64,000 nucleotides of DNA from an uncultured bacterium (GTDB lineage Bacteria; Desulfobacterota; GWC2-55-46): assembly GCA_905339405.1 (NCBI GenBank), contig CAJPGC010000004.1:1-64000 (forward strand), read 5' to 3'. This document shows, piece by piece, positions 1-64,000 of the stretch; position 1 is the stretch's first letter, and the number at the start of each line of letters is the position of its first letter. The notes under the pieces were generated by a model. It did not search any database and was not told the origin of the DNA. It was given only the letters and a program-made list of their open reading frames with translations. The position numbers and the translations under genes were made by a program.

Positions 1-84
1 CTGAGCGAAGCGAAGGGTTGCGTACAGGGATGTACGCAATCGTCCGGGAGCCCGCCGCAGCCGAAGGCGAGGCGGGCTATAAAA
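1..84. repeat. Intergenic repeat with two hairpins
   Basis: The first 15 bases (CTGAGCGAAGCGAAG) are the reverse complement of a stretch at about 32123-32137, so this is probably the edge of a dispersed intergenic repeat. It is followed by a hairpin with arms TTGCGTAC (18-25) and GTACGCAA (32-39), then a second with arms AGCCCGCC (49-56) and GGCGGGCT (71-78) followed by an AT-rich run. The second could act as a terminator for a gene to the left of the window. No coding sequence is seen. Confidence 0.5.
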
Positions 85-379
85 ATAGACTCCTTCCTTA
101 CCGGGAGCGAAGCTCAATCCCTCCCTCGCATATCTTTCCTATCAATCCACTGTAATCACACTCAATGCGTCTCATATCTTCTCTGAATCTTTTTTTATTG
201 AGGTTCTCACCTCATCATCGACAAGGTTTGTCTCAAAAGGACAGAATACTATGGAGAGCCAATTTTTTGATTGTATAATTTATATACCAGGCTTTCCGGC
301 ATGGGCAAGCGGTCACACTGCACCACAACCCGCAGATTTACATTTTTTGAGTGAAATGATATATAAATTCAGTATTTGC
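85..379. other. AT-rich intergenic region upstream of rsgA
   Basis: About 300 bases with no supportable gene. It is clearly more AT-rich than the rest of the window, with several T runs and the sequence TATAAT at 274-279. No convincing -35 box stands 16-18 bases upstream of it, so the rsgA promoter is not assigned. The composition could mark an old insertion or simply a regulatory region. Confidence 0.4.
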
Positions 380-435
380 CGAAGTCCTCAAGCTTTATGG
401 CTTCTGGCAGCTCTGCCATAAAGAAAAGGACTTCG
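380..435 (+). promoter_or_regulatory. Long imperfect inverted repeat in rsgA leader
   Basis: Two 9-bp paired segments are nested: CGAAGTCCT (380-388) with AGGACTTCG (427-435), and CTTTATGGC (393-401) with GCCATAAAG (415-423). They are separated by a short internal loop and a 13-base apical loop. It ends 36 bases before the rsgA start, so in the mRNA it would form a strong hairpin close to the ribosome-binding region. No T tract follows, so it is not an ordinary terminator. A role in translation control or as a protein-binding site is inference. Confidence 0.5.
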
Positions 436-471
436 ACCATTTTTTGAGATGAAAGCGACGAACGGTGATAA

Positions 472-1542
472 ATGGAAAACCGTCACTTTGAACTGAATAA
501 ATTAGGCTGGAGCGGCTGGTTCGAGCAAAGGGCAGCATGCAAGGCAGGAGAGACGGTTGCGCGGGTTGCCGCCGTTGACCGTGAACTACTATTGCTCATG
601 GACCAGACCGGCACTTTCCGGGCAAAATTGTCTGGGAGTTATATTTACCGCCATCGTCTGTCGCAGGAACTGCCATGTGTGGGCGACTGGGTGTGCGTGG
701 AAAAACAACCGGGTGACGATTTCGGATTGATCCACTCTCTTCTGGAGCGAAGGACCATGCTCTGCCGGAGGTCCGCAGGGGACGCGAGTGAGTATCAGAT
801 GATCGCGTCGAACGTGGACTACGTTGCCGTAGTGCAATCCTGTCATTATGATTTCAATATCAGAAGGCTCGAGCGTTATCTCGTCATGGTGCGGGACGGC
901 GGGGCAGAACCAATATGCCTGCTCACCAAGACGGACCTTGTCGAGCCCGGCGTACTGGCCTCACACCTGGCGCAAATCCGCGCCGCGGGCATTACGGCGC
1001 CGGTACTTACGGTAAGCAACGTCACGCGAGAGGGGATCGACGACATCCGGGGGCTTTTGCTTCCGGAAAAAACGTATTGCTTCGTCGGCTCTTCGGGTGT
1101 GGGGAAGAGTACGCTCATAAACCAGTTGATTGGCCGTGAGCTGCTGGAAACAAAAAGGGTGAGCGGAACCGGCGAGGGAAGGCACACGACTGTCCGCCGC
1201 GAGTTGATACTCCTGGAAGGCGGCGCTCTGGTCATCGACAACCCGGGGATGCGCGAGTTTGGCATCGTTGCAGCTGAGGGCGGAATAGCCGAAAGCTTTG
1301 CCGACATAGTCTCGCTCGCTCCCGGCTGCCGGTACAGGGACTGCACCCACGCGAACGAGCCCGGCTGCGCCGTACGCAAGGCCGTGGAATCCGGCGAGAT
1401 CGGCCGGGAGCACTACGAGAACTATATTAAATTAAGGAAAGAGTCCGATTTCCACCAGTTGTCCTATGCCGAAAAGAGAAAGAAGGACCGGGACTTCGGC
1501 AAGTACATCAAATCGGCAAAAAAGGATCTGGACATTGACTGA
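472..1542 (+). CDS. rsgA: Ribosome small-subunit-dependent GTPase A (RsgA/YjeQ)
   Basis: A circularly permuted GTPase that acts late in 30S maturation. The 356-residue protein has an N-terminal OB-fold (about 35-105) and then the G motifs in permuted order: TKTD (G4, about 151-154), the P-loop GSSGVGKS (about 204-211) and DNPG (G3, about 258). A C-terminal zinc knuckle follows, with Cys-x4-Cys-x-His-x5-Cys spacing (CRYRDCTHANEPGC). The length is typical. The ATG is preceded by only a weak GGTGAT-like ribosome site. It stands alone on the plus strand between an AT-rich leader and convergent tag. Its codon use is somewhat less GC-rich than the genes that follow, which may indicate a different history. 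Confidence 0.95.
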   Translation: MENRHFELNKLGWSGWFEQRAACKAGETVARVAAVDRELLLLMDQTGTFRAKLSGSYIYRHRLSQELPCVGDWVCVEKQPGDDFGLIHSLLERRTMLCRRSAGDASEYQMIASNVDYVAVVQSCHYDFNIRRLERYLVMVRDGGAEPICLLTKTDLVEPGVLASHLAQIRAAGITAPVLTVSNVTREGIDDIRGLLLPEKTYCFVGSSGVGKSTLINQLIGRELLETKRVSGTGEGRHTTVRRELILLEGGALVIDNPGMREFGIVAAEGGIAESFADIVSLAPGCRYRDCTHANEPGCAVRKAVESGEIGREHYENYIKLRKESDFHQLSYAEKRKKDRDFGKYIKSAKKDLDID

Positions 1543-1663
1543 TTTGTTGGGCGCGGCGCGAAACGATCAAGCCGCATGCGAGGCATGCATCGCAGCCTGA
1601 ACTTGAAATCTAGAATGGAAAAACAGGAAGGTCAGGGACGGCTGATTGGCGCCGGGCCTTGCT

Positions 1664-2242
1664 TTACTTTGCGCCGTGCCTGAAGCAATCTACGATGTGG
1701 TCGTTGACCATGCCGACGGCCTGCATGTGCGCGTAGACGATGGTGGAGCCGGCGAACCTGAAGCCGCGCTTTTTGAGGTCGCGGCTCAAAGCGTCCGAAA
1801 CTGGCGACGTCGCAGGCACTTCCCTCATGCTCCTGAACCAGTTCACAACCGGTTTGCCGCCGACAAAAGCCCAGCTGTACTCCGCGAACGAGCCGAACTC
1901 TTTTTGTATTTTCAGGAACGCGCCGGCGTTGGTCACGGCCGACCGTATCTTGAGCTGGTTTCTTATTATGCCGGGGTCGCTCAAAAGAGCTTGTATCTTG
2001 TCCTCGCCGAAGGCCGCCACCTTCGCCGGGTCGAAGCTCGAAAACGCCTTCCTGTAGTTCTCGCGCTTTTTTAATACCGTAAGCCAGCTGAGGCCAGCCT
2101 GCGCGCCTTCGAGGATGAGGAACTCGAAGAGCTTCCTGTCGTCGAAGACAGGCACTCCCCATTCATTGTCGTGGTAGGCGATATAGAGCGGGTCGTCAGT
2201 GACCCAGCCGCACCTCGTGAGCCCGTCATTTTTTCCTTCCAT
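1664..2242 (-). CDS. tag: DNA-3-methyladenine glycosylase I
   Basis: Base-excision repair enzyme that removes 3-methyladenine from alkylated DNA. The 192-residue protein follows E. coli Tag closely: RCGW and YHDNEWGVP at the N terminus, AGLSWLTVLKKRENY in the middle, and NDHIVDC near the C terminus. The two N-terminal ligands (Cys and His) and the C-terminal His and Cys form the family's HhH-associated zinc site, and all four are present. The ATG has GGAG 8 bases upstream. It is transcribed convergently with rsgA and lies just below a terminator that follows the radical SAM gene, so it probably has its own promoter or is read by read-through. Confidence 0.95.
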   Translation of the reverse strand: MEGKNDGLTRCGWVTDDPLYIAYHDNEWGVPVFDDRKLFEFLILEGAQAGLSWLTVLKKRENYRKAFSSFDPAKVAAFGEDKIQALLSDPGIIRNQLKIRSAVTNAGAFLKIQKEFGSFAEYSWAFVGGKPVVNWFRSMREVPATSPVSDALSRDLKKRGFRFAGSTIVYAHMQAVGMVNDHIVDCFRHGAK

Positions 2243-2255
2243 CGTACAGTCTCCA

Positions 2256-2287
2256 GAAAAAGAAAGGGGCCACTAAAGGCCCCCTTT
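2256..2287 (-). terminator. Rho-independent terminator after radical SAM gene
   Basis: On the minus strand a stem of AAAGGGG(G)CC pairs with GGCCCCTTT around the loop TTTAGT and is followed by CTTTTT. It lies 25 bases after the stop of the radical SAM gene and just before the tag start. Confidence 0.8.
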
Positions 2288-2311
2288 GCAAAACATATCA
2301 TGAAAGCAGAA

Positions 2312-3733
2312 TCACCTCGAGGCGGTCTTCAGGGATTCGGTGAAAGCCCTGTTCTCTTTCATAAAGGTCTTTATGGATTTGAGCGCGCGCAGCCTCCAGG
2401 CCACGACCTGCAGGCTGTCCTTCAACGGCTTCGTGAACAGGGAGGAGAAGAAATCAACGACGGTATAAACGGGCGAGTAGAATTTGCGCATGGCCTCTAT
2501 CGTGTGGTACTGGAGCTCGTAGCGCGTCATGAGCTTGGGCTCGAAGACAGCGTGATGCGCGTCGTAAAGGCTCCAGTCCTTGTTCTTTATGCGCCCTTCC
2601 TTCTCGAGCTCCTCGAAGGTCTTTGTGCCGGGCAGCGGCGTCAGTATCAGGAACTGGACCGAGGCCAGCTTGTTCCTCCTGGCGAACCTCCACGTCTCCT
2701 CTATAGTCTTTATCGTGTCCTGGTCAGAGCCCAGGACGAACATCCCGTGTATCTTTATGCCGTTCCTGTGTATCTCCGCGATGCCCCGCTCCATCTCCTC
2801 GACAGACTGCTTCTTGTTGTAGAGCTTCAATGACTCCGGGTTCACAGACTCTAGCCCTATGCACCCGATGAAACAGTTGGACTTCTTCATCATTGCCAGA
2901 AGCTCGGGGTCCTTTGCGATGTCGATGTGGAACTGGCCTGCCCACGTCGGGGTAAGCCCTGTTTCCACCATCTCCTTGCACAGGGCCTTGACCCTCTTCT
3001 TGTCGGCGGTGAAGTTGTCGTCGTAGAAAAATACCCAGTCGGTGTTGTCTTTTATGCTGCCGCCGTTCTTTATGAGCTCCCTGTGCTTCCTTATGAAGTT
3101 CAGGGTCCTCTCCTGGCAGGTAAACCTGTATTTGTGGCCGAACATGCCCGTGACCGAGCAGAAGGTGCAGTTGTACGGGCAGCCCCTGCTCGTCATGATG
3201 GGCGTTACCGATATCTTCCTGGTGTTGCCCTTTATGAGGGTGAAATCTATGTCAGGCAGGTTGTCGAGGTCCATGACGAAAGATGTCCTGCCGTTGTGGA
3301 CTATCTTCCCGTCCTTCATGAACGACAGGCCCGGGACTTTCTCGAAGCCCTCTCCCTTGCCCAGCGCGTCAATGAAGGGAAGGATGCTCTTGTCCGCCTC
3401 GCCGCAGAGCACGTAATCGGCATACTGCATCGCCTCGTTAGGCAGCGCGGTCACGTGCGGGCCGCCCATGACGACCTTCTTGCCGAGCGCCTTGCAGGCC
3501 CTGGCCACTTCGTAACCTTTTTTCGCGGTAGGCGTGATGACGGATATGCCCACGATGTCGGCCGTCTTCACGGCCTCCCTGAGGTCGAAGGCGCCGAGCG
3601 CCTCGCAGTATATCTCCACGTCGTGACCGGCGAGTTTAAGGATGGAGCCGAGGATAAGGACGCCGCGAGGCATGCATATGTCGGTAAAGACATGTACGCC
3701 GTCCGGAGCAGGTTCAACAAGCACTATCTTCAA
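2312..3733 (-). CDS. B12-binding-domain radical SAM protein
   Basis: A 473-residue protein with an N-terminal Rossmann-like cobalamin-binding domain (about 1-135) and a radical SAM core whose cluster motif is CPYNCTFC (Cys-x3-Cys-x2-Cys, about 185-192). The core has the GCIGLES and GMFVLGSDQDT motifs usual in this class, and there is a C-terminal extension rich in aromatic residues. The family includes BchE-like cyclases, hopanoid C-methylases and P-methylases, so the substrate cannot be read from the sequence. The cobalamin-binding motif DxHxxG is not obvious, so B12 use may be lost. The start is TTG at 3733, chosen because GAGG sits 7 bases upstream. It is a lone gene with its own terminator and has no pathway neighbours. 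Confidence 0.85.
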   Translation of the reverse strand: MKIVLVEPAPDGVHVFTDICMPRGVLILGSILKLAGHDVEIYCEALGAFDLREAVKTADIVGISVITPTAKKGYEVARACKALGKKVVMGGPHVTALPNEAMQYADYVLCGEADKSILPFIDALGKGEGFEKVPGLSFMKDGKIVHNGRTSFVMDLDNLPDIDFTLIKGNTRKISVTPIMTSRGCPYNCTFCSVTGMFGHKYRFTCQERTLNFIRKHRELIKNGGSIKDNTDWVFFYDDNFTADKKRVKALCKEMVETGLTPTWAGQFHIDIAKDPELLAMMKKSNCFIGCIGLESVNPESLKLYNKKQSVEEMERGIAEIHRNGIKIHGMFVLGSDQDTIKTIEETWRFARRNKLASVQFLILTPLPGTKTFEELEKEGRIKNKDWSLYDAHHAVFEPKLMTRYELQYHTIEAMRKFYSPVYTVVDFFSSLFTKPLKDSLQVVAWRLRALKSIKTFMKENRAFTESLKTASR

Positions 3734-3883
3734 ATGACTTCCTCTTTCTGATGTAGATTCGGATTTGAGCGTTACTGCAGATTTTTCTCTGGCGGAGGAA
3801 CGCGTTAGGCTTTCTACAGAGTATCACATTAAAACCAAAATACCTAATACTTCCCGGTACCTGACATCAAGACGGCCCCGCCC

Positions 3884-5335
3884 TCAGCCTATCTTGCTGT
3901 GCTTTCTGCCGTAGAAGAAGTAGACTCCGAGCCCTATCGCCATCCAGACGACCAGCCTCAGGATTGTATCCATCGGCAGGGCGGCCATTTGCAGGAGCGC
4001 GATACCGGCCCCGAGGGCCGGGACAAGCGGGACAAAGGGCGTACGGAAGTTCCTTGGCAGCTCGGGCCTCCTGTACCTCAAGGCCACGACCCCGACGCAG
4101 ACTATGACGAACGCAAGAAGAGTCCCGATGGAAACGAGCTCTCCGAGGAGGCCTATGGGGAAGAGGCCCGCCACCAGCATGGCAGCCCCTCCGGAGACTA
4201 TGGTCGTCAGGTAAGGCGTCCTGAAGACCCTGTGGACCGCCGAGAACCTCTCTGGGAGAAGGCCGTCGGAAGCCATCGAGAAAAAGACCCTCGACTGGCC
4301 GAGGAGCAATACCAATATGACTGAGCTCAGCCCGGCTATCGCACCTATTTTCACGAGCGATTTAAGCCAGAGCATGCCCTCGCCAGCCCTGTCTATGCCG
4401 ACGGCTATCGGGTCAGGTACGTTCAGTTCCTTGTAACTGACCATTCCGGTCAGAACGGCCGCGACTATGACATAAAGGACAGTAGCTATCGCAAGAGACC
4501 CGAGTATGCCTATCGGCATGTCCTTCTGCGGATTTTTCGCCTCCTGCGCAGCGGTCGATACAGCGTCAAAGCCTATGTAAGCGAAAAAGACGACCCCGGC
4601 CCCGCGGAGGATCCCGCTCCAGCCGAAGTACCCGAACTCGCCGGTGTTCTCCGGTATGAAGGGACGCCAGTTCGCCGGGTCTATGTAATAGATGCCGAAG
4701 CCCACGAAAAGGAGAAGGACCGAGAGCTTCAGGACGACAATGGCGTTGTTGAAAAGGGAGGACTCCCTTATGCCTACGACGAGGAGGGCAGTAACGCTGC
4801 CAACGATGAGTACGGCCGGAAGGTTTATGAGCGCCCCGGTCAGCTGCCAGCCTGCAATGGGGTCATGAATAAGCGGCGCGCTGGAGAGGTACGCCGGTAT
4901 TATAACCCCGTAATCCCTGAGAAAACTGACGACATAGCCAGACCAGCCCACCGCGACGGTTGCCGCTCCGAAGAGGTACTCGAGGATGAGGTCCCAGCCG
5001 ATTATCCACGCGAAGAGCTCGCCCAGCGTGGCGTAAGAATAGGTATAGGCGCTCCCGGCCACGGGTATCATCGAAGCTAGCTCCGCGTAACAGAGCCCGG
5101 CGAAGATGCAGACCAGCCCGGAGACTATGAAGGACAGGACTATGGCTGGCCCGGCGTACTGCGCTGCCGCCTGGCCCGTGAGCACGAATATGCCCGCCCC
5201 TATGATCCCGCCTATGCCTAGCGAGACGAGGCCGGAGGGGGCAAGGACCCTTTTGAGGCTCTTTTCATTATCCGAGGCCTCGTTGGTCAAAGCCTCTATG
5301 CTTTTGCGGCTGAAAAGGCCTCTTTTTCTCTCCAT
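3884..5335 (-). CDS. APC-family amino-acid permease (YfnA/CAT-like)
   Basis: Inner-membrane transporter with about twelve hydrophobic segments. The first transmembrane segment carries GIGGIIGAGIFVLTG, the unwound-helix signature of the APC superfamily. It is followed by AGPAIVLSFIVSGL and CYAELASMIPVAGSAYTY, both typical of cationic amino-acid transporter-like permeases (bacterial YfnA, GkApcT). The substrate is probably a proton-coupled amino acid but is not resolved. The start is set at the ATG at 5335 because GGAG lies 7 bases upstream. An adjacent ATG at 5338 and an in-frame one at 5359 are alternatives. It is divergent from the hybrid kinase at 5628, and no partner genes are seen. Confidence 0.9.
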   Translation of the reverse strand: MERKRGLFSRKSIEALTNEASDNEKSLKRVLAPSGLVSLGIGGIIGAGIFVLTGQAAAQYAGPAIVLSFIVSGLVCIFAGLCYAELASMIPVAGSAYTYSYATLGELFAWIIGWDLILEYLFGAATVAVGWSGYVVSFLRDYGVIIPAYLSSAPLIHDPIAGWQLTGALINLPAVLIVGSVTALLVVGIRESSLFNNAIVVLKLSVLLLFVGFGIYYIDPANWRPFIPENTGEFGYFGWSGILRGAGVVFFAYIGFDAVSTAAQEAKNPQKDMPIGILGSLAIATVLYVIVAAVLTGMVSYKELNVPDPIAVGIDRAGEGMLWLKSLVKIGAIAGLSSVILVLLLGQSRVFFSMASDGLLPERFSAVHRVFRTPYLTTIVSGGAAMLVAGLFPIGLLGELVSIGTLLAFVIVCVGVVALRYRRPELPRNFRTPFVPLVPALGAGIALLQMAALPMDTILRLVVWMAIGLGVYFFYGRKHSKIG

Positions 5336-5359
5336 CATGACGCTCCGTTTAATCATCAT

Positions 5360-5627
5360 TATCTTGCAGGCGCTGCGGCGCAGGTCAAAACCGGATTGTA
5401 TAAAAATAACCGCACCAGAGTCAAGGCGGGATGTTGAAAAAAAACCGGCTGTCCGGCTCTTGCCGCCTTGCCAAAAAGCGCTGATTCTAGTAACATATTT
5501 ATAAAAGACAGCGCAGGGCTCTCAAATCAGGCAGACATGATGTGCGTCCCCGCGCGCAAACCGGAGCCATTTAGGCGTTGAAACACCTTCATCAGCACAC
5601 CCCTTACACATCTCGCGGTACCCGTCC
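5360..5627. other. Divergent intergenic region, no gene seen
   Basis: This 268-base gap separates the permease (minus) from the hybrid kinase (plus) and must hold both promoters. An AT-rich stretch with ATATTTATAAAAG near 5500 is the only promoter-like feature. No boxes could be assigned with confidence. Confidence 0.3.
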
Positions 5628-8219
5628 ATGAAATCCGTCAAACTGCAGAACGAGACGCTCTTTGTCCGCCTGCTCGCGGCACTCGTCCTCCTGGCGGTGC
5701 TGCCCAGCGCCGTCATAGGCTATCTCGTATACAACATAAACCGCACTCATCATATCGAGCAGGTCTCGAAGCTCATGGAGAGCCTGGCCGCCGACCGGGA
5801 GCTGATGACGCGGCTCATTATCGAAAAACAGCGCGATTCTCTCGGCTTTCTCGCCAAAGACCCCAAGACAGCCGTCCTTGCCGAAGAACTGGCAGCTGGA
5901 CGGGGCCAGACGGCCAACGCCTCGTTCCTCGAGGTAATGGTAAACCGCAGCCCTTTTTTCGGCGGGCTGTCGCTGGTCGATACACCTACTGGCAAGATGA
6001 AGACCGCTGGCGCGTTCCCCGGCACCCTGCTCGCAAAATCTATTAAAGAGATAAAGCTCAGTCACGGCAAGCCTTTCACGCGCATCGAGACCCTCCCGGG
6101 CGGCAGGGCAGTCCTTATTTTAGGCCAGCCGGTCAGCGCGTGGGGTGACGCAGGCGGGGCCGCGCTTCTCGGGGTAGCGAGCGCCGCGATGCTCGACGAC
6201 ATTTACAGAGACACAAGCATGCTGGGGCGGACCGGCGAAAGTTTCCTCAGCGACTCGAGCGGCATCGCTCTTACGTCCCTCAGGTACTCCTATCACAAGG
6301 GGATGAGCCACCCGATAGACGCCGCAGCCATGAAGGACTGCCTCCTGGGCAACACCAGGGATTTCGTTATAACCCCGGACTACGCCGGCGAGATGACAGC
6401 CATGTCCTACAGGCCTGTGAAGGGCTATGGCGGGTGCGTAATGGTCCACATCCGTGAGACTGAAGTATTGGCGCCCGTCAACGACGTCAGGAACATGATA
6501 ACGGCGATAGTCTTGACGGTAGTGCTGGCCTTCACCCTCATCTCCATCCTGGTGGCAAGGAAGCTTCTGGCCCTTGAAAAGGTTCGCGCCAGGCTGGAGG
6601 ATGAACTCGCGGCCCACCTGAGCAGCATGGAGACCGCCGTGGCCGAGAGGACCTCGGAGCTCAACAGCGAGATAAAAAGCCGCATAGAAGCCGAACGGCG
6701 GCTTGTCGAGAACAAGGCCTTTCTCGAGGACATAGTAAGGAACGTGCACGAGGCCATCTGGACTGCGGCAGCCTCACCCAAAGGCGGCTTCGTGTTCATG
6801 TGGTCGAACGAGAACGCCGACAGGATGCTCTGCGCCATAAACACCAAGGCGTCCGGACGTTCGCTAAAGGAGGTCTTCGGGCCCGTTCTCGGAGAGAGGC
6901 TCGCGGCCCGTTATGCTGAATGCGCCGAAAAAGGGGTCGTCCATTTCGAGGAATCCCTCGATACCGGCGGCGTCCCGAGGGTGCTCCTGATGACGCTCGT
7001 CCCGGTCAGAGGGGAAGGCGGACAGGTAACCGAGATAATCGGATCGGCCATGGACATAACTGAAAGAAAGCAGCTCGAAGGCGAGATGGTGAAGGCCCAG
7101 AAGCTCGAATCTCTCGGGGTGCTTGCCGGCGGCATAGCACACGACTTCAACAACCTGCTGGCGGCCATCCGCCTCAACACCTCCATGCTGAAGCAGGACA
7201 GGTCGCTAGACCCCGAACGCCTCGAGATGCTCAAGGTAATCGAGGCATCGTCTTCAATGGCGGCCAACCTCACCAACCAGCTCCTCACGTTCGCCAAAGG
7301 CGGCAAGCCAGTAAAGGAGCTTCTCCGGGTGGGGCCTTTCCTTAACGATGTAGCCGGCTTCTCGCTGAGGGGCACAAAGACAGCCTGCTCCCTCGATATT
7401 TCCGAAGACCTCCTGGACATCGAAGCCGACCCCGGCCAGATGACGCAGGTCATTAACAACATCCTCATAAACGCGGGCCAGGCAATGCCAGACGGCGGGG
7501 TAGTCAAGCTCTCGGCCGACAACGTCGAAGTGAGCGGCCCTCAAACGGGCCTGCCGCTCAAGCCCGGGAAATACGTAAAGATATCGGTGGAGGACAAGGG
7601 GGTCGGCATCCCCGAGGAGACCCTTTCAAAGATATTCGACCCATACTTCACCACAAAGAAAGACGGCAACGGCCTCGGGCTTGCCAGCTCGTACTCGATA
7701 ATAAAAAACCACGGCGGGTTCATCGCGGCATCCTCCACGGCCGGACAAGGCACCCGTTTCGAGGTCTACATCCCGGGGCTGCCCCGGAAAGATTCGACCC
7801 AGTTTGAGGAACCGGCCGTTCCGCCGCCCTCCTCCGGAAGGGTGCTCGTAATGGATGATGACGACCTCGTAAGAACGTCCGTCTGCAGGGTACTTGACAC
7901 CCTCGGGTACGATTACGTCGAAGCTGCCGACGGCCTGCGTGCTGCCCTGGAGTACAAAAAATTGATGGAAAGCGGAAAGAAACCTGACGCCGTAATACTC
8001 GACCTGACGGTAAAAGCCGGCATGGGCGGGGAAGAAGCGGCCTCCCGGATACTGGAGCTGGACCCATTCGCGAAACTGTTCGTCTCTAGCGGCTACTCCG
8101 ACAACCCCGTGACCGCGAACTACAGGGAATACGGCTTCTGCGGCTTCCTCCAGAAGCCTTATGACGCCCGGGAGCTCGACAAAAAGCTCAGGGCGGCCCT
8201 TGCCGAGGCAAAAAAGTAG
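5628..8219 (+). CDS. Membrane hybrid histidine kinase (Cache-PAS-HK-REC)
   Basis: An 863-residue sensor kinase. TM1 (about 12-35) and TM2 (about 289-311) flank a periplasmic domain of about 250 residues that looks like a double Cache ligand-binding domain. A coiled coil (about 313-365) and a PAS domain (about 365-480) follow. The phosphoacceptor motif GGIAHDFNN has His505, followed by an HATPase domain (about 600-730) with GVGIP and GNGLGLA boxes and a C-terminal receiver (about 745-860) with MDDDD and the phosphoacceptor region ILDLTVKAGMGG. This receiver type recurs in the kinase at 20837-23614. No output domain is present, so a histidine phosphotransfer protein or a separate regulator is needed. 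The ligand is unknown. The next gene, a rhodanese, follows closely and may be co-transcribed. Confidence 0.9.
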   Translation: MKSVKLQNETLFVRLLAALVLLAVLPSAVIGYLVYNINRTHHIEQVSKLMESLAADRELMTRLIIEKQRDSLGFLAKDPKTAVLAEELAAGRGQTANASFLEVMVNRSPFFGGLSLVDTPTGKMKTAGAFPGTLLAKSIKEIKLSHGKPFTRIETLPGGRAVLILGQPVSAWGDAGGAALLGVASAAMLDDIYRDTSMLGRTGESFLSDSSGIALTSLRYSYHKGMSHPIDAAAMKDCLLGNTRDFVITPDYAGEMTAMSYRPVKGYGGCVMVHIRETEVLAPVNDVRNMITAIVLTVVLAFTLISILVARKLLALEKVRARLEDELAAHLSSMETAVAERTSELNSEIKSRIEAERRLVENKAFLEDIVRNVHEAIWTAAASPKGGFVFMWSNENADRMLCAINTKASGRSLKEVFGPVLGERLAARYAECAEKGVVHFEESLDTGGVPRVLLMTLVPVRGEGGQVTEIIGSAMDITERKQLEGEMVKAQKLESLGVLAGGIAHDFNNLLAAIRLNTSMLKQDRSLDPERLEMLKVIEASSSMAANLTNQLLTFAKGGKPVKELLRVGPFLNDVAGFSLRGTKTACSLDISEDLLDIEADPGQMTQVINNILINAGQAMPDGGVVKLSADNVEVSGPQTGLPLKPGKYVKISVEDKGVGIPEETLSKIFDPYFTTKKDGNGLGLASSYSIIKNHGGFIAASSTAGQGTRFEVYIPGLPRKDSTQFEEPAVPPPSSGRVLVMDDDDLVRTSVCRVLDTLGYDYVEAADGLRAALEYKKLMESGKKPDAVILDLTVKAGMGGEEAASRILELDPFAKLFVSSGYSDNPVTANYREYGFCGFLQKPYDARELDKKLRAALAEAKK

Positions 8220-8297
8220 GTTAGCAAAAAAAGGATGGGTGCTGTGCGCCCCGATTTTCGCTGGTTTTTTCAAAACGTCCGCAGTAAAATAAAAACC

Positions 8298-8699
8298 ATG
8301 GAAAAAACAATGCTCAAAACCATTTTTACCGCGGCCTCATGCGCTCTTTTGCTTTTCTCGGCGTCAATTACTCACGCCGCCGAAAAGATAACGGCCCAGG
8401 AGCTCAAGGCCATGCTGGAGCGCAAGGAAAACGTGGTCCTCATAGACGTGCGCACGCCTGAGGAGCACAGGGAGGGCCACATACCCGGCAGCTTCCTTAT
8501 GCCGCTCGATACCCTCGAGAGCGTTGACAGCCTCCCCGAAGGCTCAAAACACATAATATATTGCAGGTCCGGGAAAAGGAGCCTAAGGGCCATAGAGATA
8601 CTCTCGGCAAAGGGCTTCAAGGGTCTCATCAACCTCGAGGGCGGGATAATAGCCTGGACAAAAGCTGGCGGCCCGGTGGTCTCAGGCAAGGGCAGATAG
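8298..8699 (+). CDS. Exported rhodanese-domain protein
   Basis: A single-domain sulfurtransferase-like protein of 133 residues from this start. It has a signal peptide (LKTIFTAASCALLLFSASITHA) and then a rhodanese fold with VLIDVRTPEEHREGHIPGS and the active-site loop CRSGKRS, whose Cys would carry the persulfide. Export suggests a periplasmic role in sulfur or sulfide handling or in cyanide detoxification, which cannot be decided here. The ATG at 8298 was preferred because it opens directly into the signal peptide. An upstream in-frame ATG at 8235 would add a poorly conserved leader. A bidirectional terminator follows the stop. Confidence 0.85.
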   Translation: MEKTMLKTIFTAASCALLLFSASITHAAEKITAQELKAMLERKENVVLIDVRTPEEHREGHIPGSFLMPLDTLESVDSLPEGSKHIIYCRSGKRSLRAIEILSAKGFKGLINLEGGIIAWTKAGGPVVSGKGR

Positions 8700-8721
8700 C
8701 CCCTCCTAAAAAAAAAATAAA

Positions 8722-8752
8722 AAAGGCCGTCCCTTTAGGGGGCGGCCTTTTC
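8722..8752. terminator. Bidirectional terminator between rhodanese and SCO genes
   Basis: The stem GGCCGTCC/GGGCGGCC (8725-8747) is flanked on the left by an A run and on the right by TTTT. It can therefore end transcripts from both convergent genes. Confidence 0.85.
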
Positions 8753-8769
8753 AGTTTCAGTGTCCAATT

Positions 8770-9537
8770 CTATTTACCCTGACCCTGCCTCTTTCTTACC
8801 GAATACCTTATGTAATAGAAAAAACCGACGAGGCTCGCCTGCACTATGATGCCGAGCGCAACGACCATCAGGAACGTGAAATCCAACTTGTATGTGCCGG
8901 TCTCCTCGTCATAGGTATAGCAGATATAGGAAAGGAGCCCCAAAAGGCCGTCCGGCCTTGCCCCGTAGCCTTCATGCCCGGGGTCGAGGGAATCTTCCAG
9001 AGCCTTTGCCAGCTCGCCTTTTTCAATTGCCCCGGAATGGAGCCTCTTGAAAAGCCTGCCGTCGGGGCCTATTACGAGCGCGATGTTCGGGTGGTCAAAG
9101 CCGCTTTCCGTCCTCCTGAAGTAAAAACCCGCGTCTGCCGTGAGGCTGCCCACAGTCCTTGCGTCACCCGAGGCGAAGGTCCAGCCCTCGAACGAATCGA
9201 CGAACTTGAGCCCGTACTCCTTCATCGCCGCAGGGCTGTCGTTCAGATGGTCGAAGCCGACCGTGAGAGAGTTGAACTTCGTTGAAAGCCCCTGGCCTTC
9301 GAACGCCGACTTGAGCGAAGCCGTCAATGTGCCGCAGGTGTGGCTGCATTGGCTGTAAACGAAGCTCAGGACGAGAGGCTTTCCCTGAAAGTCGCTCAAC
9401 TTTACCGGGCGGCCGTCCTGGCTTACAAGAATGTGGTCGCGCATCTTCTCGCCCGGGCGCACTTCGGCAGAAGTCCACGCCGCGAAGAAAAGCAGCAACA
9501 GTATCTGGAGGAGCGCCTTCGTTGCCACGGCTCTCAA
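8770..9537 (-). CDS. SCO1/SenC/PrrC-family copper chaperone with C-terminal membrane anchor
   Basis: Assembly factor that delivers copper to the CuA centre of cytochrome c oxidase. The 255-residue protein has a signal sequence and a thioredoxin-like SCO domain with the copper motif CSHTC (Cys-x3-Cys) and the distal His in GFDHPNIAL. After the SCO domain comes an extra segment, including ICYTYDEETGTYK, and a transmembrane helix (FLMVVALGIIVQASLVGFFYY). This C-terminal anchor is a variant of the usual N-terminally anchored SCO. The start is TTG, overlapping the ctaB stop by 4 bases (TTGA), so translation is coupled. It is the last gene of the oxidase operon. Confidence 0.93.
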   Translation of the reverse strand: MRAVATKALLQILLLLFFAAWTSAEVRPGEKMRDHILVSQDGRPVKLSDFQGKPLVLSFVYSQCSHTCGTLTASLKSAFEGQGLSTKFNSLTVGFDHLNDSPAAMKEYGLKFVDSFEGWTFASGDARTVGSLTADAGFYFRRTESGFDHPNIALVIGPDGRLFKRLHSGAIEKGELAKALEDSLDPGHEGYGARPDGLLGLLSYICYTYDEETGTYKLDFTFLMVVALGIIVQASLVGFFYYIRYSVRKRQGQGK

Positions 9538-10385
9538 CCTAAAAAGACATCGAGGCCGACCCCGGCGAAGAGCGCGCCAAGATAGGCCATCGACGCCTTG
9601 AAGTTCATCCAGGCCATCTTCTTCGAGGTGTCCCTGACGAGCTGAAAATTCCGGTAGAGGAAGAAGCCCCCGGCAAGGGCGGCGACCACTCCGTAAACGG
9701 CCCCGAGGCTGCCGGCCACAAGCGGCGCGAACGAGGACGCCACCAGCAGGGACGTGTTCACGAGGATATAGAAGGCCGCCTTCCTGTCGCCTACGACGCT
9801 CGGGAGCATCGGCACCTTAGCCCTGTCGTAGTCTTCCCTGTGGACTATGGCGAAGCTCCAGAAGTGCGAAGGCGTCCAGAAAAAGAGCACCACCGCGAGC
9901 ATGACCGGGGCGCCGCACAGGCCCGGCTCGCTTGAGGCCCCTCCCGCCAGCACTGCGAAGCTGCCGGCCAGCCCGCCGACTATTATGTTCATCCAGCTCC
10001 GCCTCTTGAGCCAGACCGTGTAGACGACCCCGTAGACGAATGCCCCGAGCATGAGGTGGACAGTTGCCATGTAGTTGAGCTTCCATACCGAAACGGCAAC
10101 GGAGAGGGCGAGAAGGCCCGCAGCGGAGGCGAGCGCGGCAAATGGCGTGCAGCCCTCCTCCATGGGCCTTCTCCTCGTCCTCTTCATGAGCCTGTCTATG
10201 TCCATGTCGAAGTAATGGTTGAGGGCGCTCGCAGCCGCCGCCGCGGCCATCGTTGCGACAGAGAGGAAGGCGGCCTTCTCAAGCGAGAACCCGGGGGCCG
10301 CCGCGAGCCCGACTAATGCGCTCACGGTTATGAGCCAGCATATCCGAAGTTTGAAAAGCGGTACATACTTCGCTATCGCCGTCAT
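9534..10385 (-). CDS. ctaB: Protoheme IX farnesyltransferase (haem O synthase)
   Basis: Integral-membrane prenyltransferase of the UbiA superfamily that farnesylates haem B to haem O for the oxidase. The 283-residue protein has the first aspartate-rich motif in NHYFDMDIDRLMKRTRRRPM and a second in HREDYDRAKVPMLPSVVGD, with about eight hydrophobic helices. The ATG has AAAGGAG upstream. Its first four bases overlap the stop of the small ORF at 10382-10546, and its own stop overlaps the SCO start. No haem A synthase (ctaA) is present here, so the oxidase may use haem O unless ctaA lies elsewhere. Confidence 0.95.
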   Translation of the reverse strand: MTAIAKYVPLFKLRICWLITVSALVGLAAAPGFSLEKAAFLSVATMAAAAAASALNHYFDMDIDRLMKRTRRRPMEEGCTPFAALASAAGLLALSVAVSVWKLNYMATVHLMLGAFVYGVVYTVWLKRRSWMNIIVGGLAGSFAVLAGGASSEPGLCGAPVMLAVVLFFWTPSHFWSFAIVHREDYDRAKVPMLPSVVGDRKAAFYILVNTSLLVASSFAPLVAGSLGAVYGVVAALAGGFFLYRNFQLVRDTSKKMAWMNFKASMAYLGALFAGVGLDVFLG

Positions 10386-10514
10386 GTCAGGCTCCTTTCT
10401 TCAGCCGTGCCCGCTTCAGCGCGCCCGTAGCGGGAGCAGTTCTCCGGCGCCGGGCAGCCGGGCCGTCCCGGCCTGCAGCCGGGGCACGGCCGGGCGCCGT
10501 GCTTTTTATATTCG

Positions 10515-12149
<1,635 letters not shown>

Positions 12150-12180
12150 TATTCCCTCCTAAGATTTCTTGGTAGCTTCC

Positions 12181-12906
12181 CTATGAATGCTTTTCCGGGG
12201 CGGGCGCGTTCTCCTTGACCCACTTGTCGAACTCAGCTTTCGGCATGACGATGACCTTGCCGTACATCCCCGAGTGCATCGTCCCGCAGTACTCGGCGCA
12301 GGTCATGACGTGCTCGCCGGGCGCTCCCGAGTTGAACCACAGGTAGGTGTTCATGCCGGGCACCATGTCCCATTTGACCCTGTAGTCGGGCAGGAAGAAG
12401 CTGTGCACGACGTCCCTGCTCGATAAAGAGGCCTTCACAGGAGTGCCTTCCGGCACCCTGAGCTCGTTCGTCGCGGTGGCCCCTCCCGGGTGGGTTATAT
12501 CGAAGCCCCACATGAAGCCTTCCACCTTTATCTCGTACGCTCCTTCAGGCACTTCCCTCATCTTGTTCCACAGCTCGAAGTTCTTGGCCGCCAGAAATAT
12601 GTCGTCGGCCATGAACAGGAACGCCGGAACGAAGACCCAGCCGAAGGATGCGAGTTTGGAAAGTCTCGGCGCGCTCCCCTCCTCGTCGTGCCGCCTCCTC
12701 CTGTACTTGATGAGAAGGTAAAGCGTTATAAGTGCGAATATTATGCCTATGACCCATATGTCTATCATGAGCTCGTGCCACAGCTCGTCCCAGCCCGCGC
12801 GCAGGTCAGGCGCGCCAGCTCCCTCAGCCATCGCCAGTCCGGGAAAAGCCAGAAGAGGCGTTGCCGCGGACAGCGCAATTTTGGACCACGACTTCAATTT
12901 ATTCAT
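12181..12906 (-). CDS. ctaC: Cytochrome c oxidase subunit II
   Basis: CuA-bearing subunit that accepts electrons from cytochrome c. The 241-residue precursor has a signal peptide (ending near LAMA) and two transmembrane helices (about 40-60 and 80-100). The periplasmic cupredoxin domain holds VVHSFFLPDYRVKWDMVPG and the CuA motif CAEYCGTMHSGM (Cys-x3-Cys-x3-His-x2-Met). There is no C-terminal cytochrome c domain, so a separate donor is needed, and the small cytochrome c at 16953-17279 is a candidate. AAAGGAGAGGGAG lies directly upstream of the ATG. It lies 18 bases after ctaE. Confidence 0.96.
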   Translation of the reverse strand: MNKLKSWSKIALSAATPLLAFPGLAMAEGAGAPDLRAGWDELWHELMIDIWVIGIIFALITLYLLIKYRRRRHDEEGSAPRLSKLASFGWVFVPAFLFMADDIFLAAKNFELWNKMREVPEGAYEIKVEGFMWGFDITHPGGATATNELRVPEGTPVKASLSSRDVVHSFFLPDYRVKWDMVPGMNTYLWFNSGAPGEHVMTCAEYCGTMHSGMYGKVIVMPKAEFDKWVKENAPAPEKHS

Positions 12907-12924
12907 CTCCCTCTCCTTTCGCCC

Positions 12925-13686
12925 CTACCAGAAGTAGAGCTGGGAAGCCACGAAAAACCAGACCACGTCCACGAAGTGCCAGTATATGGATGCGGCTTTC
13001 ACGAAGCTCTTGTTTATCTTTCCGGACAGGGCCGGTATGAGTATGCAGAGGAATATTATGAGGCCCACGAGCACGTGCGAGCCGTGGAAGCCGGTTATGG
13101 AAAAGAACGAAGAGGAAAAGACGTTCGTCCTGAAGTTGAAGCCCTCGTGGAAGAGCTCGGTCCATTCGAACGCCGATATCCCCAGGAAGAGGGCGCCGAG
13201 CACTATCGTGACGCCGAGCCACGTGAGGAACCATCCCCTGTCGTACTTTTCGCCTTCGAGCCTCGTTTCCGCCAGGTGTATCGTAACGCTCGAGGAGACC
13301 AGTATGACCGTCATTATTATCGGTATTACCGCTGAAAGCTCCGGCGTGCCTGCCGGCGGCCACGAGGCCGCCGTGAGCCTGGTGGCCCAGTACGCCGCGA
13401 AGAACCCTACGAAAAGGAGCGCCTCGGACACTATGAGAAACGGCATCGCCCAGACGCTCAGGCCTGTGCCGTACCCGTGCTCGTCCTCGAGGCCCTCCTT
13501 GACCCAACCCGCTATCGAGATAAGCACAAGCGGGGCCCCGATGCCGAGCGACAGCGCCGCGAGCAGCGGCTTCTGATATACGAAGTAAAAACTGAACGCG
13601 AGCGGCACGAGGAAAAGCACGCCGACGCTTACAACCATCGGCCAGTAGCTCGTGTGCCAGCTCATTTCATGCGCATACCCGTTCAT
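12925..13686 (-). CDS. ctaE: Cytochrome c oxidase subunit III
   Basis: Seven-helix accessory subunit of the oxidase. The 253-residue protein begins at MNGYAHEMSW and includes TVILVSSSVTIHLAE, FEWTELFHEGFNF and the family hallmark GFHGSHVLVG near the C terminus. The start at 13686 is set by a perfect AGGAGG (13695-13700) 8 bases upstream. The open frame runs 57 codons further, but that part overlaps the Rrf2 gene and reads as a shadow. The order Rrf2-ctaE-ctaC-ctaD is unusual, since subunit II more often leads. Confidence 0.95.
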   Translation of the reverse strand: MNGYAHEMSWHTSYWPMVVSVGVLFLVPLAFSFYFVYQKPLLAALSLGIGAPLVLISIAGWVKEGLEDEHGYGTGLSVWAMPFLIVSEALLFVGFFAAYWATRLTAASWPPAGTPELSAVIPIIMTVILVSSSVTIHLAETRLEGEKYDRGWFLTWLGVTIVLGALFLGISAFEWTELFHEGFNFRTNVFSSSFFSITGFHGSHVLVGLIIFLCILIPALSGKINKSFVKAASIYWHFVDVVWFFVASQLYFW

Positions 13687-13727
13687 TACATTCACCTCCT
13701 GGACTTTTTTGGATAAATAGGGTCTGA

Positions 13728-14150
13728 TTAGTCCTTTTTTCGGCCAAAAAAATTGAGACGCACCGTGCCGATGGTGTGCGCCCCCAGAACGCCGGCCACG
13801 CTCGCCGCGCAGCTCTTGAGTACGCCGAAAAGATGGCAGCTGCCGGACTCCGGGCACTCGTCCTCTTTCCTGATGCAGCGGGCCTCAACCGGGCCGTCTA
13901 TGGCCTCGACGACCTGGAGAAGAGTTATCTCGCCGGGCCCCCTCGCCAGCATGAACCCGCCGTCCCTTCCCCTCGCCGAGCTCACTATGCCCCTGGAAGC
14001 CAGCGTGCGGAATATCTTCGCGAGGTACTGGCTCGAGATCCCCGTGCCCTTCGAGACCTCCTCCACGCCGGTAAGTCCGCCTCCGGGCCTCTCGGCCATG
14101 TACACGAGCCCGGCTATGGCATACTCGGAACCCTTGCTCAGCCTGAACAA
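13728..14150 (-). CDS. Rrf2-family regulator heading the oxidase operon
   Basis: Winged-helix repressor of the IscR/NsrR type, 140 residues. The N-terminal helix-turn-helix contains SKGTGISSQYLAKIFRTLASRGIV and the wing SARGRDGGFML. Three Cys follow at Cys-x6-Cys-x5-Cys (CIRKEDECPESGSC), the spacing used for an Fe-S cluster in this family. It could therefore sense NO, oxygen or iron-sulfur status. The start is TTG, with AGGAG 5 bases upstream. It is the first gene after the sigma-54 promoter and 41 bases before ctaE, so it probably acts on its own operon. A perfect palindrome GACAGCTGTC (14227-14236) lies in its leader. Confidence 0.92.
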   Translation of the reverse strand: MFRLSKGSEYAIAGLVYMAERPGGGLTGVEEVSKGTGISSQYLAKIFRTLASRGIVSSARGRDGGFMLARGPGEITLLQVVEAIDGPVEARCIRKEDECPESGSCHLFGVLKSCAASVAGVLGAHTIGTVRLNFFGRKKD

Positions 14151-14226
14151 ATACGCTCCTTTGAAGCTACCCGCGGCAAGCCGCTGGGAATGCGCTCGCT
14201 TTGTGTGTTCAATTTATCTTCTAGAG

Positions 14227-14236
14227 GACAGCTGTC
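14227..14236. promoter_or_regulatory. Palindrome in oxidase operon leader
   Basis: GACAGCTGTC is a perfect 10-bp palindrome about 10-20 bases downstream of the predicted sigma-54 start site and 77 bases before the Rrf2 start. It is a candidate repressor site, possibly for the Rrf2 protein. It is short enough that chance cannot be excluded. Confidence 0.3.
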
Positions 14237-14257
14237 GCGTTCTTGACATTTATTTAT

Positions 14258-14273
14258 AGCAACAGCCGTGCCA
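14258..14273 (-). promoter_or_regulatory. Sigma-54 promoter of the oxidase operon
   Basis: The minus strand reads TGGCACGGCTGTTGCT, matching the RpoN consensus TGGCACG-N4-TTGCW at every defined position. The GG at -24 and GC at -12 place the start near 14247, leaving a leader of about 97 bases before the Rrf2 gene. The NtrC-family activator gene ends about 170 bases upstream, in the same orientation. Confidence 0.88.
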
Positions 14274-14337
14274 AGCGCGTGAACAGCGTTTTTGCGGGGG
14301 TTTTCTGACGTTTTTTCGACGGAGGAGCAAGAACAGG

Positions 14338-14354
14338 TGCGGCAGATTTGCCGT
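14338..14354. promoter_or_regulatory. Possible activator site (CGGCA-N4-TGCCG)
   Basis: An inverted repeat CGGCA (14340-14344) and TGCCG (14349-14353) shares the TGCGGCA core with the larger palindrome at 14412-14443. It lies about 90-105 bases upstream of the predicted sigma-54 start, a normal distance for an enhancer site. The assignment is inference. Confidence 0.4.
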
Positions 14355-14411
14355 GGGGGACTGTTTGTAGTCTGATAAATTATCTAAAAATAACCGTGTT
14401 CATGGCCTTTT

Positions 14412-14443
14412 GAGCAAAACTGCCGCATGCGGCAGTTTTGCTC
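14412..14443. promoter_or_regulatory. Perfect 32-bp palindrome at the 3' end of the NtrC-type gene
   Basis: GAGCAAAACTGCCGCA is followed directly by its exact reverse complement, with 16-bp arms and no spacer. It overlaps the stop codon of the sigma-54 activator. The inner AAAACTGCCGC/GCGGCAGTTTT resembles a bidirectional terminator. It also lies about 165-195 bases upstream of the oxidase start site, where an NtrC-type enhancer would be expected, and shares its core with the site at 14338. It may do both jobs. Confidence 0.6.
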
Positions 14444-15758
14444 ACGCTTTCCTAAGGCCGTAACCGGCTATCTTTCTCTGGAGGGTCCTGCGGTCTATCT
14501 TCAACTCCCTTGCGGCGGCGCTTACGTTCCAGCCGTTTGCGCCGAGGGCCGAGAGTATGCATTCTTTTTCCGCCTGGCAAAGCGAGCCTGCCTCAGCGCC
14601 TTTCCTGGCCTTTGCCCCTGTGCTCGCGCCTATGCAGGCGCCGACGCGCCCGGCTGTGAGAACGTCTCCCTCTCCCAGTATCGCGGCGCGCTCTATCGTA
14701 TGGAGGAGCTCCCTTACGTTGCCGGGCCAGTCATGGCGGGAAAGAGCCTCGAGCGCACCGGGGCCGAATGAATACCGCCTGCCTTCGTTTTGCGGAAGCC
14801 TTTGGAGGAAATGGGCCGCCAGAAGAGGGATGTCCTCCCTCCTCGACCTCAACGGCGGCAGGTGCACGCGGCAAACGTTGAGCCTGTAGTACAAATCGAG
14901 CCTGAACCGCTTCGCCCTTACCTCCTCCTCGATGTCCCTATTTATGGCGGCGACCACCCTTACGTCTACCTTTATCTCTTTCGTGGAGCCGAGCGGCCTG
15001 AACGAGCCAGTCTCCAGAAATCTCAGGAGAGAGGCCTGCACCGACAAGTCCATGTCTCCTATCTCGTCTATGAAGAGCGTGCCCTTGTCGGCGGCCTTCA
15101 GGAGCCCCTCCTTGAAGTCAGCCGCACCGGTGAACGCGCCCTTCACGTGGCCGAAGAGCTCGTTCTCGAGGAGCCCCGGCTTCAGCGTGGCGCAGTTTAC
15201 AGCCACGAAAGGCTCTTTTGCGCGTGGCCCGTCAAAGTGCAGAGCGGCCGCGGCCAGCTCCTTGCCTGTGCCGCTCTCCCCCGAGACAAGGACCGGAAGC
15301 GACGTTTCCTTCACGCGCCTTATGAACGTGACGGCTTCTTTCATCGCGGCTGACGCGCCAAGTATGCCCTGATAAGCCTCTACCGCCGGGCACCCGGGCG
15401 AAGACTCTTTTATCCCGGCAAGGACCGCCTCTATCTCGTCTATCGAGCACGGCTTGGTGAGGTAGTTGTAGCCGCCGAGCCTCATCGTCTTCACGGCGTC
15501 GGCGATCGACCCGTAGCCAGTGAGAATGACGCAGGCGGTCCCGGGCTGCGCCAGCCTTATCGCGCCGAGGGCCTCGAAGCCGTTCATGCCCGGCATCATC
15601 ATGTCGATGATAGCCGCGTCAAAGACCTTCAGAGAGGCAAGGCGGCCTGCCTCCGCTCCGCTTTCAACCGGGGTCACGTCATGGCCCCTCGCGGCCAGGG
15701 CCTTTGAGAGCGTCTTCCTGAATACAGCGTCGTCGTCAAGCACGAGGATGCGCGCCAT
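14442..15758 (-). CDS. Sigma-54-dependent response regulator (NtrC family)
   Basis: Phosphorylation-controlled activator of RpoN promoters, 438 residues. The receiver (1-120) has the acidic pocket DDD (8-10) and phosphoacceptor Asp52 in IIDMMMPG. The AAA+ domain has Walker A GESGTGKE (160-167), the sigma-54 contact loop GAFTGA (207-212) and Walker B LFIDEIGDM. A Fis-type helix-turn-helix is at the C terminus (WNVSAAARELKIDRRTLQRKI). The start lies 2 bases after the stop of the kinase gene, so kinase and regulator are co-translated. The closest sigma-54 promoter is that of the oxidase operon immediately downstream, the likely target. Confidence 0.95.
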   Translation of the reverse strand: MARILVLDDDAVFRKTLSKALAARGHDVTPVESGAEAGRLASLKVFDAAIIDMMMPGMNGFEALGAIRLAQPGTACVILTGYGSIADAVKTMRLGGYNYLTKPCSIDEIEAVLAGIKESSPGCPAVEAYQGILGASAAMKEAVTFIRRVKETSLPVLVSGESGTGKELAAAALHFDGPRAKEPFVAVNCATLKPGLLENELFGHVKGAFTGAADFKEGLLKAADKGTLFIDEIGDMDLSVQASLLRFLETGSFRPLGSTKEIKVDVRVVAAINRDIEEEVRAKRFRLDLYYRLNVCRVHLPPLRSRREDIPLLAAHFLQRLPQNEGRRYSFGPGALEALSRHDWPGNVRELLHTIERAAILGEGDVLTAGRVGACIGASTGAKARKGAEAGSLCQAEKECILSALGANGWNVSAAARELKIDRRTLQRKIAGYGLRKA

Positions 15759-15760
15759 TT

Positions 15761-16831
15761 TTACTCCACGGCCTTGATTTTTATCGGGAGCAGAAGGCCG
15801 ACCCTAGTGGCTCCCGGCCTGCTCTCGATCTTTATCTCGCCCTGCAAGTCCCTCATTATCCCGTAGCTCACCGAAAGGCCGAGCCCGGTCCCCTTCCCCA
15901 CGGGCTTGGTCGTAAAAAACGGCTCGAAGACGCGCCTCATGACATCAGGCGGTATTCCGGGCCCGTCGTCCTCGACCATAACCCGCGCGTAGCCGCCTTC
16001 AACGCCAGTTGAAACCGAAACGCGCCCGCCACCCGTTTCTTCTGCGGCGTCAAGGGCGTTTTTCACTATGTTCACCACAACCTGCCTGAAGCGGCCAGGG
16101 TCTGTAAAAACCATCGGAAGGGCCGGGTCGAAGAAGACGGCTGCGGCCGGGCCTGGCCCGCGCCCTTTTCTCATGAATTCGAGCGTCCGTCCGACGAGGT
16201 CGTTGAGGTCTGTTTCGACCAGCTCGGTCGAGTGGTTGCCGGAGAAGCCGAGAAGGTCGTTTATTATCCTCCTCATCCTTTCCACCTCGCCCATCATGTC
16301 GGAAAGGTACTCGCGCAATGCCTCTTCGGGGACGGCTTTGGGCCCGTTTTCGAGGATGCGGCCGATCTCGTTCGTTATTATGGAGATTGTGCCGAGAGGC
16401 GTATTGAGTTCGTGGGCGACCCCGGCGGCAAGCTGGCCGATAGCGGCCATCTTCTCTACCCGGGCCATGAGCTCTTCGTGCTTTATCTTAATGAGCCCCC
16501 TTCCGGTGACGTCCATTATAAGCTCTATGACGCTGCCGGGCCGTCCGCTTTTTTCAAGCACCGGGACGGCTACTACCTCGAACTCCCTCTGGGAGCCGTC
16601 CTTTTCAAGGGTGAACTGGTAATGGGCGGGGCTGTTGCATTCGATGGCCCTTCCTGTAGGGCAGATATTGCAGAAGCCGGGCCCGCTCTTCTCCACGCGA
16701 AAGCAGGCCCTGCGCAAGCCTTCGGCGTTGCCGAACCATTCCGAGGCCCGGCGGTTCATCCAGCTTATGCGGTGGCCGCAGTCTATGAAAAGTATCGCGG
16801 CATCCAGGTTTTCGAGTGCTTTCAATATCAT
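15761..16831 (-). CDS. PAS sensor histidine kinase with Cys-rich sensor
   Basis: Soluble kinase of 356 residues, cognate to the adjacent NtrC-type regulator. The N-terminal PAS domain (about 1-115) has a cysteine cluster (RACFRVE, GFCNICP, IECNSPAH: five Cys within about 30 residues) that could bind a metal, haem or Fe-S cluster or act as a redox switch. The HisKA motif is GVAHELNTPLG (phosphoacceptor His) and the HATPase domain has NIVKNALDAAEE, VEDDGPGIP and GKGTGLGLSVSYGI. No transmembrane segment is seen. The ATG at 16831 is preferred, and an in-frame GTG at 16837 is possible. TATAAT at 16861-16866 on the minus strand is a good -10, but its -35 is weak. Confidence 0.93.
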   Translation of the reverse strand: MILKALENLDAAILFIDCGHRISWMNRRASEWFGNAEGLRRACFRVEKSGPGFCNICPTGRAIECNSPAHYQFTLEKDGSQREFEVVAVPVLEKSGRPGSVIELIMDVTGRGLIKIKHEELMARVEKMAAIGQLAAGVAHELNTPLGTISIITNEIGRILENGPKAVPEEALREYLSDMMGEVERMRRIINDLLGFSGNHSTELVETDLNDLVGRTLEFMRKGRGPGPAAAVFFDPALPMVFTDPGRFRQVVVNIVKNALDAAEETGGGRVSVSTGVEGGYARVMVEDDGPGIPPDVMRRVFEPFFTTKPVGKGTGLGLSVSYGIMRDLQGEIKIESRPGATRVGLLLPIKIKAVE

Positions 16832-16909
16832 GCGCACCGAATGGGTATGGAGATATGCCGATTATAACCGCTTTGGCGGGCGGAAAACAAGCCGCTCCGG
16901 GAAGGGGAT

Positions 16910-16945
16910 AAAAAAAACCCGGCGGGTTTCGTCCCGCCGGGTTTT
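16910..16945 (-). terminator. Terminator after cytochrome c gene
   Basis: CCCGGCGGG (16918-16926) and CCCGCCGGG (16933-16941) form a perfect 9-bp stem. On the minus strand it is followed by a run of seven T. It ends the transcript of the cytochrome c gene 8 bases after its stop. Confidence 0.9.
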
Positions 16946-16952
16946 GCCGGTT

Positions 16953-17279
16953 TTATTTCGCGAGGTCTTTCATGTACGCTATCACGGCTTTTGTCTCTTC
17001 GTCTGTAAGCTTCTGGGCGGGCATGCCGATGGCGTACTGTTTGTATTTCTTCGCGGCCCCTTCCCTGCCTTTGACGATGACGTCGGTCAGCTCCTGGTCG
17101 GTTGCGGCCTTGACGTACTCATTTCCCACCATGGCCGGAGCCATCGCGCTGCCCTTGCCCTCAGGGCCGTGACACGGCATGCACTTCGCCTTGTAAACGG
17201 CAGCCCCGTCCTGGGCCAGTGCGAGAGAAAACGAACCCAATGCCAAAACAGCTACAGCGCCAGCCAGCATCCTTTTCAT
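16953..17279 (-). CDS. Small periplasmic class I cytochrome c
   Basis: A 108-residue precursor. The signal peptide runs MKRMLAGAVAVLALGSFSLALA, then a single haem-binding motif CMPCH near the mature N terminus and a likely Met ligand in AIGMPAQKL. The closing helix DEETKAVIAYMKDLAK is typical of c5/c6-like monohaem cytochromes. The start at 17279 is set by AGAGGAGG 6 bases upstream, and an upstream in-frame ATG at 17321 would put a charged stretch before the signal. As the oxidase subunit II lacks its own cytochrome domain, this protein is a plausible electron donor. It has its own terminator. Confidence 0.93.
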   Translation of the reverse strand: MKRMLAGAVAVLALGSFSLALAQDGAAVYKAKCMPCHGPEGKGSAMAPAMVGNEYVKAATDQELTDVIVKGREGAAKKYKQYAIGMPAQKLTDEETKAVIAYMKDLAK

Positions 17280-17351
17280 GGAGAGCCTCCTCTGGAGTTT
17301 TTGGGCCCACCCGGCAGACAATAGAGATGGGCCACCTGTAAAACGGGCCAG

Positions 17352-17633
17352 CTATCGCAAATGTTCCATTGCATCCGGCTCGAGCGTCTCCGAGCAGTCG
17401 TGAACAGCCTCTTTTTCCTCGATTTCGTGCTCCAGCCAGAGCTTTTCCCCTTCACGGCTGATTATTTTTTTGGGCCTGAACCCGTCTGAATTGCCTTCTA
17501 AAACTGTAGCCGAGGACTTTGCGCGGTAGTTTATCGCCCCGGCGTCCTCTGTCTCATCCGATTGGACGGCTTCGGCAAGGGCCAGCGATGAAAGCATGAC
17601 AAAGAGTCCGGCAAGAAAAAGCGCCTTTTTCAT
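17352..17633 (-). CDS. Small exported protein of unknown function
   Basis: Not recognised. The 93-residue precursor has a clear signal peptide (KKALFLAGLFVMLSSLALAEA) and an acidic mature part with one Cys (VHDCSETLEPDAMEH). Start 17633 is preferred because it opens the signal peptide and has GGGGG 4-5 bases upstream. It precedes the cytochrome c gene by 72 bases on the same strand and could be co-transcribed with it. No transmembrane helix or known motif is seen in the mature part. Confidence 0.7.
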   Translation of the reverse strand: MKKALFLAGLFVMLSSLALAEAVQSDETEDAGAINYRAKSSATVLEGNSDGFRPKKIISREGEKLWLEHEIEEKEAVHDCSETLEPDAMEHLR

Positions 17634-17758
17634 TAAACCCCCGGAATTTGGCAAAATACTGAATAAGTATACCATAAGGTTGGACGGACGGGACGTAAGC
17701 CATCACTTTTTACAGAGGGATTGATTTAATATGGAAAGAGTTTTGTTCAGGAGAAACG

Positions 17759-19075
17759 CTATGATTTTTCGGCGAAAAGGTCGTAATCGCCAACGTCGGT
17801 GACGATGGCCTCTATGATTTCCCCGGGGCGGGCTTCTGCTCCCTTTACATAGACCGCGCCGTCGACGTCCGGGGCCTGCGAGCTGGCCCTGCCCTTGAGG
17901 CCGTACTCGCTCATCCCCTCCACGAGCACCTTGACCGGCTTTCCGATTAAGCCCCTGTTACTCTCCAGGGATATCTCTCTCTGGGCGGCCATGAGGGCTT
18001 CATGGCGTCCGGCCTTTGTCTTCCTGGCCACCTGCCCCTTCATCGAATAGGCTGGCGTCCCCTCCTCGCGCGAATACATGAAAACGCCGAGACGGTCGAA
18101 CCTTACTGCTTCGACGAACGAGAGGAGCTCCTCGAAGTCTTTCGCCGTCTCCCCGGGGAAGCCGACGATGAGAGAGGTCCTGAGGGTAACGTCATCAAGC
18201 TCGCCTCTCAGTTTTTCGATGAGCCTTTCGACAGCCGCCCTCGTGTACTGCCTGTTCATGGCCTTCAATACCGGCGGGCTTATGTGCTGCAAGGGCAGGT
18301 CGATATAGCTCAGGACCTTCTCCTCGTTCTTCATTATCGATATGAGCCCGTCGGATATCCTGCCGGGGTAAAGATAAAGGAGCCTTATCCATTCCAGCCC
18401 TCTGACCTTCACGAGACGCTTAAGCAACGATTCGAGGGAGGCATCCCTGTCGCGGCCAAAAGAGGTCGTGTCCTGGGCTATGAGGTTTATCTCTTTTATG
18501 CCCTGGGCTGCAAGTTGTTCGGCCTCTTTTACGACCGACTCCTCGGACCTGCTCCTGAACTCGCCCCTTATGGAAGGTATGCTGCAATAGCTGCAGTGGT
18601 TCGAGCAGCCTTCGGCCACCTTGACGTAGGCGCTGTAGCCGGGGGTGGAGATTACCCTGGGGGTCGTGTAATCGTGGATGAAAGTGGGCAGGCCGACGAG
18701 GACCCGTTCCCTGAAGTCCTCTTTTATGGCCTCGGCTATCCTGTGGAATTCTCCGGTGCCGATGAAGCAGTCAACTTCGGGGAGGCTCTTGGCCAGGTCG
18801 TCCTTGTAGCGCTGGCTCAGGCACCCCGTGACGATGAGACGGCGGCACCTCGCGGTCTTCTTGTACTCGGCAAGGGCGAGGATGGCGTCAATCGACTCTT
18901 CTTTCGCGTCTCCTATGAAGCCGCAGGTGTTGACGATGAGTACGTCGGCCTCCTCTTCCTTTACGACGAGCTCGGCTCCGGCCTCTTTCAGGATGCCGAG
19001 CATCAACTCGGAGTCAACGAGGTTCTTGGCGCAGCCCAGGCTTACAAGGCATATCTTTGGGGCGTGGTCAGGCAT
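17759..19075 (-). CDS. rimO: Ribosomal protein S12 methylthiotransferase RimO
   Basis: Radical SAM enzyme that adds a methylthio group to a conserved aspartate of ribosomal protein S12. The 438-residue protein has the N-terminal MTTase domain with three Cys (VSLGCAKNLVDSE, NTCGF, VTGCLSQRY) binding the auxiliary cluster, the radical SAM motif CSNHCSYCSIP (Cys-x3-Cys-x2-Cys, about 155-165) and a C-terminal TRAM domain. The LGCAKNxVDSE signature separates RimO from MiaB. No clear ribosome site precedes the ATG. Confidence 0.97.
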   Translation of the reverse strand: MPDHAPKICLVSLGCAKNLVDSELMLGILKEAGAELVVKEEEADVLIVNTCGFIGDAKEESIDAILALAEYKKTARCRRLIVTGCLSQRYKDDLAKSLPEVDCFIGTGEFHRIAEAIKEDFRERVLVGLPTFIHDYTTPRVISTPGYSAYVKVAEGCSNHCSYCSIPSIRGEFRSRSEESVVKEAEQLAAQGIKEINLIAQDTTSFGRDRDASLESLLKRLVKVRGLEWIRLLYLYPGRISDGLISIMKNEEKVLSYIDLPLQHISPPVLKAMNRQYTRAAVERLIEKLRGELDDVTLRTSLIVGFPGETAKDFEELLSFVEAVRFDRLGVFMYSREEGTPAYSMKGQVARKTKAGRHEALMAAQREISLESNRGLIGKPVKVLVEGMSEYGLKGRASSQAPDVDGAVYVKGAEARPGEIIEAIVTDVGDYDLFAEKS

Positions 19076-19210
19076 AAGAAGGTTATTTTACCTTGAACAG
19101 GGGCGGGCGCGCAAGGCAAACAAGGGGAGTTACGGCCGGCAAAGCTCATAAACGGCCGCTCTCATATGCGGTAATCGCGGGGCTGCGCCCCGCAACGGGC
19201 GGCATAGGGG

Positions 19211-19232
19211 AAAAGCCGGAGGTCATCCGGCC
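19211..19232 (-). terminator. Terminator after the 59-residue ORF
   Basis: On the minus strand GCCGGA and TCCGGC pair around TGACC and are followed by TTTT. A second GC-rich hairpin (GCGGGGC/GCCCCGC, about 19178-19194) lies just beyond. Together they separate the small ORF from rimO. Confidence 0.65.
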
Positions 19233-19275
19233 AACGGGGTCGCGCAAAATTTTAGAGCGGGTGTTTTACTTCGGC

Positions 19276-19455
19276 TCAGCTCGCCTTCATCAGCTCCCTG
19301 TAGCCGTCCCTCAGGGTGTAGGCCAGCAGTATCGGGCAGCGGTAGTGCTCCTCTGAGTTGCAGTAGGCGTCGTAGTCGAAAAGCCTGGGCACCATGTTGC
19401 TTATCGAAGCGCTGCACACGGCCTGGTCGGAAAGGTACATGCATTTGCAATCCAT
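19276..19455 (-). CDS. Small Cys-rich protein (59 aa)
   Basis: Not assigned to a named family. The ATG at 19455 has AAGGAG 7 bases upstream, codons fit the genome's G/C-ending habit, and a terminator follows, so the gene is well supported. The protein begins MDCKC and has Cys at 3, 5, 14, 32 and 40, with a DAYCNSEEHYRCPI core and a helical C terminus. This arrangement (Cys pair, then YCxxxxHxxCP) looks like a small metal- or cluster-binding module. It stands alone between rimO and htpX with its own leader hairpin. Its function is unknown. Confidence 0.8.
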   Translation of the reverse strand: MDCKCMYLSDQAVCSASISNMVPRLFDYDAYCNSEEHYRCPILLAYTLRDGYRELMKAS

Positions 19456-19482
19456 CTTTTTTCTCCTTCTTTCTCTCGATTA

Positions 19483-19513
19483 TGCCCGTCTCCGGATGCG
19501 CTCGTGACGGGCA
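19483..19513 (-). promoter_or_regulatory. Leader hairpin of the 59-residue ORF
   Basis: TGCCCGTC (19483-19490) and GACGGGCA (19506-19513) form an 8-bp perfect stem with a 15-base loop, 28 bases upstream of the start codon. No T tract follows on the coding strand. The rest of the gap up to 19705 is AT-rich and shows nothing else assignable. Confidence 0.4.
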
Positions 19514-19705
19514 AATTAAGTAAAGCAGGTTTTCGCTTCTTTTCAAGTGGCGGACGCAAAATAATCTGACCCCTTGATTCCCTATCGGTGTATTTTCCTG
19601 CTTACTTTAAGAAAAAAATAAATGAAGGAAAAATAAACGGCGGCTGGTTTCATCAAAGAGTTTAAAAGCATGAAACTTAAGGTTCGGAAAACGCGGGAAA
19701 GAGGA

Positions 19706-19740
19706 CAAAAAAAAGGGGCGCTGTTTTCAGCGCCCCTTTG
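19706..19740 (-). terminator. Terminator after htpX
   Basis: GGGGCGCTG (19715-19723) pairs with CAGCGCCCC (19728-19736) around TTTT. On the minus strand the stem is followed by a run of eight T. It lies about 17 bases after the htpX stop. Confidence 0.92.
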
Positions 19741-19756
19741 AGAAAAGAAAAATATC

Positions 19757-20599
19757 TTACATGAGCCTCATCGACTCCAGCCTTGCTACCCTTTCCTCCA
19801 TCGGAGGGTGGGTGGAAAAAAGCTTCATCACGGAGCCGCCTGAAAGCGGGCTCACGATGAACATATGGCTCGTTGCCGGGTTGGCGTCCATCGGTATCCT
19901 GTGGGACGCCGCGTGGAGCTTGCGGAGCGCGTTCGCCAGGTAAAGCGGGTTCCCGGCTATCTGAGCGCCGCCCTGGTCGGCCTTGTACTCCCTCGAGCGG
20001 GATATTGCCATCTGCACCAGCATGGCCGCTATCGGACCGACTATCATCATGACGATGGCCGCTATGGGGCTTCCGCCCTCGCGGTCGTCGGACCTGCCGC
20101 CGAAGAGCATGGTCCATTGGGCCATCTGAGCCAGGTAGCTTATGGCCCCGGCAAAAGTCGCGGCTATCGTGCCCACGAGGATGTCCCTGTGCTTTATATG
20201 GGCCAGCTCATGCGCCAGTACGCCGTCGAGCTCTTCCCTGTTGAGTATCTTCAGTATGCCGGTCGTAACGGCCACGACGCCGTGGGCCGGGTTCCTTCCG
20301 GTGGCGAAGGCGTTGGGCTGCATCTGGTCCATTATGTAGACCTTGGGCATTGGAAGCCCGGCAGCCAGGGAAAGCCTCGCCACGCTCGAGTAGAGCTCCG
20401 GAGCCTCGGCTTCGGTCACCGGCTTGGCGCCGTACATCTTGAGGATTATCTTGTCGCTGAACCAGTAGCTCACGAAGTTCATGCCAAAGGCGATGAGAAG
20501 GGCGATGGTCATGCCAGACCTGCCGCCTATGACCGCGCCGGCCGCTACGAGCATCAGAGTGAGAGTTACCATGAGAACGACCGTCTTCACACCGTTCAT
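19757..20599 (-). CDS. htpX: Membrane zinc metalloprotease HtpX
   Basis: M48-family protease of the inner membrane that degrades damaged membrane proteins. The 280-residue protein has two N-terminal transmembrane helices, the zinc motif HELAH (in [14 protein letters not shown]), two further hydrophobic segments and the downstream Glu-containing helix [11 protein letters not shown]. The start at 20599 is chosen because everything upstream is a riboswitch leader with a terminator. GGAGG lies 12 bases upstream. It is expressed from its own promoter through the Mn2+ riboswitch at 20684-20775, so the protease is probably made when intracellular manganese is high. Confidence 0.95.
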
Positions 20600-20637
20600 C
20601 TTCGTTTTTAGCCTCCTGCTTTGATGGTTATGGAAAT

Positions 20638-20693
20638 AAAAAAGACCCTTACCGCGGAAATACATTAGACAATGGATTCCCCCGGTAAAGGTC
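20638..20693 (-). terminator. Switchable terminator of the htpX riboswitch
   Basis: On the minus strand GACCTTTACC (20693-20684) pairs with GGTAAGGGTC (20653-20644) with one G-U pair, followed by TTTTTT (20643-20638). The same GACCTTTAC segment also closes helix P1 of the aptamer, so the two structures exclude each other. Metal binding would favour P1 and allow read-through into htpX. Confidence 0.85.
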
Positions 20694-20775
20694 TCGCTGT
20701 TAGACTCGCTAACCGGTGGCGCCGGGCCCTAAGGCCGTGCTGACGGCCGCGCACCGTTAAGCTACTCCCCTTTAC
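20684..20775 (-). ncRNA. yybP-ykoY (manganese) riboswitch upstream of htpX
   Basis: The minus strand carries the defining elements of the yybP-ykoY family: GTAAAGGGGAGTAGC at the 5' side (20775-20761), a GGCCGTCAGCACGGCC arm with the conserved GTCA, a GTTAG/CTAAC hairpin, and GCGAGACCTTTACC at the 3' side. P1 forms between GTAAAGG and CCTTTAC. Two further helices (TAACGGTG with CACCGGTTA, and the GGCC arm) complete the four-way-junction plan. Members sense Mn2+ and are ON switches. It begins right after a strong promoter and ends in a terminator switch. Confidence 0.93.
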
Positions 20776-20782
20776 GGCTAAA

Positions 20783-20811
20783 ATATTAACAGAATAATGC
20801 CCCAAAGTCAA
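20783..20811 (-). promoter_or_regulatory. Sigma-70 promoter of the riboswitch-htpX transcript
   Basis: On the minus strand TTGACT (20811-20806) and TAATAT (20788-20783) are separated by exactly 17 bases. The predicted start is near 20776, the first base of the aptamer. Confidence 0.82.
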
Positions 20812-20836
20812 TAGGGAGCCCCTTCGGGAGCTCTCC

Positions 20837-23614
20837 TCAGAGACTCCTGCGGTTGGCGATAACGCCCTTTACCGTCCTGCTGAGGTCGATTATCCTGTAA
20901 GGCTTGGCGATTACCGCGCTGAAGCCGAACCTGGCGTAATCGGACATTATGTCGTCGTTCGAGTAGCCGCTGGAGACTATGACCCTGGCCTCCGGGTCCA
21001 GCTCCAGGAGCCTTCTTACGGCCTCTTTACCGCCCATCCCGGCCGGTATCGTAAGGTCCATTATGACCGCGTCGAAAGGCCTGCCGGCCGTCATCTCCTG
21101 GCTGTATTTTGCCAGCGCCTCATGGCCGTTCCCGGCGAACTCAACCTCGTACCCCAACTCTTCGAGTATCGTCGCGGCCGCCTCCCTTACCATCTGCTCG
21201 TCATCCATCACGAGTATCCTGCCCTGGCCGCGCTCGAGCTCCTCTTCGACGCCCTCCCTCTCGGCCAGCGGTTTTCCGGTGACGGGAAGGTATATGCTGA
21301 AGGTCGTCCCAGCCCCGGGCCGGCTTTCCAGCTCGACGTAGCCGTCGTGGTTGCGTATGATCGAGTAGACGGTCGCGAGCCCCAGGCCAGAGCCCTCTCT
21401 TTTAGTGGTGAAGTACGGGTCAAAGACCTTGCCGATGTTCTCCTCTTCGATTCCCTTGCCGGTGTCCGAGACCTGGATGCGCAGGAACCTGCCGCCGCGC
21501 CCTTCGCCCTGGCCTTCCACGACCGAGGCCGATATCTTTATGATGCCGCCCTCGGCCATTGCCTGGTCCGCGTTAATGACGAGGTTGTGAATTACCTGGC
21601 TTATCTGCCCCTCGTCGGCCTCTACGGCCGGGAGGCAGCCGGGCATGGCCACCTCGCACTTTATGTTCGAGCCCCTCACGGAAAAACTCGCCGACTCCCT
21701 TATTATGGCGCTCAGGTCCACGGCCCTTTTCAGGGGGAGGCCTCCCTTCGAAAACGTGAGGAGCTGCTTTGTCAGGTCCTTTGCCCTGTGCGCCGCGTTG
21801 TCGGCGTCGATGAGGGGCTTGAATACCTTCGCGTCTTTTTCAGAAAGCAGCCTTGCGACCGAAAGGTTGCCGATTATCGCGGTGAGGAGGTTGTTGAAGT
21901 CGTGGGCTATGCCGCCCGCGAGCGTCCCGAGGGATTCGAGCTTGCTGGCCTTCAGGAGCTCTTCTTCCTTCTTTTTCCTTTCGGCGATGTCGCGCACCAG
22001 CAGTATCGCCGCCCTCTGACCATGCCAGAGCGTCTTTGAAGCAGCCATCTCCACAGGCACCAGCGCCCCGGCGGAGGTCTTGAGCTGGACCTCCTTGTGG
22101 CAGTACTGTCCGGAATCGAGAGATTCCCTGAGCCCGGGGCAACCCGTAACCTCCGCCACTTCGCCGAAGCCCATCTTGAGGAGACCTGCCTGAGCGCAAC
22201 CGGCCATCTCTGAAAAACGCCTGTTGGAGTAGATTATCCTGCAGTCACCCTCGAGAGAAACTATCGCTATGCCGTCGTTCGCGTTCTCCGAGAGGGCGCG
22301 GAAGTTCTGCTCGCTTTCGCGGAGCTCCTCCTCCATGCGCTTTCTTTCGGTAGTCTCCCTGAACGCGGCCAGAACGGCGGGCTGCTCCCCCCATGTGGTC
22401 GCAACAGTCCTCGCCTCGGCGTAAGCCTTGCCCCCGTCCTTCATCACCTCCACGTCCTTCGTGCCCAGGCCGCTGAGGAGGATGAAGAACTGCTTGCCTG
22501 CCAAATCCTGATACTTCGCGCCGAAAAGCTCCTCGGCGGCCCTGTTCATGAAAAACACGGTGTTGTCGCGTCCGGCCACGACTATCGCGTCGGCGCTCGT
22601 CTCCAGGAGCCGCCTGTAGTTCGCTTCCGACTCCTGGAGCTGCCTTGTCCTCTTTAATACCCTTTCCTCGAGGTTCTCGTTGAGGAGCTGAAGCTCCTTC
22701 TGGGTAGCCGTGAGCTCCCTGTTCTGCTGCACGGCGTTCTCATAGGTCGAAAGGAGGAAGGTCAATATCTGGCGCTTGCCTGATCTTATCCTGTACCTCT
22801 CCCCGGCGAAGCTCACCTCTATGCCGGAGGTGCCGTCCTCGTCCTTTCCCGCGGAACTGAGGAGCGCTTCTATCTTCGAAACAAGGCTGTGCTCCTCGAA
22901 AGGCTTGGTGAAAAACGCGTCAGCCACGACAGACGCCCTCTGGACGATATCTTTCCTGTCCATGAGAGAGGTTATGAGCACTACCGGCACGGCCCGGAGC
23001 GTTTCGTCGTGCTTTACCCTGTAGGCGAGCTCGTAACCGTCCATGACCGGCATGACTACGTCGCTTATTATCAGGTCTGGCGGCCTCTTGGCGGCAATGT
23101 CGAGGCATTCCTGCCCGTTCGAGGCTATTTCGACCGTATAACCCCTGCGCTCGAGCATGAACTTGAGCTGCTCGGCCTGCGTGGGGCTGTCTTCTGCGAT
23201 TATTATGCGGACGCCCTTTGCCCCGGCCTCCCTCTCCTTCCTGGCGGAGAGCATACCGTCTATCCTGGCGAGAAGGGCCTGGACGTTATACGGCTTCACG
23301 ACGAAGTCGTCGGCCCCGCACTCCATTCCCCTTACTACTTCCCTGGGGTCCGACAGCTGCGTCAGGAGTATGACCGGGACGGACTTCAGGCCGTCTCTTG
23401 CCTTCATGGACTTGCAGAACTCGAAGCCGTCCATCTCCGGCATTACGATATCGGCAAGCACCAGGGCGGGCTTTTCCTTTTCAAGCGCCTCAAGGGCTTC
23501 CTTGCCGCTGAACGCCAGGCGGCAGGCGTACCCGGCCTGCTTCAATGTCTCCTCTATCTGGCTCGCCTGGGTCGGGCTGTCCTCGACTACCAGTATGAAT
23601 CCCTTCAGGTCCAT
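20837..23614 (-). CDS. Hybrid kinase REC-REC-PAS-PAS-HK-REC at the end of the chemosensory operon
   Basis: Soluble 925-residue protein. Two tandem receivers come first (about 5-125, VVEDSPTQASQIEETL with phosphoacceptor in LADIVMPEMDG; about 137-262, IAEDSPTQAEQL with ISDVVMPVMDG). A coiled coil, two PAS domains (about 330-430 and 435-555), HisKA with GGIAHDFNNLL, HATPase (GKGIEEENIGKVF, GSGLGLATVYSI) and a third receiver (MDDEQMV, IMDLTIPAGMGG) follow. It starts 19 bases after cheB and takes the place that a diguanylate cyclase (WspR) holds in Wsp operons. The tandem N-terminal receivers would accept phosphate from CheA, and the kinase would pass the signal on. No DNA-binding or GGDEF output is present. 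Confidence 0.9.
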   Translation of the reverse strand: MDLKGFILVVEDSPTQASQIEETLKQAGYACRLAFSGKEALEALEKEKPALVLADIVMPEMDGFEFCKSMKARDGLKSVPVILLTQLSDPREVVRGMECGADDFVVKPYNVQALLARIDGMLSARKEREAGAKGVRIIIAEDSPTQAEQLKFMLERRGYTVEIASNGQECLDIAAKRPPDLIISDVVMPVMDGYELAYRVKHDETLRAVPVVLITSLMDRKDIVQRASVVADAFFTKPFEEHSLVSKIEALLSSAGKDEDGTSGIEVSFAGERYRIRSGKRQILTFLLSTYENAVQQNRELTATQKELQLLNENLEERVLKRTRQLQESEANYRRLLETSADAIVVAGRDNTVFFMNRAAEELFGAKYQDLAGKQFFILLSGLGTKDVEVMKDGGKAYAEARTVATTWGEQPAVLAAFRETTERKRMEEELRESEQNFRALSENANDGIAIVSLEGDCRIIYSNRRFSEMAGCAQAGLLKMGFGEVAEVTGCPGLRESLDSGQYCHKEVQLKTSAGALVPVEMAASKTLWHGQRAAILLVRDIAERKKKEEELLKASKLESLGTLAGGIAHDFNNLLTAIIGNLSVARLLSEKDAKVFKPLIDADNAAHRAKDLTKQLLTFSKGGLPLKRAVDLSAIIRESASFSVRGSNIKCEVAMPGCLPAVEADEGQISQVIHNLVINADQAMAEGGIIKISASVVEGQGEGRGGRFLRIQVSDTGKGIEEENIGKVFDPYFTTKREGSGLGLATVYSIIRNHDGYVELESRPGAGTTFSIYLPVTGKPLAEREGVEEELERGQGRILVMDDEQMVREAAATILEELGYEVEFAGNGHEALAKYSQEMTAGRPFDAVIMDLTIPAGMGGKEAVRRLLELDPEARVIVSSGYSNDDIMSDYARFGFSAVIAKPYRIIDLSRTVKGVIANRRSL

Positions 23615-23633
23615 GCCTCTGCCTCTGCCTTTT

Positions 23634-24722
23634 TCAAGCCTTTTCCCTCCCCCTCACGATGCCCTCTATTTTCGAGGGTATCCGTTCGGGCGCAAGCACG
23701 TAATCCACTCCCCCGAGCCTGGCGGCCTCACCCGGCATTCCGTAGACGACCGAGCTCTCCTTGTCCTGTATGACCGTCACCCCGCCCCTGTCTCTTATCC
23801 TCTTCATCTCCTCGGCACCGTCCTTGCCCATGCCGGTAAGGAGCACCGCGACGACCTCGCCGCCGAATGATTCGAGGGCCGAGCGGAAAAGAAATGATAC
23901 CGACGGCTTTATCCCGTTCTCGGGGGCGTCCGTGCTGAGGAAGAACCTGCCCGAGGGGTCCACGCCCATGTGATGGTCGTCAGGGGCGAAGTAGACGTGT
24001 CCGGCAAGCGCCCGCTCTCCGCCTTTCGCGAGGCTTATGGGCAGGCTTATGACGGCCCCGAGCCATTCGAGCATCCCCTCGATAAAGCCCTTTGTAATAT
24101 GCTGCACGACGAGTATTGGCGCGGGAAAGTCTGCCTTGAAGCCCGAGAGCACCGTCTGGAGGACGGGGGGGCCCCCGGTCGACGCGCCTATGAGGACCGC
24201 CTTGATGTTCCTCGCCTCTCCCATATGCTCTTTGGGCGCGAGCGGCAGGCGCCTGGTCCTTCGCCAGCGGCGCACCACCCTCACCTCGCTCATGAGCTTT
24301 ACTGTCTTTATGAGCTCAAACGTAGACCTCTCGTAATCGGCGTGCCCGAAGCCGGGCGGCTTTTCGACTATGGCCAGGGCGCCGGCTTCCATTGCGCGGA
24401 AGGACTGCTCCACCTGGTCCCTGTTGTAATTGGCGGAAACTATCACGATGGGGACCGGGTGCGTCTCCATTATCCTGCTCGTTGCCTCATGCCCGTCCAT
24501 GCCGGCCATCCTGATGTCCATCGTTATGACGTCAGGCCTGGACGCGCTCACGAACTCGACCGCCTCTTCGCCGCTTGAAGCCTCTCCTATGACCTTGATG
24601 GAAGGGTCTGACTCGAGTATGTGCCTCAGGTGCTGCCTTGCTACGATTGAATCATCTACTATGTATACGCTAATCAATTCCGTTCTGCCCGTTTCTCTGC
24701 CGCCCGGCATTGTCCTTACCAC
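23634..24722 (-). CDS. cheB: Chemotaxis-type methylesterase CheB
   Basis: Response-regulated glutamate methylesterase acting on the receptor. It has a receiver (VYIVDDSIVARQHL, ITMDIRMAGMDG) and a C-terminal esterase domain with catalytic triad Ser in IGASTGGPP, His in VVQHITKGF and Asp in LLTGMGKDGAEEM. Starts are uncertain: GTG at 24722, ATG at 24710 (AAGG just upstream) and TTG at 24677 are all in frame, and the receiver proper begins right after the last. In the Wsp system the counterpart is WspF. It lies between cheA and the hybrid kinase. Confidence 0.93.
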   Translation of the reverse strand: MVRTMPGGRETGRTELISVYIVDDSIVARQHLRHILESDPSIKVIGEASSGEEAVEFVSASRPDVITMDIRMAGMDGHEATSRIMETHPVPIVIVSANYNRDQVEQSFRAMEAGALAIVEKPPGFGHADYERSTFELIKTVKLMSEVRVVRRWRRTRRLPLAPKEHMGEARNIKAVLIGASTGGPPVLQTVLSGFKADFPAPILVVQHITKGFIEGMLEWLGAVISLPISLAKGGERALAGHVYFAPDDHHMGVDPSGRFFLSTDAPENGIKPSVSFLFRSALESFGGEVVAVLLTGMGKDGAEEMKRIRDRGGVTVIQDKESSVVYGMPGEAARLGGVDYVLAPERIPSKIEGIVRGREKA

Positions 24723-24793
24723 GAAGGGCTATTACCGGTAAAGCGGCCTTTCCTTGATTTATGCCGTCTTCGCGGCTCTCTTTTTTACCGCGC

Positions 24794-27070
24794 TCAGGCG
24801 GTAAGCCGTTTTATTATCTCAATTAAGTTGTTCTGGTTGAAGCTGCTCTTTATCATATAGGCGTTCGCGCCAGCCTCTATGCCCCTCTCGCGGTCCTCCC
24901 TCGTCTCGAGCGCGGTCACGAGCACCACCGGCAGCTCGGAGAGCTCCCTGTCCGCCCTGACCCTTGAGGTGAGCTCAAAGCCGCTCATCCTGGGCATCTC
25001 TACGTCCGAGACGAGTATGTCGAACTTTTCCGTCTTCATGAGCGTCCACGCCTCTACCCCGTCGATGGCCGTCATGACGTCGTACCCGGCCGTCTCCAGT
25101 ATGTTCTTGAGGAGCATCCTCGAAGTGATGGAGTCCTCGGCAACGAGCACGGACCTCTTTTTTGCGGCCCTCGGCGGCTGGGCCGCTATAACCGCTCCGC
25201 CGCCGGATTTCACCGCCGACCTCAAAAGGTCGGGGACGTTCAATATGGGCACCGGCTTTCCGGTCCCCAGCACGGCGGCCCCGGAGATGTTCCGCACCTT
25301 CCTCAGCTGGGGGCCAAGCCCCTTCACCAGGACGTCCTCCTCGCCGAAGACCTCGTCGACCCCGAAGACTATCTTTTTTCCACCGGCTGAAAGAACGAGC
25401 ACCTGTATGCTGCCTCCGGCTTCGACCCTGGCCGGAAGCCCCAGCACCGGGGCGAGCCAGACGAAAGAGTACGGCTCCCCTCCTATGGTCACAGTCTCCC
25501 TGTTCTCAGCCATGCCGAGCTGGTCTTTCCTGACCCTCAGCGTCCGTTCGACGCCGGAGGTCGGCACGATGAACGACTGGTTTCCCGCGCCGACGAGTAT
25601 GCCCCTGAAAGTCGCGACAGTGAGGGGGAGGAGCATGCTGAAAGAGGTCCCGGCCTTCGAGGAACTGACAGTGACCGACCCGCCGAGCCCTTCGACCTTC
25701 TCCCTGACTATGGCGAGCCCCAGGCCTCTTCCGGAAATTTCCGTTATTATCGGGCTCGTTGAAAGGCCCGAGAAGAATATGAGCGAGAGCGCCTCTTCAG
25801 GGCCGATGCTGGAAGCCGCCTCGGGGCTTATTATGTCGTTCTTCACGGCGGCCGCCTTGACCCGGCCGACGTCTATGCCGCTTCCGTCGTCCACCACCTT
25901 TATCTCGGCCGTGTTCCCGTCGGCATGGGCGGCGGATACCGTTATCCTGCCCTTCCTGGGCTTTCCTGCGGCCTCCCTCTCGGAGGGGCGCTCTATGCCG
26001 TGGTCGACGCAGTTCCTCACGAGGTGTATGAGCGGGTCTTTTATCTCCTCGAGTATCCTTCTGTCTATCTCCAGGCTCTCGCCTGTTGAGACGAGCTCGG
26101 CCTCTTTCCCTCTTTTCCTGGAAATGTCCCTCACCAGCATGGGGAAAGCCTCCATCACGCTGGAGAAGGGAAGGAGCATCGTCTTTTTCGTGTCTTCAAG
26201 TAGGCCGTCAATCATGCGCCCCAGCTCCCATGAATGGCGGCGCGCGGACTTCGACAGCGCCCTTGCTGAGGCCTCAAGGGAGTGCGCGCGCTTTTGCGCC
26301 TTGACCAGGAGCTCCTTGAGCCCCGGCGGCGCGCTCAAACGTCCTGCGCCTGCGAGCTCGGCCCGAAGGCCTTCGGCCATAGCCAGGAGCTCGGAGATCC
26401 TTTCAGACTGTATGGAAGCCTCTGACTTGAACGGCAGCATCTCTTCGGCCTCTGCCAGAAGGCTCCCGAGCCTTTCCGCCGGTATCCTGACTGTCCCGGA
26501 CGGGTCACGGAGACGCTCCCTCACGGGGCTACTGGGGGCTTCATCAACTGCCGCGCTCGTGGGCGCGGCAGGCGGCGCTTCGGCCGTCATCGCAGGGCCG
26601 GGTTCCCGGGGCTCCTCGATCGTCCTCGGGTCGAACTTCGCGTCGAAAGAGGCAACCGGCGAGCCTCCTGCCGACAGCCTCTCGAGCTCGGCCACGAGAG
26701 AAGAAAGCTGCTCGGCTGGAACGCCGTGCTCCTCAGGCCCGGCGGATATGGCGCTCCTGACCGTGTCGACCGCAAGGTAGAGCGTGTCGAAGAGCTCGCG
26801 CGACTGGTTTACCCGCCTTACCTTCCACTGGGCGAAGATGCTTTCGAGCGCCTGGCAGACCGATTCGACCTCGGCCAGGTTTACGGCCCTGGCCGCGCCT
26901 TTAAGGCTGTGGGCCTCCCTGAAGATCGTCTCGACGACCTCCATCTGGACCTCGATGGGCGGCATGCGCTCGAGCTCGGTCAGACACGCGCCCATGGTGA
27001 CGACGTGCTCCATCGCCTCGGCCTTGAATGTCGCCAGCAGCCTCTTCCTGAATTCCTTTTCCCTTTCCAT
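24794..27070 (-). CDS. cheA: CheA-type kinase fused to a receiver (WspE-like)
   Basis: Central kinase of the array, 758 residues. The HPt domain (about 1-110) has phosphoacceptor His54 in AHSLKGAARAV. A proline/alanine-rich linker (about 140-190) follows, then a dimerisation helix pair, an HATPase core (NCVDHGIERPSER, VVDDGSGID, GRGLGLAIV), a CheW-like domain (about 500-630) and a C-terminal receiver (about 640-758; VAEDSITSR, LVSDVEMPRMSG). A separate P2 domain is not apparent. The CheA-REC fusion and length match WspE and FrzE-like kinases of alternative-function chemosensory systems rather than flagellar CheA. Confidence 0.94.
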   Translation of the reverse strand: MEREKEFRKRLLATFKAEAMEHVVTMGACLTELERMPPIEVQMEVVETIFREAHSLKGAARAVNLAEVESVCQALESIFAQWKVRRVNQSRELFDTLYLAVDTVRSAISAGPEEHGVPAEQLSSLVAELERLSAGGSPVASFDAKFDPRTIEEPREPGPAMTAEAPPAAPTSAAVDEAPSSPVRERLRDPSGTVRIPAERLGSLLAEAEEMLPFKSEASIQSERISELLAMAEGLRAELAGAGRLSAPPGLKELLVKAQKRAHSLEASARALSKSARRHSWELGRMIDGLLEDTKKTMLLPFSSVMEAFPMLVRDISRKRGKEAELVSTGESLEIDRRILEEIKDPLIHLVRNCVDHGIERPSEREAAGKPRKGRITVSAAHADGNTAEIKVVDDGSGIDVGRVKAAAVKNDIISPEAASSIGPEEALSLIFFSGLSTSPIITEISGRGLGLAIVREKVEGLGGSVTVSSSKAGTSFSMLLPLTVATFRGILVGAGNQSFIVPTSGVERTLRVRKDQLGMAENRETVTIGGEPYSFVWLAPVLGLPARVEAGGSIQVLVLSAGGKKIVFGVDEVFGEEDVLVKGLGPQLRKVRNISGAAVLGTGKPVPILNVPDLLRSAVKSGGGAVIAAQPPRAAKKRSVLVAEDSITSRMLLKNILETAGYDVMTAIDGVEAWTLMKTEKFDILVSDVEMPRMSGFELTSRVRADRELSELPVVLVTALETREDRERGIEAGANAYMIKSSFNQNNLIEIIKRLTA

Positions 27071-27082
27071 CCTGCCCCGGGG

Positions 27083-28720
27083 TTACACCTTGTAGTGGCG
27101 GACCATTTCCTTGAGCTTGCCGCCTATCTCCTGGAGGTTCCTTATCGTCATCTCGACCTGCTTGGTGCTAGCGGCGTTCTGCGTCGTGGCCTGCTTTATG
27201 TTGTTCATTGCCACGGCGACCTGGTCCATGCCTATGAGCTGCTGCTGGTTCGAGGCCGCAATCTGTATGACCGCCTGAGAAGCTTCCCCGATGCTGCTCG
27301 CCAGCGCCTGTATCGCCTCCCCGGTGCCCGAAGACTGCCTTACGGTGGCCTCGACCGCCTTGCTGCCGCGCTCGGTCGCCATGACGGCCGCGCTGCTAGA
27401 TTTCTGTATGTCGTTCAGTATGGAGCGGACCTGTTTGGTCGCCTGCTTGGAGAGCTCGGACATGCTCTTTATCTCCTGGGCCACTATCATGAAGCCCTTG
27501 CCGTGCTCCCCGGCTTTCGAAGCCTCTATGGAGGCGTTCACGGCCAGGAGGTTCGCCTGCTCTGCGATGTCGTCCACCGCGGCTATTATCTCGCCTATGG
27601 CCTGGTTGTGCTCGGCGAGCTTCACTATCGTCTCGGCTATGTACTCGACCTGCTCCCTTATGTTGGTGATGCCCTCGAGCGTGTCCTTCACGAGCCTGGT
27701 GCCGTTCTGTGAAACCTGGGCCGCGCTGAGCGCTATCTCTGATACGTGCTTCGCCTTCTGGGAAGAGACGTTGGCGGTCTGCTTGACCTCTTCGACCGTG
27801 GTTGTGGTCTCGGACACTGCCACGGCCGTCTGCTCCGTCCCGGAGGCCAGCTCGGCGGTCGTCGCGGCTATCTCGTTCGATGAACTCGCCAGCACGCTTA
27901 TGGCCTCGGTCAACTCGACAGTCTGCCTTTTGAGCCGGGCCACCATCGCGCCGAACGTATCAGAGAGGACGCCGACCTCGTCCTTCCTGCCCAGCGAGCG
28001 GATGTCGACCGTGAGGTCGCCGGAGGCGACCCTTCCGGCGGCGTCAGATATCTCTTTCAACGGCCTTGCGATAAGCCTGTTGAGTATAACGGCCACCAGC
28101 AGGCTGACCAGGACAGCCGCCGTCCCGAGAACAATGTACAACGTTATATATCTTCCAGATGCCTGAGAAGATTCTTTTATGTGGCCGATGCCGTTCTCCC
28201 TCATTATGTTCTCGATTTTCGAGATTATGGTTGCCATCCTGCCGTACCGTTCGTACTGGGCGCCCATAGCCATTGCCATTGCCTGTTCTTTTTTTCCGCT
28301 ATAAATCAAGGGGATGAGCTGTCTGTCCCTGGCTTCCTTATATTCGGTAAAGTTCCTTTCAAGCTCTTCGAGCAGCCTGGTTATCTCAGGATTGTGCCGG
28401 TTCCGATCGTAAAGGGTCTTGAAAACGGAAGCTATCTCGGCGTTCGATTCTTTTATTTCCGCGTGCTGAGCGTCCTTTTCGCCCCTGCTCTCCACCCCGG
28501 ACATCGTCAGGAGCGCGACCCTTGAGCCGTCCATCTTTGATTTGAGCGTGAATATGCCGACGCTGTTGGTGAACTCGTCGTTAAATATCTCATCCCTTGT
28601 CTTTTCCATGGAAGCTATGTTGCTTATGGCGGCCACGATGACTATCGTGAGAAGGACAATCACCAGGCCGAAGCCCATGAAGAGTTTTGCGCGGGTCGAA
28701 AAATCGTGGAACCAGCTCAT
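27083..28720 (-). CDS. Methyl-accepting chemoreceptor
   Basis: Membrane receptor of 545 residues. TM1 (about 10-33) and TM2 (about 190-212) enclose a roughly 155-residue four-helix-bundle sensor, followed by HAMP (about 212-265) and a long coiled-coil signalling domain. The hairpin tip is in AEQANLLAVNASIEASKAGEHGKGFMIVAQEIKS, split around the turn. The usual IRxLAE segment reads IKSMSEL, so adaptor contacts may be adjusted. Gln/Glu pairs for methylation are present in the signalling helices, consistent with adjacent cheR and cheB. AAGGAGG lies 9 bases upstream of the ATG. It is the WspA counterpart. Confidence 0.93.
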   Translation of the reverse strand: MSWFHDFSTRAKLFMGFGLVIVLLTIVIVAAISNIASMEKTRDEIFNDEFTNSVGIFTLKSKMDGSRVALLTMSGVESRGEKDAQHAEIKESNAEIASVFKTLYDRNRHNPEITRLLEELERNFTEYKEARDRQLIPLIYSGKKEQAMAMAMGAQYERYGRMATIISKIENIMRENGIGHIKESSQASGRYITLYIVLGTAAVLVSLLVAVILNRLIARPLKEISDAAGRVASGDLTVDIRSLGRKDEVGVLSDTFGAMVARLKRQTVELTEAISVLASSSNEIAATTAELASGTEQTAVAVSETTTTVEEVKQTANVSSQKAKHVSEIALSAAQVSQNGTRLVKDTLEGITNIREQVEYIAETIVKLAEHNQAIGEIIAAVDDIAEQANLLAVNASIEASKAGEHGKGFMIVAQEIKSMSELSKQATKQVRSILNDIQKSSSAAVMATERGSKAVEATVRQSSGTGEAIQALASSIGEASQAVIQIAASNQQQLIGMDQVAVAMNNIKQATTQNAASTKQVEMTIRNLQEIGGKLKEMVRHYKV

Positions 28721-28734
28721 GTTTTAAATCCTCC

Positions 28735-29343
28735 TTAGGCCTGTTCTGCCGTGTCGTATATTATTATTGACCTGTCGGCAAGGAGCTTGCCGGCGTCTAA
28801 AACCGTAATGCCGCAGGGGCTGACCCCCGCGAGGTAATCCTCACGGACGCCGGAGAGCGTCGGAAGCTTTTTGAGCTCGCCGGTCTTGATGGCCTTTACC
28901 CCCTCGACCGTGTCGGCGAGCACCCCGAAGCTCATGGACGCCGAAGAGAGCACCAGGAGCCTGTTCATGTCGCTTATGCCCCTGTCGGGGAGTTCGAAGA
29001 ACTTCCGGAGGTCTATTATTGATATGACCTCCCCGCGAAGGCTCATTATCCCGAGCACGAAAGGAGGCGTGCACGGCACCGGCACTATCTCCGAAGCCGG
29101 GCAGACTTCCTTCAGGTAGGCCGACTCGAAGGCGAACCTCTCCGCCGCCAGCGTGAAGACCACGGCCTGAATGCCTCCGGATTCCAGCTCGTCCTTTTGG
29201 CTGGCCGCGAACGAGGCGGCCCTTTTTTTGAGTATGCTCTTTATGCCGGAGGCCGATTGCTGGCGAAAAAGCGCCCCGTCAGCTTCCCTGAGCCTCTCCT
29301 TTACTTTTTCCCAGTCGAGTGGAGCTTTCTTGTGTTCAGCCAT
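28735..29343 (-). CDS. cheW: CheW-type coupling protein (long form)
   Basis: Adaptor linking receptor and CheA, 202 residues. The CheW domain occupies about 55-195 (VFTLAAERFAFESAYLKEV, PPFVLGIMSLRGEVISIIDLRKFF), and about 50 extra N-terminal residues rich in Lys and Arg precede it, as in WspD. Its start overlaps the 3' end of the cheR-TPR gene by 8 bases. The second, shorter CheW is encoded two genes upstream. Confidence 0.92.
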   Translation of the reverse strand: MAEHKKAPLDWEKVKERLREADGALFRQQSASGIKSILKKRAASFAASQKDELESGGIQAVVFTLAAERFAFESAYLKEVCPASEIVPVPCTPPFVLGIMSLRGEVISIIDLRKFFELPDRGISDMNRLLVLSSASMSFGVLADTVEGVKAIKTGELKKLPTLSGVREDYLAGVSPCGITVLDAGKLLADRSIIIYDTAEQA

Positions 29344-30823
29344 CTATCGACCCCTTGAGCATCGAAGCTATTATCTCCCTGAGCCTCCCTGCCATCATTC
29401 CGTCTGATTCCGGCAGGAGCTCGTCGTCTTCCTTGCGCTCAAGGAGCTTGTGCGCGGTCCTCAAGTGCCTCATCGCCTGCTCATTGGCCGCGCCGCCCGG
29501 CATGAGGAGCTTGCCGAGCATGAAGTGGGCGATGACGAAGTCCTGGTCGAGGTATAAAGCCTTCTTGAGGTTCTTTACCGCCTCTTCCCCCCTGGCCTGC
29601 TCCTGCCTTATGGTCGCGAGCAGCATGTACGAGGCCTTGTTCAGCGCGTTTACCGCGGACGCGCCCTCGCACCACTTCGCGGCCTCTTCCAGACGGCCCA
29701 TGTTAGCGTACGCCCTCGCGAGCAGCAAAGCTCCGTCCTCGCCCCTTTGTTCGCCGGTAAGAGACTCAAGCAGGCTTACTGCTTCATTATAGGAGCCACC
29801 GGCGAAAAACCCGGCTGCCTCGGCGAGAAATTCGCGCGGGACCAGCTCCTGGGCTGCCACGGGGCAAGCCTCAGGCGGGGCGGCAGGCTCAATCCGCGGC
29901 TCGGCCGCAGCCTGGGCGGGCGGCAAAGGCGCTGACGGCCGCAATACCAGCTCCTGTTGCGGCGTCACCTCAAGCTGGGCAGCTGATTTCCTGTAGAATA
30001 TCGCGCCGCCCAGGTTGACCGGCGCGAAAAGACCTTTTATTGACCTGACGGCCTCGGCAGGGCTCACCAGGAGCCATCCGTCGTCGACGAGGCTGTCATG
30101 CAGGCCCTTTACAACGGCCCTGGCGACAGCTTCGGAAAAGTACATTATCACGTTGCGGCAGAATATTATATCCACGCCGTTCGTGCCGTTCAGCAGCGAA
30201 GGGTAGATGTCTTCAGCGAGGTTCAGGTAGCCGAACGATACCATCTTCTGTATCGCCGGGTCTATCCTGTAGGTGCCTTCACCGGCCGGCCTGAAGTACC
30301 TGTCACGGACCCACCCCGGAGTTTCCCTGAACGACCACGCGGTATATACGCCTTCGGAGGCCTTTCTTAAGGCCCTGGCGTTTATATCCGTGGCCAGTAT
30401 GCTTATGTTCCAGCTCTCGATGTCCGGGACGAGCCTGCCCAAGAGCATCGCCAGCGTGTAGGCCTCTTCGCCGGTAGAGCAGCCCGCGCTCCAGACCCTT
30501 ATCCTCTTCGAGTCCTTCCTCGATTCTATGAGCTCCGGCAGGATCTCCCGTTCGAGGGCGTCGATGGAGCTGGAGTCCCTGAAAAAATAGGTCTCACCTA
30601 CGGTGAGGTGGGAGGCGAGCCGTTCTATATGCTCCTTTTTAAGCTGCGTACCCCTCAGCCAGCTGACGAACGCCGCCTCGTCCTCGAAACCGAAGTCCTT
30701 CGCCGCAAGGCCTATGCCGCGCTCCAGGTCGTCAATCCGGGATTCGGTGAAGTGCAGACCCATGAGAGAGGAGATGAATTCATTGAGGCTGGCAAGGAGC
30801 TCGTCAGGGAGCTTTTTACCCAT
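29336..30823 (-). CDS. cheR: CheR methyltransferase with C-terminal TPRs (WspC-like)
   Basis: SAM-dependent receptor glutamate methyltransferase of 495 residues. The CheR fold (about 1-275) has the helical N domain and the SAM-binding motif VWSAGCSTGEEAYTLAM. ILATDINARALRKA and IIFCRNVIMYF follow. A proline/alanine-rich linker leads to tetratricopeptide repeats (about 335-470). The CheR-TPR fusion is characteristic of WspC and FrzF-like proteins. The start overlaps the upstream cheW stop by one base (TGATG). Confidence 0.94.
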   Translation of the reverse strand: MGKKLPDELLASLNEFISSLMGLHFTESRIDDLERGIGLAAKDFGFEDEAAFVSWLRGTQLKKEHIERLASHLTVGETYFFRDSSSIDALEREILPELIESRKDSKRIRVWSAGCSTGEEAYTLAMLLGRLVPDIESWNISILATDINARALRKASEGVYTAWSFRETPGWVRDRYFRPAGEGTYRIDPAIQKMVSFGYLNLAEDIYPSLLNGTNGVDIIFCRNVIMYFSEAVARAVVKGLHDSLVDDGWLLVSPAEAVRSIKGLFAPVNLGGAIFYRKSAAQLEVTPQQELVLRPSAPLPPAQAAAEPRIEPAAPPEACPVAAQELVPREFLAEAAGFFAGGSYNEAVSLLESLTGEQRGEDGALLLARAYANMGRLEEAAKWCEGASAVNALNKASYMLLATIRQEQARGEEAVKNLKKALYLDQDFVIAHFMLGKLLMPGGAANEQAMRHLRTAHKLLERKEDDELLPESDGMMAGRLREIIASMLKGSIDG

Positions 30824-31290
30824 CAGCTTTTCCGGCCCTCGAGCGCCGAGGCGAGCCCGCTCTCCTCTTCTATCGAAAGGAAGCTGTCGAGGTCCTGTAT
30901 TATCAGCATCCCGCTTTGGGTCTTTAATATGCCCTTGACGTGAGCGAGCCCGGAGAGCACCTCGCCAGAGGGCGCCAGCGCCTCCGGCCCGGCCTCGATG
31001 ACGCCGTCTACGCCGTCGGCCACGAGCGCGACCGTCCTGCGGGACGCTCCGGCTATTATCATCCTGTGTTCAGGCAGAAGTTCTTTTTCGGGCAGGCCGA
31101 AACGCTTTCTCAGGTCAAAAACAGGTATTACGCGGCCGCCAAGGTTTATTACCCCGAGCACCGCGGCAGGGGCATTGGGCAGCGCCGACACCTCGATGGC
31201 AGGGATGACCCGTTCGGCCTTTTCCAGCGGAATGGCAAGGCTGAGCCCTTCGATTGAAAACGGGACGAATCTTTCGGGAACAGTAATCAA
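30823..31290 (-). CDS. cheW: CheW-type coupling protein (short form), first gene of the operon
   Basis: A 155-residue single-domain CheW (LAIPLEKAERVIPAIEVSALPNAP, GVINLGGRVIPVFDLRKRF). It opens the chemosensory run cheW-cheR-cheW-mcp-cheA-cheB-hybrid kinase. The start is TTG at 31290 with no good ribosome site, and no in-frame ATG precedes it, so a slightly different start is possible. The upstream 100 bases are AT-rich and must contain the operon promoter, but no pair of boxes is convincing. Confidence 0.88.
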   Translation of the reverse strand: MITVPERFVPFSIEGLSLAIPLEKAERVIPAIEVSALPNAPAAVLGVINLGGRVIPVFDLRKRFGLPEKELLPEHRMIIAGASRRTVALVADGVDGVIEAGPEALAPSGEVLSGLAHVKGILKTQSGMLIIQDLDSFLSIEEESGLASALEGRKS

Positions 31291-31401
31291 AGTGTCAGGG
31301 CCGCGGCCAAATTAAGGGGGAATGAAAATACCAGTAATTATCTTATAAATACTCCAATTTAGCTAAAAATTCAATCGAATATGTATTTTCATGTCCAAGG
31401 C

Positions 31402-31433
31402 AAAAAAAAGCCGGCGCGGGAGCGCCGGCTTTG
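31402..31433 (-). terminator. Terminator after the TRASH-like gene
   Basis: GCCGGCG (31410-31416) and CGCCGGC (31423-31429) form the stem, and on the minus strand eight T follow. It isolates the chemosensory operon from the gene upstream. Confidence 0.9.
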
Positions 31434-31456
31434 GAGCAAATAATGGTTGTGGTTGA

Positions 31457-31481
31457 CTCTAAAAATTAGAAATTTTTAGAG
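31457..31481. repeat. AT-rich inverted repeat after the TRASH-like gene
   Basis: CTCTAAAAATT (31457-31467) and AATTTTTAGAG (31471-31481) are perfect 11-base arms with a 3-base loop, 11 bases after the stop codon. It precedes the main terminator and could be a protein-binding site or a transcript-end stabiliser. Confidence 0.4.
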
Positions 31482-31491
31482 CACCCTGATA

Positions 31492-31875
31492 TCACCTGGC
31501 TGTATTGTATTTACCCGCCGTATCCAGCGACTCAAAATACAACGCCTCTCCGGACGGGCCCTCGAGTATGACGGCCTTTGCCTTGTCGACCTCTTTTCCG
31601 CTGACCGGGTCTGAGGCGTAACGAGCCGAGCGCATTGTCTTTATCTTTTCGACGCAGCCTTCACAGCAGCCGTAATATGTCTTGCCCTCGTACTTTACCG
31701 GAATCTGGGTCTTGCCCATGACAGCGTCGTTGACCATGCAGACTATCTTCGGGTCGACGAGCCTGGCCTTGACCTCTGTCCTTTTTGCCTCGGCCTCTGA
31801 ATAGGCCACTAGCGCCATTATGCCGAGGACAATGAAAAGGCTTATCCTGGCTTCCTTCGCTATTCTCTTTAACAT
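31492..31875 (-). CDS. Exported TRASH/YHS-like metal-site protein
   Basis: A 127-residue protein with an N-terminal signal or anchor segment (SLFIVLGIMALVAYS). It has a short domain with a Cys in KIVCMVND and then YEGKTYYGCCEGCVEKI, a spacing close to TRASH/YHS heavy-metal-binding domains. The C-terminal part SDPVSGKEVDKAKAV...ALYFES is shared with the Cys-less protein at 36393-36917. The start at 31875 is set by AGGAGG 8 bases upstream. The promoter has an inverted repeat filling its spacer, a layout often seen with metal-responsive regulators. A periplasmic role in metal sensing, storage or delivery is inference. Confidence 0.75.
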   Translation of the reverse strand: MLKRIAKEARISLFIVLGIMALVAYSEAEAKRTEVKARLVDPKIVCMVNDAVMGKTQIPVKYEGKTYYGCCEGCVEKIKTMRSARYASDPVSGKEVDKAKAVILEGPSGEALYFESLDTAGKYNTAR

Positions 31876-31918
31876 GAAGAATTCCTCCTCATCGGTCTTG
31901 GACCTCGTCCAGAACCCC

Positions 31919-31947
31919 ATGATATTCTACGGTATGTAGAAAGTCAA
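31919..31947 (-). promoter_or_regulatory. Promoter with palindromic operator in its spacer
   Basis: On the minus strand TTGACT (31947-31942) and TATCAT (31924-31919) are exactly 17 bases apart. The 17-base spacer is itself an inverted repeat, TTCTAC-N5-GTAGAA (31925-31941). A regulator bound here would sit between the two boxes, as MerR-type and other metal regulators do. Confidence 0.78.
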
Positions 31948-32021
31948 CTGGTTTTTGAGGAAAGTTGTGATTTTACGGGAGGTTAAAGGGCAAAAATTGA
32001 ATTTTCTAAAATGTTTTTTAG

Positions 32022-32092
32022 GCGTCTGCCGCGCAAAAATATTCTCACCTAAATGCCATGTAAGCGGCTGCTGCCGCTCTCTCAAACAGAGC
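32022..32092 (-). repeat. Partial copy of the 194-bp intergenic element (copy C)
   Basis: Reading on the plus strand, TCTGCCGCGCAA, then CCATGTAAGCGGCTGCTGCCGCTCTCT and a degraded AACAGAGCT match the reverse complement of copies A (36098-36291) and B (59929-60122). The copy is truncated: only one end, with the GCGGC hairpin and part of the terminal repeat, survives. It lies between the TRASH-like gene promoter and folK. Confidence 0.65.
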
Positions 32093-32104
32093 TATCCCGG
32101 ACTA

Positions 32105-32200
32105 ACTTCCAGCGCAGAGATTCTTCGCTTCGCTCAGAATGACAGATACAAATACGCCATATCTCCTTGCGGGAGAGGGCTGGGGGAGATGAGACGTTTT
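32105..32200. repeat. Second dispersed intergenic repeat
   Basis: GAGATTCTTCGCTTCGCTCAG (32117-32137) contains the reverse complement of the first 15 bases of the window. It is followed by ATCTCC...GGAGAT (about 32161-32189), a purine-rich hairpin. No gene is supported in the 330-base gap between the TRASH-like gene and folK. Confidence 0.45.
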
Positions 32201-32205
32201 TGCCC

Positions 32206-32718
32206 CTACCCGAAAAGCTCTTTCCTTATCAAGGCGGTATAGGAGGCAAGCTCTTCCATGCCCTTCTTGTCGAGCGAACTCACGACCTCCTTCAGGTTTT
32301 TTCCATCCGGAAGGACGAGGCCTGGTGCGAGCTCTAAAAGGGGTACCGCGAGAAAAGGGCGGGCGTAGATGTCCGGGTCGGGCAGGACTAGAGCGGGCGT
32401 ATTTACTTCAAGGGATCCGTAGAGGATGAGGTCGAGATCGGCCTGTCTGGCGGAGTATCTGTCCTCCGTGACGCGCTTCCTGCCGAGCGCCTCTTCGATG
32501 GGCCTCAGAACCCCTAACTTGAGCTCAAGGGGCGGCCTTGATGTCGACAGCTCGGCGACGCAGTTGTAGAAGAAGGGCTGTCCCGGCGGGCCGACCGGCT
32601 CTGTCCTGTAGACGGCCGACACCCTGTTGAGCCCTTCGGGAAGAAGGGCCCTCAAAGCTTCAAGGAGGTTTTTTTCGGGGTCGATGTTCGACCCCAGTCC
32701 GATGTAGGCGGTCTCCAA
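32206..32718 (-). CDS. folK: Hydroxymethyldihydropterin pyrophosphokinase
   Basis: Transfers pyrophosphate from ATP to 6-hydroxymethyl-7,8-dihydropterin in folate synthesis. The 170-residue protein has YIGLGSNIDPEKNL at the N terminus, RTEPVGPPGQPFFYNCV, and the ATP/Mg motif RYSARQADLDLILYG with the two catalytic Asp. It is the last gene of the pterin operon, 2 bases after folB. Confidence 0.96.
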   Translation of the reverse strand: METAYIGLGSNIDPEKNLLEALRALLPEGLNRVSAVYRTEPVGPPGQPFFYNCVAELSTSRPPLELKLGVLRPIEEALGRKRVTEDRYSARQADLDLILYGSLEVNTPALVLPDPDIYARPFLAVPLLELAPGLVLPDGKNLKEVVSSLDKKGMEELASYTALIRKELFG

Positions 32719-32720
32719 GG

Positions 32721-33077
32721 TCAGCGCACCCGGGTTATCTCCACGCCGACGGTCCTCGCGAACCTCAAGGCAAGGGGCTTGTCGACCCTGACCCTTACTT
32801 TCTCGACGGCGGAATCCTCGAGGCAGAGCCTGGAGATTGCCTCTGCGAGGGCCTCTATGAGGAAGAACTCGCTCGACTCGACGAATGCGAGGACCTTCTT
32901 TTTGACTTCCTTGTAGTTGACGGCGTCATTTATGTCGTCAGTCCTGCCAGGGGCCGCCATGTCAGTATAGAGGTCTATATCGATGACGACGTCCTGGCGT
33001 TCCCTCCGTTCGTCGTGGTTGACGCCGATTATGCAGCGGGCGCAAAGCCCTTCAATCAGGATGCGGTCCCCGGTCAT
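32721..33077 (-). CDS. folB: Dihydroneopterin aldolase
   Basis: Cleaves dihydroneopterin to 6-hydroxymethyldihydropterin and glycolaldehyde. It has 118 residues with the family pattern GLCARCIIGVNHDERRERQDVVIDI, the catalytic-site Glu in FFLIEALAEAI, VNYKEV, and VRVDKP near the C terminus. It overlaps the upstream SDR gene by 26 bases, indicating tight coupling. Confidence 0.95.
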   Translation of the reverse strand: MTGDRILIEGLCARCIIGVNHDERRERQDVVIDIDLYTDMAAPGRTDDINDAVNYKEVKKKVLAFVESSEFFLIEALAEAISRLCLEDSAVEKVRVRVDKPLALRFARTVGVEITRVR

Positions 33078-33804
33078 ACTCCATCAAATGCCTCCCTCCG
33101 TCGACGTTTATGACTTCCCCAATGAGGAAGTCGGATTTCAAAAGATAGAGCACCGCGTCGCTGATGTCCTTCGGGTTGCCGTGACGTTTGCGCGGCACGG
33201 TGCTGTCCATCTTTTCCAGATAGTCCATATCCTTGCCGGGCGGCGGCAGTATGAGCCCGGGGTTGACGCCGTTCACGACGACGTCAGGGGCGTACTCTAT
33301 TGCCATCATCTTCGTCAGCTCGGCAAGGAGGTGCTTACTCAGTATATACTCGACGTGGCTCCAGTCGTAGCCCTGCGTCCTTGAGTCTATGAGGTTCACC
33401 ACCCTGCCTTTTTTCATCAGCTTCCGGAGGTCCCTGGTCAGCTCGAAAGGCGCCCACGCGTTGACCCGCAAGTTCGAGAAGAGCCCTTCGAGAGTTATCC
33501 CGTCGAGCCTGCTCATGGGGAAGATCGAAGCGTTGTTGACGAGGATGTCTATGCCGCCGGTTGCAGCAGCGGCCCTCTCAACCAGGCCTTCGTACTCTTT
33601 TTTATCAAAGTCGGCCTTCACAAGCCAGGACTTTACGCCCTTTGCCGCGACTTCGTCTTTAAGCTCTTCGGCCTCTTTTAAAGAGCGCGAGTAGTGGACG
33701 ATGACGTTCACTCCCTCGCCTGCCAGCGCCAGGGATATCTCCCTTCCTATCCTTTTACCGGCCCCGGTTACGAGCGCGGTCCTGCCTTTCAATTCAGATG
33801 CCAT
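33052..33804 (-). CDS. Pteridine reductase-like short-chain dehydrogenase (FolM/PTR1 type)
   Basis: NAD(P)H-dependent reductase of 250 residues with a Rossmann fold. The cofactor loop is TGAGKRIG, matching the TGx3RxG signature that sets FolM and trypanosomatid pteridine reductase apart from other SDRs. NNAS, the SDSRTQ region and catalytic YILSK (Tyr-x3-Lys) are present, and the C terminus has VNGVNPGLI and GEVINVDGG. Its place between a pterin dehydratase and folB supports reduction of dihydropterins or dihydrofolate. The exact substrate is not decided. Confidence 0.85.
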   Translation of the reverse strand: MASELKGRTALVTGAGKRIGREISLALAGEGVNVIVHYSRSLKEAEELKDEVAAKGVKSWLVKADFDKKEYEGLVERAAAATGGIDILVNNASIFPMSRLDGITLEGLFSNLRVNAWAPFELTRDLRKLMKKGRVVNLIDSRTQGYDWSHVEYILSKHLLAELTKMMAIEYAPDVVVNGVNPGLILPPPGKDMDYLEKMDSTVPRKRHGNPKDISDAVLYLLKSDFLIGEVINVDGGRHLMEYDRGPHPD

Positions 33805-33828
33805 CCAGGATTCTCCAGATGCGTATTC

Positions 33829-34155
33829 TCACGGCGCGCCGAGTCCGTCTATCTTCGCCGCCATTATGAAATCGTTTCTCGTAAGGCCGCCTATCTTGTG
33901 GGTCGAGAGTTTGAGGCTCACCTTGTTGTACGACACGCAGATGTCCGGGTGATGGTCTTCGGCGGCGGCAACGCCCGCGACCCTGTTCACGAACTCCATC
34001 GCTTCGCCGAAGCCCTTGAAGCCGAACTCCCTCTCGAGGACGGCCCCTTTCAATGCCCAGCGGCCAACCTCTTTTGAAAGCCCGGCCGCCTCCACTTCGG
34101 AAAGCGGCCTCTGGCCTTTTTCGACCCTCGCGCACTTCTCGTCGGACAGCTTCAT
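33829..34155 (-). CDS. Pterin-4a-carbinolamine dehydratase (PCD/DCoH)
   Basis: Dehydrates 4a-hydroxytetrahydropterins, recycling the cofactor of aromatic amino-acid hydroxylases or taking part in pterin metabolism. The 108-residue protein holds the signature EDHHPDICVSYNKV followed by the second His in LSTHKIGGLTRND. The set of three His and the Asp is complete. No phenylalanine hydroxylase is encoded nearby, so a role in molybdopterin or folate-related pterin recycling is as likely. Confidence 0.92.
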   Translation of the reverse strand: MKLSDEKCARVEKGQRPLSEVEAAGLSKEVGRWALKGAVLEREFGFKGFGEAMEFVNRVAGVAAAEDHHPDICVSYNKVSLKLSTHKIGGLTRNDFIMAAKIDGLGAP

Positions 34156-34177
34156 GGCGATCCTCCTTGCGGCAGGT

Positions 34178-35380
34178 CTAGCGTATCCAGCCCATGAGCC
34201 CTTTTGGAGAAGCGGGCTCCTTTTTCCTTATGAGCTCCCTTGCCTCGTCGACCTTATCCCATACGTTGCAGAGCATGACGCCCTTTACAAGGCCGCCCTT
34301 GAGGTAATAGAGCACGCCTTTTTTGTTCTCTTCCTCCCAGTCAGCGACGACCTCGAGGTTCGAGCTGACTTCGCCGACGGCCTCGTAGCCGAAATCAAAC
34401 AGATCGGAGAAGAAGTACGGCATATGGACGTATTCCTTGCCCGCTCCGGCCATATTCTCCCCGGCAAGCTTCCCCTGGCTGAGGGCGTTGTCCCAATGCT
34501 CGACCCTCATCCTCCTGCCGAGCTCCCTGTAGGGGAAGTACGCCGCATCCCCGGCCGCGTAAATGTCCGGGTCGGAAGTCCTCAAGCGCGTATCGACGTC
34601 TATGCCGTCCCCGAGTATCAACCCGGCCCCCTCTGCCAGCTCGACCGAGGGGGCGACCCCGGCCCCGGCTATGAGCATATCGGATTCGAACAACCTGTGG
34701 TCTGAGGCGGTGACGGTGAAGCGGCCGTTCCTGTATTCTATCGAGGAAGGCGACGTGTTCGCAAAGACCCTCACGCCCCTTTTGATGAAATCGTCCTGCA
34801 CGGCATATCCGAGCGCCTTCGGCAGCACCCTGCTGCAAAGATACGGCGACGGGAAGAGCATCGTCACTGAGACATTGTTGGCCGAGAGGGCCGCGGCCAG
34901 CTCAGAGCCTATGAAGCCGCCTCCGATTATTATCGCGGATGAGCCCTCGGCCGCCTTCTCCCTTAATCGCGAGTAGTCGTCAAGCGACCTGTAGTAGCAG
35001 ACCTCGCTGAGCGATCCGCCCGGTATGGGGAGTTTTTTCGGGGCCGCGCCGGTCGCCAGCAAAAGTTTTCCGTAGCGGGTAACGTTCCCGGCGTCGTCTT
35101 TCAGCTCGGCCGCTTTCGCGTCCAGCGAGACGGCTTTTACTCCGAGCCTCAGCTCGACGCCGTTTTCCTCGTAGAAGCCTGGCGGGTCGATGAATATCTC
35201 CTCGACCTTTTTCTTCCCGAACCACAGCTTCTTTGAAAGGGGCGGCCTGTCGTAGGGCCTGTGTGGCTCGGCGCCGTAAAGCAGTATGGAGCCGTCCTTG
35301 TCATGCTCCCTTATGCCCTTTATGGCCGAAGCCCCGGCAAGGCCCCCGCCGACGATGACGTATTTGTATTCGCCTTTCAC
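34178..35380 (-). CDS. FAD-dependent NAD(P)H oxidoreductase (ferredoxin/rubredoxin reductase-like)
   Basis: A 400-residue flavoprotein with two nucleotide-binding folds: FAD in VIVGGGLAGASAIKG and NAD(P)H in AIIIGGGFIGSELAAAL. It also has LLATGAAP, the FAD-pyrophosphate motif IYAAGDAAYFPY and RVEHWDNALSQG, typical of the AIF/rubredoxin-reductase/ring-hydroxylating ferredoxin-reductase class. No redox-active Cys pair is present. The GTG at 35380 is the likely start because AGGAGG lies 7 bases upstream. It leads the pterin-folate operon, and its electron acceptor is unknown. Confidence 0.88.
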   Translation of the reverse strand: MKGEYKYVIVGGGLAGASAIKGIREHDKDGSILLYGAEPHRPYDRPPLSKKLWFGKKKVEEIFIDPPGFYEENGVELRLGVKAVSLDAKAAELKDDAGNVTRYGKLLLATGAAPKKLPIPGGSLSEVCYYRSLDDYSRLREKAAEGSSAIIIGGGFIGSELAAALSANNVSVTMLFPSPYLCSRVLPKALGYAVQDDFIKRGVRVFANTSPSSIEYRNGRFTVTASDHRLFESDMLIAGAGVAPSVELAEGAGLILGDGIDVDTRLRTSDPDIYAAGDAAYFPYRELGRRMRVEHWDNALSQGKLAGENMAGAGKEYVHMPYFFSDLFDFGYEAVGEVSSNLEVVADWEEENKKGVLYYLKGGLVKGVMLCNVWDKVDEARELIRKKEPASPKGLMGWIR

Positions 35381-35444
35381 GTTCACGCCTCCTGCCCTGA
35401 AATGACCCGGCCCCACTGTAACCGTTAAATTCTAACACATAATG

Positions 35445-35466
35445 GAAAAAGCCGCTTTCAGGCGGC
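35445..35466 (-). terminator. Terminator after the second Rrf2 gene
   Basis: On the minus strand GCCGC and GCGGC pair around CTGAAA and are followed by TTTTT. An overlapping alternative stem TTCAGGC/GCCTGAA (35457-35477) is also possible. Confidence 0.6.
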
Positions 35467-35527
35467 AGAAGCCTGAATGGACAATCGAGGGTTTGATTGG
35501 TAAAAATGAGGTTGACGTCGGCTGGTT

Positions 35528-35995
35528 TCAAACCGAGGCTGGTGATTTTCTCGCGGATTTCTTCTTCGGCTTTTTCTTGAGGAGCGATTCGCCGTCGATG
35601 ACGAGCTGCGCCATCGTCTTTCCGTCGAGGACCTCGAAAAGGCGCTTTTGCGCTTCTTTCCAGACCTGATGTACGGGGCAGAACTCGTCCCTGTGGCACT
35701 CGCCTTTTTTTATGAGGCAGACGTTGAGGAAGATGGGGCCCTCTACGGCCTCTATGGCCTCCCTGAGGGTTATCTCCTCCGGCTTCCTCGCAAGATAAAA
35801 GCCGCCCCTGGCCCCGCGCCTTGACTTCACAAGCCCGGCCCGCACCAGGTGCTGCATTATCTTGGAAAGGTAGCTCTTCGGCACCTCCTGGGCTTCTGAT
35901 ATCTCGCTTATGAGGGAGAGGGCCCCCTCTGCGCGCCCGGCCAGGAAGAGCACTGCGCGGACAGCGTATTCGCCGTCCCTCGTTATCTGAAGCAT
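35528..35995 (-). CDS. Rrf2-family transcriptional regulator
   Basis: A 155-residue IscR-like protein. Its helix-turn-helix is in SEAQEVPKSYLSKIMQHLVRAGLV, with wing SRRGARGGFYLARKP. Three Cys at Cys-x6-Cys-x5-Cys (CLIKKGECHRDEFC) are spaced as for an Fe-S cluster, identical to the spacing in the regulator at 13728-14150. The C terminus is lysine-rich. A palindrome overlaps its own -10 box, so it probably represses itself. The pterin-folate operon follows 147 bases downstream, beyond a terminator, and need not be its target. Confidence 0.93.
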   Translation of the reverse strand: MLQITRDGEYAVRAVLFLAGRAEGALSLISEISEAQEVPKSYLSKIMQHLVRAGLVKSRRGARGGFYLARKPEEITLREAIEAVEGPIFLNVCLIKKGECHRDEFCPVHQVWKEAQKRLFEVLDGKTMAQLVIDGESLLKKKPKKKSARKSPASV

Positions 35996-36018
35996 AATAC
36001 TACCTCAAAGAAGACATT

Positions 36019-36054
36019 TAGGATGATTTTAGTCCTATTTAGCGGCCGGGTCAA
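36019..36054 (-). promoter_or_regulatory. Promoter and Rrf2-type operator
   Basis: On the minus strand TTGACC (36054-36049) and TAAAAT (36031-36026) are 17 bases apart. The palindrome TAGGA-N9-TCCTA (36019-36037) covers the -10 box, the classic position for repression by an Rrf2 protein. The gene starts 24 bases further on. Confidence 0.8.
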
Positions 36055-36097
36055 GGGAAAAAGGACGGGACGACATCACATTATTTGTCTTGTCTTT

Positions 36098-36291
36098 ACA
36101 CATACACAGTAACAGGGCGGAGCGCGCCTAAGGGAGGCTGTGGCGAACCGGGCCGAGGCTGCGGGAGCGCAGCGACCTCAGGGGCCCGGTTCGCGGGTGG
36201 GGGAGGAGGAAAGCGCGTAGAGCCCTGTTACAGAGAGCGGCGGCAGCCGCGTTACATGGATTTCTGGCAAATAAACACTTTGCGCGGCAGC
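36098..36291 (-). repeat. 194-bp structured intergenic element (copy A)
   Basis: Intergenic element with terminal-type inverted repeats GTAACAGGGC (36109-36118) and GCCCTGTTAC (36222-36231). Inside is a perfect 12-bp stem GCGAACCGGGCC (36143-36154) with GGCCCGGTTCGC (36183-36194), and within that a GCTGCG/CGCAGC hairpin. A separate GCGGC-GGCA-GCCGC hairpin follows at about 36237-36250. Copy B (59929-60122) has the same length and nearly identical outer parts. Both lie just beyond a terminator of a minus-strand gene. Frames inside do not show coding constraint. It could be a mobile miniature element or a structured RNA. Confidence 0.8.
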
Positions 36292-36332
36292 GCGCAAAAA
36301 GCATCCGCACAAGAGGCCTGCATGATAGCTCA

Positions 36333-36366
36333 ATAAAAAAAGCCCCGCCGTCTCCGGCGGGGCCTT
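36333..36366 (-). terminator. Terminator after the Cys-less TRASH relative
   Basis: GCCCCGCCG (36342-36350) and CGGCGGGGC (36355-36363) form a 9-bp stem. On the minus strand it is followed by seven T. It lies 27 bases after the stop. Confidence 0.92.
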
Positions 36367-36392
36367 TAACGAAACTTTTTACTCTTGAGCTT

Positions 36393-36917
36393 CTACCTGG
36401 GAGCCGAGTAGCCGTATACTGTCTCGGGGGTGGCCATCCCTATGAATTCCCTGTACGACCCTTCGGACTCGAAGTAGAAAACCCTGCCGGAAGCGTCGGC
36501 ATAGGTCAGGGCCGAAGCCTTGTCTATCTTCTTGTTCGTGTAGGGGTCAACGGCTACCCTGGCGGCGGCGTTCTTCTGAAGGGTTGCGGCGTAACCGTCA
36601 CCCGCGGCGAAGTAGTCCCTGCCGTCGATGGAAACGGATGCCTGCTTCGAGCCGGCAAACCTGTTTGTCGCCATGTTGACCTCTTCCGAGCTTACCTTCT
36701 TGAGCCACTGGGCGGCAGGGCCTGTGACCCTCACGCTCTCGGGCGAGTTCTTCGCCTGAAGGGCTTCGAGACGGAGGCTCGCGGCGTAGCTCTCCTTTAC
36801 GGACTGGAGCTTGGCGACGGCTTCCTTGTTCTCACCTGCGTTAGCGCCGGAGGCAAATATGACAGCCGAGGCGGTCATGGCCACAGCGATGAGCAGCTTA
36901 CCAAAATTCTTTTTCAT
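36393..36917 (-). CDS. Exported protein related to the TRASH-like protein but without its cysteines
   Basis: A 174-residue precursor with a signal peptide (KKNFGKLLIAVAMTASAVIFASGANA). The mature part has a helical first half and a C-terminal half that lines up with the protein at 31492-31875: IDGRDYFAAGDGYAATLQ against YEGKTYYGCCEGCVEKI, and VDPYTNKKIDKASAL...VFYFES against SDPVSGKEVDKAKAV...ALYFES. The metal-binding Cys are replaced by Ala, Gly and Tyr. It is monocistronic, with a good promoter and terminator. Its function is unknown, and a structural or interaction role for the degenerate domain is inference. Confidence 0.75.
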   Translation of the reverse strand: MKKNFGKLLIAVAMTASAVIFASGANAGENKEAVAKLQSVKESYAASLRLEALQAKNSPESVRVTGPAAQWLKKVSSEEVNMATNRFAGSKQASVSIDGRDYFAAGDGYAATLQKNAAARVAVDPYTNKKIDKASALTYADASGRVFYFESEGSYREFIGMATPETVYGYSAPR

Positions 36918-36953
36918 AGTTCCTTCCTCCCGCTAATATTGATGCTGATTTTA

Positions 36954-36992
36954 ATAATACGTTTATTATATGAATTTCTTCCCCAAAGGCAA
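36954..36992 (-). promoter_or_regulatory. Promoter of the Cys-less exported protein, with inverted repeat
   Basis: On the minus strand TTGCCT (36992-36987) and TATAAT (36970-36965) are 16 bases apart. ATAATA-N4-TATTAT (36954-36969) overlaps the -10 box and start site and may be an operator, although AT-rich repeats of this size can arise by chance. Confidence 0.6.
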
Positions 36993-37008
36993 GTACCTAA
37001 GTCACACG

Positions 37009-37572
37009 TCAGTTTTCCCGGAGGTGCCTGTCGACATATTGCGCAAGGATTTCCTGCATTTGCGCCGGAGGGGGGACCTTGAAATAAAAATTTATGACCG
37101 CGTGTGCGACCTCGTGGGCGAAGACGCCGTCGGTGGCGTCCTGAAGGCCCATGTGGATCGTCCTGGACTTGTGGGAATAAAAAGCTACCGGCGGGTCGGC
37201 TATAGCCCCGAGCGCCTTGTAGGCGTCCTTGAGCCCTTTTTCGGTCGGGTGCAGCACGATAGTGAACTTCATCGGTTCGGGGTGCATATCGAGAAGCGCC
37301 TTGACCCTGAAGACTATCCTGTCGACGCTCTCCTTTACATGGTTCCTGAGGTTCGGGTTGTTCCTGCTCACGAACGCGCCGGGCCCGCCGAGTTTTCTGC
37401 CGAACTCGAAGAGGTCCGCCTCGTCGTCGAACAGAACGACGGCGTAGCGGGTCTCAAGCCCTTCTTCCTGGGCGCTGACCGGCAGGATATAGACAAACAG
37501 AATGGAAATGAACGCTATGAACGGGGCCAGGACAAGGCCCGGCAATGGGGGGCTTGAAAGCCTTCGGCGCAT
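37009..37572 (-). CDS. Small exported HExxH protein, putative metallopeptidase
   Basis: Not a named family that I can assign. The 187-residue precursor has a signal or anchor segment (LVLAPFIAFISILFVYILPVSA). Near the C terminus is DGVFAHEVAHAVINFYFKVPPPAQMQEILAQYVD split by a loop: the HEVAH motif with a Glu about 20 residues downstream fits a minimal gluzincin zinc site. The rest has no recognised domain. The ATG is 2 bases after the stop of the HAMP gene (TGATAATG), so it is the last gene of the envelope run. Peptidase activity is inferred only from the motif. Confidence 0.65.
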   Translation of the reverse strand: MRRRLSSPPLPGLVLAPFIAFISILFVYILPVSAQEEGLETRYAVVLFDDEADLFEFGRKLGGPGAFVSRNNPNLRNHVKESVDRIVFRVKALLDMHPEPMKFTIVLHPTEKGLKDAYKALGAIADPPVAFYSHKSRTIHMGLQDATDGVFAHEVAHAVINFYFKVPPPAQMQEILAQYVDRHLREN

Positions 37573-37574
37573 TA

Positions 37575-38183
37575 TCAGCCCTTGTGGGCGCCGGAAGTCC
37601 TGAAATACCCGGCTGAGCGCTTGAGCTGTTCGAGTTTTTCCGAAGCCTTCCTGAGCTTTTCATCGAGGGTGCTCAAAGACCCGCTCTTGAGGCACTCCCT
37701 CGCCTCTTCGAGGGCCGCTTCGAGCTCGCTGGCCTCGCTCTTTATCCCGGAAACCGCCCCGTCGAGCTTCTCGCTCAGGCTGTTTATCCTTCCGGCGAGC
37801 TCCTCGAGCTGGTCGTTGGCCCTCAAATTGAACCTGCTGGTGAGGTCCCCGGAGGCCATCTCGTCTATCGACTTCTCGAACCTGTAGAGCGGGCCGGCTA
37901 TCTTGTGCGAATAGGCGACCATTATTATAAAACCCGCGACGGCCGTCACGCCGATGAGGGCGAGGTTAGCGAGCAATACCGTCGGCAGGAAGTAATCTCC
38001 GGTGCTGGCGATTACGAGCTCGGCACCCGAGTAGCCCGTGATGACGGTGCCCCTCGAAAGATAGAGGAACATGGCGATGGCCAGCACCGACTCCAGCGCA
38101 ATAAGGATGAGGAACTTCAGCGAAAAATCGGTCTGGAACTCTTTTTTTATGTAGAGCTTTTTCCTCTTGGGCCTCTGGGCCAT
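37575..38183 (-). CDS. Two-TM HAMP-domain protein with coiled coil
   Basis: A 202-residue membrane protein. A basic N terminus (AQRPKRKKLYIKKEF) leads to TM1 (about 24-44), a short periplasmic loop with no room for a sensor domain, and TM2 (about 70-92). A HAMP linker (HKIAGPLYRFEKSIDEMASGDL) and a long C-terminal coiled coil follow. There is no kinase, cyclase or receptor tip, so it could be a scaffold or a truncated sensor. The start lies 2 bases after the stop of the SurA-like gene. The function is unknown. Confidence 0.7.
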   Translation of the reverse strand: MAQRPKRKKLYIKKEFQTDFSLKFLILIALESVLAIAMFLYLSRGTVITGYSGAELVIASTGDYFLPTVLLANLALIGVTAVAGFIIMVAYSHKIAGPLYRFEKSIDEMASGDLTSRFNLRANDQLEELAGRINSLSEKLDGAVSGIKSEASELEAALEEARECLKSGSLSTLDEKLRKASEKLEQLKRSAGYFRTSGAHKG

Positions 38184-38185
38184 GC

Positions 38186-38974
38186 TTACTTCAACCTTTC
38201 GACGGCGTCCTCGTTTATCTTTATGGAAGCGGCCTTTTTCCTGCCCTCGAGCCATTCCTCGAGGGCCTTTTCCTTTTTCTCCTCGAGGAGGCTCGCCTTC
38301 AGGGCATCATAGACCTCCTCTAGCGGAGCTACGCCTGAGGGCTCTTTTTTTACGACCTCATACGCGAAAAAATCGTCGCCCGAACCCGCGACCGCCTTCG
38401 CGCCTTCTTCCATTGAAAAGGCCGCGAGCAGCGGGTCGGAATGATTGAGGTCCTCCACGAAAAGCGGGCCCAGCAGCTCGCCTTCCGCTGAAACCGCCGG
38501 GAGGGCGGCTTCGGCCCTTTTCGCGTCGTCGGCCTCTATCACCCTGAGGGTTATCCTGCTGCTCATCATCGAATAGCGGCTTTTGACCTCTTCGTCGGTC
38601 ACGAGAAGCTTTTCGGCCCACTCCCTGTTCTTCGAATCGATGAGCTCCCTTATGAGCGTCTGCTCCCAGAAGGATTTTATCGACTCGAGGAAGCGTTCGT
38701 CCTCGGAGAGGCCTTTTTTCACGGCCTCGTCTATGAGGAGCTTCCTGTCGACCATCGTATGGAGTATCTCTTGGAGACGCTCCTCAGTGAGCTTCTTGCC
38801 GGGGTACCTGCTGGAGGCCGTCCGCACCTCATTCATGAAGTCCTTCATGTAAATGGGCGAGCCGTTTACAGAGGCGACCTCTTCGCCTTTGTCCTCTTTG
38901 GGGCCGGAGCATGAGAAAAGGAAGACGGCCATGACCGGGACTAAAAGATATCTGCTTTTGAAAGGGGTTTTCAT
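38186..38974 (-). CDS. SurA_N-like lipoprotein (possible periplasmic chaperone)
   Basis: A 262-residue precursor with a lipobox (VFLFSC, Cys about 19). A SurA/PrsA-type N-terminal domain follows: VASVNGSPIYMKDFMNEV, then a helical bundle with LQEILHTMVDRKLLIDEAVKKGL. The middle region has parvulin-like beta-strand fragments (ITLRVIEADDAKRAEAAL) but lacks a complete parvulin core, so peptidyl-prolyl isomerase activity is doubtful. The start at 38974 opens the signal peptide. It would help fold outer-membrane or exported proteins. It lies in a run with the TMTC-like protein upstream and the HAMP protein downstream. Confidence 0.72.
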   Translation of the reverse strand: MKTPFKSRYLLVPVMAVFLFSCSGPKEDKGEEVASVNGSPIYMKDFMNEVRTASSRYPGKKLTEERLQEILHTMVDRKLLIDEAVKKGLSEDERFLESIKSFWEQTLIRELIDSKNREWAEKLLVTDEEVKSRYSMMSSRITLRVIEADDAKRAEAALPAVSAEGELLGPLFVEDLNHSDPLLAAFSMEEGAKAVAGSGDDFFAYEVVKKEPSGVAPLEEVYDALKASLLEEKKEKALEEWLEGRKKAASIKINEDAVERLK

Positions 38975-39014
38975 CGGGGTTATTATATTTGATTGGGGGC
39001 CGTTGGGCAAGTGC

Positions 39015-40394
39015 CTAAGGCTTTCGCGGCGGCGCAAGACGCTTTTTGACCCTTACCATCTCGAGGTTGCTTAAGGCTTCAGGGCTCTGATATATGGCGA
39101 TGGCCGCGAGGTACTCCCTTTCCGCCTCCTCGAACCTGCCTCTCATCTCGTACGCGTAGCCGAGGTTCAGGTGGGCCTTGTCCACCCCCGGGGACTTCTT
39201 TACGGTGTCCTCCCATAATGTCACTTCGTTTTCCCAGACGTCCATCCTTACGAAGGCCGAAGCGCCCAGCGCAATTACCACAGCTGCCGCTACGGCTCCG
39301 GCCGCCTTCACACCGAAGCGCGCCCCGGCCGCCGAGAGCAGCAGGCCGAAGAGGACGAAAAAGCCTATGGCAGGCATATACATGTACCTGTCGGCGTAGT
39401 AGACCGGCAAAGGGATTATGTTGGAGACCGGCAGGAGCCATACCCAGAACCAGAGAAACCAGAAGCGGACCTGCGCCGCGCCCTTCCAGAGCACAACGGC
39501 GAAGACGCCAGCCCAGGAAAGTAAAGCCGCCAGGACGGCAGGCTCCAGGAACGAGGAACGGAGCGTTACGCCGTAAAAGCCGCTCAGCCCCGTCGGCCAG
39601 AATATGAGCCTCACGTACTCCCAGAAGACCGGCAGCATGGTCGGGTAGACGATATTAAAGAGCACGTCAGGGGAAAGTGTATCCGTTTCTATCGCGCTCG
39701 CTTCGGCGTGCGCCCTGAACGCGGCTATCGCGAAGACGGCCGCGAGGGCGAAAAAGGGCGTCAGCCATTTGACCGCGCGGACATCTTTCCTAATGAACAG
39801 GTCATACGCAGCCAGGGAGAGCGGCAATACGACGGTAAGCGGCTTGGAAAGAAGCGCCAGAGCGAAAAAGACGAGGCTCAGAAAATAATAGCCGGCTCTT
39901 CCCTTTTCCCTGAATGATATGTAGACAAGGATGGAGGCGAACGAGAAAAACGCGGTAAGGAGTGTCTTTCTCTCCGAGACCCACGCGCCGTTCTCGACGT
40001 TCAACGGGTGGAAGGCGAACAGGGCGGCCGCCGCGAATGAGGCGAAGCCGTCCTTCGTGAGCCTCCTGACGAGGATGAACACTAGGGCCGCGTTCGCGGA
40101 ATGGAGCAGTGTATTTGTAAGGTGAAACCCCTTCGGTGACAATCCCCAGACGGAGAAGTCGACCGCGTAGCTCAACAGGTGAAGCGGCGCGTAGTTCGAA
40201 AAATAAGCCGTCGTGAAAATAAGCCTCAGGTTCTCCGCAGTCATGCCGTGGACCCTGGTGTTGTCCAGCACGTACTCGGCGTCGTCCCAGGAAGGGAGGA
40301 ACTCAAACCCGGCTGTCTTGAGGTAAAGAAGGAATGTGGCTGCAAAAAGGATGAGGCATGAGGCAGCTCGTTTTTCGTCAAAAAAGCTCTTCAT
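39015..40394 (-). CDS. TMTC-like multi-pass membrane protein with C-terminal TPR
   Basis: A 459-residue protein with about ten transmembrane helices in the pattern of GT-C glycosyltransferases and TMTC proteins. It has a first-loop WDDAEYVLDN motif with the acidic pair expected at a GT-C active site, FHLTNTLLHSANAALVF, FHPLNVENGAWVSERKT, and YYADRYMYMPAIGF. A short TPR unit (KAHLNLGYAYEMRGRFEEAEREY) closes it. Bacterial members probably transfer sugars from a lipid carrier to exported proteins. The substrate is not known. The ATG at 40394 was chosen over an upstream start at 40448 that adds a polar leader. Confidence 0.78.
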   Translation of the reverse strand: MKSFFDEKRAASCLILFAATFLLYLKTAGFEFLPSWDDAEYVLDNTRVHGMTAENLRLIFTTAYFSNYAPLHLLSYAVDFSVWGLSPKGFHLTNTLLHSANAALVFILVRRLTKDGFASFAAAALFAFHPLNVENGAWVSERKTLLTAFFSFASILVYISFREKGRAGYYFLSLVFFALALLSKPLTVVLPLSLAAYDLFIRKDVRAVKWLTPFFALAAVFAIAAFRAHAEASAIETDTLSPDVLFNIVYPTMLPVFWEYVRLIFWPTGLSGFYGVTLRSSFLEPAVLAALLSWAGVFAVVLWKGAAQVRFWFLWFWVWLLPVSNIIPLPVYYADRYMYMPAIGFFVLFGLLLSAAGARFGVKAAGAVAAAVVIALGASAFVRMDVWENEVTLWEDTVKKSPGVDKAHLNLGYAYEMRGRFEEAEREYLAAIAIYQSPEALSNLEMVRVKKRLAPPRKP

Positions 40395-40448
40395 CCGGAA
40401 TTCGGCCCTTTCAGGGCCATTATCATGGATTTCAGAGGGTAAAGTCAA

Positions 40449-41237
40449 TCACGCGGCAGAGCGGAGCGGCCCGCGCGCCAGCCATTTCAAAAACGGCTCG
40501 ACCTCCTTCTGGTACATGAGAAAATACCCCGCCTCGTCCGCCGCCCTCCCCACGTTCACCGATATGCCTTTAGATTTTATCGACCTGTAAGCGTCCACGT
40601 CGGTGTCGTCGTCGCCCATGTAAAGCGGCGCGGTCCCCTTGAAAAACGGCCTTTCAAGGAGCCACTCGAGCGCCCTGCCCTTGTCCCACCCTACGTTTGC
40701 CCGAAGCTCGAAAGCCTTTCTGCTGTGTGTGAGCCGCAAAAAGCCGCCCCTCAAGACCGCCCCGGCCGCAAGGTCGAAGGCGTCTTTGAAAACCTCAAAG
40801 AGGGCCGGGTCGAGGAGCCTGTAATGGACCGTAAGCGTCAGGGCCTTGTCCTCGACGAGAAGACCGGGAAAGATCCTCTCGAGCCCGAGGAGAGCGGGCC
40901 TCATGCTCTCCAGGGCGGACCTCGCTTCCCGGCCTATGTCGTAGGTCATTGAAAAATGCGGAGAGGATATCTCGAGGCCGTGGTTTCCGGCGTAAACGAT
41001 GGAATCTATGCCGACCCGTGCCTTTATGTCGGCAAGTGACCTGCCAGAGACGATCGCGAGCGGGAAGCGCAAAGAGAGCGCCTCGACGACTTCCATCGTC
41101 CTTGCCGGTAGATGCGCCTCCTCCGGCCTTCCGGCTATGCCGGTAAGCGTGCCGTCGTAATCGAGGAATAGCGAAAGCCTTCCTTCACTCGACAGTGAGC
41201 TTGTTTTTTCCAGATGCCTCAAAAGATAAGCGGCCAT
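40449..41237 (-). CDS. otsB: Trehalose-6-phosphate phosphatase
   Basis: HAD-superfamily phosphatase releasing trehalose from trehalose 6-phosphate. It has 262 residues with motif I LDYDGTL (nucleophile Asp), motif II VSGRS, and motif IV MGDDDTDVDAYR. The trehalose-phosphatase cap is indicated by GNHGLEI. Its start overlaps the 3' end of otsA by 53 bases, an unusually long overlap, so a slightly later start is possible, but no better codon was found. Confidence 0.94.
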   Translation of the reverse strand: MAAYLLRHLEKTSSLSSEGRLSLFLDYDGTLTGIAGRPEEAHLPARTMEVVEALSLRFPLAIVSGRSLADIKARVGIDSIVYAGNHGLEISSPHFSMTYDIGREARSALESMRPALLGLERIFPGLLVEDKALTLTVHYRLLDPALFEVFKDAFDLAAGAVLRGGFLRLTHSRKAFELRANVGWDKGRALEWLLERPFFKGTAPLYMGDDDTDVDAYRSIKSKGISVNVGRAADEAGYFLMYQKEVEPFLKWLARGPLRSAA

Positions 41238-42642
41238 CGGTTATCTGGTCCATTTCCCTGAATATTTTTCTGACCCACCTGTACACGTCGTGCTTTTTGA
41301 CGTAGGCGCGCGCCTCTTCCATAGCGGCCCTTTTCCTGCCCGGCTCTTTTTCAATGGCCGCCCTCAATTCGTCGGCGCAGCTCTCGGTATCGTAGGGGTT
41401 TATCATCGTAACTCCCGGTATCTCCTCGGCCGCGCCCGCGAACTCGCTTATGAGGAGCGAGCCCGTAAGGTCGCACTGGGAAGATATGTACTCCTTTGCC
41501 ACCAGGTTCATGCCGTCGTAGACAGAGCTTATTATCGCAAGGCCCGCGTGCCTGTACAGGGCCGCGAGCTCCGTGTGCGTAAGGTCGGTCTCCAGGTACT
41601 CCACAGGCTTCCATGAGCCGATTGAAAATTTGAGGTTTATGGCCTCGACCTTTCTCCTGACCCTGTCCCTGTAACTCAAGAACGGCTCGACCTTGCGCGT
41701 TGGCACCGCGACCTGCACGAACGACACCCTTCCCCTGTACCTGGCGTACTTGCTGAAGAAGACCTCAATGACTTCGAGGCACTTTATCATGCCCTTCGTA
41801 TAGTCGAGCCTGTTCACGCTCAAGGCGATGAAAAGCCCCTCGAGGTTTCGCGCCCTCAAAAACCTTTTAAGGAAGACGGCCGCCTCGCCGGAGGCCGCGG
41901 CGTTCTCGAAAGAGGCGAAGTCAACGCTTATGGGGAAGCTCTTCAGGTACGTCGTGCGCCCGTCCAGGTGCACCGCGCCGCCCTCCATGTCGACAAGCGC
42001 TCCAAGCTCCTTTTCGACGCACCTCATGAAGTTGACCTTGAAGCTCTCAAGCTGAAAGCCCAGCAGGTCGTTTGCCAAAAGCCCGCGGAGAAGCTCTTTT
42101 CTCTGCGGGCATATCCTGAAAACGGCATGAGGTGGCCAGGGTATGTGCCAGAAAAGCGAGATGAGGGCGCCGGGGCTCCTGGAGCGTATCTCCGCGGCGC
42201 ACAGGGCAAGGTGATAGTCCTGCAGCCAGATTATCGAATCGTGAGCGCCCTCTTCGAGGACCGCCCCGGCAAGAAGCCCGTTCACCTTCACGTAGCTCCT
42301 CCAGTAAGACCGGAGGTGATGGACCCTGTCGAGGGTCATATGGCACAGCGGCCAGAGGAACCTGTTCGAGTAGCCGTTATAGTAACCTTCGACGTCGCCG
42401 GGGCTTATGGCCACGCGCCTCATGGAGTACGCTCCGTCTCCCGGCGGCACTGAGGCCCTCGCCCCGCTCTTTTCAACGTCGGATGCGCTGCCGGTGGATA
42501 TCCATACCCCGTTGTTCGAGCGCATTAACGGGTCGAGCGCGGAGACGAGGCCGCCCACCGTCTTCGAGAGCCGCCCCTTCTTCATGGTATAGGGCTCCCT
42601 GTTGGAAACGATTATTACCTTTTTTTTGAAGGTATTCTCCAT
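41185..42642 (-). CDS. otsA: Trehalose-6-phosphate synthase (GT20)
   Basis: Joins a nucleotide-activated glucose with glucose 6-phosphate. The 485-residue protein has the N-terminal loop VSNREPYTMKKG, GGLVSAL, WLQDYHLALCAAEIR and LFWHIPWPP, then the substrate-binding core SVNRLDYTKGMIKCLEV and the DGMNLVAKEY motif. The start at 42642 opens the conserved N terminus, and a GTG at 42687 would add 15 poorly conserved residues. It follows treT and precedes otsB. Confidence 0.95.
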   Translation of the reverse strand: MENTFKKKVIIVSNREPYTMKKGRLSKTVGGLVSALDPLMRSNNGVWISTGSASDVEKSGARASVPPGDGAYSMRRVAISPGDVEGYYNGYSNRFLWPLCHMTLDRVHHLRSYWRSYVKVNGLLAGAVLEEGAHDSIIWLQDYHLALCAAEIRSRSPGALISLFWHIPWPPHAVFRICPQRKELLRGLLANDLLGFQLESFKVNFMRCVEKELGALVDMEGGAVHLDGRTTYLKSFPISVDFASFENAAASGEAAVFLKRFLRARNLEGLFIALSVNRLDYTKGMIKCLEVIEVFFSKYARYRGRVSFVQVAVPTRKVEPFLSYRDRVRRKVEAINLKFSIGSWKPVEYLETDLTHTELAALYRHAGLAIISSVYDGMNLVAKEYISSQCDLTGSLLISEFAGAAEEIPGVTMINPYDTESCADELRAAIEKEPGRKRAAMEEARAYVKKHDVYRWVRKIFREMDQITDGRLSFEASGKNKLTVE

Positions 42643-42835
42643 TCCCCTGCCGCTCTTTCCTTGCACAGCCGTTGAGGACGAAGGCACAAGACCGCGAAGG
42701 CGGCGCCCAGAAGGCCAGGGCGCTGTCCAAAGAAGTGTTTACGGGCCGTATCCTTAAGTTTAAAGGATTGGCAGGGGAATGCAACCCCCGGCGAGAAAAC
42801 CCATGTGATTGATGCGGTTTGTTCAGGCAGGCGGC

Positions 42836-44047
42836 CTAGACGTATATCACCTTTTCCTTTTTCTCGAGGGCGGTCCAGAAGCCGAGGTAGTTCCTTATGT
42901 TTTTCGTGGTAATGAAGTTCCTCCTTATATGTTCCCTTCCGGCCTCTCCCATGCGCCTTGCCAGCTCCGGGTTCTCAAGTAGCTGGCGTATCCTGTAGGC
43001 GGCCCCCTCGACGGAGTGCACGAGGTAGCCCGTGAGGCCTTCTATGACCTGAAGCGGTATGCCGCCTACGTCACCGGCTATGACCGGCTTTTTCTTCCAC
43101 AGGGCCTCCGCCACGACGAGCCCGAAGCCCTCCCTCGTGGACTTCTGGAGCACTATCGTCGCCCCGCGCTGCAGTGCGTTTACCTCGCGGTCGCTGAAAG
43201 GCGGCAGCAGGAGTATGTGTATGTCCGGGTCGCCCCCGGCCTTCTCCTGCACCTCGGCCAATACCTTCTCCCCTTCCGGGTCGTCGGTAGCCGTCCCTCC
43301 GGCAAGCACGAGGCAGCAGTCATGATACTTTTTCGCGAGCCTGTAGGCCTCTATGACGCCGATGGGGTCCTTGAACGGGTCGAACCTCGAAACCTGCAGG
43401 AGGACCGGCTTGTCAAGGGGCACGCCGAGCCTCTCGTATATGGCTTTTACCTCCTCGTCCTCTATCTGGACGTTCTTCTCCGCGAGCGGGTCTATGGTGG
43501 GCTGCATGAGGAACTGCGTTATGGGCAGGGACTGGGCGAAGCTGGCCACCGAAAAGACGGACGCCTCGTAGTTCTTCACTATGTCCTTGAGGAAGTGCCA
43601 GGTCATGGGCTCCGGCGAGGAGATGTCTATGTGGCACCTCCATATCCATATGCCCCTTTTCCTGTAGTCTATGAACATCGCGGGCTGCGGGTCGTGAATA
43701 ACCGTGAAGTCCGCGTCGAGGTCTATCCTTCGCGCGTTCTCCGTATTGACGATTCTGTAGGTATCCCACATCTCCTTCGTAAGGGGCGCGCCCTGCCCCT
43801 GAAGCGAGTTGTGGATGTTCTTCGTCGCCTCGAAGAACGGCCTGTCGGCCTGCATGACCTCCCACCTTACGTCAATGCCGAGCCCCTTGAAAAGAGGCAC
43901 CATCCTGGCAAGGAGCTCCGCGACCCCGCCTCCCGCGGCCGTGGAGTTGACGTGGAGCATCTTCCTGCCCTCGAGCCTTGCCGCCATGTGCTCTATGGCC
44001 CGCAGGTCTCCGGGCTCGGCTATACCTTCGTAATCACGGAGGTTCAT
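42836..44047 (-). CDS. treT: Trehalose glycosyltransferring synthase (TreT, GT4)
   Basis: Retaining GT4 enzyme that makes trehalose from NDP-glucose and glucose, or runs the reverse reaction. The 403-residue protein has the diagnostic HVNSTAAGGGVAELL and VIHDPQPA at the donor/acceptor cleft, SRFDPFKDP in the second Rossmann domain, and the GT4 Glu motif STREGFGLVVAEAL. Its start overlaps the stop of the DUF5752 gene by 4 bases. With otsAB next door, the operon encodes two independent routes to trehalose. Confidence 0.92.
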   Translation of the reverse strand: MNLRDYEGIAEPGDLRAIEHMAARLEGRKMLHVNSTAAGGGVAELLARMVPLFKGLGIDVRWEVMQADRPFFEATKNIHNSLQGQGAPLTKEMWDTYRIVNTENARRIDLDADFTVIHDPQPAMFIDYRKRGIWIWRCHIDISSPEPMTWHFLKDIVKNYEASVFSVASFAQSLPITQFLMQPTIDPLAEKNVQIEDEEVKAIYERLGVPLDKPVLLQVSRFDPFKDPIGVIEAYRLAKKYHDCCLVLAGGTATDDPEGEKVLAEVQEKAGGDPDIHILLLPPFSDREVNALQRGATIVLQKSTREGFGLVVAEALWKKKPVIAGDVGGIPLQVIEGLTGYLVHSVEGAAYRIRQLLENPELARRMGEAGREHIRRNFITTKNIRNYLGFWTALEKKEKVIYV

Positions 44048-44697
44048 AGCGCCTCCTCAACGAGCTTCACTATCTTGTCACGGAGGACTTCCGTGGAGTA
44101 CATGTACGGGTCGAGCGACTTTATCCTCGCGGCAACCCCCGGGCACTCGAGCGTTGTCGAAAGGAACTCGCTGAAGTCGTCTGCCGGACGTCCCAGCCGG
44201 AGCCTCGACTCGTAAAAATGGAAATAGATGCTCGAGTAGTCAACCGTCTTCAGCTTTTGAGCGAAGTCGTGTATCTGCATGGCCTCTATGTCCGTAGGTA
44301 TGACTATCGTTATGCCCTCGTTGAACATGAACTCCCTTCCGGGGAGCACCGGCCTCGGAGGCGGGTATGCACGCAGGTAATCGCCTATTATGCGGAGTAT
44401 CTCGGCCCTCAGCTCCTCGATGTTCGTAAACTCGAACGGGTTGACGTTAGCGAGCGCCTCCGCAAGGAGCGGCTCGTTCAACGACTCGGAGACCCAGACG
44501 GCGAAGTCGTTGGGGAACTCGGGCATCACGGCGTGGGGCTTCAGGAAGTACTGGTGCATGTGGTGGAAGATGGCTTCCGCGCTCGCCGTCCTCAATATCT
44601 CCACGAACTCGACTATATTGGCCGCCCTCCTTCCGGTGAGGGTGGTCAGGGCAAAACATTCGTAAAACCTGAAAGCCTTTTTTTCTTCCATTTGCAT
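44044..44697 (-). CDS. DUF5752-family protein, partner of TreT
   Basis: A 217-residue protein of a family usually encoded beside treT-like synthases. Characteristic features are FRFYECFALTTLTGRRA near the N terminus, the FHHMHQYFLKP motif, and a repeat-like second half with IYFHFYESRLR. The two FHHMHQYF/IYFHFYES blocks suggest an internal duplication. It leads the trehalose operon with a 4-base overlap into treT. The biochemical role is unknown, and a regulatory or accessory role to TreT is inferred from the constant pairing. Confidence 0.8.
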   Translation of the reverse strand: MQMEEKKAFRFYECFALTTLTGRRAANIVEFVEILRTASAEAIFHHMHQYFLKPHAVMPEFPNDFAVWVSESLNEPLLAEALANVNPFEFTNIEELRAEILRIIGDYLRAYPPPRPVLPGREFMFNEGITIVIPTDIEAMQIHDFAQKLKTVDYSSIYFHFYESRLRLGRPADDFSEFLSTTLECPGVAARIKSLDPYMYSTEVLRDKIVKLVEEAL

Positions 44698-44753
44698 GAT
44701 TTTTTTTAAGGTTGCGATTGGTTCCCTTTTACGCGTTCAAAGCCTATGTTTAG

Positions 44754-44781
44754 ACCCTAACAGAGTATACAGGAGTGTCAA
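44754..44781 (-). promoter_or_regulatory. Possible promoter of the trehalose operon
   Basis: On the minus strand TTGACA (44781-44776) is a perfect -35 box. TAGGGT 16 bases on (44759-44754) is a poor -10, and TATACT lies too close to serve. A different sigma factor, for example a stress sigma, could read it. Confidence 0.4.
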
Positions 44782-44885
44782 GGGAGCCCTTTTATTTAAA
44801 AGCTCCAGTTCTTTTATGAAATAATGTATTTAAAAAGGTGAAGAGTTCTGTTATATTTTATCAATCCAGATTAAGGCAAGGAAAC

Positions 44886-47800
44886 ATGAACGAAAAACTC
44901 AGGTGCGCCGGCGTAGCAGCCTTCGGGCCGCTCCCATGGGGCACTCACATCTGCCAGTTTTATGAGTCGAAGGAAGACCTCCTCGAGGTCCTCGTGCCGT
45001 GGTTCGCCGAGGGCCTGAAGGGCAACGAGCTTTGCGTATGGGTCGTCTCCGAGCCCATTACAGTCCAGGAGGCTTTCGATGCCCTGAAGCAGGCGGTCCC
45101 TGAACTCGCCGCCTTTGCCGCGAAAGGCCGCCTCAAGCTCGTAAGGCACGACGAATGCTACCTTGAGAACGGCTCTTTCGACGCCCAAAGGATATTGAAC
45201 GGATGGTCCGCCCTCCTTGAAAAGGCCGAAAGCGGCGGCCTTGAGGGCCTCAGGGTCAGCGGCAACGTATCATGGCTTGGTGAGACGCTCTGGGAGGGGT
45301 TCATAGAGTATGAGCGCAAGGTCCAGCACCTCATTCGCAAAAACAGGATGCTTGCCCTGTGCACGTATCCTCTCTCTTCCCTTACCCCGGCCGGCATAAC
45401 CGAGGTCGTATCCAGCCACGGGACGGCCCTAATAAAAAAAGACGGCAAATGGCGCTCGATAAGGAGGGCCGGCCTCCTCATCGACGACGAAGAGATGAGG
45501 GAAAAGGAACGCCGCTGCACGCTCATAACCGAGCTTACCTCGGAGCTCGTATTCAGGCTCGAGATAGGCCCTTCCGGCGACCTCGGGCTCGAGTGGATAA
45601 CAGGCAACTTCAGCAAAGTTTCTGGCTACGCCCCCTCTGACATAGACACTCTCGCCAAACTTCTTTCAATCATACGTCCCGCCTGCAGGACCGTCTTCAG
45701 GGACTCTCTCCACAAGGTCCTCGCGGGGACAGTTGCGGACACGGAGATACAGTACGTAAGCGCCTCAGGCGAAGCCCGCTGGGTAAGGGTGCACATGGTC
45801 CCCGAGCGCCACAGCGGGACAAGCATAATAAAGGGCATCATCGGCAGGGGCAAGGACATAACCGGCAGGAAAAAAGCAGAGGAAGCCGTCCTTGAATCGG
45901 AAAGAAAGTACAGGGGCCTTTACGAATCCATAAGCGACGGCGTGATGAAGGTAGGCCTGGACGGCCGCATAACCGACTGCAACCAGGCCTTGAGGGCGAT
46001 GCTCGGCCGCTCGAAGGAAGAGTTCTCGCTTCTTACTTACCTTGATCTGACCCCGCCGGAGCTGCGAGCCAGCGAAGAAGAGGTCTTGAGGCAGCACGTC
46101 TTCGCGAAGGGCTCGGCAGAGTATGAAAAAGAATTCCTAAGGAAGGACGGCAGCAGGCTCCCGGCCAGCGTAAGGGCCTGGCTCGTCAAGGACTCGGAAG
46201 GCAAAGCGGCCGGGTTCTGGGCGTTCGTGAAAGACCTTACGGAATCAAAGGACGCCGAGCGCAAGATATTGAACGGCGAGAACCTTTTCAACGCCCTTAC
46301 CCGGAGCCTGCCCGGCACTTTCTACGTCATAAACAAAGAAGGGCGCATGCTCAAATGGAACAGGGCGCTCGAGGACATAACTGACTATACCCGCGCCGAG
46401 ATTGAAAACATGCACCCCTCGGATTTCTTCGTGGGGGACGACAAGGGCCTCATACAAGAAAAAATGGAAACCGCCTTCCGCCTGGGCGCGGTCGAAGTGG
46501 AAGCCGCGCTCATCACGAAAGACGGCCGCGCCATCCCGTTCCACTTCAGGGCCGTGCTCGCGAGGGTGGACGGAGAGCCGTACCTCATCGGCACCGGCAC
46601 CGACATATCCAAATGGAAAAAGGCGGAGGCCGCCCTGCGTACCATCCAGGCCGCGCTCGAGGCGAAAGTCTCGGAAAGGACCCGCGAGATACTCGAGGTC
46701 AACAGACGCCTGAGGAAAAGCGAGGAGCGGTTCAGGATACTCGTCGAAACGACGAGCGACTGGGTCTGGGAGATAGATTCAAGCGGGGTCTATACCTACG
46801 TGAGCCCGAAGGTAAGGGAGATACTCGGGTACGGGCCGGAGGAGATACTCGGCAAGACGCCGTTCGACCTGATGCCGCCCTCCGAGGCCGAAAAGGTACG
46901 CGCGACCTTCGAAAAGATAGCCGCCCTCAAAAAGCCGTTCGCCCTCCTCGAGAACAGGAATTTGCACAAGGACGGCCGCGAGATCATCCTTGAGACGAAC
47001 GGTTCTCCGATACTCGACCCGGCGGGCAACCTCCTGGGCTACAGGGGCATGGACAGGGACATAACGGAAAAGAAGCTCGAAGAGGCCGAGAAGAACAGGA
47101 TACAGCAGCAGCTCATACAGTCGCAGAAGATGGAGGCAATAGGCACCCTCTCCGGCGGCATAGCCCACGACTTCAACAACCTTATGGTCATAATAAGGCT
47201 CAACAACAGCCTTGCCCTGAAAAAATCGTCAGACAACGCTGACATAACATCATACCTCGAGCAGATAAACGCGGCATCCGAGCGCGCCGAGAACCTGACG
47301 CGCCAGCTCCTCATATTCAGCCGCCGCCAGCCGACCGAGCCGAGGGCGCTGGACCTGAACCGCAAAGTCATGAACACTCTAGGCATGCTCAAGCGGCTCA
47401 TCGGCGAGAACATCGTCATCAGCACGGCCCTTGCCCCGGACATCGGCATGATAAGGGCCGACAAGGGCAACATAGAGCAGATAATAATGAACCTCGTCAT
47501 AAACGCGAAAGACGCGATGCAGGGCGGCGGGACCATCTCCCTTAAGACCGGCATGGTCGACGTCGGCGGCTCTTCGCGTCCGGTCTCCTGCGGACGCCAC
47601 GTCAAGCTCACCGTGGAGGACACGGGCACGGGCATGAACGGAGAGGTCATAAAGCACATCTTCGAGCCTTTTTTCTCGACAAAGGGGCCGCGCGGCACCG
47701 GGCTGGGCCTGGCGGTCGTGCACAGCATCGTAAGGGAGCTCGGCGGCTGGATAGACGTCGAGAGCAGGCCCGGCGAAGGCACCCGCTTCGAGATATACTT

Positions 47801-48242
47801 CCCTTCGGTCGAATCCGGCAAAAACGAGGAGCTCAAGGAGTTGACGCCCGTGGAGGCAATCTCAGGCAGCGGGGAGCGGGTCCTCGTCGTCGAGGACGAA
47901 CAATTGTTGAGAAAAAGCGTGGCTGTGGTGCTCTCGAAAAACGGGTACACAGTCCTTGAGGCGGCGTGCGCCACTGAGGCTAAGAGCCTGTTCGAAAAGG
48001 AAAACGGGAAGATACACCTCGTTTTCAGCGACATGGTGCTCCAGGACAGGGACGGGATACAGCTCATCGAGGACTTGAAGGGGCTCAACGCGGAGTTCAA
48101 AGTGCTCATCACGAGCGGGTACCTCGACGTCGAGTCCCAGTGGCCGGCCATAAGGGAAAAAGGATACAGGTTCCTGCAGAAGCCCTACGAGATACCGGAC
48201 CTTCTGAAGTCTGTGCGCGAAGCGCTCGAGAAAGGACTCTGA
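44886..48242 (+). CDS. Soluble hybrid kinase MEDS-PAS4-HK-REC
   Basis: An 1118-residue cytoplasmic sensor. The N-terminal MEDS domain (about 15-190; WGTHICQFYESKEDLLEVLVPW, WVVSEPI, ALCTYPL) is the sensory fold of DcmR, linked to C1 and hydrocarbon metabolism in known cases. Four PAS domains follow, the last reading VETTSDWVWEIDSSGVYTYV. Then come HisKA with GGIAHDFNNLM, HATPase (EDTGTGMNGEV, GTGLGLAVVHSIV) and a receiver (VVEDEQLLR, VFSDMVLQDRDG). The ATG at 44886 has AAGGA 4 bases upstream, and an in-frame GTG at 44838 is less likely. The MalT-SARP activator begins 38 bases after its stop, probably in the same transcript. Confidence 0.92.
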   Translation: MNEKLRCAGVAAFGPLPWGTHICQFYESKEDLLEVLVPWFAEGLKGNELCVWVVSEPITVQEAFDALKQAVPELAAFAAKGRLKLVRHDECYLENGSFDAQRILNGWSALLEKAESGGLEGLRVSGNVSWLGETLWEGFIEYERKVQHLIRKNRMLALCTYPLSSLTPAGITEVVSSHGTALIKKDGKWRSIRRAGLLIDDEEMREKERRCTLITELTSELVFRLEIGPSGDLGLEWITGNFSKVSGYAPSDIDTLAKLLSIIRPACRTVFRDSLHKVLAGTVADTEIQYVSASGEARWVRVHMVPERHSGTSIIKGIIGRGKDITGRKKAEEAVLESERKYRGLYESISDGVMKVGLDGRITDCNQALRAMLGRSKEEFSLLTYLDLTPPELRASEEEVLRQHVFAKGSAEYEKEFLRKDGSRLPASVRAWLVKDSEGKAAGFWAFVKDLTESKDAERKILNGENLFNALTRSLPGTFYVINKEGRMLKWNRALEDITDYTRAEIENMHPSDFFVGDDKGLIQEKMETAFRLGAVEVEAALITKDGRAIPFHFRAVLARVDGEPYLIGTGTDISKWKKAEAALRTIQAALEAKVSERTREILEVNRRLRKSEERFRILVETTSDWVWEIDSSGVYTYVSPKVREILGYGPEEILGKTPFDLMPPSEAEKVRATFEKIAALKKPFALLENRNLHKDGREIILETNGSPILDPAGNLLGYRGMDRDITEKKLEEAEKNRIQQQLIQSQKMEAIGTLSGGIAHDFNNLMVIIRLNNSLALKKSSDNADITSYLEQINAASERAENLTRQLLIFSRRQPTEPRALDLNRKVMNTLGMLKRLIGENIVISTALAPDIGMIRADKGNIEQIIMNLVINAKDAMQGGGTISLKTGMVDVGGSSRPVSCGRHVKLTVEDTGTGMNGEVIKHIFEPFFSTKGPRGTGLGLAVVHSIVRELGGWIDVESRPGEGTRFEIYFPSVESGKNEELKELTPVEAISGSGERVLVVEDEQLLRKSVAVVLSKNGYTVLEAACATEAKSLFEKENGKIHLVFSDMVLQDRDGIQLIEDLKGLNAEFKVLITSGYLDVESQWPAIREKGYRFLQKPYEIPDLLKSVREALEKGL

Positions 48243-48279
48243 CGGCAGGACATTTGTCCAGGACAGGGCAGACCAAACA

Positions 48280-51200
48280 ATGACACGCAGCCGAGTCTCG
48301 TCGATAGCGAAGATAACAAGGCCCGGCTTCTCGAGGGTATGCCTCAGAAAGAGGCTTTTCGCCCGCCTCGAAAAAGGGCGCGCCGGGCGCGCAGTATGGG
48401 TTTCCGGCCCCCCGGGGGCGGGAAAGACCATACTGGTGAGCAGCTATATTGAGGCGAAAGGCCTCAACTGCCTCTGGTACCGGGCGGACGGAGCCGACGC
48501 CGACCCGGCCACGTTCTTCTATTACCTGAGCCAGGCTGCCGCCAAGGCCGCTCCGGCAAGAAAAAAACCGCTGCCGCTTTTCACCCCCGAGTACGCCCAC
48601 GGCATAGCGGTCTTCTCTAACAGATTTTTCGAGGAACTCTACAGCCGCCTTAAGCCGGGCACCTGCATCGTCATCGACAATTACAACGAAGTGCCGCTTT
48701 CATGCGCGTTCCACGAGGCCGTGAAGGAGGGCCTTTCCGTCCTGCCCGATTCCATGAGCGCCGTCATCATAAGCAGGGGAGGGGCTCCCCCGTCTTTTAC
48801 GCGGCTCCTTGCCTCCGGCAGCATGGAGGTGATAGGGGCAGAAGAGCTCGTGCTGACCCCCGATGAATCCAGGAGAATAGCCGAGATAAAACTCGGGAAG
48901 AAGGCCGCGAAAAAAGATTCCGACGCGCTTCTGGCCACGGCCGGGGGATGGGCCGCCGGGCTTGCCATCATTCTAGAAGAGGAGAGGTCCGGCAAAGGGG
49001 GGCTCTCAGGCGAGGACGCCAGGGGCAGGGTCTTCGGCTACTTCGCGGCCGAGTTCTTCAACAGGATGGACGAGCGGGCAAAGTCCCTTCTCCTGAAGAC
49101 CTCGATATTAAGAGAGTTCGACTCCGCTACCGCCGGAAGGGTATCGGGCATAAGGGAAGCGGCCCAGATGCTCGCCGAGCTCCACCGGGGGAACTTCTTC
49201 ACCGAAAGAAGGCTCCTTTCAAGGCCCGTATACCAGTATCATCCTCTCTTCAGGGAATTCCTCCTGGAGCAGCTCGAAAATTCATACGGAGAAGACGGCC
49301 TCCGGCAGTTGAGAATGCGCGCGGCCTCCGTCCTTGAGGAACTCAGAAATTCCGAGGAGGCGATTGAGCTCCTTGCCGCCGCCTCTGAATGGGACGACCT
49401 CGCAAGGGTGCTGAAAAACTGCGCCGGGGAACTAATTGCCCAGGGCAGGCACCGGCGCCTGGGCCATTGGCTCGGCTCCATCCCCGAATGGAAGCTCAAG
49501 ACAGACCCCTGGCTCCTTTACTGGAGCGGGGCGGCAGGTCTCCCGGCGGCCCCGATAGAAGCCAGGAAACGGCTGGCAGCGGCCTACAGACTTTTCAAGG
49601 GCCTCAAGGACATTGCCGGGCTCTATCTGACATGGTCGGCCATAGCGGACACTTTTTATTACGAATGGAAGGACTTCAGGCCGCTTGACGGCTGGATAAG
49701 GGAGCTTGACCGGCTGAGGAAGCTGTACCCGTCCTACCCTTCCAGGGAGATAGAGGCCCGGGTAGTGTCCGCCATGTTCGGCGTCCTTGTCTTCCGCCAG
49801 CCCGAAAACCCCCATCTGCCTCTATGGGAAGAACGGGTACGGGAGATAATCTTCAAGTCCGCCGGAAGCGCCTCCAACATATTCATCGGCAACAACCTCG
49901 TCTTCTATTACCTCTGGACCGGCGCGTACGCCAAGGCAAGGGTCGTCCTTGAAAACCTCTCGGGGCCTCTGGAGACAAGGGGGGCGGACCTGCCCTCCAT
50001 AATGTGGTGCATCGTAAACGCCCTTTATAACTTCCACGTCTCCAGCTACGACGAAGCCTTAAGCTGGGTGAGAAAAGGGCTTGCGGCCTCAGATGAATCA
50101 GGCATCCAGCTCTTAAAGGCCAAGCTATTCGGCCTGGGGTCCCTGTCCAGCCTCATGGGGCAGAGGCCTCTTAAAGAGGCCGAAGCGTTCTCCAGGGGCA
50201 TGGGGGAAGCGCTGGACAGGTCGAACTCGTTTGACCTCATCTACTACCATCAGCAGGCTTCGAGGATCGCGCTGTCGAAAAAAGACTTGAGCGGCGCGCT
50301 GGAAAACATAAGAATAGCCTCTGGATACGCCGAAAAGCTCGGCGCCCCGTTCCTCGAGGCTCTAACCGAGGTCATCTTCGCCTATTATCTTGTCGAGGCG
50401 GGAGAGGCGCAGGAGGCGAAAAAACGTCTTGCCCACGTAAAGAGGCTGGCCGCCGAGACCAGGAGCTCCCTGCTGGAGTACATATCCCTGGTGACAGGCG
50501 CGCAGCTGCTGCTTGACGCCCGCAAAGAACGCGAATGCCTAAAGAGCCTCTCAAGGGCGCTGGCCCTCGGAAAGAAGAACGGTTTGAGGTTCCTGACCGT
50601 AAACCTGCCCGAGTCCTCTTCAAGGCTTCTGGCCGTCGCCGTGAAGAACGCAGTTGAGCCCGGCTTCACGGCGGAGCTCATCCGCTCCAACTCCCTCGTC
50701 TGTCCCGACCCCGAGATAGAAAACTGGCCGTGGCAGCTCAAGGTGCGCGCCCTCGGCCACTTCGAGGTCTGGAAGGACGAACAAAAGATACAGTTCACGA
50801 GAAAGGCGCAGCAGAAGCCTTTCGAGCTTCTGAAGGCGGTAATAACTCTCGGGTGCAGGGCTGTGGGCGAGCGGGCGATAACCGACATGCTCTGGCCTGA
50901 CGCCGAGGGAGATGCGGCCCACAGCGCCTTTGCCACGACGCTCCACAGGCTGCGCCAGCTCATAGGCGGGGAGAAGGTCCTCGAGCTCAAGAACGGAAAA
51001 CTTACCTTAGACCCCAAATACTGCTGGATCGACGCTTGGGCGCTGGAGGCGGCCCTCAAAAAGGCTGAGGCCTCGGCGAAGGCCGGTCTTCCTGAAAACG
51101 CTCTCAAGCATATCGACGACGCCCTCGCGCTCTACAGGGGCGACTTCCTCGAAGCGGACGCGGACATGCCATGGACGGCCCAGGCCAGGGAAAGGCTGAA

Positions 51201-51474
51201 GGAGCGCGTATGCAAGATCATCCTCGCCGCATCGGAGCGCCTGATCGCGAGCGGAAAGGCACGCGAAGCGGCCGAGTACCTCCAGGCCGGCCTCGAGGTC
51301 GACGGCTGCGCAGAGGCCCTGTGCCAGAAACTTCTCGAGATATACAAAGACGGCGGCAGGCGCCTGGAGGCCCTCGCCATCTTTGAGAAGCTCAAGACCT
51401 CCCTTTCTGCGAAGCTCGCTGCGGAACCCGCGCCGGCCACAAGGGCCATCATCGACAGCCTTACCGGAAAATAA
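48280..51474 (+). CDS. MalT-like STAND ATPase with C-terminal SARP/BTAD DNA-binding module
   Basis: A 1064-residue transcription factor. The N-terminal NTPase has the P-loop GPPGAGKT (43-50), Walker B-like CIVIDNYNEVP and the MalT-type ATAGGWAAGLAIIL sensor. A winged helix and a long helical TPR-like region (about 330-800) follow. At the C terminus an OmpR-type winged helix (about 825-915; VRALGHFEVWKDEQKI, LWPDAEGDAAHSAFATTLHRLRQLIG) joins a bacterial transcriptional activation domain (about 920-1060; ALYRGDFL). In AfsR and similar SARPs this module is N-terminal, so the order here is reversed. A direct repeat of SARP type lies 6 bases after its stop, upstream of the PilZ gene. The inducer is unknown. 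Confidence 0.9.
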   Translation: MTRSRVSSIAKITRPGFSRVCLRKRLFARLEKGRAGRAVWVSGPPGAGKTILVSSYIEAKGLNCLWYRADGADADPATFFYYLSQAAAKAAPARKKPLPLFTPEYAHGIAVFSNRFFEELYSRLKPGTCIVIDNYNEVPLSCAFHEAVKEGLSVLPDSMSAVIISRGGAPPSFTRLLASGSMEVIGAEELVLTPDESRRIAEIKLGKKAAKKDSDALLATAGGWAAGLAIILEEERSGKGGLSGEDARGRVFGYFAAEFFNRMDERAKSLLLKTSILREFDSATAGRVSGIREAAQMLAELHRGNFFTERRLLSRPVYQYHPLFREFLLEQLENSYGEDGLRQLRMRAASVLEELRNSEEAIELLAAASEWDDLARVLKNCAGELIAQGRHRRLGHWLGSIPEWKLKTDPWLLYWSGAAGLPAAPIEARKRLAAAYRLFKGLKDIAGLYLTWSAIADTFYYEWKDFRPLDGWIRELDRLRKLYPSYPSREIEARVVSAMFGVLVFRQPENPHLPLWEERVREIIFKSAGSASNIFIGNNLVFYYLWTGAYAKARVVLENLSGPLETRGADLPSIMWCIVNALYNFHVSSYDEALSWVRKGLAASDESGIQLLKAKLFGLGSLSSLMGQRPLKEAEAFSRGMGEALDRSNSFDLIYYHQQASRIALSKKDLSGALENIRIASGYAEKLGAPFLEALTEVIFAYYLVEAGEAQEAKKRLAHVKRLAAETRSSLLEYISLVTGAQLLLDARKERECLKSLSRALALGKKNGLRFLTVNLPESSSRLLAVAVKNAVEPGFTAELIRSNSLVCPDPEIENWPWQLKVRALGHFEVWKDEQKIQFTRKAQQKPFELLKAVITLGCRAVGERAITDMLWPDAEGDAAHSAFATTLHRLRQLIGGEKVLELKNGKLTLDPKYCWIDAWALEAALKKAEASAKAGLPENALKHIDDALALYRGDFLEADADMPWTAQARERLKERVCKIILAASERLIASGKAREAAEYLQAGLEVDGCAEALCQKLLEIYKDGGRRLEALAIFEKLKTSLSAKLAAEPAPATRAIIDSLTGK

Positions 51475-51480
51475 TCCAAC

Positions 51481-51515
51481 CTGTAACCAATCTGTAACCA
51501 CCTGCGTGTTAGATT
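51481..51515 (+). promoter_or_regulatory. SARP-type direct repeat and -10 box upstream of the PilZ gene
   Basis: CTGTAACCA occurs at 51481-51489 and again at 51492-51500, so TGTAACC heptamers repeat with an 11-bp period and a 4-bp gap. SARP activators bind heptamer repeats of just this spacing, with the last repeat about 8 bases before -10. Here TAGATT (51510-51515) follows after 9 bases. No -35 box is evident, as expected for activator-dependent SARP promoters. Confidence 0.65.
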
Positions 51516-51575
51516 CTTTAGACCCTGCCACGGCCGCGGGACCTTAAGCACCCAAGACCAACTACGAGGTATCCT

Positions 51576-52208
51576 GTGCTCAAGACCGAATGTCCGAGGT
51601 GCAAAGGCTGGGTCACGCTCCCTTTCCAGACAGGGGCGACCGAGATCGTATGCGCGTCCTGCTCACACTCCATGCCGGTAAAAGACGTACACGTATCAGC
51701 CGGGCCGTTCATGATCTACCGCGACGTGCTGACCGGCAGCCTCATCAAATACAAGAGGCTGCTGGCCGAAGCCGAAGTAGAAATAGACGGGCTCAAGAAA
51801 AAGGACGCCTTGACCGGCAACTACGGCGTCTCGATAAAATCCCTGAGCCTGTTCATCGAAAACCTCAAGGAACTGCTCGACGGCTGCAGGTTCGACCCCA
51901 GGCATCCCATATCGGAGGCCGCCGAGACTGAGTATATGCTCGACGGCAGGAGCTACAAAGGTTCCCTGGTGAACGTGAGCGTGACCGGGGCCTGCCTTGA
52001 CACGAAAAAGAACTCCGAGCGCACCCGGCTGTGGAGCGAGATATCCGTGCGGCTTGCCGGCAAAGACAGGGAATTTCTCATACCCGGCAAGATAATGTGG
52101 ATAGGCAAGAGCAGCCTAATCGGCGTTAAGTTCACCGACGTCGACGATGATACAAGAGAGTTCCTCAAGTCTTTCATAATCGAAAAGAGCCTTCTCCTCG
52201 GGAAATAG
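51576..52208 (+). CDS. Zinc-ribbon PilZ-domain protein
   Basis: A 210-residue protein. It starts with a zinc ribbon (CPRC...CASC), then a helical middle (about 55-110), then a PilZ-like barrel (about 115-205) with the second c-di-GMP motif as NVSVTG. The usual N-terminal Arg-x3-Arg of PilZ is not present (the region reads YMLDGRSYKG), so c-di-GMP binding is uncertain. The start is GTG with GAGG 6 bases upstream. It is probably the first target of the SARP-like activator, through the repeat at 51481, and is followed 26 bases later by radC. Confidence 0.78.
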   Translation: MLKTECPRCKGWVTLPFQTGATEIVCASCSHSMPVKDVHVSAGPFMIYRDVLTGSLIKYKRLLAEAEVEIDGLKKKDALTGNYGVSIKSLSLFIENLKELLDGCRFDPRHPISEAAETEYMLDGRSYKGSLVNVSVTGACLDTKKNSERTRLWSEISVRLAGKDREFLIPGKIMWIGKSSLIGVKFTDVDDDTREFLKSFIIEKSLLLGK

Positions 52209-52234
52209 AAGGCACCTGGACAGGTACTCCCAAG

Positions 52235-52945
52235 ATGAAAAAAACCAGCAAGCCCGCTGCCCCCGGCGTTGCCGAACGGCGCTCCGGCGAACGGCTCCTC
52301 GAGATGCTCGAATCGCTCCTTTCATTCGCGGTACCGGCCAGGAAGGCCGGCCCCCTGGCCCGTGCCCTCAAAGAGCGGTTCGGCGGCATACGCGGCGTAC
52401 TGGACGCTTCCGGCGAGGAGCTCGTAAAGGTCGAGGGCATGAACGGGAAGGCGGCCTCCATCATCATGCTGATGAAGCCGCTGGCAAGGACGTATCTCAA
52501 GGAGAGGATAGCCGACAGGGACATAATAAAAGACCCGAGGGACGTCATCAATTACCTCAGGCTTGCCCTCTCCGGCGAAAAGGTCGAGAAGTTCATGGGC
52601 CTCTACCTAAACTCGAGGAACGAGCTCCTGGCGGTGGAGGTGCTGCACGAGGGCACGCTTACCCATGCCCTGGTCTACCCGAGGAAAGTAATAGAGCTCG
52701 CCATGAAGCACAACGCCAGCTCAGTCATATTCGTCCACAACCACCCGGGCGGAGACCCCTCTCCCTCGATGGCCGACCGTCTTTTGATGAGGAGCCTGGA
52801 GAAGGCGGCCGCCACCGTCGACATAACCGTCCACGACCACATGATAATCGGCAGGAACAGACACTTCAGCGCCAGGGCGAACGGCTGGCCTTTCGAGAAT
52901 TCGCCCGCGTTCCAGAGAGCTGCGGAAAGCGGCGAGCCGGACTGA
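52235..52945 (+). CDS. radC: RadC/JAB-domain protein
   Basis: A 236-residue protein with an N-terminal helix-hairpin-helix (about 30-85, VKVEGMNGKAASII) and a C-terminal JAMM domain whose metal motif is VHNHPGGDPSPSMAD (His-x-His-x7-Ser-x2-Asp). The role of RadC proteins is unsettled. Some are linked to phage or restriction islands, but this one has no such neighbours. It follows the PilZ gene and may belong to the same SARP-controlled transcript. It converges with the Ste24-like gene with only 14 bases between stops. Confidence 0.92.
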   Translation: MKKTSKPAAPGVAERRSGERLLEMLESLLSFAVPARKAGPLARALKERFGGIRGVLDASGEELVKVEGMNGKAASIIMLMKPLARTYLKERIADRDIIKDPRDVINYLRLALSGEKVEKFMGLYLNSRNELLAVEVLHEGTLTHALVYPRKVIELAMKHNASSVIFVHNHPGGDPSPSMADRLLMRSLEKAAATVDITVHDHMIIGRNRHFSARANGWPFENSPAFQRAAESGEPD

Positions 52946-52959
52946 AAGGCCTGCCGCGC

Positions 52960-54219
52960 TTATCTGTACGTCCACTGCTTCGCGGCCTTCCTTATCTCCC
53001 TGACCCTTTCGACGACCGGCGGGTGCGAGTAGTAGAAAGCCGCGTACAAGGGGTGCGGGTGCAGGTTTGAAAGGTTGTCCTTTGAAAGCTTCACCAGCGA
53101 CCTGGTGAAAGCCTCCGGGTCTCTTGAAAGCTCTATCACGAATCTATCGGCCTCCCTCTCGTGTCTCCTGGAAAACCATGAAAAAAACGGCGTAAAGGGG
53201 AAAGCGGCAACGGGCGCTAAAAACCCGAGCATGACAGCCTCGCCGAAAAACGAAGAGCCCGGCATATTGAAGAGTTCCTCCAGCAGCCCGCTTCCAAGCA
53301 GCAGCCATGCCGCGAAGAGGACGGCGAGAGCTGCAGCCTCCATAAGCACGACCCCCTTCATGAGGTGCCTGCCCTTCCAGTGGCCTGTCTCGTGCGCAAG
53401 CACCGAGACTATCTCGTCGTTGTCGAGCCGCTTGAGGAGCGTATCGTAAAGGACTATCCTCTTGACGCTCCCGATGCCGGTAAAGTACGCGTTCGTGTGG
53501 GAAGTCCTCCGCGAGGCGTCCACCTTCTGCACCTTCGCCACGGTTATTCCGGCCTTCGCGAGCACCTCCAATATCCTCTCCTTCAGTGCCGGGTCCTCGA
53601 CCTCCTCGAACCTGTTGAAGAGCGGCTCTATCACGTGCGGCGACAAATACATCATGAAAATGCTGAAGGCGAAGAAAAAGCCCCACACCCAGAGCCACCA
53701 GAAGTCCGGGCTCGCCTTTATTATCCAGAGCGCGGCTCCCAGGAGGACGCCGCCCAAGACCGTCGTGAGCAGAAGGGATTTGGCCCAGTCTGAAAGCCAC
53801 AGGCTTGCCGTCATGTTCGAAAAACCGTACTTCTTTTCTATGACGAACGCGCGGTATAGGGAGAACGGGGCGGAAAGAACTGCCTCCGCGTAGATGAGGA
53901 GCATGAAAAAAACTAAGCCGTGGACGATGAACGGCAGCCCGAAAGAGGCCAGCCACCCGTCATAACTCCTGAGCGCCAGGACGACAAAGGCGGCTGCTAA
54001 GAGCGCGCCGAAGACCGACTCGAACAGGGCAAAGCGCGACCCTTCCACCGTGTACTCCCGCATCCTCTCCAAAAGGCGGCCGTCAACGTGCCCTTCAAAG
54101 CCGGGAGGGACAGCACCGCCCGCGGCCTCAAGGTGCCTGACGTTCAGGAGCGAGAGCGCCCACCCGGCCCCCATGACGAGGAAATAAAGCGAGAGAGCAA
54201 TATAAATGGAGTAGTCCAT
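52960..54219 (-). CDS. Ste24-like M48 membrane protease
   Basis: Multi-pass CAAX-protease-type metallopeptidase of 419 residues. About seven transmembrane segments surround the zinc motif HETGH (SVLAHETGHWKGRH), with the third ligand in the RREHEADRF-type helix (RHEREADRFVIEL). The region DASRRTSHTNAYFTGIGSVKRIVLYDTLL is the conserved Ste24 substrate-loop block. In bacteria its substrates are unknown, and envelope protein turnover is likely. The ATG at 54219 was chosen because it opens the first helix, and an upstream start at 54261 adds a polar leader. It is a second M48 protease besides htpX. Confidence 0.92.
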   Translation of the reverse strand: MDYSIYIALSLYFLVMGAGWALSLLNVRHLEAAGGAVPPGFEGHVDGRLLERMREYTVEGSRFALFESVFGALLAAAFVVLALRSYDGWLASFGLPFIVHGLVFFMLLIYAEAVLSAPFSLYRAFVIEKKYGFSNMTASLWLSDWAKSLLLTTVLGGVLLGAALWIIKASPDFWWLWVWGFFFAFSIFMMYLSPHVIEPLFNRFEEVEDPALKERILEVLAKAGITVAKVQKVDASRRTSHTNAYFTGIGSVKRIVLYDTLLKRLDNDEIVSVLAHETGHWKGRHLMKGVVLMEAAALAVLFAAWLLLGSGLLEELFNMPGSSFFGEAVMLGFLAPVAAFPFTPFFSWFSRRHEREADRFVIELSRDPEAFTRSLVKLSKDNLSNLHPHPLYAAFYYSHPPVVERVREIRKAAKQWTYR

Positions 54220-54254
54220 ACCGGATTCTACCAGAGCATCACGATTCACGCAGT

Positions 54255-54282
54255 TTGACAAATATGAGAATACTATGATAAC
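54255..54282 (+). promoter_or_regulatory. Possible promoter of the exported-protein gene
   Basis: TTGACA (54255-54260) is perfect, and GATAAC (54277-54282) follows after 16 bases. The start codon of the plus-strand gene is 108 bases downstream. Confidence 0.4.
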
Positions 54283-54389
54283 TTTTCATTTTCAAATCAG
54301 ATAAATGGCTGATTTCCCCAGTGAAGTAGCCGCGCCCTCTCCTGGCGCGTCTTTGCTCGTTTTCGCTGCAAACAATTAGCGGACCCATC

Positions 54390-55433
54390 ATGCACAAGCG
54401 GCTCTGGAAAATCTCCGCCCTGCTGGCTTTCCTTGCAGCGCCCTCCTTCGCGGACGCCGACGCGCTCTGCAACTACGACGATACGCTCAGAATGGACAAC
54501 TACCTTAAAAAAGGTAAAGAGGCCGAAAAAGCCGGGAAGACTAGGGACGCCCTCCTTTTCTTCAAGGCTATCGACGATTTTTGCGGCAACGGCGTCGAAG
54601 CGGTAAGCTCCATGAAGCGCATCGGCTTGAAGTTCGGGGCCAGGGCCGAAAAGAGGGACCGCCTCGTCTCCAAGGAAGGTCTTTTCACGAAAGTGGCGGA
54701 CGAGGACTGCCGCAGGTGGAAAAGGTACAGCGGCATGGAGACGAACCCGTACGAGCATTCCGTGCCGGGCCATTGCACCACCGAATCGGGCGGCATGAGG
54801 GTCGAGATCAACCAGCAGGCAGGAGCCTTCGACTGGTATGAGGGCACCTTCAATTACAGGGAGGCAGACCTCGCCATGCTCAAGGCTATAACCCAGAAAG
54901 CCGGAGACACGGGCCGCTATGAGCGCGCGTTCAGGCACTTCGAGGGGCGCAAGAAACTGAACGCCACAGGGTACAGGCCCGACCCCGGGCACCTCGCCGA
55001 ACTCGAAAAAATGGCTGCCGACAACCTCGATTCGGCGCTCGCCCTGGAGGAGAAGGAATACGCCACGCTCAAACAGACGAGCAGGTCCGTAAAGACCCTC
55101 GAGACGGCCCTCAAGTGGGCTTCCTTCATAAATGAGAACGCGAAGGAACGGGTAGTGGTCAGGGCGGTTGCCAGGGCCGACGCGGCCTTCCAGTCAGATA
55201 CGCCCACGGGCCTTCTCGACGCGCTAGCGTACCTGAGCTTCGCGGATAAGAGCGAACAGAAATCAGTCGTAATCACAAGGGCAGCCGAGCTGGGACAGGC
55301 CGCCCTGGAGAAAAAAGATTACGAACTGGCGGAAAAATACTTCTTCGCGGCGGGCAACGAAGAGATGGCCGAAGCCGCCAAAAAACTCTCCGAGACATAC
55401 AGACAGCAAACCACTCCGAAGAAACAACCTTAA
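54390..55433 (+). CDS. Exported helical protein of unknown function
   Basis: Not recognised. The 347-residue precursor has a signal peptide (HKRLWKISALLAFLAAPSFADA). The mature protein is highly charged and helical, with TPR-like segments (NYLKKGKEAEKAGKTRDALLFF and EKKDYELAEKYFFAAGNEEMAEAA split along the chain) and four Cys in the first third (ALCNYD, DFCGNG, EDCRRW, GHCTTE), able to form two disulfides in the periplasm. It ends in a Lys/Pro-rich tail. It is monocistronic and followed by an array of hairpins. Confidence 0.7.
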   Translation: MHKRLWKISALLAFLAAPSFADADALCNYDDTLRMDNYLKKGKEAEKAGKTRDALLFFKAIDDFCGNGVEAVSSMKRIGLKFGARAEKRDRLVSKEGLFTKVADEDCRRWKRYSGMETNPYEHSVPGHCTTESGGMRVEINQQAGAFDWYEGTFNYREADLAMLKAITQKAGDTGRYERAFRHFEGRKKLNATGYRPDPGHLAELEKMAADNLDSALALEEKEYATLKQTSRSVKTLETALKWASFINENAKERVVVRAVARADAAFQSDTPTGLLDALAYLSFADKSEQKSVVITRAAELGQAALEKKDYELAEKYFFAAGNEEMAEAAKKLSETYRQQTTPKKQP

Positions 55434-55452
55434 GCTGATATCTGGCTAACTC

Positions 55453-55602
55453 TTGAGAGAACCTTTTTGTAAAAAGTTTCTCTCAAACTCTCTCCAAAAA
55501 CTTTTAGTTCTTCCTGACAGAACCCCCTTAAGGGGGTTCTGTCAGGAACTTGAAGTCTTTGAAGGGGGTCTGGGGGAAAGCTTTCTACAGAAAGTTTCCC
55601 CC
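55453..55602. repeat. Array of three strong hairpins
   Basis: Three inverted repeats stand in a row. TTGAGAGAACCTTTTT pairs with its near-complement at 55453-55486 (one mismatch). At 55511-55548 TTCCTGACAGAACCCCCTT is followed by its exact reverse complement, a perfect 38-bp palindrome. At 55572-55602 GGGGGAAAGCTTTCT pairs with AGAAAGTTTCCCCC, with one bulge. The first may end the upstream transcript, but the set exceeds what termination needs and resembles a dispersed palindromic repeat. The gap holds no gene. Confidence 0.75.
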
Positions 55603-55623
55603 ATAAAGAATTAACCAATCCAG

Positions 55624-57957
55624 CTAAAAGGCTGCCCCGCCGGAGGCGTCCGCCTCGTTCTTGGTATTGAGCGGCTCGGCGGGCGAAGGGCGGACGACCC
55701 TTCCTTCGAATTTTTCCTTACCGAGCTTCAGGAATTCCGCGTAGCTTCTCAAAACTCTTTTTACATATCCCCGGGTCTCTTCGTAGGGGATGGATTCAAC
55801 GAACTCGTCGGTTTCTCCCGGGAGGGCCGCCGCCCACCGTGCGGCGGCGTTTGGTCCGGCGTTATAGCCCGCTATGGCGAGGACCGCGTCCCCGTTGAAC
55901 CTCTTAAGTATCTGGCCGAGGTACCACGAGCCGAACCTGATTGACGTGCCTGGGTCCAGCAGGCTCCCCTTCCTGAATCCTTCCCCGAGCTCCTTTGCTA
56001 TCTGCTTGCCTGTCGAAGGCATTATCTGCATGAGGCCGAGCGCGCCTACCGGTGAGACGGCTCCGGGGTTGAAATGGCTCTCCTCCCTCATGACGGCGGC
56101 AACGAGGTACGGGTCGGCGGCTTCTGATGGAGCCTTTTCCTTTACCGATTCCACCAGCCTCATGGGATACCCGAGCGGCAGGTGCTCTTTTTCATTGGAG
56201 CCTGAAAGATGGACCCTGTAAATCCTGAAGGCCCTGTAAAAGTCGCTCGCGTCGTACAAAAGGTTGGCAAGCTCCACGAGAGCGGCCTTGTCTTCGGAAT
56301 GGTTCCTGGCCAGCAAGTCAATCTCGGTGGAAGCCTGCTCGCTGAGGCCGAGGAGCAGCAGCTCTTCTGCAGCCTGATAGCGGGGCGAGCGCCTGAAGGT
56401 CATTTCGGCGGATGCCGCTGGAAGCTCCTGCTTGAGCTCGGGAGGCATTACTGCAGAGACTGCCTGTACTTCAAAGGGCGCGCCTGCGGCCGCCTGAACG
56501 CCCTGGCCCTGTCCGGGGCGCCTGACCTCGGCCATGAGGCAGTAGAATGACTGCGGGGCCGACGAGCAGACGCGCTCGAAAAGGACACCTGCCTCTTCGC
56601 TCCTGCCGAGCCTCTCGGCGGTGCGGGCTTTCCAATACAGGAACTGGCCTGAAAGCCTGCCCTTCGGCCTCGATTCGAGGTACATTGAAAAATCGTCGTA
56701 GGCGTCGATGAGCCTGCCCGAGGTGTACGCCTCCCAGCCTATGCTCCAGAAGGCCTCTTCCGAGACGGCGCTCCCGGCGAACTCTTCGAGCACGGCCCTG
56801 TAGGCCAGCGCCGCGCCTTCCGGGTCCTTGCCGGATTTGAGCTTCGCTATGAGCAGCAGTGCCTTGGCGCGCTCGTCGCTCCTGGGATAGCTTTTCGACA
56901 GCTGCTTTTCAGACTCGAAGACCCCTTCTTCCCTGCCCTGCCTCATCGAGACAAGCGCGAGGTAATAGAGCGCTTCTGCCTTCTTCGAAGGCTCCTTCAG
57001 GGAAAGGTACTCCCTCAAGGCCTTTTCGCCCTCTTTATAGCGCTTGAGCCTGATATTGGCCACGGCCGTCCGGAAAAGCGCCCTGTCCCTGAAGGCGCCA
57101 TCTTTCAATAAAGTGGCGTAGCCGGAGAGCGCCTTGTCGTAGCTGGCCGAGACGAAGAAGTTCTCGGAGCGCCTGAACCTCTCGCCGGGGCTGAAGGCCC
57201 CGGTATTGTCCGCCCCGAAATCGAGGCGAGAGAGCAGTTTGTCGGACTCATGAGCGGACTGCGAAAGCGGGTAGCCGGTCGAGACTTCCTTTAGAGGGGA
57301 GAGCGCCTCCTCTTCGAGGCCCTGCCCCATGAGGGATTTGGCGAGCTTGAGGTTGGCTTCAGGGATAAGAGAGCTCTTCGGCCACCCGGAGATGAACTGC
57401 CTGAAAGCCTTGGAGGCCTCTTCAAGGCTGCCCGCGTTGAAAAGGGCCGAGGCCTTCCTGAAAGCGGCGCGCTCCCTCAACGCCGAGGACGGATAGGATG
57501 ATATAATAAAACCGTAGGTCCCGGCCGCCTCTATGAAGCGGCCGCTTTTTACGAGCGCCTCCGCCTGGAAAAACAGTATATAATCATCGATGGCTTCCAA
57601 CCCGGCGGCCTCCTCGATTAAAACGGAAGCCTCGGCGCGCCCCTCCTCCAGAGAGATGAGCCCCAGGAGGAGGTCAGCCCTTTTTTCCCAGGGCGTGCCG
57701 GGGTAAAGCGAGCGTACCTCGCCGAGAGAACGCCTGGCCTCGGCCGTGTTGCCGAGCCCCTTCATCTTCACGGCGAACGCGAACAACCGCTCCGCCTCCG
57801 GCTTATATGTTTGTCCGGTCGATTCAGGCTGCTGCAAAAGGACGCTCGAGGTATCGACGACAAAGGCCGATGGCTCCCCGGCGGGGAAAAAAACGAAGAC
57901 AGACGCGATTAAGGCGGCCGGAACGAAAACCGAACGAAGGCCCTTAAATTTTATCAT
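55624..57957 (-). CDS. Soluble lytic murein transglycosylase with TPR superhelix
   Basis: Periplasmic peptidoglycan-cleaving enzyme of 777 residues. A signal segment (VFVPAALIASVFVFFPAG) is followed by a long alpha-superhelical region of TPR-like repeats (about 40-590). The SLT domain (about 610-740) has the catalytic Glu in VMREESHFNPGAVSPVGALGLMQ, split here, then IAGYNAGP. The start at 57957 is set by GGAGG 9 bases upstream and by the promoter just before it. Longer in-frame extension to 58125 crosses the promoter and is rejected. It is divergent from glgP. Confidence 0.92.
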   Translation of the reverse strand: MIKFKGLRSVFVPAALIASVFVFFPAGEPSAFVVDTSSVLLQQPESTGQTYKPEAERLFAFAVKMKGLGNTAEARRSLGEVRSLYPGTPWEKRADLLLGLISLEEGRAEASVLIEEAAGLEAIDDYILFFQAEALVKSGRFIEAAGTYGFIISSYPSSALRERAAFRKASALFNAGSLEEASKAFRQFISGWPKSSLIPEANLKLAKSLMGQGLEEEALSPLKEVSTGYPLSQSAHESDKLLSRLDFGADNTGAFSPGERFRRSENFFVSASYDKALSGYATLLKDGAFRDRALFRTAVANIRLKRYKEGEKALREYLSLKEPSKKAEALYYLALVSMRQGREEGVFESEKQLSKSYPRSDERAKALLLIAKLKSGKDPEGAALAYRAVLEEFAGSAVSEEAFWSIGWEAYTSGRLIDAYDDFSMYLESRPKGRLSGQFLYWKARTAERLGRSEEAGVLFERVCSSAPQSFYCLMAEVRRPGQGQGVQAAAGAPFEVQAVSAVMPPELKQELPAASAEMTFRRSPRYQAAEELLLLGLSEQASTEIDLLARNHSEDKAALVELANLLYDASDFYRAFRIYRVHLSGSNEKEHLPLGYPMRLVESVKEKAPSEAADPYLVAAVMREESHFNPGAVSPVGALGLMQIMPSTGKQIAKELGEGFRKGSLLDPGTSIRFGSWYLGQILKRFNGDAVLAIAGYNAGPNAAARWAAALPGETDEFVESIPYEETRGYVKRVLRSYAEFLKLGKEKFEGRVVRPSPAEPLNTKNEADASGGAAF

Positions 57958-57982
57958 GGGCAAGGCCCTCCAAATTGTGCGC

Positions 57983-58011
57983 ATTATATCACAACGGCTG
58001 GCCCCTTCCAA
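57983..58011 (-). promoter_or_regulatory. Promoter of the lytic transglycosylase gene
   Basis: On the minus strand TTGGAA (58011-58006) and a perfect TATAAT (57988-57983) are 17 bases apart. TTGTG-N10-CACAA (57975-57994) overlaps the -10 box and may be an operator. The start codon is about 20 bases after the predicted start site. Confidence 0.8.
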
Positions 58012-58047
58012 CGTGATATTAGTCTGTTCGGAGCCGGAAATTTGCTC

Positions 58048-58075
58048 GTGACAACCGTTTTTCCTGTTGTATAAT
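58048..58075 (+). promoter_or_regulatory. Promoter of glgP
   Basis: GTGACA (58048-58053) and TATAAT (58070-58075) are 16 bases apart. The inverted repeat ACAAC-N10-GTTGT (58051-58070) spans the spacer. The transcript would begin near 58082, about 42 bases before the start codon. Confidence 0.7.
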
Positions 58076-58123
58076 GCTTTTTTCTGGATGAAGAAGAACG
58101 AATAATCCTGTAAAGGAACTGAC

Positions 58124-59839
58124 ATGGATTTTCTGGAAGAGCTTACAGCCGAATCGAAGATAGCCTATTTTTCCATGGAGGTCGGTTTCAGGAACGACAT
58201 ACCAACCTACAGCGGAGGCCTCGGCGTGCTGGCCGGAGATACCATCAAGTCGGCGGCCGACCTCAACCTCCCGATGGTCGCGGTCTCTCTCATCTACAAG
58301 AAGGGCTACTTCAGGCAGGAGATAGACAAGAACGGCCGCCAGGTCGAACACCCTGAGGAATGGAACCCGGCCGAGCACATGTCCCTTCTCCCGCAGAAGA
58401 TAAAAGTTGCGATAGAGGGCCGCGAGATAACGGTGCAGGCCTGGGTCTACAACATAACGAGCCTGGTGACCAAGTGGAAGGTCCCCATATTCTTCCTCGA
58501 CACGGACGTGGCGGAAAACTCGCCGGAGGACAGGGGGATAACGGACTTCCTGTACGGCGGGGACGACCGCTACAGATTGAAGCAGGAGGTCGTCCTCGGC
58601 ATAGGCGGCGTCCTCATGCTGCGCTCTCTGGGCTTCCGGATAAAGAAGTACCACATGAACGAGGGGCACGCGGCCCTTCTTACCCTCGAGCTCCTCAACA
58701 GGTACAAAAGGGACATCGAATCCGTCTGGGACGAACGCGAGATATGGGACGTTGAGCGCATAAAGGACCTGTGCGTCTTTACGACCCACACGCCGGTGGA
58801 GGCGGGCCACGACAGGTTCACTTACGAGCTCGTAAAAGAGGTCGTGGGCGAGATGATACCCATCGAGGTATTAAAAGAGCTCGGCGGCAGCGGCAAGCTC
58901 AATATGACGCTTCTCGCCATGAACCTCAGCCAGTACATAAACGGGGTCGCCAAGAAGCACAGCGAGGTCTCGAAGGTCCTCTTCCCGGGCTACAAGATAC
59001 AGGCGATAACCAACGGCGTGCACACGTTCACGTGGGTCTCCAAGCCATTCGCGAAGCTCTATGACAAGTACCTGCCCGGCTGGGCGAACGAGCCGGAGCT
59101 TTTCGTGAGGATAGCGAGAATACCGGAGGACGAGCTCTGGGGCGCGCACATGGAGGCCAAAAAGGTACTCATCGACTACGTGAACGAAAAGACCGGAATC
59201 GGCATGGACTATGAGACTCTTACCATCGGTTTCGCGAGGAGGGCGACGGCCTACAAGAGGGCGAACCTCCTCATGTGGGACATCGAACGCTTCAAGAAAA
59301 TAGGCAAAGGCAAGATACAGGTCATATACGCCGGCAAGGCCCACCCCAGGGACGCCGAAGGCAAGAAGAACATCGAGCTCATCACGAAGACCGCCCGCGA
59401 GCTCAAGAAAGACATCAAGATAGTCTACCTTGAGAACTACAACATGGACCTCGGCTTGAAGCTCGCCTCTGGCGTTGACGTATGGCTCAATACCCCGATG
59501 AGGCCCAGGGAGGCCTCGGGCACGAGCGGCATGAAGGCCTCCCACAACGGCGTCCTCAACTTCAGCATCCTCGACGGCTGGTGGATAGAGGGGCACATCG
59601 AAGGGTACACAGGCTGGTCCATCGGCCCCGCTCCCACGGAATCGACCCTCACCAAGCCGACAGACGAGGCAGACGCCGATGACCTGTACGTCAAGCTTGA
59701 AACCCAGGTCATACCTACATACTACGATAACCGCCACATATGGGTCCGCATGATGGAGAACTCAATCGGAAAGGTCGCCTACTACTTCAACTCGCACAGG
59801 ATGATGAGAAGGTACGTGACAGAGGCGTATATAAGGTAA
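58124..59839 (+). CDS. glgP: Alpha-glucan phosphorylase (short GT35 type)
   Basis: Releases glucose 1-phosphate from glycogen or maltodextrins. The 571-residue protein belongs to the short AgP subfamily, which lacks the N-terminal regulatory extension of animal enzymes. It has AYFSMEVGF and PTYSGGLGVLAGD near the N terminus, HMNEGHAAL, TNGVHTFTW, and the pyridoxal-phosphate site EASGTSGMKASHNGVLN, whose Lys binds the cofactor. AAGGA lies 6 bases upstream of the ATG. With treT, otsAB and pyk in the window it links glycogen breakdown to trehalose and glycolysis. Confidence 0.95.
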   Translation: MDFLEELTAESKIAYFSMEVGFRNDIPTYSGGLGVLAGDTIKSAADLNLPMVAVSLIYKKGYFRQEIDKNGRQVEHPEEWNPAEHMSLLPQKIKVAIEGREITVQAWVYNITSLVTKWKVPIFFLDTDVAENSPEDRGITDFLYGGDDRYRLKQEVVLGIGGVLMLRSLGFRIKKYHMNEGHAALLTLELLNRYKRDIESVWDEREIWDVERIKDLCVFTTHTPVEAGHDRFTYELVKEVVGEMIPIEVLKELGGSGKLNMTLLAMNLSQYINGVAKKHSEVSKVLFPGYKIQAITNGVHTFTWVSKPFAKLYDKYLPGWANEPELFVRIARIPEDELWGAHMEAKKVLIDYVNEKTGIGMDYETLTIGFARRATAYKRANLLMWDIERFKKIGKGKIQVIYAGKAHPRDAEGKKNIELITKTARELKKDIKIVYLENYNMDLGLKLASGVDVWLNTPMRPREASGTSGMKASHNGVLNFSILDGWWIEGHIEGYTGWSIGPAPTESTLTKPTDEADADDLYVKLETQVIPTYYDNRHIWVRMMENSIGKVAYYFNSHRMMRRYVTEAYIR

Positions 59840-59879
59840 GGAATGGAATAAGATAGGTTGTTCCCACCATTGTTATTTG

Positions 59880-59909
59880 CCCTCTCCCTCAAAAGGAGAG
59901 GGTTTTTTT
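59880..59909 (+). terminator. Terminator after glgP
   Basis: CCCTCTCC (59880-59887) and GGAGAGGG (59895-59902) form an 8-bp stem around TCAAAA and are followed by TTTTTTT. Confidence 0.93.
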
Positions 59910-59928
59910 CGTCTTTATTTTGTCTCTA

Positions 59929-60122
59929 ACACATACACCGTAACAGGGCGGAGAGCTTCTCGCGGAGGAAGAGGCGAACCGGGCCGGGGCAGTTGGGAGC
60001 GAAGCGACCTCAGGGGCGAGGTTCGCGGGTGGGGGAGGAAGAAAGCGCGTAGAGCCCTGTTACAAAGAGCGGCGGAAGCCGCGTTACATGGCAGTTTAGT
60101 AAAAACCTGGTTGCGCGGCAGC
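59929..60122 (-). repeat. 194-bp structured intergenic element (copy B)
   Basis: Same length and plan as copy A (36098-36291). Outer repeats GTAACAGGGC (59940-59949) and GCCCTGTTAC (60054-60063) are identical, and the AGCGCGTAGAGCCC and GCGGC-GGAA-GCCGC parts are conserved. The inner stem keeps GCGAACC/GGTTCGC but has lost pairing further in. It lies between the glgP terminator and the pyk terminator. Confidence 0.8.
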
Positions 60123-60141
60123 ACGAAAAAAAGTTGATGCA

Positions 60142-60174
60142 TAAAAAAACGGCCCTGTTTCCAGGGCCGTTTTC
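60142..60174 (-). terminator. Terminator after pyk
   Basis: ACGGCCCTG (60149-60157) and CAGGGCCGT (60162-60170) form a 9-bp stem. On the minus strand it is followed by a run of seven T. Confidence 0.93.
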
Positions 60175-60199
60175 ACAAAAACATTTTTCAGCGGCAGGC

Positions 60200-61672
60200 T
60201 CACGGAGTCCTGCCGCTCTTGAGATAAATCCTGCACTCGTCACTGCCTATCCAGTCTATCTTCATCATGTTGGTCGCCCCGCGCATGCCGACCTTCGTGC
60301 CAGACACTACTATTATCGTATCCCCGAAGTCGGCAAGCCCGTTGTCCAGCAGGGCCGCCTCTCCCCTGCATATCATCTCGTCGGTATGCTCGCCGAACTG
60401 GACGATATAGGGAGAGACCCCCCAGAAGAGCGAAAGCCTCCGCCATGTGAGCGGCTGGTTCGTGAAAGCGACGATCGGCGTTGCGGGCCTTATCTTAGAC
60501 AGCAGCCTCGCTGTCTCGCCAGTCTCCGTAAAGACGACTATCGCCTTGGGGTTCACCTCGACTGAAGCCGCGGCGGCGGCGTACGCCACAGCCTGCGCGA
60601 AAGAGCCCACAGGCCCTTTTTTTCTCCTCAGTAGGTGCTTTTGCGCGAGCGCGGCCTCCTCGGCCTCGAGAGTGACGCGCACCATTATCTCGACCACCCT
60701 CACCGGGTACTTGCCCACGGCAGTCTCGCCGGAGAGCATCAGGGCGTCTGTGCCGTCGAAGACGGCGTTTGCGACGTCAGAGGCCTCGGCCCTCGTCGGC
60801 CTCGGGTTCTCTATCATCGACTCCATCATCTGCGTGGCGGTTATGACGAGTTTGCCGGCCTCGTTGGCGCGCGAAATGAGTTTTTTCTGGAGGACCGGTA
60901 TCTCCTCGGTGGAAAGCTCGACCCCGAGATCCCCCCTCGCTATCATGATGCCGTCCGACTCTTCGAGTATTGCTTCGAGGTTCTCTATCGCCTCGGCCTT
61001 CTCTATTTTCGCTATGACGGGTATCTCGCCGCCATGAGCCCTTATGCGCTCCTTGAGCCCGGTTATCTCGGAAGCTTTCCTCACGAACGAGAGGGCCACG
61101 TAATCGACGCCCTGGGCCACGCCGAACTCGAGGTCAGCGGCGTCCTTTTCCGAGACGCATGGCGCGCTGACGTCTACGCCCGGCAGGTTCATGCCCTTTT
61201 TTTCCTTGAGGAGCCCGCCGTATACCACTACCGATTTTATCGTCTCGCCTTCGACCCCGAGGACCTTGACCTCTATGAGGCCGTCGTCCATCAATATCCT
61301 GTCGCCGGGCTTGACGTCCTTGTAAAGGTCCGAGTATGTGGTCGATATCATCTTCTCGTCGCCGTCGGCCTCGGCTGCAGAAATCGATATCACCTGGCCC
61401 GCGACGAGCTCTATCGAAGGAGCTTTGAGCCTGCCTACCCTTATCTTCGGCCCCTGAAGGTCAAGGAGTATGGCGACCGGCAACCCGAGCCTCTCCGAGA
61501 CCCGCCGTATCGTCGATATGACCTGCCCGTGGCCTTCCCTCGTGCCGTGAGAGAGGTTGAGGCGCAGGACGTTCGCGCCAGCAGCCACGAGCCCTTCTAT
61601 GACTTCGGGAGAAGCCGAAGCCGGGCCCACCGTCGCTATTATCTTTGTCTTTCTTTCAGGGATTGCTGGCAT
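60200..61672 (-). CDS. pyk: Pyruvate kinase
   Basis: Glycolytic enzyme converting phosphoenolpyruvate and ADP to pyruvate and ATP. The 490-residue protein has KIIATVGPAS and LRLNLSHG at the start, LLDLQGPKIRVG, and the active-site signature AKIEKAEAIENLEAI with catalytic Lys. MIARGDLGVEL and ATQMMESMIENPRPTRAEASDVANA, given here in pieces, complete the TIM barrel, and a C-terminal regulatory domain follows. It has its own promoter and terminator and is divergent from the enoyl-CoA hydratase gene. Confidence 0.97.
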   Translation of the reverse strand: MPAIPERKTKIIATVGPASASPEVIEGLVAAGANVLRLNLSHGTREGHGQVISTIRRVSERLGLPVAILLDLQGPKIRVGRLKAPSIELVAGQVISISAAEADGDEKMISTTYSDLYKDVKPGDRILMDDGLIEVKVLGVEGETIKSVVVYGGLLKEKKGMNLPGVDVSAPCVSEKDAADLEFGVAQGVDYVALSFVRKASEITGLKERIRAHGGEIPVIAKIEKAEAIENLEAILEESDGIMIARGDLGVELSTEEIPVLQKKLISRANEAGKLVITATQMMESMIENPRPTRAEASDVANAVFDGTDALMLSGETAVGKYPVRVVEIMVRVTLEAEEAALAQKHLLRRKKGPVGSFAQAVAYAAAAASVEVNPKAIVVFTETGETARLLSKIRPATPIVAFTNQPLTWRRLSLFWGVSPYIVQFGEHTDEMICRGEAALLDNGLADFGDTIIVVSGTKVGMRGATNMMKIDWIGSDECRIYLKSGRTP

Positions 61673-61735
61673 TCAGACTTCTCCGGGCCGCCCGTAAAGG
61701 GCCTTGAGATGTGAAATCTCTTTCAATTACGCTGT

Positions 61736-61764
61736 ATTATCCCATTCCAGGGCCGATGAGTCAA
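61736..61764 (-). promoter_or_regulatory. Promoter of pyk
   Basis: On the minus strand TTGACT (61764-61759) and GATAAT (61741-61736) are separated by 17 bases. The leader to the pyk start is about 55 bases. Confidence 0.8.
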
Positions 61765-61780
61765 CAGGCAAGGCCCTTGC

Positions 61781-61809
61781 TTGACAAAAGGAGCGAATCC
61801 CTTTTTAAT
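61781..61809 (+). promoter_or_regulatory. Promoter of the enoyl-CoA hydratase operon
   Basis: TTGACA (61781-61786) is perfect, and TTTAAT (61804-61809) follows after exactly 17 bases. The predicted start is near 61816, which rules out the in-frame start codons at 61809 and 61812 and favours 61836 or 61842. Confidence 0.82.
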
Positions 61810-61835
61810 TGATGAGGCCTACAAAAACCAAACTC

Positions 61836-62576
61836 ATGCCCATGGAATTCAACGGTTTCACGCTCGAGATAAACGAGATAACGCGTCTCGTCTTCAACAG
61901 GCCCGTCAACGTCCTTTCGACGCCCGTGGTGAGCGGCCTTGCGTCCGCGCTGGCCATGCTGCGCGAATCAGAGGTCGTCAAGGCGCTCGTCATCGCCGCG
62001 ACCGGCCCCACATTTCTTGCCGGGGCCGACATAAAAGAGATGGCCGCGATGGACGAGCTCGAAGCGCGCAGGTTCGCCGAGCGCATACACTCGGCCATGA
62101 ACGCGATCGAGAGCTTCGAAAGGCCTGTCATAGCCGAGGTCCAGGGCTTCTGCCTGGGAGGGGGCTGCGAGCTGCTTCTGGCGGCCGACCTAGCCGTGGC
62201 ATCCATCGAAGCCGTCTTCGGCCAGCCTGAACTCGACCTCGGGATAATCCCGGGGGCCGGAGCGACCCAGCGCCTCAAAAAAAGGATAGGCCTCATAAAG
62301 GCAAAGGAGCTGATCCTGACCGGAAGGCGGGTGAGCGCGGTTGAGGCCGCCGAACTCGGCCTCATAAACAAGGTGGCCGCCCCTGGAAAATTGCAGGAAG
62401 AGGTAATGGAGCTCGCGAAGCTTATCGCCGCCAAACCCGGCCAGTGCGTAAGCGAAGCGAAGCAGCTCATAAACGACGGCTCTCTCGAAGAGGAGATAGA
62501 CTCTTTCGTGAGGATGTTCGGTTACGGAGACCAATCGATGCTCATGAAGTCCTTCCTCACCAAAGGCAGGAAGTGA
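61836..62576 (+). CDS. Enoyl-CoA hydratase/isomerase (crotonase family)
   Basis: Hydrates 2-enoyl-CoA in fatty-acid degradation or a related acyl-CoA pathway. The protein has 246 residues from this start. The CoA pocket is FLAGADIKEMAAM. The oxyanion hole and first catalytic Glu lie in GFCLGGGCELLLAADLAVAS, and the second Glu in GQPELDLGIIPGAGATQRL. Both Glu of true hydratases are therefore present. The start was placed downstream of the predicted transcription start. Its stop overlaps the GTG of the thiolase gene by 4 bases, so the two are coupled. Confidence 0.92.
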   Translation: MPMEFNGFTLEINEITRLVFNRPVNVLSTPVVSGLASALAMLRESEVVKALVIAATGPTFLAGADIKEMAAMDELEARRFAERIHSAMNAIESFERPVIAEVQGFCLGGGCELLLAADLAVASIEAVFGQPELDLGIIPGAGATQRLKKRIGLIKAKELILTGRRVSAVEAAELGLINKVAAPGKLQEEVMELAKLIAAKPGQCVSEAKQLINDGSLEEEIDSFVRMFGYGDQSMLMKSFLTKGRK

Positions 62577-63751
62577 AAAGGGTCTTCATAGTAGACGCCC
62601 TGAGGACGCCGACGGGAAAGCTCCTGGGGGCCCTCTCAACGCTTGCCGCCCCGGCCCTCGGCGGCGCAGTCATCAAAGCCGTCCTTAAAAAATCGGTGCC
62701 GGATATAACAGCCGTCGACGAAGTCATCATGGGCAACGTTCTTGCCGCCGGTGTAGGACAGAACCCGGCCCGTCAGGCCGCACTCGCCTCCGGGCTGCCC
62801 GATACGATAAACGCCTTCACAGTCAACAAGGTCTGCGCCTCCGGCATGAAAGCGGTCTCCCTTGGGGCGCAGGCCATAATGACAGGAGCGGCCGACGTCG
62901 TCATCGCAGGCGGGATGGAGTCGATGTCGAACGCGCCATATCTGCTGCGCGATATGCGCCGGGGAAAAAAGTACGGTGACTCAGCACTGGTCGACTCGAT
63001 GATATACGACGGCCTCATGGACTGCTACTACGGCGAACACATGGGGGCGCTGTGCGAATCGACTGTAGAAAAATACGCCATCTCGCGCCTCGAGCAGGAC
63101 GCCTTCGCCCTCGAAAGCCACAGAAAGGCAGCACTGGCTGCTAAAGAAGGCCTTTTCAGAGATGAGCTTATCGCAATTGAAGCGGGCGGAAGAACGGTAA
63201 CTGAAGACGAGAGCATAAGGAAGGACGCCTCCATCGAAGCACTCTCAAGACTCAAGCCTGTTTTCAAAAAGGACGGGACTGTGACGGCCGGGAACTCACC
63301 CGGCCTCAACGACGGCGGCGCGGCCGTACTGCTGGCGTCCGAAGAAGGTTTGGAGCGCCTCGGCAGAAAACCGATGGCCGAGATAATAGGCTTCTCTTCC
63401 AGCCACACCGACCCGAAGTGGTTCACCACCGCCCCTGTCGGCTCTGTCAGGAAACTCCTTGCCTCAACCGGCCTCAAAATCGAATCGTTCGACCTCATAG
63501 AAGAAAATGAAGCCTTCGCAGCGCAGACCCTTGCCGTGATAAAGGAGCTGTCGCTCGACCCTTTAAAAGTCAACGTCAACGGCGGGGCAGTCTCTCTCGG
63601 ACATCCCATAGGCGCGAGCGGGGCGAGAATCATCGTAACCCTCGTGCACGCCCTCAAAAAACGGAAAAAAGTGCTGGGGCTTGCCACAATATGCCTCGGA
63701 GGAGGCGGCGCGATGAGCATGGCGATAAAAGCCGTCGACGAAAAGGAGTGA
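62573..63751 (+). CDS. Acetyl-CoA acetyltransferase (thiolase II type)
   Basis: Condenses two acetyl-CoA or cleaves acetoacetyl-CoA. The 392-residue protein has the acyl-enzyme Cys in NKVCASGMKA, GGMESMSNAPY, the His in NGGAVSLGHPIGASGARI and the C-terminal catalytic Cys in CLGGGGAMSMAI. The start is GTG at 62573 inside the hydratase stop (GTGA). An in-frame upstream extension to 62444 lies wholly within the hydratase gene and is rejected. It forms a short beta-oxidation-like or butyrate-type cassette with its neighbours. Confidence 0.94.
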   Translation: MKRVFIVDALRTPTGKLLGALSTLAAPALGGAVIKAVLKKSVPDITAVDEVIMGNVLAAGVGQNPARQAALASGLPDTINAFTVNKVCASGMKAVSLGAQAIMTGAADVVIAGGMESMSNAPYLLRDMRRGKKYGDSALVDSMIYDGLMDCYYGEHMGALCESTVEKYAISRLEQDAFALESHRKAALAAKEGLFRDELIAIEAGGRTVTEDESIRKDASIEALSRLKPVFKKDGTVTAGNSPGLNDGGAAVLLASEEGLERLGRKPMAEIIGFSSSHTDPKWFTTAPVGSVRKLLASTGLKIESFDLIEENEAFAAQTLAVIKELSLDPLKVNVNGGAVSLGHPIGASGARIIVTLVHALKKRKKVLGLATICLGGGGAMSMAIKAVDEKE

Positions 63752-63753
63752 CC

Positions 63754-64000
63754 TTGGATTTAGGCAACATGAAAATATTTTCAGTAAGCGACGGGGCGTT
63801 CAGGCTCGATGGCGGGGCTATGTTTGGCGTGGTCCCGCGCGCCATATGGGAGAAGACCAATGCGCCTGACGAAAAGAACAGGGTGACTCTCGGCCTGAAC
63901 GCGCTTCTCGTGCAGTCCGAAGGCACGAACATACTTATCGACACCGGCATAGGGGACAAGGGAGGCGACAAGTTCAACTCTCTTTACGCCGTCGATAAAA
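63754..64000 (+). CDS. Metallo-beta-lactamase-fold hydrolase (partial, cut by window end)
   Basis: The first 82 codons of a gene that runs past the window. The start is TTG at 63754, with AAGGAG 5 bases upstream, and an in-frame ATG lies at 63769. The segment has MFGVVPRAIWEK, NALLVQSEGTNILIDTGIG, the N-terminal beta strands of the MBL fold leading to the position where the HxHxDH zinc motif should follow. It begins 2 bases after the thiolase stop and so belongs to the same operon. The function is not decided. Confidence 0.78.
   Translation, partial: MDLGNMKIFSVSDGAFRLDGGAMFGVVPRAIWEKTNAPDEKNRVTLGLNALLVQSEGTNILIDTGIGDKGGDKFNSLYAVDK

Follow-up and report, generated by a model that had tools for sequence, protein, structure and literature searches.

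The htpX gene of the window, the 64-kb stretch of DNA analysed here, lies behind a leader that is very probably a yybP-ykoY (Mn2+) riboswitch of the transcriptional ON type, with the Mn2+ ligand and the ON direction being those expected from the family. Both the yybP-ykoY class and its antitermination mechanism are already known; what is new is the htpX target and its recurrence. We found no text tying htpX to a Mn riboswitch in the literature searched, although two primary papers of 2015 may carry a mention.

Architecture of the htpX leader and its transcription unit

Read along the minus strand from 20811 to 20638, the leader opens with a sigma-70 promoter, continues with an entire yybP-ykoY (Mn2+) aptamer and closes with an intrinsic terminator, ~40 nt from htpX (Table 1). 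An earlier note had proposed this arrangement from the sequence, and each element was recovered on the minus strand: the promoter hexamers with their 17-nt spacer, the GTCA-bearing arm together with the L1 blocks, and a terminator hairpin whose 5′ arm, GACCTTTACC, is the 3′ strand of aptamer helix P1. The L1 strands (GGGGAGUAGC and GAGACC), whose absence from relatives was to have counted against that proposal, are conserved in the alignments, as is L3 with its invariant adenosine. By alignment with the literature, the L3 arm would contain the A expected to contact Mn2+.

Table 1. Features of the htpX leader and transcription unit, in window coordinates.
Feature	Coordinates	Strand	Basis
Sigma-70-type promoter, TTGACT-N17-TAATAT	20783..20811	-	Sequence and scan
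yybP-ykoY (Mn2+) aptamer, P1 to P1	20685..20775	-	Model R3 match; covariation among relatives
P1.1 switch helix 5′ strand, GTAAAGG	20769..20775	-	Sequence; partner 20685-20691; compensatory P1 changes
L1 strand, GGAGTAGC	20761..20768	-	Almost invariant in alignment
L3 arm, CCGTCAGCACGG	20735..20746	-	Alignments and sequence; family knowledge (PMC6754395)
P4 hairpin, GTTAG...CTAAC	20699..20713	-	Sequence and model R3
3′ L1 strand and P1 3′ strand, GCGAGACCTTTAC, common to terminator	20685..20697	-	Alignment, sequence
Intrinsic terminator hairpin, rival of P1	20644..20693	-	Fold -32.1 kcal/mol, z=-6.6; also in relatives' leaders
Terminator T6 run	20638..20643	-	Sequence
htpX, zinc membrane metalloprotease, 280 aa	19757..20599	-	Pfam Peptidase_M48 E=8e-38; NCBIfam NF002826
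Terminator 3′ of htpX	19712..19739	-	Scan; makes htpX a one-gene unit

Folding energies single out the terminator (z=-6.6), followed by the full leader (z=-3.8); the aptamer alone is of unremarkable stability (z=-1.0). When the growing transcript was folded, ligand-free and as secondary structure only, P1 was present at ~96 nt and was displaced by the terminator from ~128 nt, a succession that fits the needs of an antitermination switch. The P1 switch helix is thus found in competition with the expression platform, both through the shared GACCTTTACC strand and in the folding of the transcript. An RNAalifold consensus on a MAFFT alignment mispaired P3 and was dropped, and for this reason a single-sequence fold supplied the structure, with realignment by the model as a second step. 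Fold and model agree on three helices, with the P2 hairpin absent from the window aptamer, which therefore departs from the four-way junction of the crystal structures. Because the proven E. coli alx element likewise folds without an obvious P2, we did not take P2 as defining.

The regulated gene had been described as that of a zinc membrane protease, an identification that Pfam and NCBIfam bear out: NF002826 scores 402.5 bits against a cut-off of 369, with the start codon at 20599-20597 picked by homology. The HExxH motif and the downstream glutamate are retained in all 40 aptamer-linked HtpX proteins examined. Beyond htpX stands a strong terminator (19739-19712), and rimO follows ~680 bp past it, indicating that htpX itself is the target. 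The earlier statement that no transporter lies nearby is true of the window; in relatives, htpX often adjoins GDT1/UPF0016 or cation P-type ATPase genes. Beside the htpX unit, on the same strand (20837-28720), we observed a signalling cluster that by sequence reading encodes a hybrid histidine kinase/response regulator and CheB-like, CheA-like and methyl-accepting chemotaxis proteins.

Class membership in covariance models

The earlier note had proposed a covariance search with the Rfam yybP-ykoY model. This search left the window unmatched: RF00080 of Rfam 15 gave no match even at E<=10 and none genome-wide. At E<=1 the same model also failed to recover the leader of E. coli alx, a proven member, and at the gathering threshold it found nothing in the E. 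coli region containing mntP; it scored the terC aptamer of the window's own genome at only 9.4 bits, and its cut-off was reached in no genome of these relatives. Since RF00080 misses proven alx, and mntP at the gathering score, its miss of the window is uninformative and constitutes no evidence against membership. For the same reason, surveys relying on RF00080 will undercount the class. Weak Rfam matches of microRNA families on the terminator stem were set aside as chance, owing to the long hairpin.

We turn to three purpose-built models. Model R1, trained on 12 aptamers of the yybP-ykoY class with the window's included, matches E. coli alx (E=1.8e-8) and mntP (E=0.0015), so that a lineage-derived model recovers a core common to both leaders and the window; unlike htpX, the alx and mntP targets are Mn exporters. 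Model R2 had the window and, in part, htpX leaders in its training set. Model R3 was built from 43 aptamers lying ahead of terC, GDT1/UPF0016 or P-type ATPase genes; the elements of E. coli alx and mntP were among them, htpX leaders were not. R3 gives the aptamer of the window 70.6 bits (E=9.4e-20), beyond chance, and across the 64-kb window finds no second credible match (runner-up 8.2 bits, E=6.2). It also matches all 25 other htpX leaders tried, each at 44.9 bits or more. R2, with the window in its training set, supplied the alignment for the rows of R3 and for A5; R3 is accordingly blind to the window's sequence and not fully to its structure.

Covariation supports the proposed pairing. 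Double changes occur in 25 of 32 pairs in alignment A4 (124 cells against 31 when shuffled). Alignment A5 has them in 28 of 32 pairs (294 cells, shuffles 86), a signal that is lost when the pairing is slid by 1 to 3 columns. In sequence and structure the leader matches both the proven members and the aptamers of exporter genes.

R1 finds two aptamers in the window's genome, the second at G000:C1:5425-5523 ahead of a TerC-family gene. The genome also carries a second htpX-like gene (G000:C42:44475-45311, 60% identical), at which the genome search returned no aptamer match.

Spread and evolution of the aptamer-htpX pairing

A survey of htpX leaders in relatives, proposed as a further check, was strongly positive, with the pairing recurring in two phyla. 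Within the window's family the htpX form of the aptamer occurs in eight genomes spanning two genera, all of which keep P1, L1, L3 and the terminator, retain the promoter and vary their P3 pairs compensatorily. Across 40 aptamer-htpX leaders, a promoter stands at the matching position in 35, and in 36 a pattern match finds a terminator that uses the P1 strand again. Several of the aptamer matches are distant, scoring 42-62 bits, with HtpX proteins 59-65% identical to the window's. In four loci (L094:2752-2960, L100:2732-2950, L174 and L175) the htpX aptamer has an insert of ~100 nt in its P4 loop. The insert has terminal inverted repeats (CCCCGTTAGAAT...ATTCTAACGGGG) and resembles a palindromic mobile element of small size, with P4 stem sequences still flanking it on both sides.

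The 297 genomes of the window's phylum yielded 44 aptamers in 39 genomes. Eleven of the 44 lie directly upstream of htpX (eight among 38 newly classified loci, together with G000, G008 and G017), and the other targets include ATPase genes (10 among the 38 loci, plus G054) and GDT1 (8). The second sample, 246 genomes from the phylum of the Nitrospirota record G098 searched with R2, yielded 54 aptamers in 42 genomes, 17 of them with a same-strand htpX starting 53-108 nt further on. Where the downstream gene was readable, the remaining Nitrospirota targets were P-type ATPase (9), beta-carbonic anhydrase (7 of the 54), GDT1 (6), a Zn-ribbon protein (4), UPF0182 (2), TerC (1) and single others. In the samples of both phyla htpX is therefore the commonest or joint commonest aptamer target, with the qualification that R2 was trained partly on htpX leaders and that these fractions may lean towards htpX. 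In Nitrospirota loci, htpX is often the first gene of a cluster that also holds a Zn-ribbon gene, GDT1, a DsbA-like gene (so named from sequence reading) and a P-type ATPase; these neighbours link htpX to Mn efflux as well.

Several targets that are not transporters were observed alongside. A beta-carbonic anhydrase gene (Pfam Pro_CA) lies directly 3′ of the aptamers at L176, L177, L190, L192, L195, L196, L207, L229 and L052; our literature search found no paper joining yybP-ykoY aptamers and beta-carbonic anhydrase. The gene of a 101-aa Zn-ribbon (PF13453) protein follows aptamers at L168, L170, L172, L205, L206 and L234, and in several clusters it also separates htpX from GDT1 or the ATPase. 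Genes of UPF0182 membrane proteins are downstream at L180 and L227, and one of UPF0114 at L193. Locus L093 (G105:C52) carries three aptamers in ~6.8 kb of a single contig; the genes behind them are those of HtpX, a P-type ATPase and beta-carbonic anhydrase.

In a tree of 119 HtpX proteins, the window's protein and all eight of the two genera fall in a well-supported clade (99/99) of mostly aptamer-bearing Nitrospirota proteins; the remaining HtpX of the window's family are placed elsewhere and have no aptamer. The aptamer label changes five times on this tree against ~34 in shuffles, the locus set being enriched for aptamers so that proportions on the tree are not frequencies. A separate, less well-supported aptamer-bearing group holds seven HtpX: six proteins of other families in the window's phylum, and that of L043. 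The simplest reading of these placements is that the aptamer-htpX unit was transferred horizontally, with at least one other lineage carrying the pair; the position of the window's HtpX in a mostly Nitrospirota clade suggests that its unit was probably imported. Locus L043 (G001:C42:2410-2530) belongs to the window's own genus and has a different htpX, and its aptamer is of a subtype that carries an additional P2-like hairpin. The L043 HtpX is almost identical to that of L240, from another family, pointing to recent transfer or a binning error.

Proposed mechanism, alternatives and possible physiological role

The window leader resembles the transcriptional form of the class (RF00080) typified by L. 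lactis yybP, in its L1 strands GGGGAGUAGC and GCGAGACC, its L3 arm with GUCA, and a P1 switch helix whose 3′ strand doubles as a terminator arm (PMC11087558, PMC6754395). It differs in controlling a protease in place of a transporter, in lacking P2, which seems to leave a three-way rather than the crystallised four-way junction, and in falling below the Rfam threshold. In L. lactis and X. oryzae, Mn2+ bound between L1 and L3 stabilises P1.1 and thereby prevents the terminator (PMC11087558, PMC6754395). The shared-strand layout, in which the P1 3′ strand is the terminator arm as in these systems, makes activation by Mn2+ through antitermination the expected direction. At low Mn2+, the stronger downstream hairpin would capture the P1 3′ strand (GACCUUUACC) and transcription would end at the U-run. 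Docking of L1 on L3 by Mn2+ would instead hold P1.1, block the terminator and let RNA polymerase enter htpX.

Three other readings bear on the ligand, the target and the present function of the leader. Alkaline-pH control of E. coli alx is also known, and PMC10550928 cites a paper on it. This, with a window junction that lacks P2, could suggest that the switch in this lineage chiefly senses a signal other than Mn2+, such as pH or another divalent ion. We consider this unlikely, as the L1 and L3 core is conserved and the same aptamers in these phyla also target the Mn/cation exporter genes terC, GDT1 and P-type ATPase. Nor does the aptamer seem to serve a neighbouring exporter gene with htpX as a mere passenger at the head of the operon, a notion encouraged by several Nitrospirota loci that run htpX, Zn-ribbon gene, GDT1/UPF0016 and P-type ATPase. 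The window's htpX has its own terminator, with rimO lying beyond; the close relatives L083 and L084 have no exporter adjoining htpX; and elsewhere the partner of htpX is an unrelated gene, purE being one example. These observations make a passenger role quite unlikely.

Import of the unit, as the clade of the window's HtpX suggests, also raises the prospect of a vestigial element, which would keep its sequence homology but would have lost its switching after horizontal transfer of htpX. The retention of P1, L1, L3, terminator and promoter in the eight family genomes, and the compensatory nature of their P3 changes, make such decay very improbable. A Mn2+-responsive ON switch acting on htpX thus remains our preferred account of the leader.

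Under this preferred account, high cytoplasmic Mn2+ would lead to production of HtpX, a zinc-dependent inner-membrane protease, along with TerC from the genome's second aptamer copy. HtpX would most likely either degrade membrane proteins that become damaged, mis-metallated or jammed when Mn is in excess, or remove an unwanted metal importer. Counting against the preferred account, HtpX itself is not a metal transporter. A protease nevertheless makes sense in light of two findings in B. subtilis: MeeF, a TerC-family Mn protein, has both HtpX and FtsH as co-purifying partners at the secretion machinery (PMC10550928), and at high Mn the membrane protease YqgP degrades the Mg importer MgtE (reviewed in PMC9334652). 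The YqgP/FtsH response is likewise the deployment of a membrane protease against Mn stress, which for the window is a proposal; it differs in involving another protease family, activated at the protein level and with no riboswitch (PMC9334652). That the cell answers Mn stress with more HtpX, and so guards the quality of its membrane proteins, as the earlier note had suggested, is plausible and agrees with the published co-purification of HtpX and a Mn protein of the TerC family (PMC10550928). Chances are about even for the broader view that the Mn riboswitch regulon of two phyla has taken up HtpX repeatedly and as a core member, and that Mn2+-triggered membrane proteolysis forms a standing arm of Mn homeostasis, alongside the non-transporter targets beta-carbonic anhydrase, Zn-ribbon and UPF0182.

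The Mn riboswitch has so far been known as a switch for metal exporters. That a protease leads, or shares the lead, among its targets in samples of two phyla suggests that these cells handle Mn overload also as a membrane-protein problem, and the recurrence of this pairing indicates that overload probably triggers a clean-up of membrane proteins besides metal export. HtpX, whose physiological triggers are poorly known, would gain in Mn2+ a concrete inducing signal, one in keeping with its co-purification, at the secretion machinery, with a Mn protein of the TerC family.
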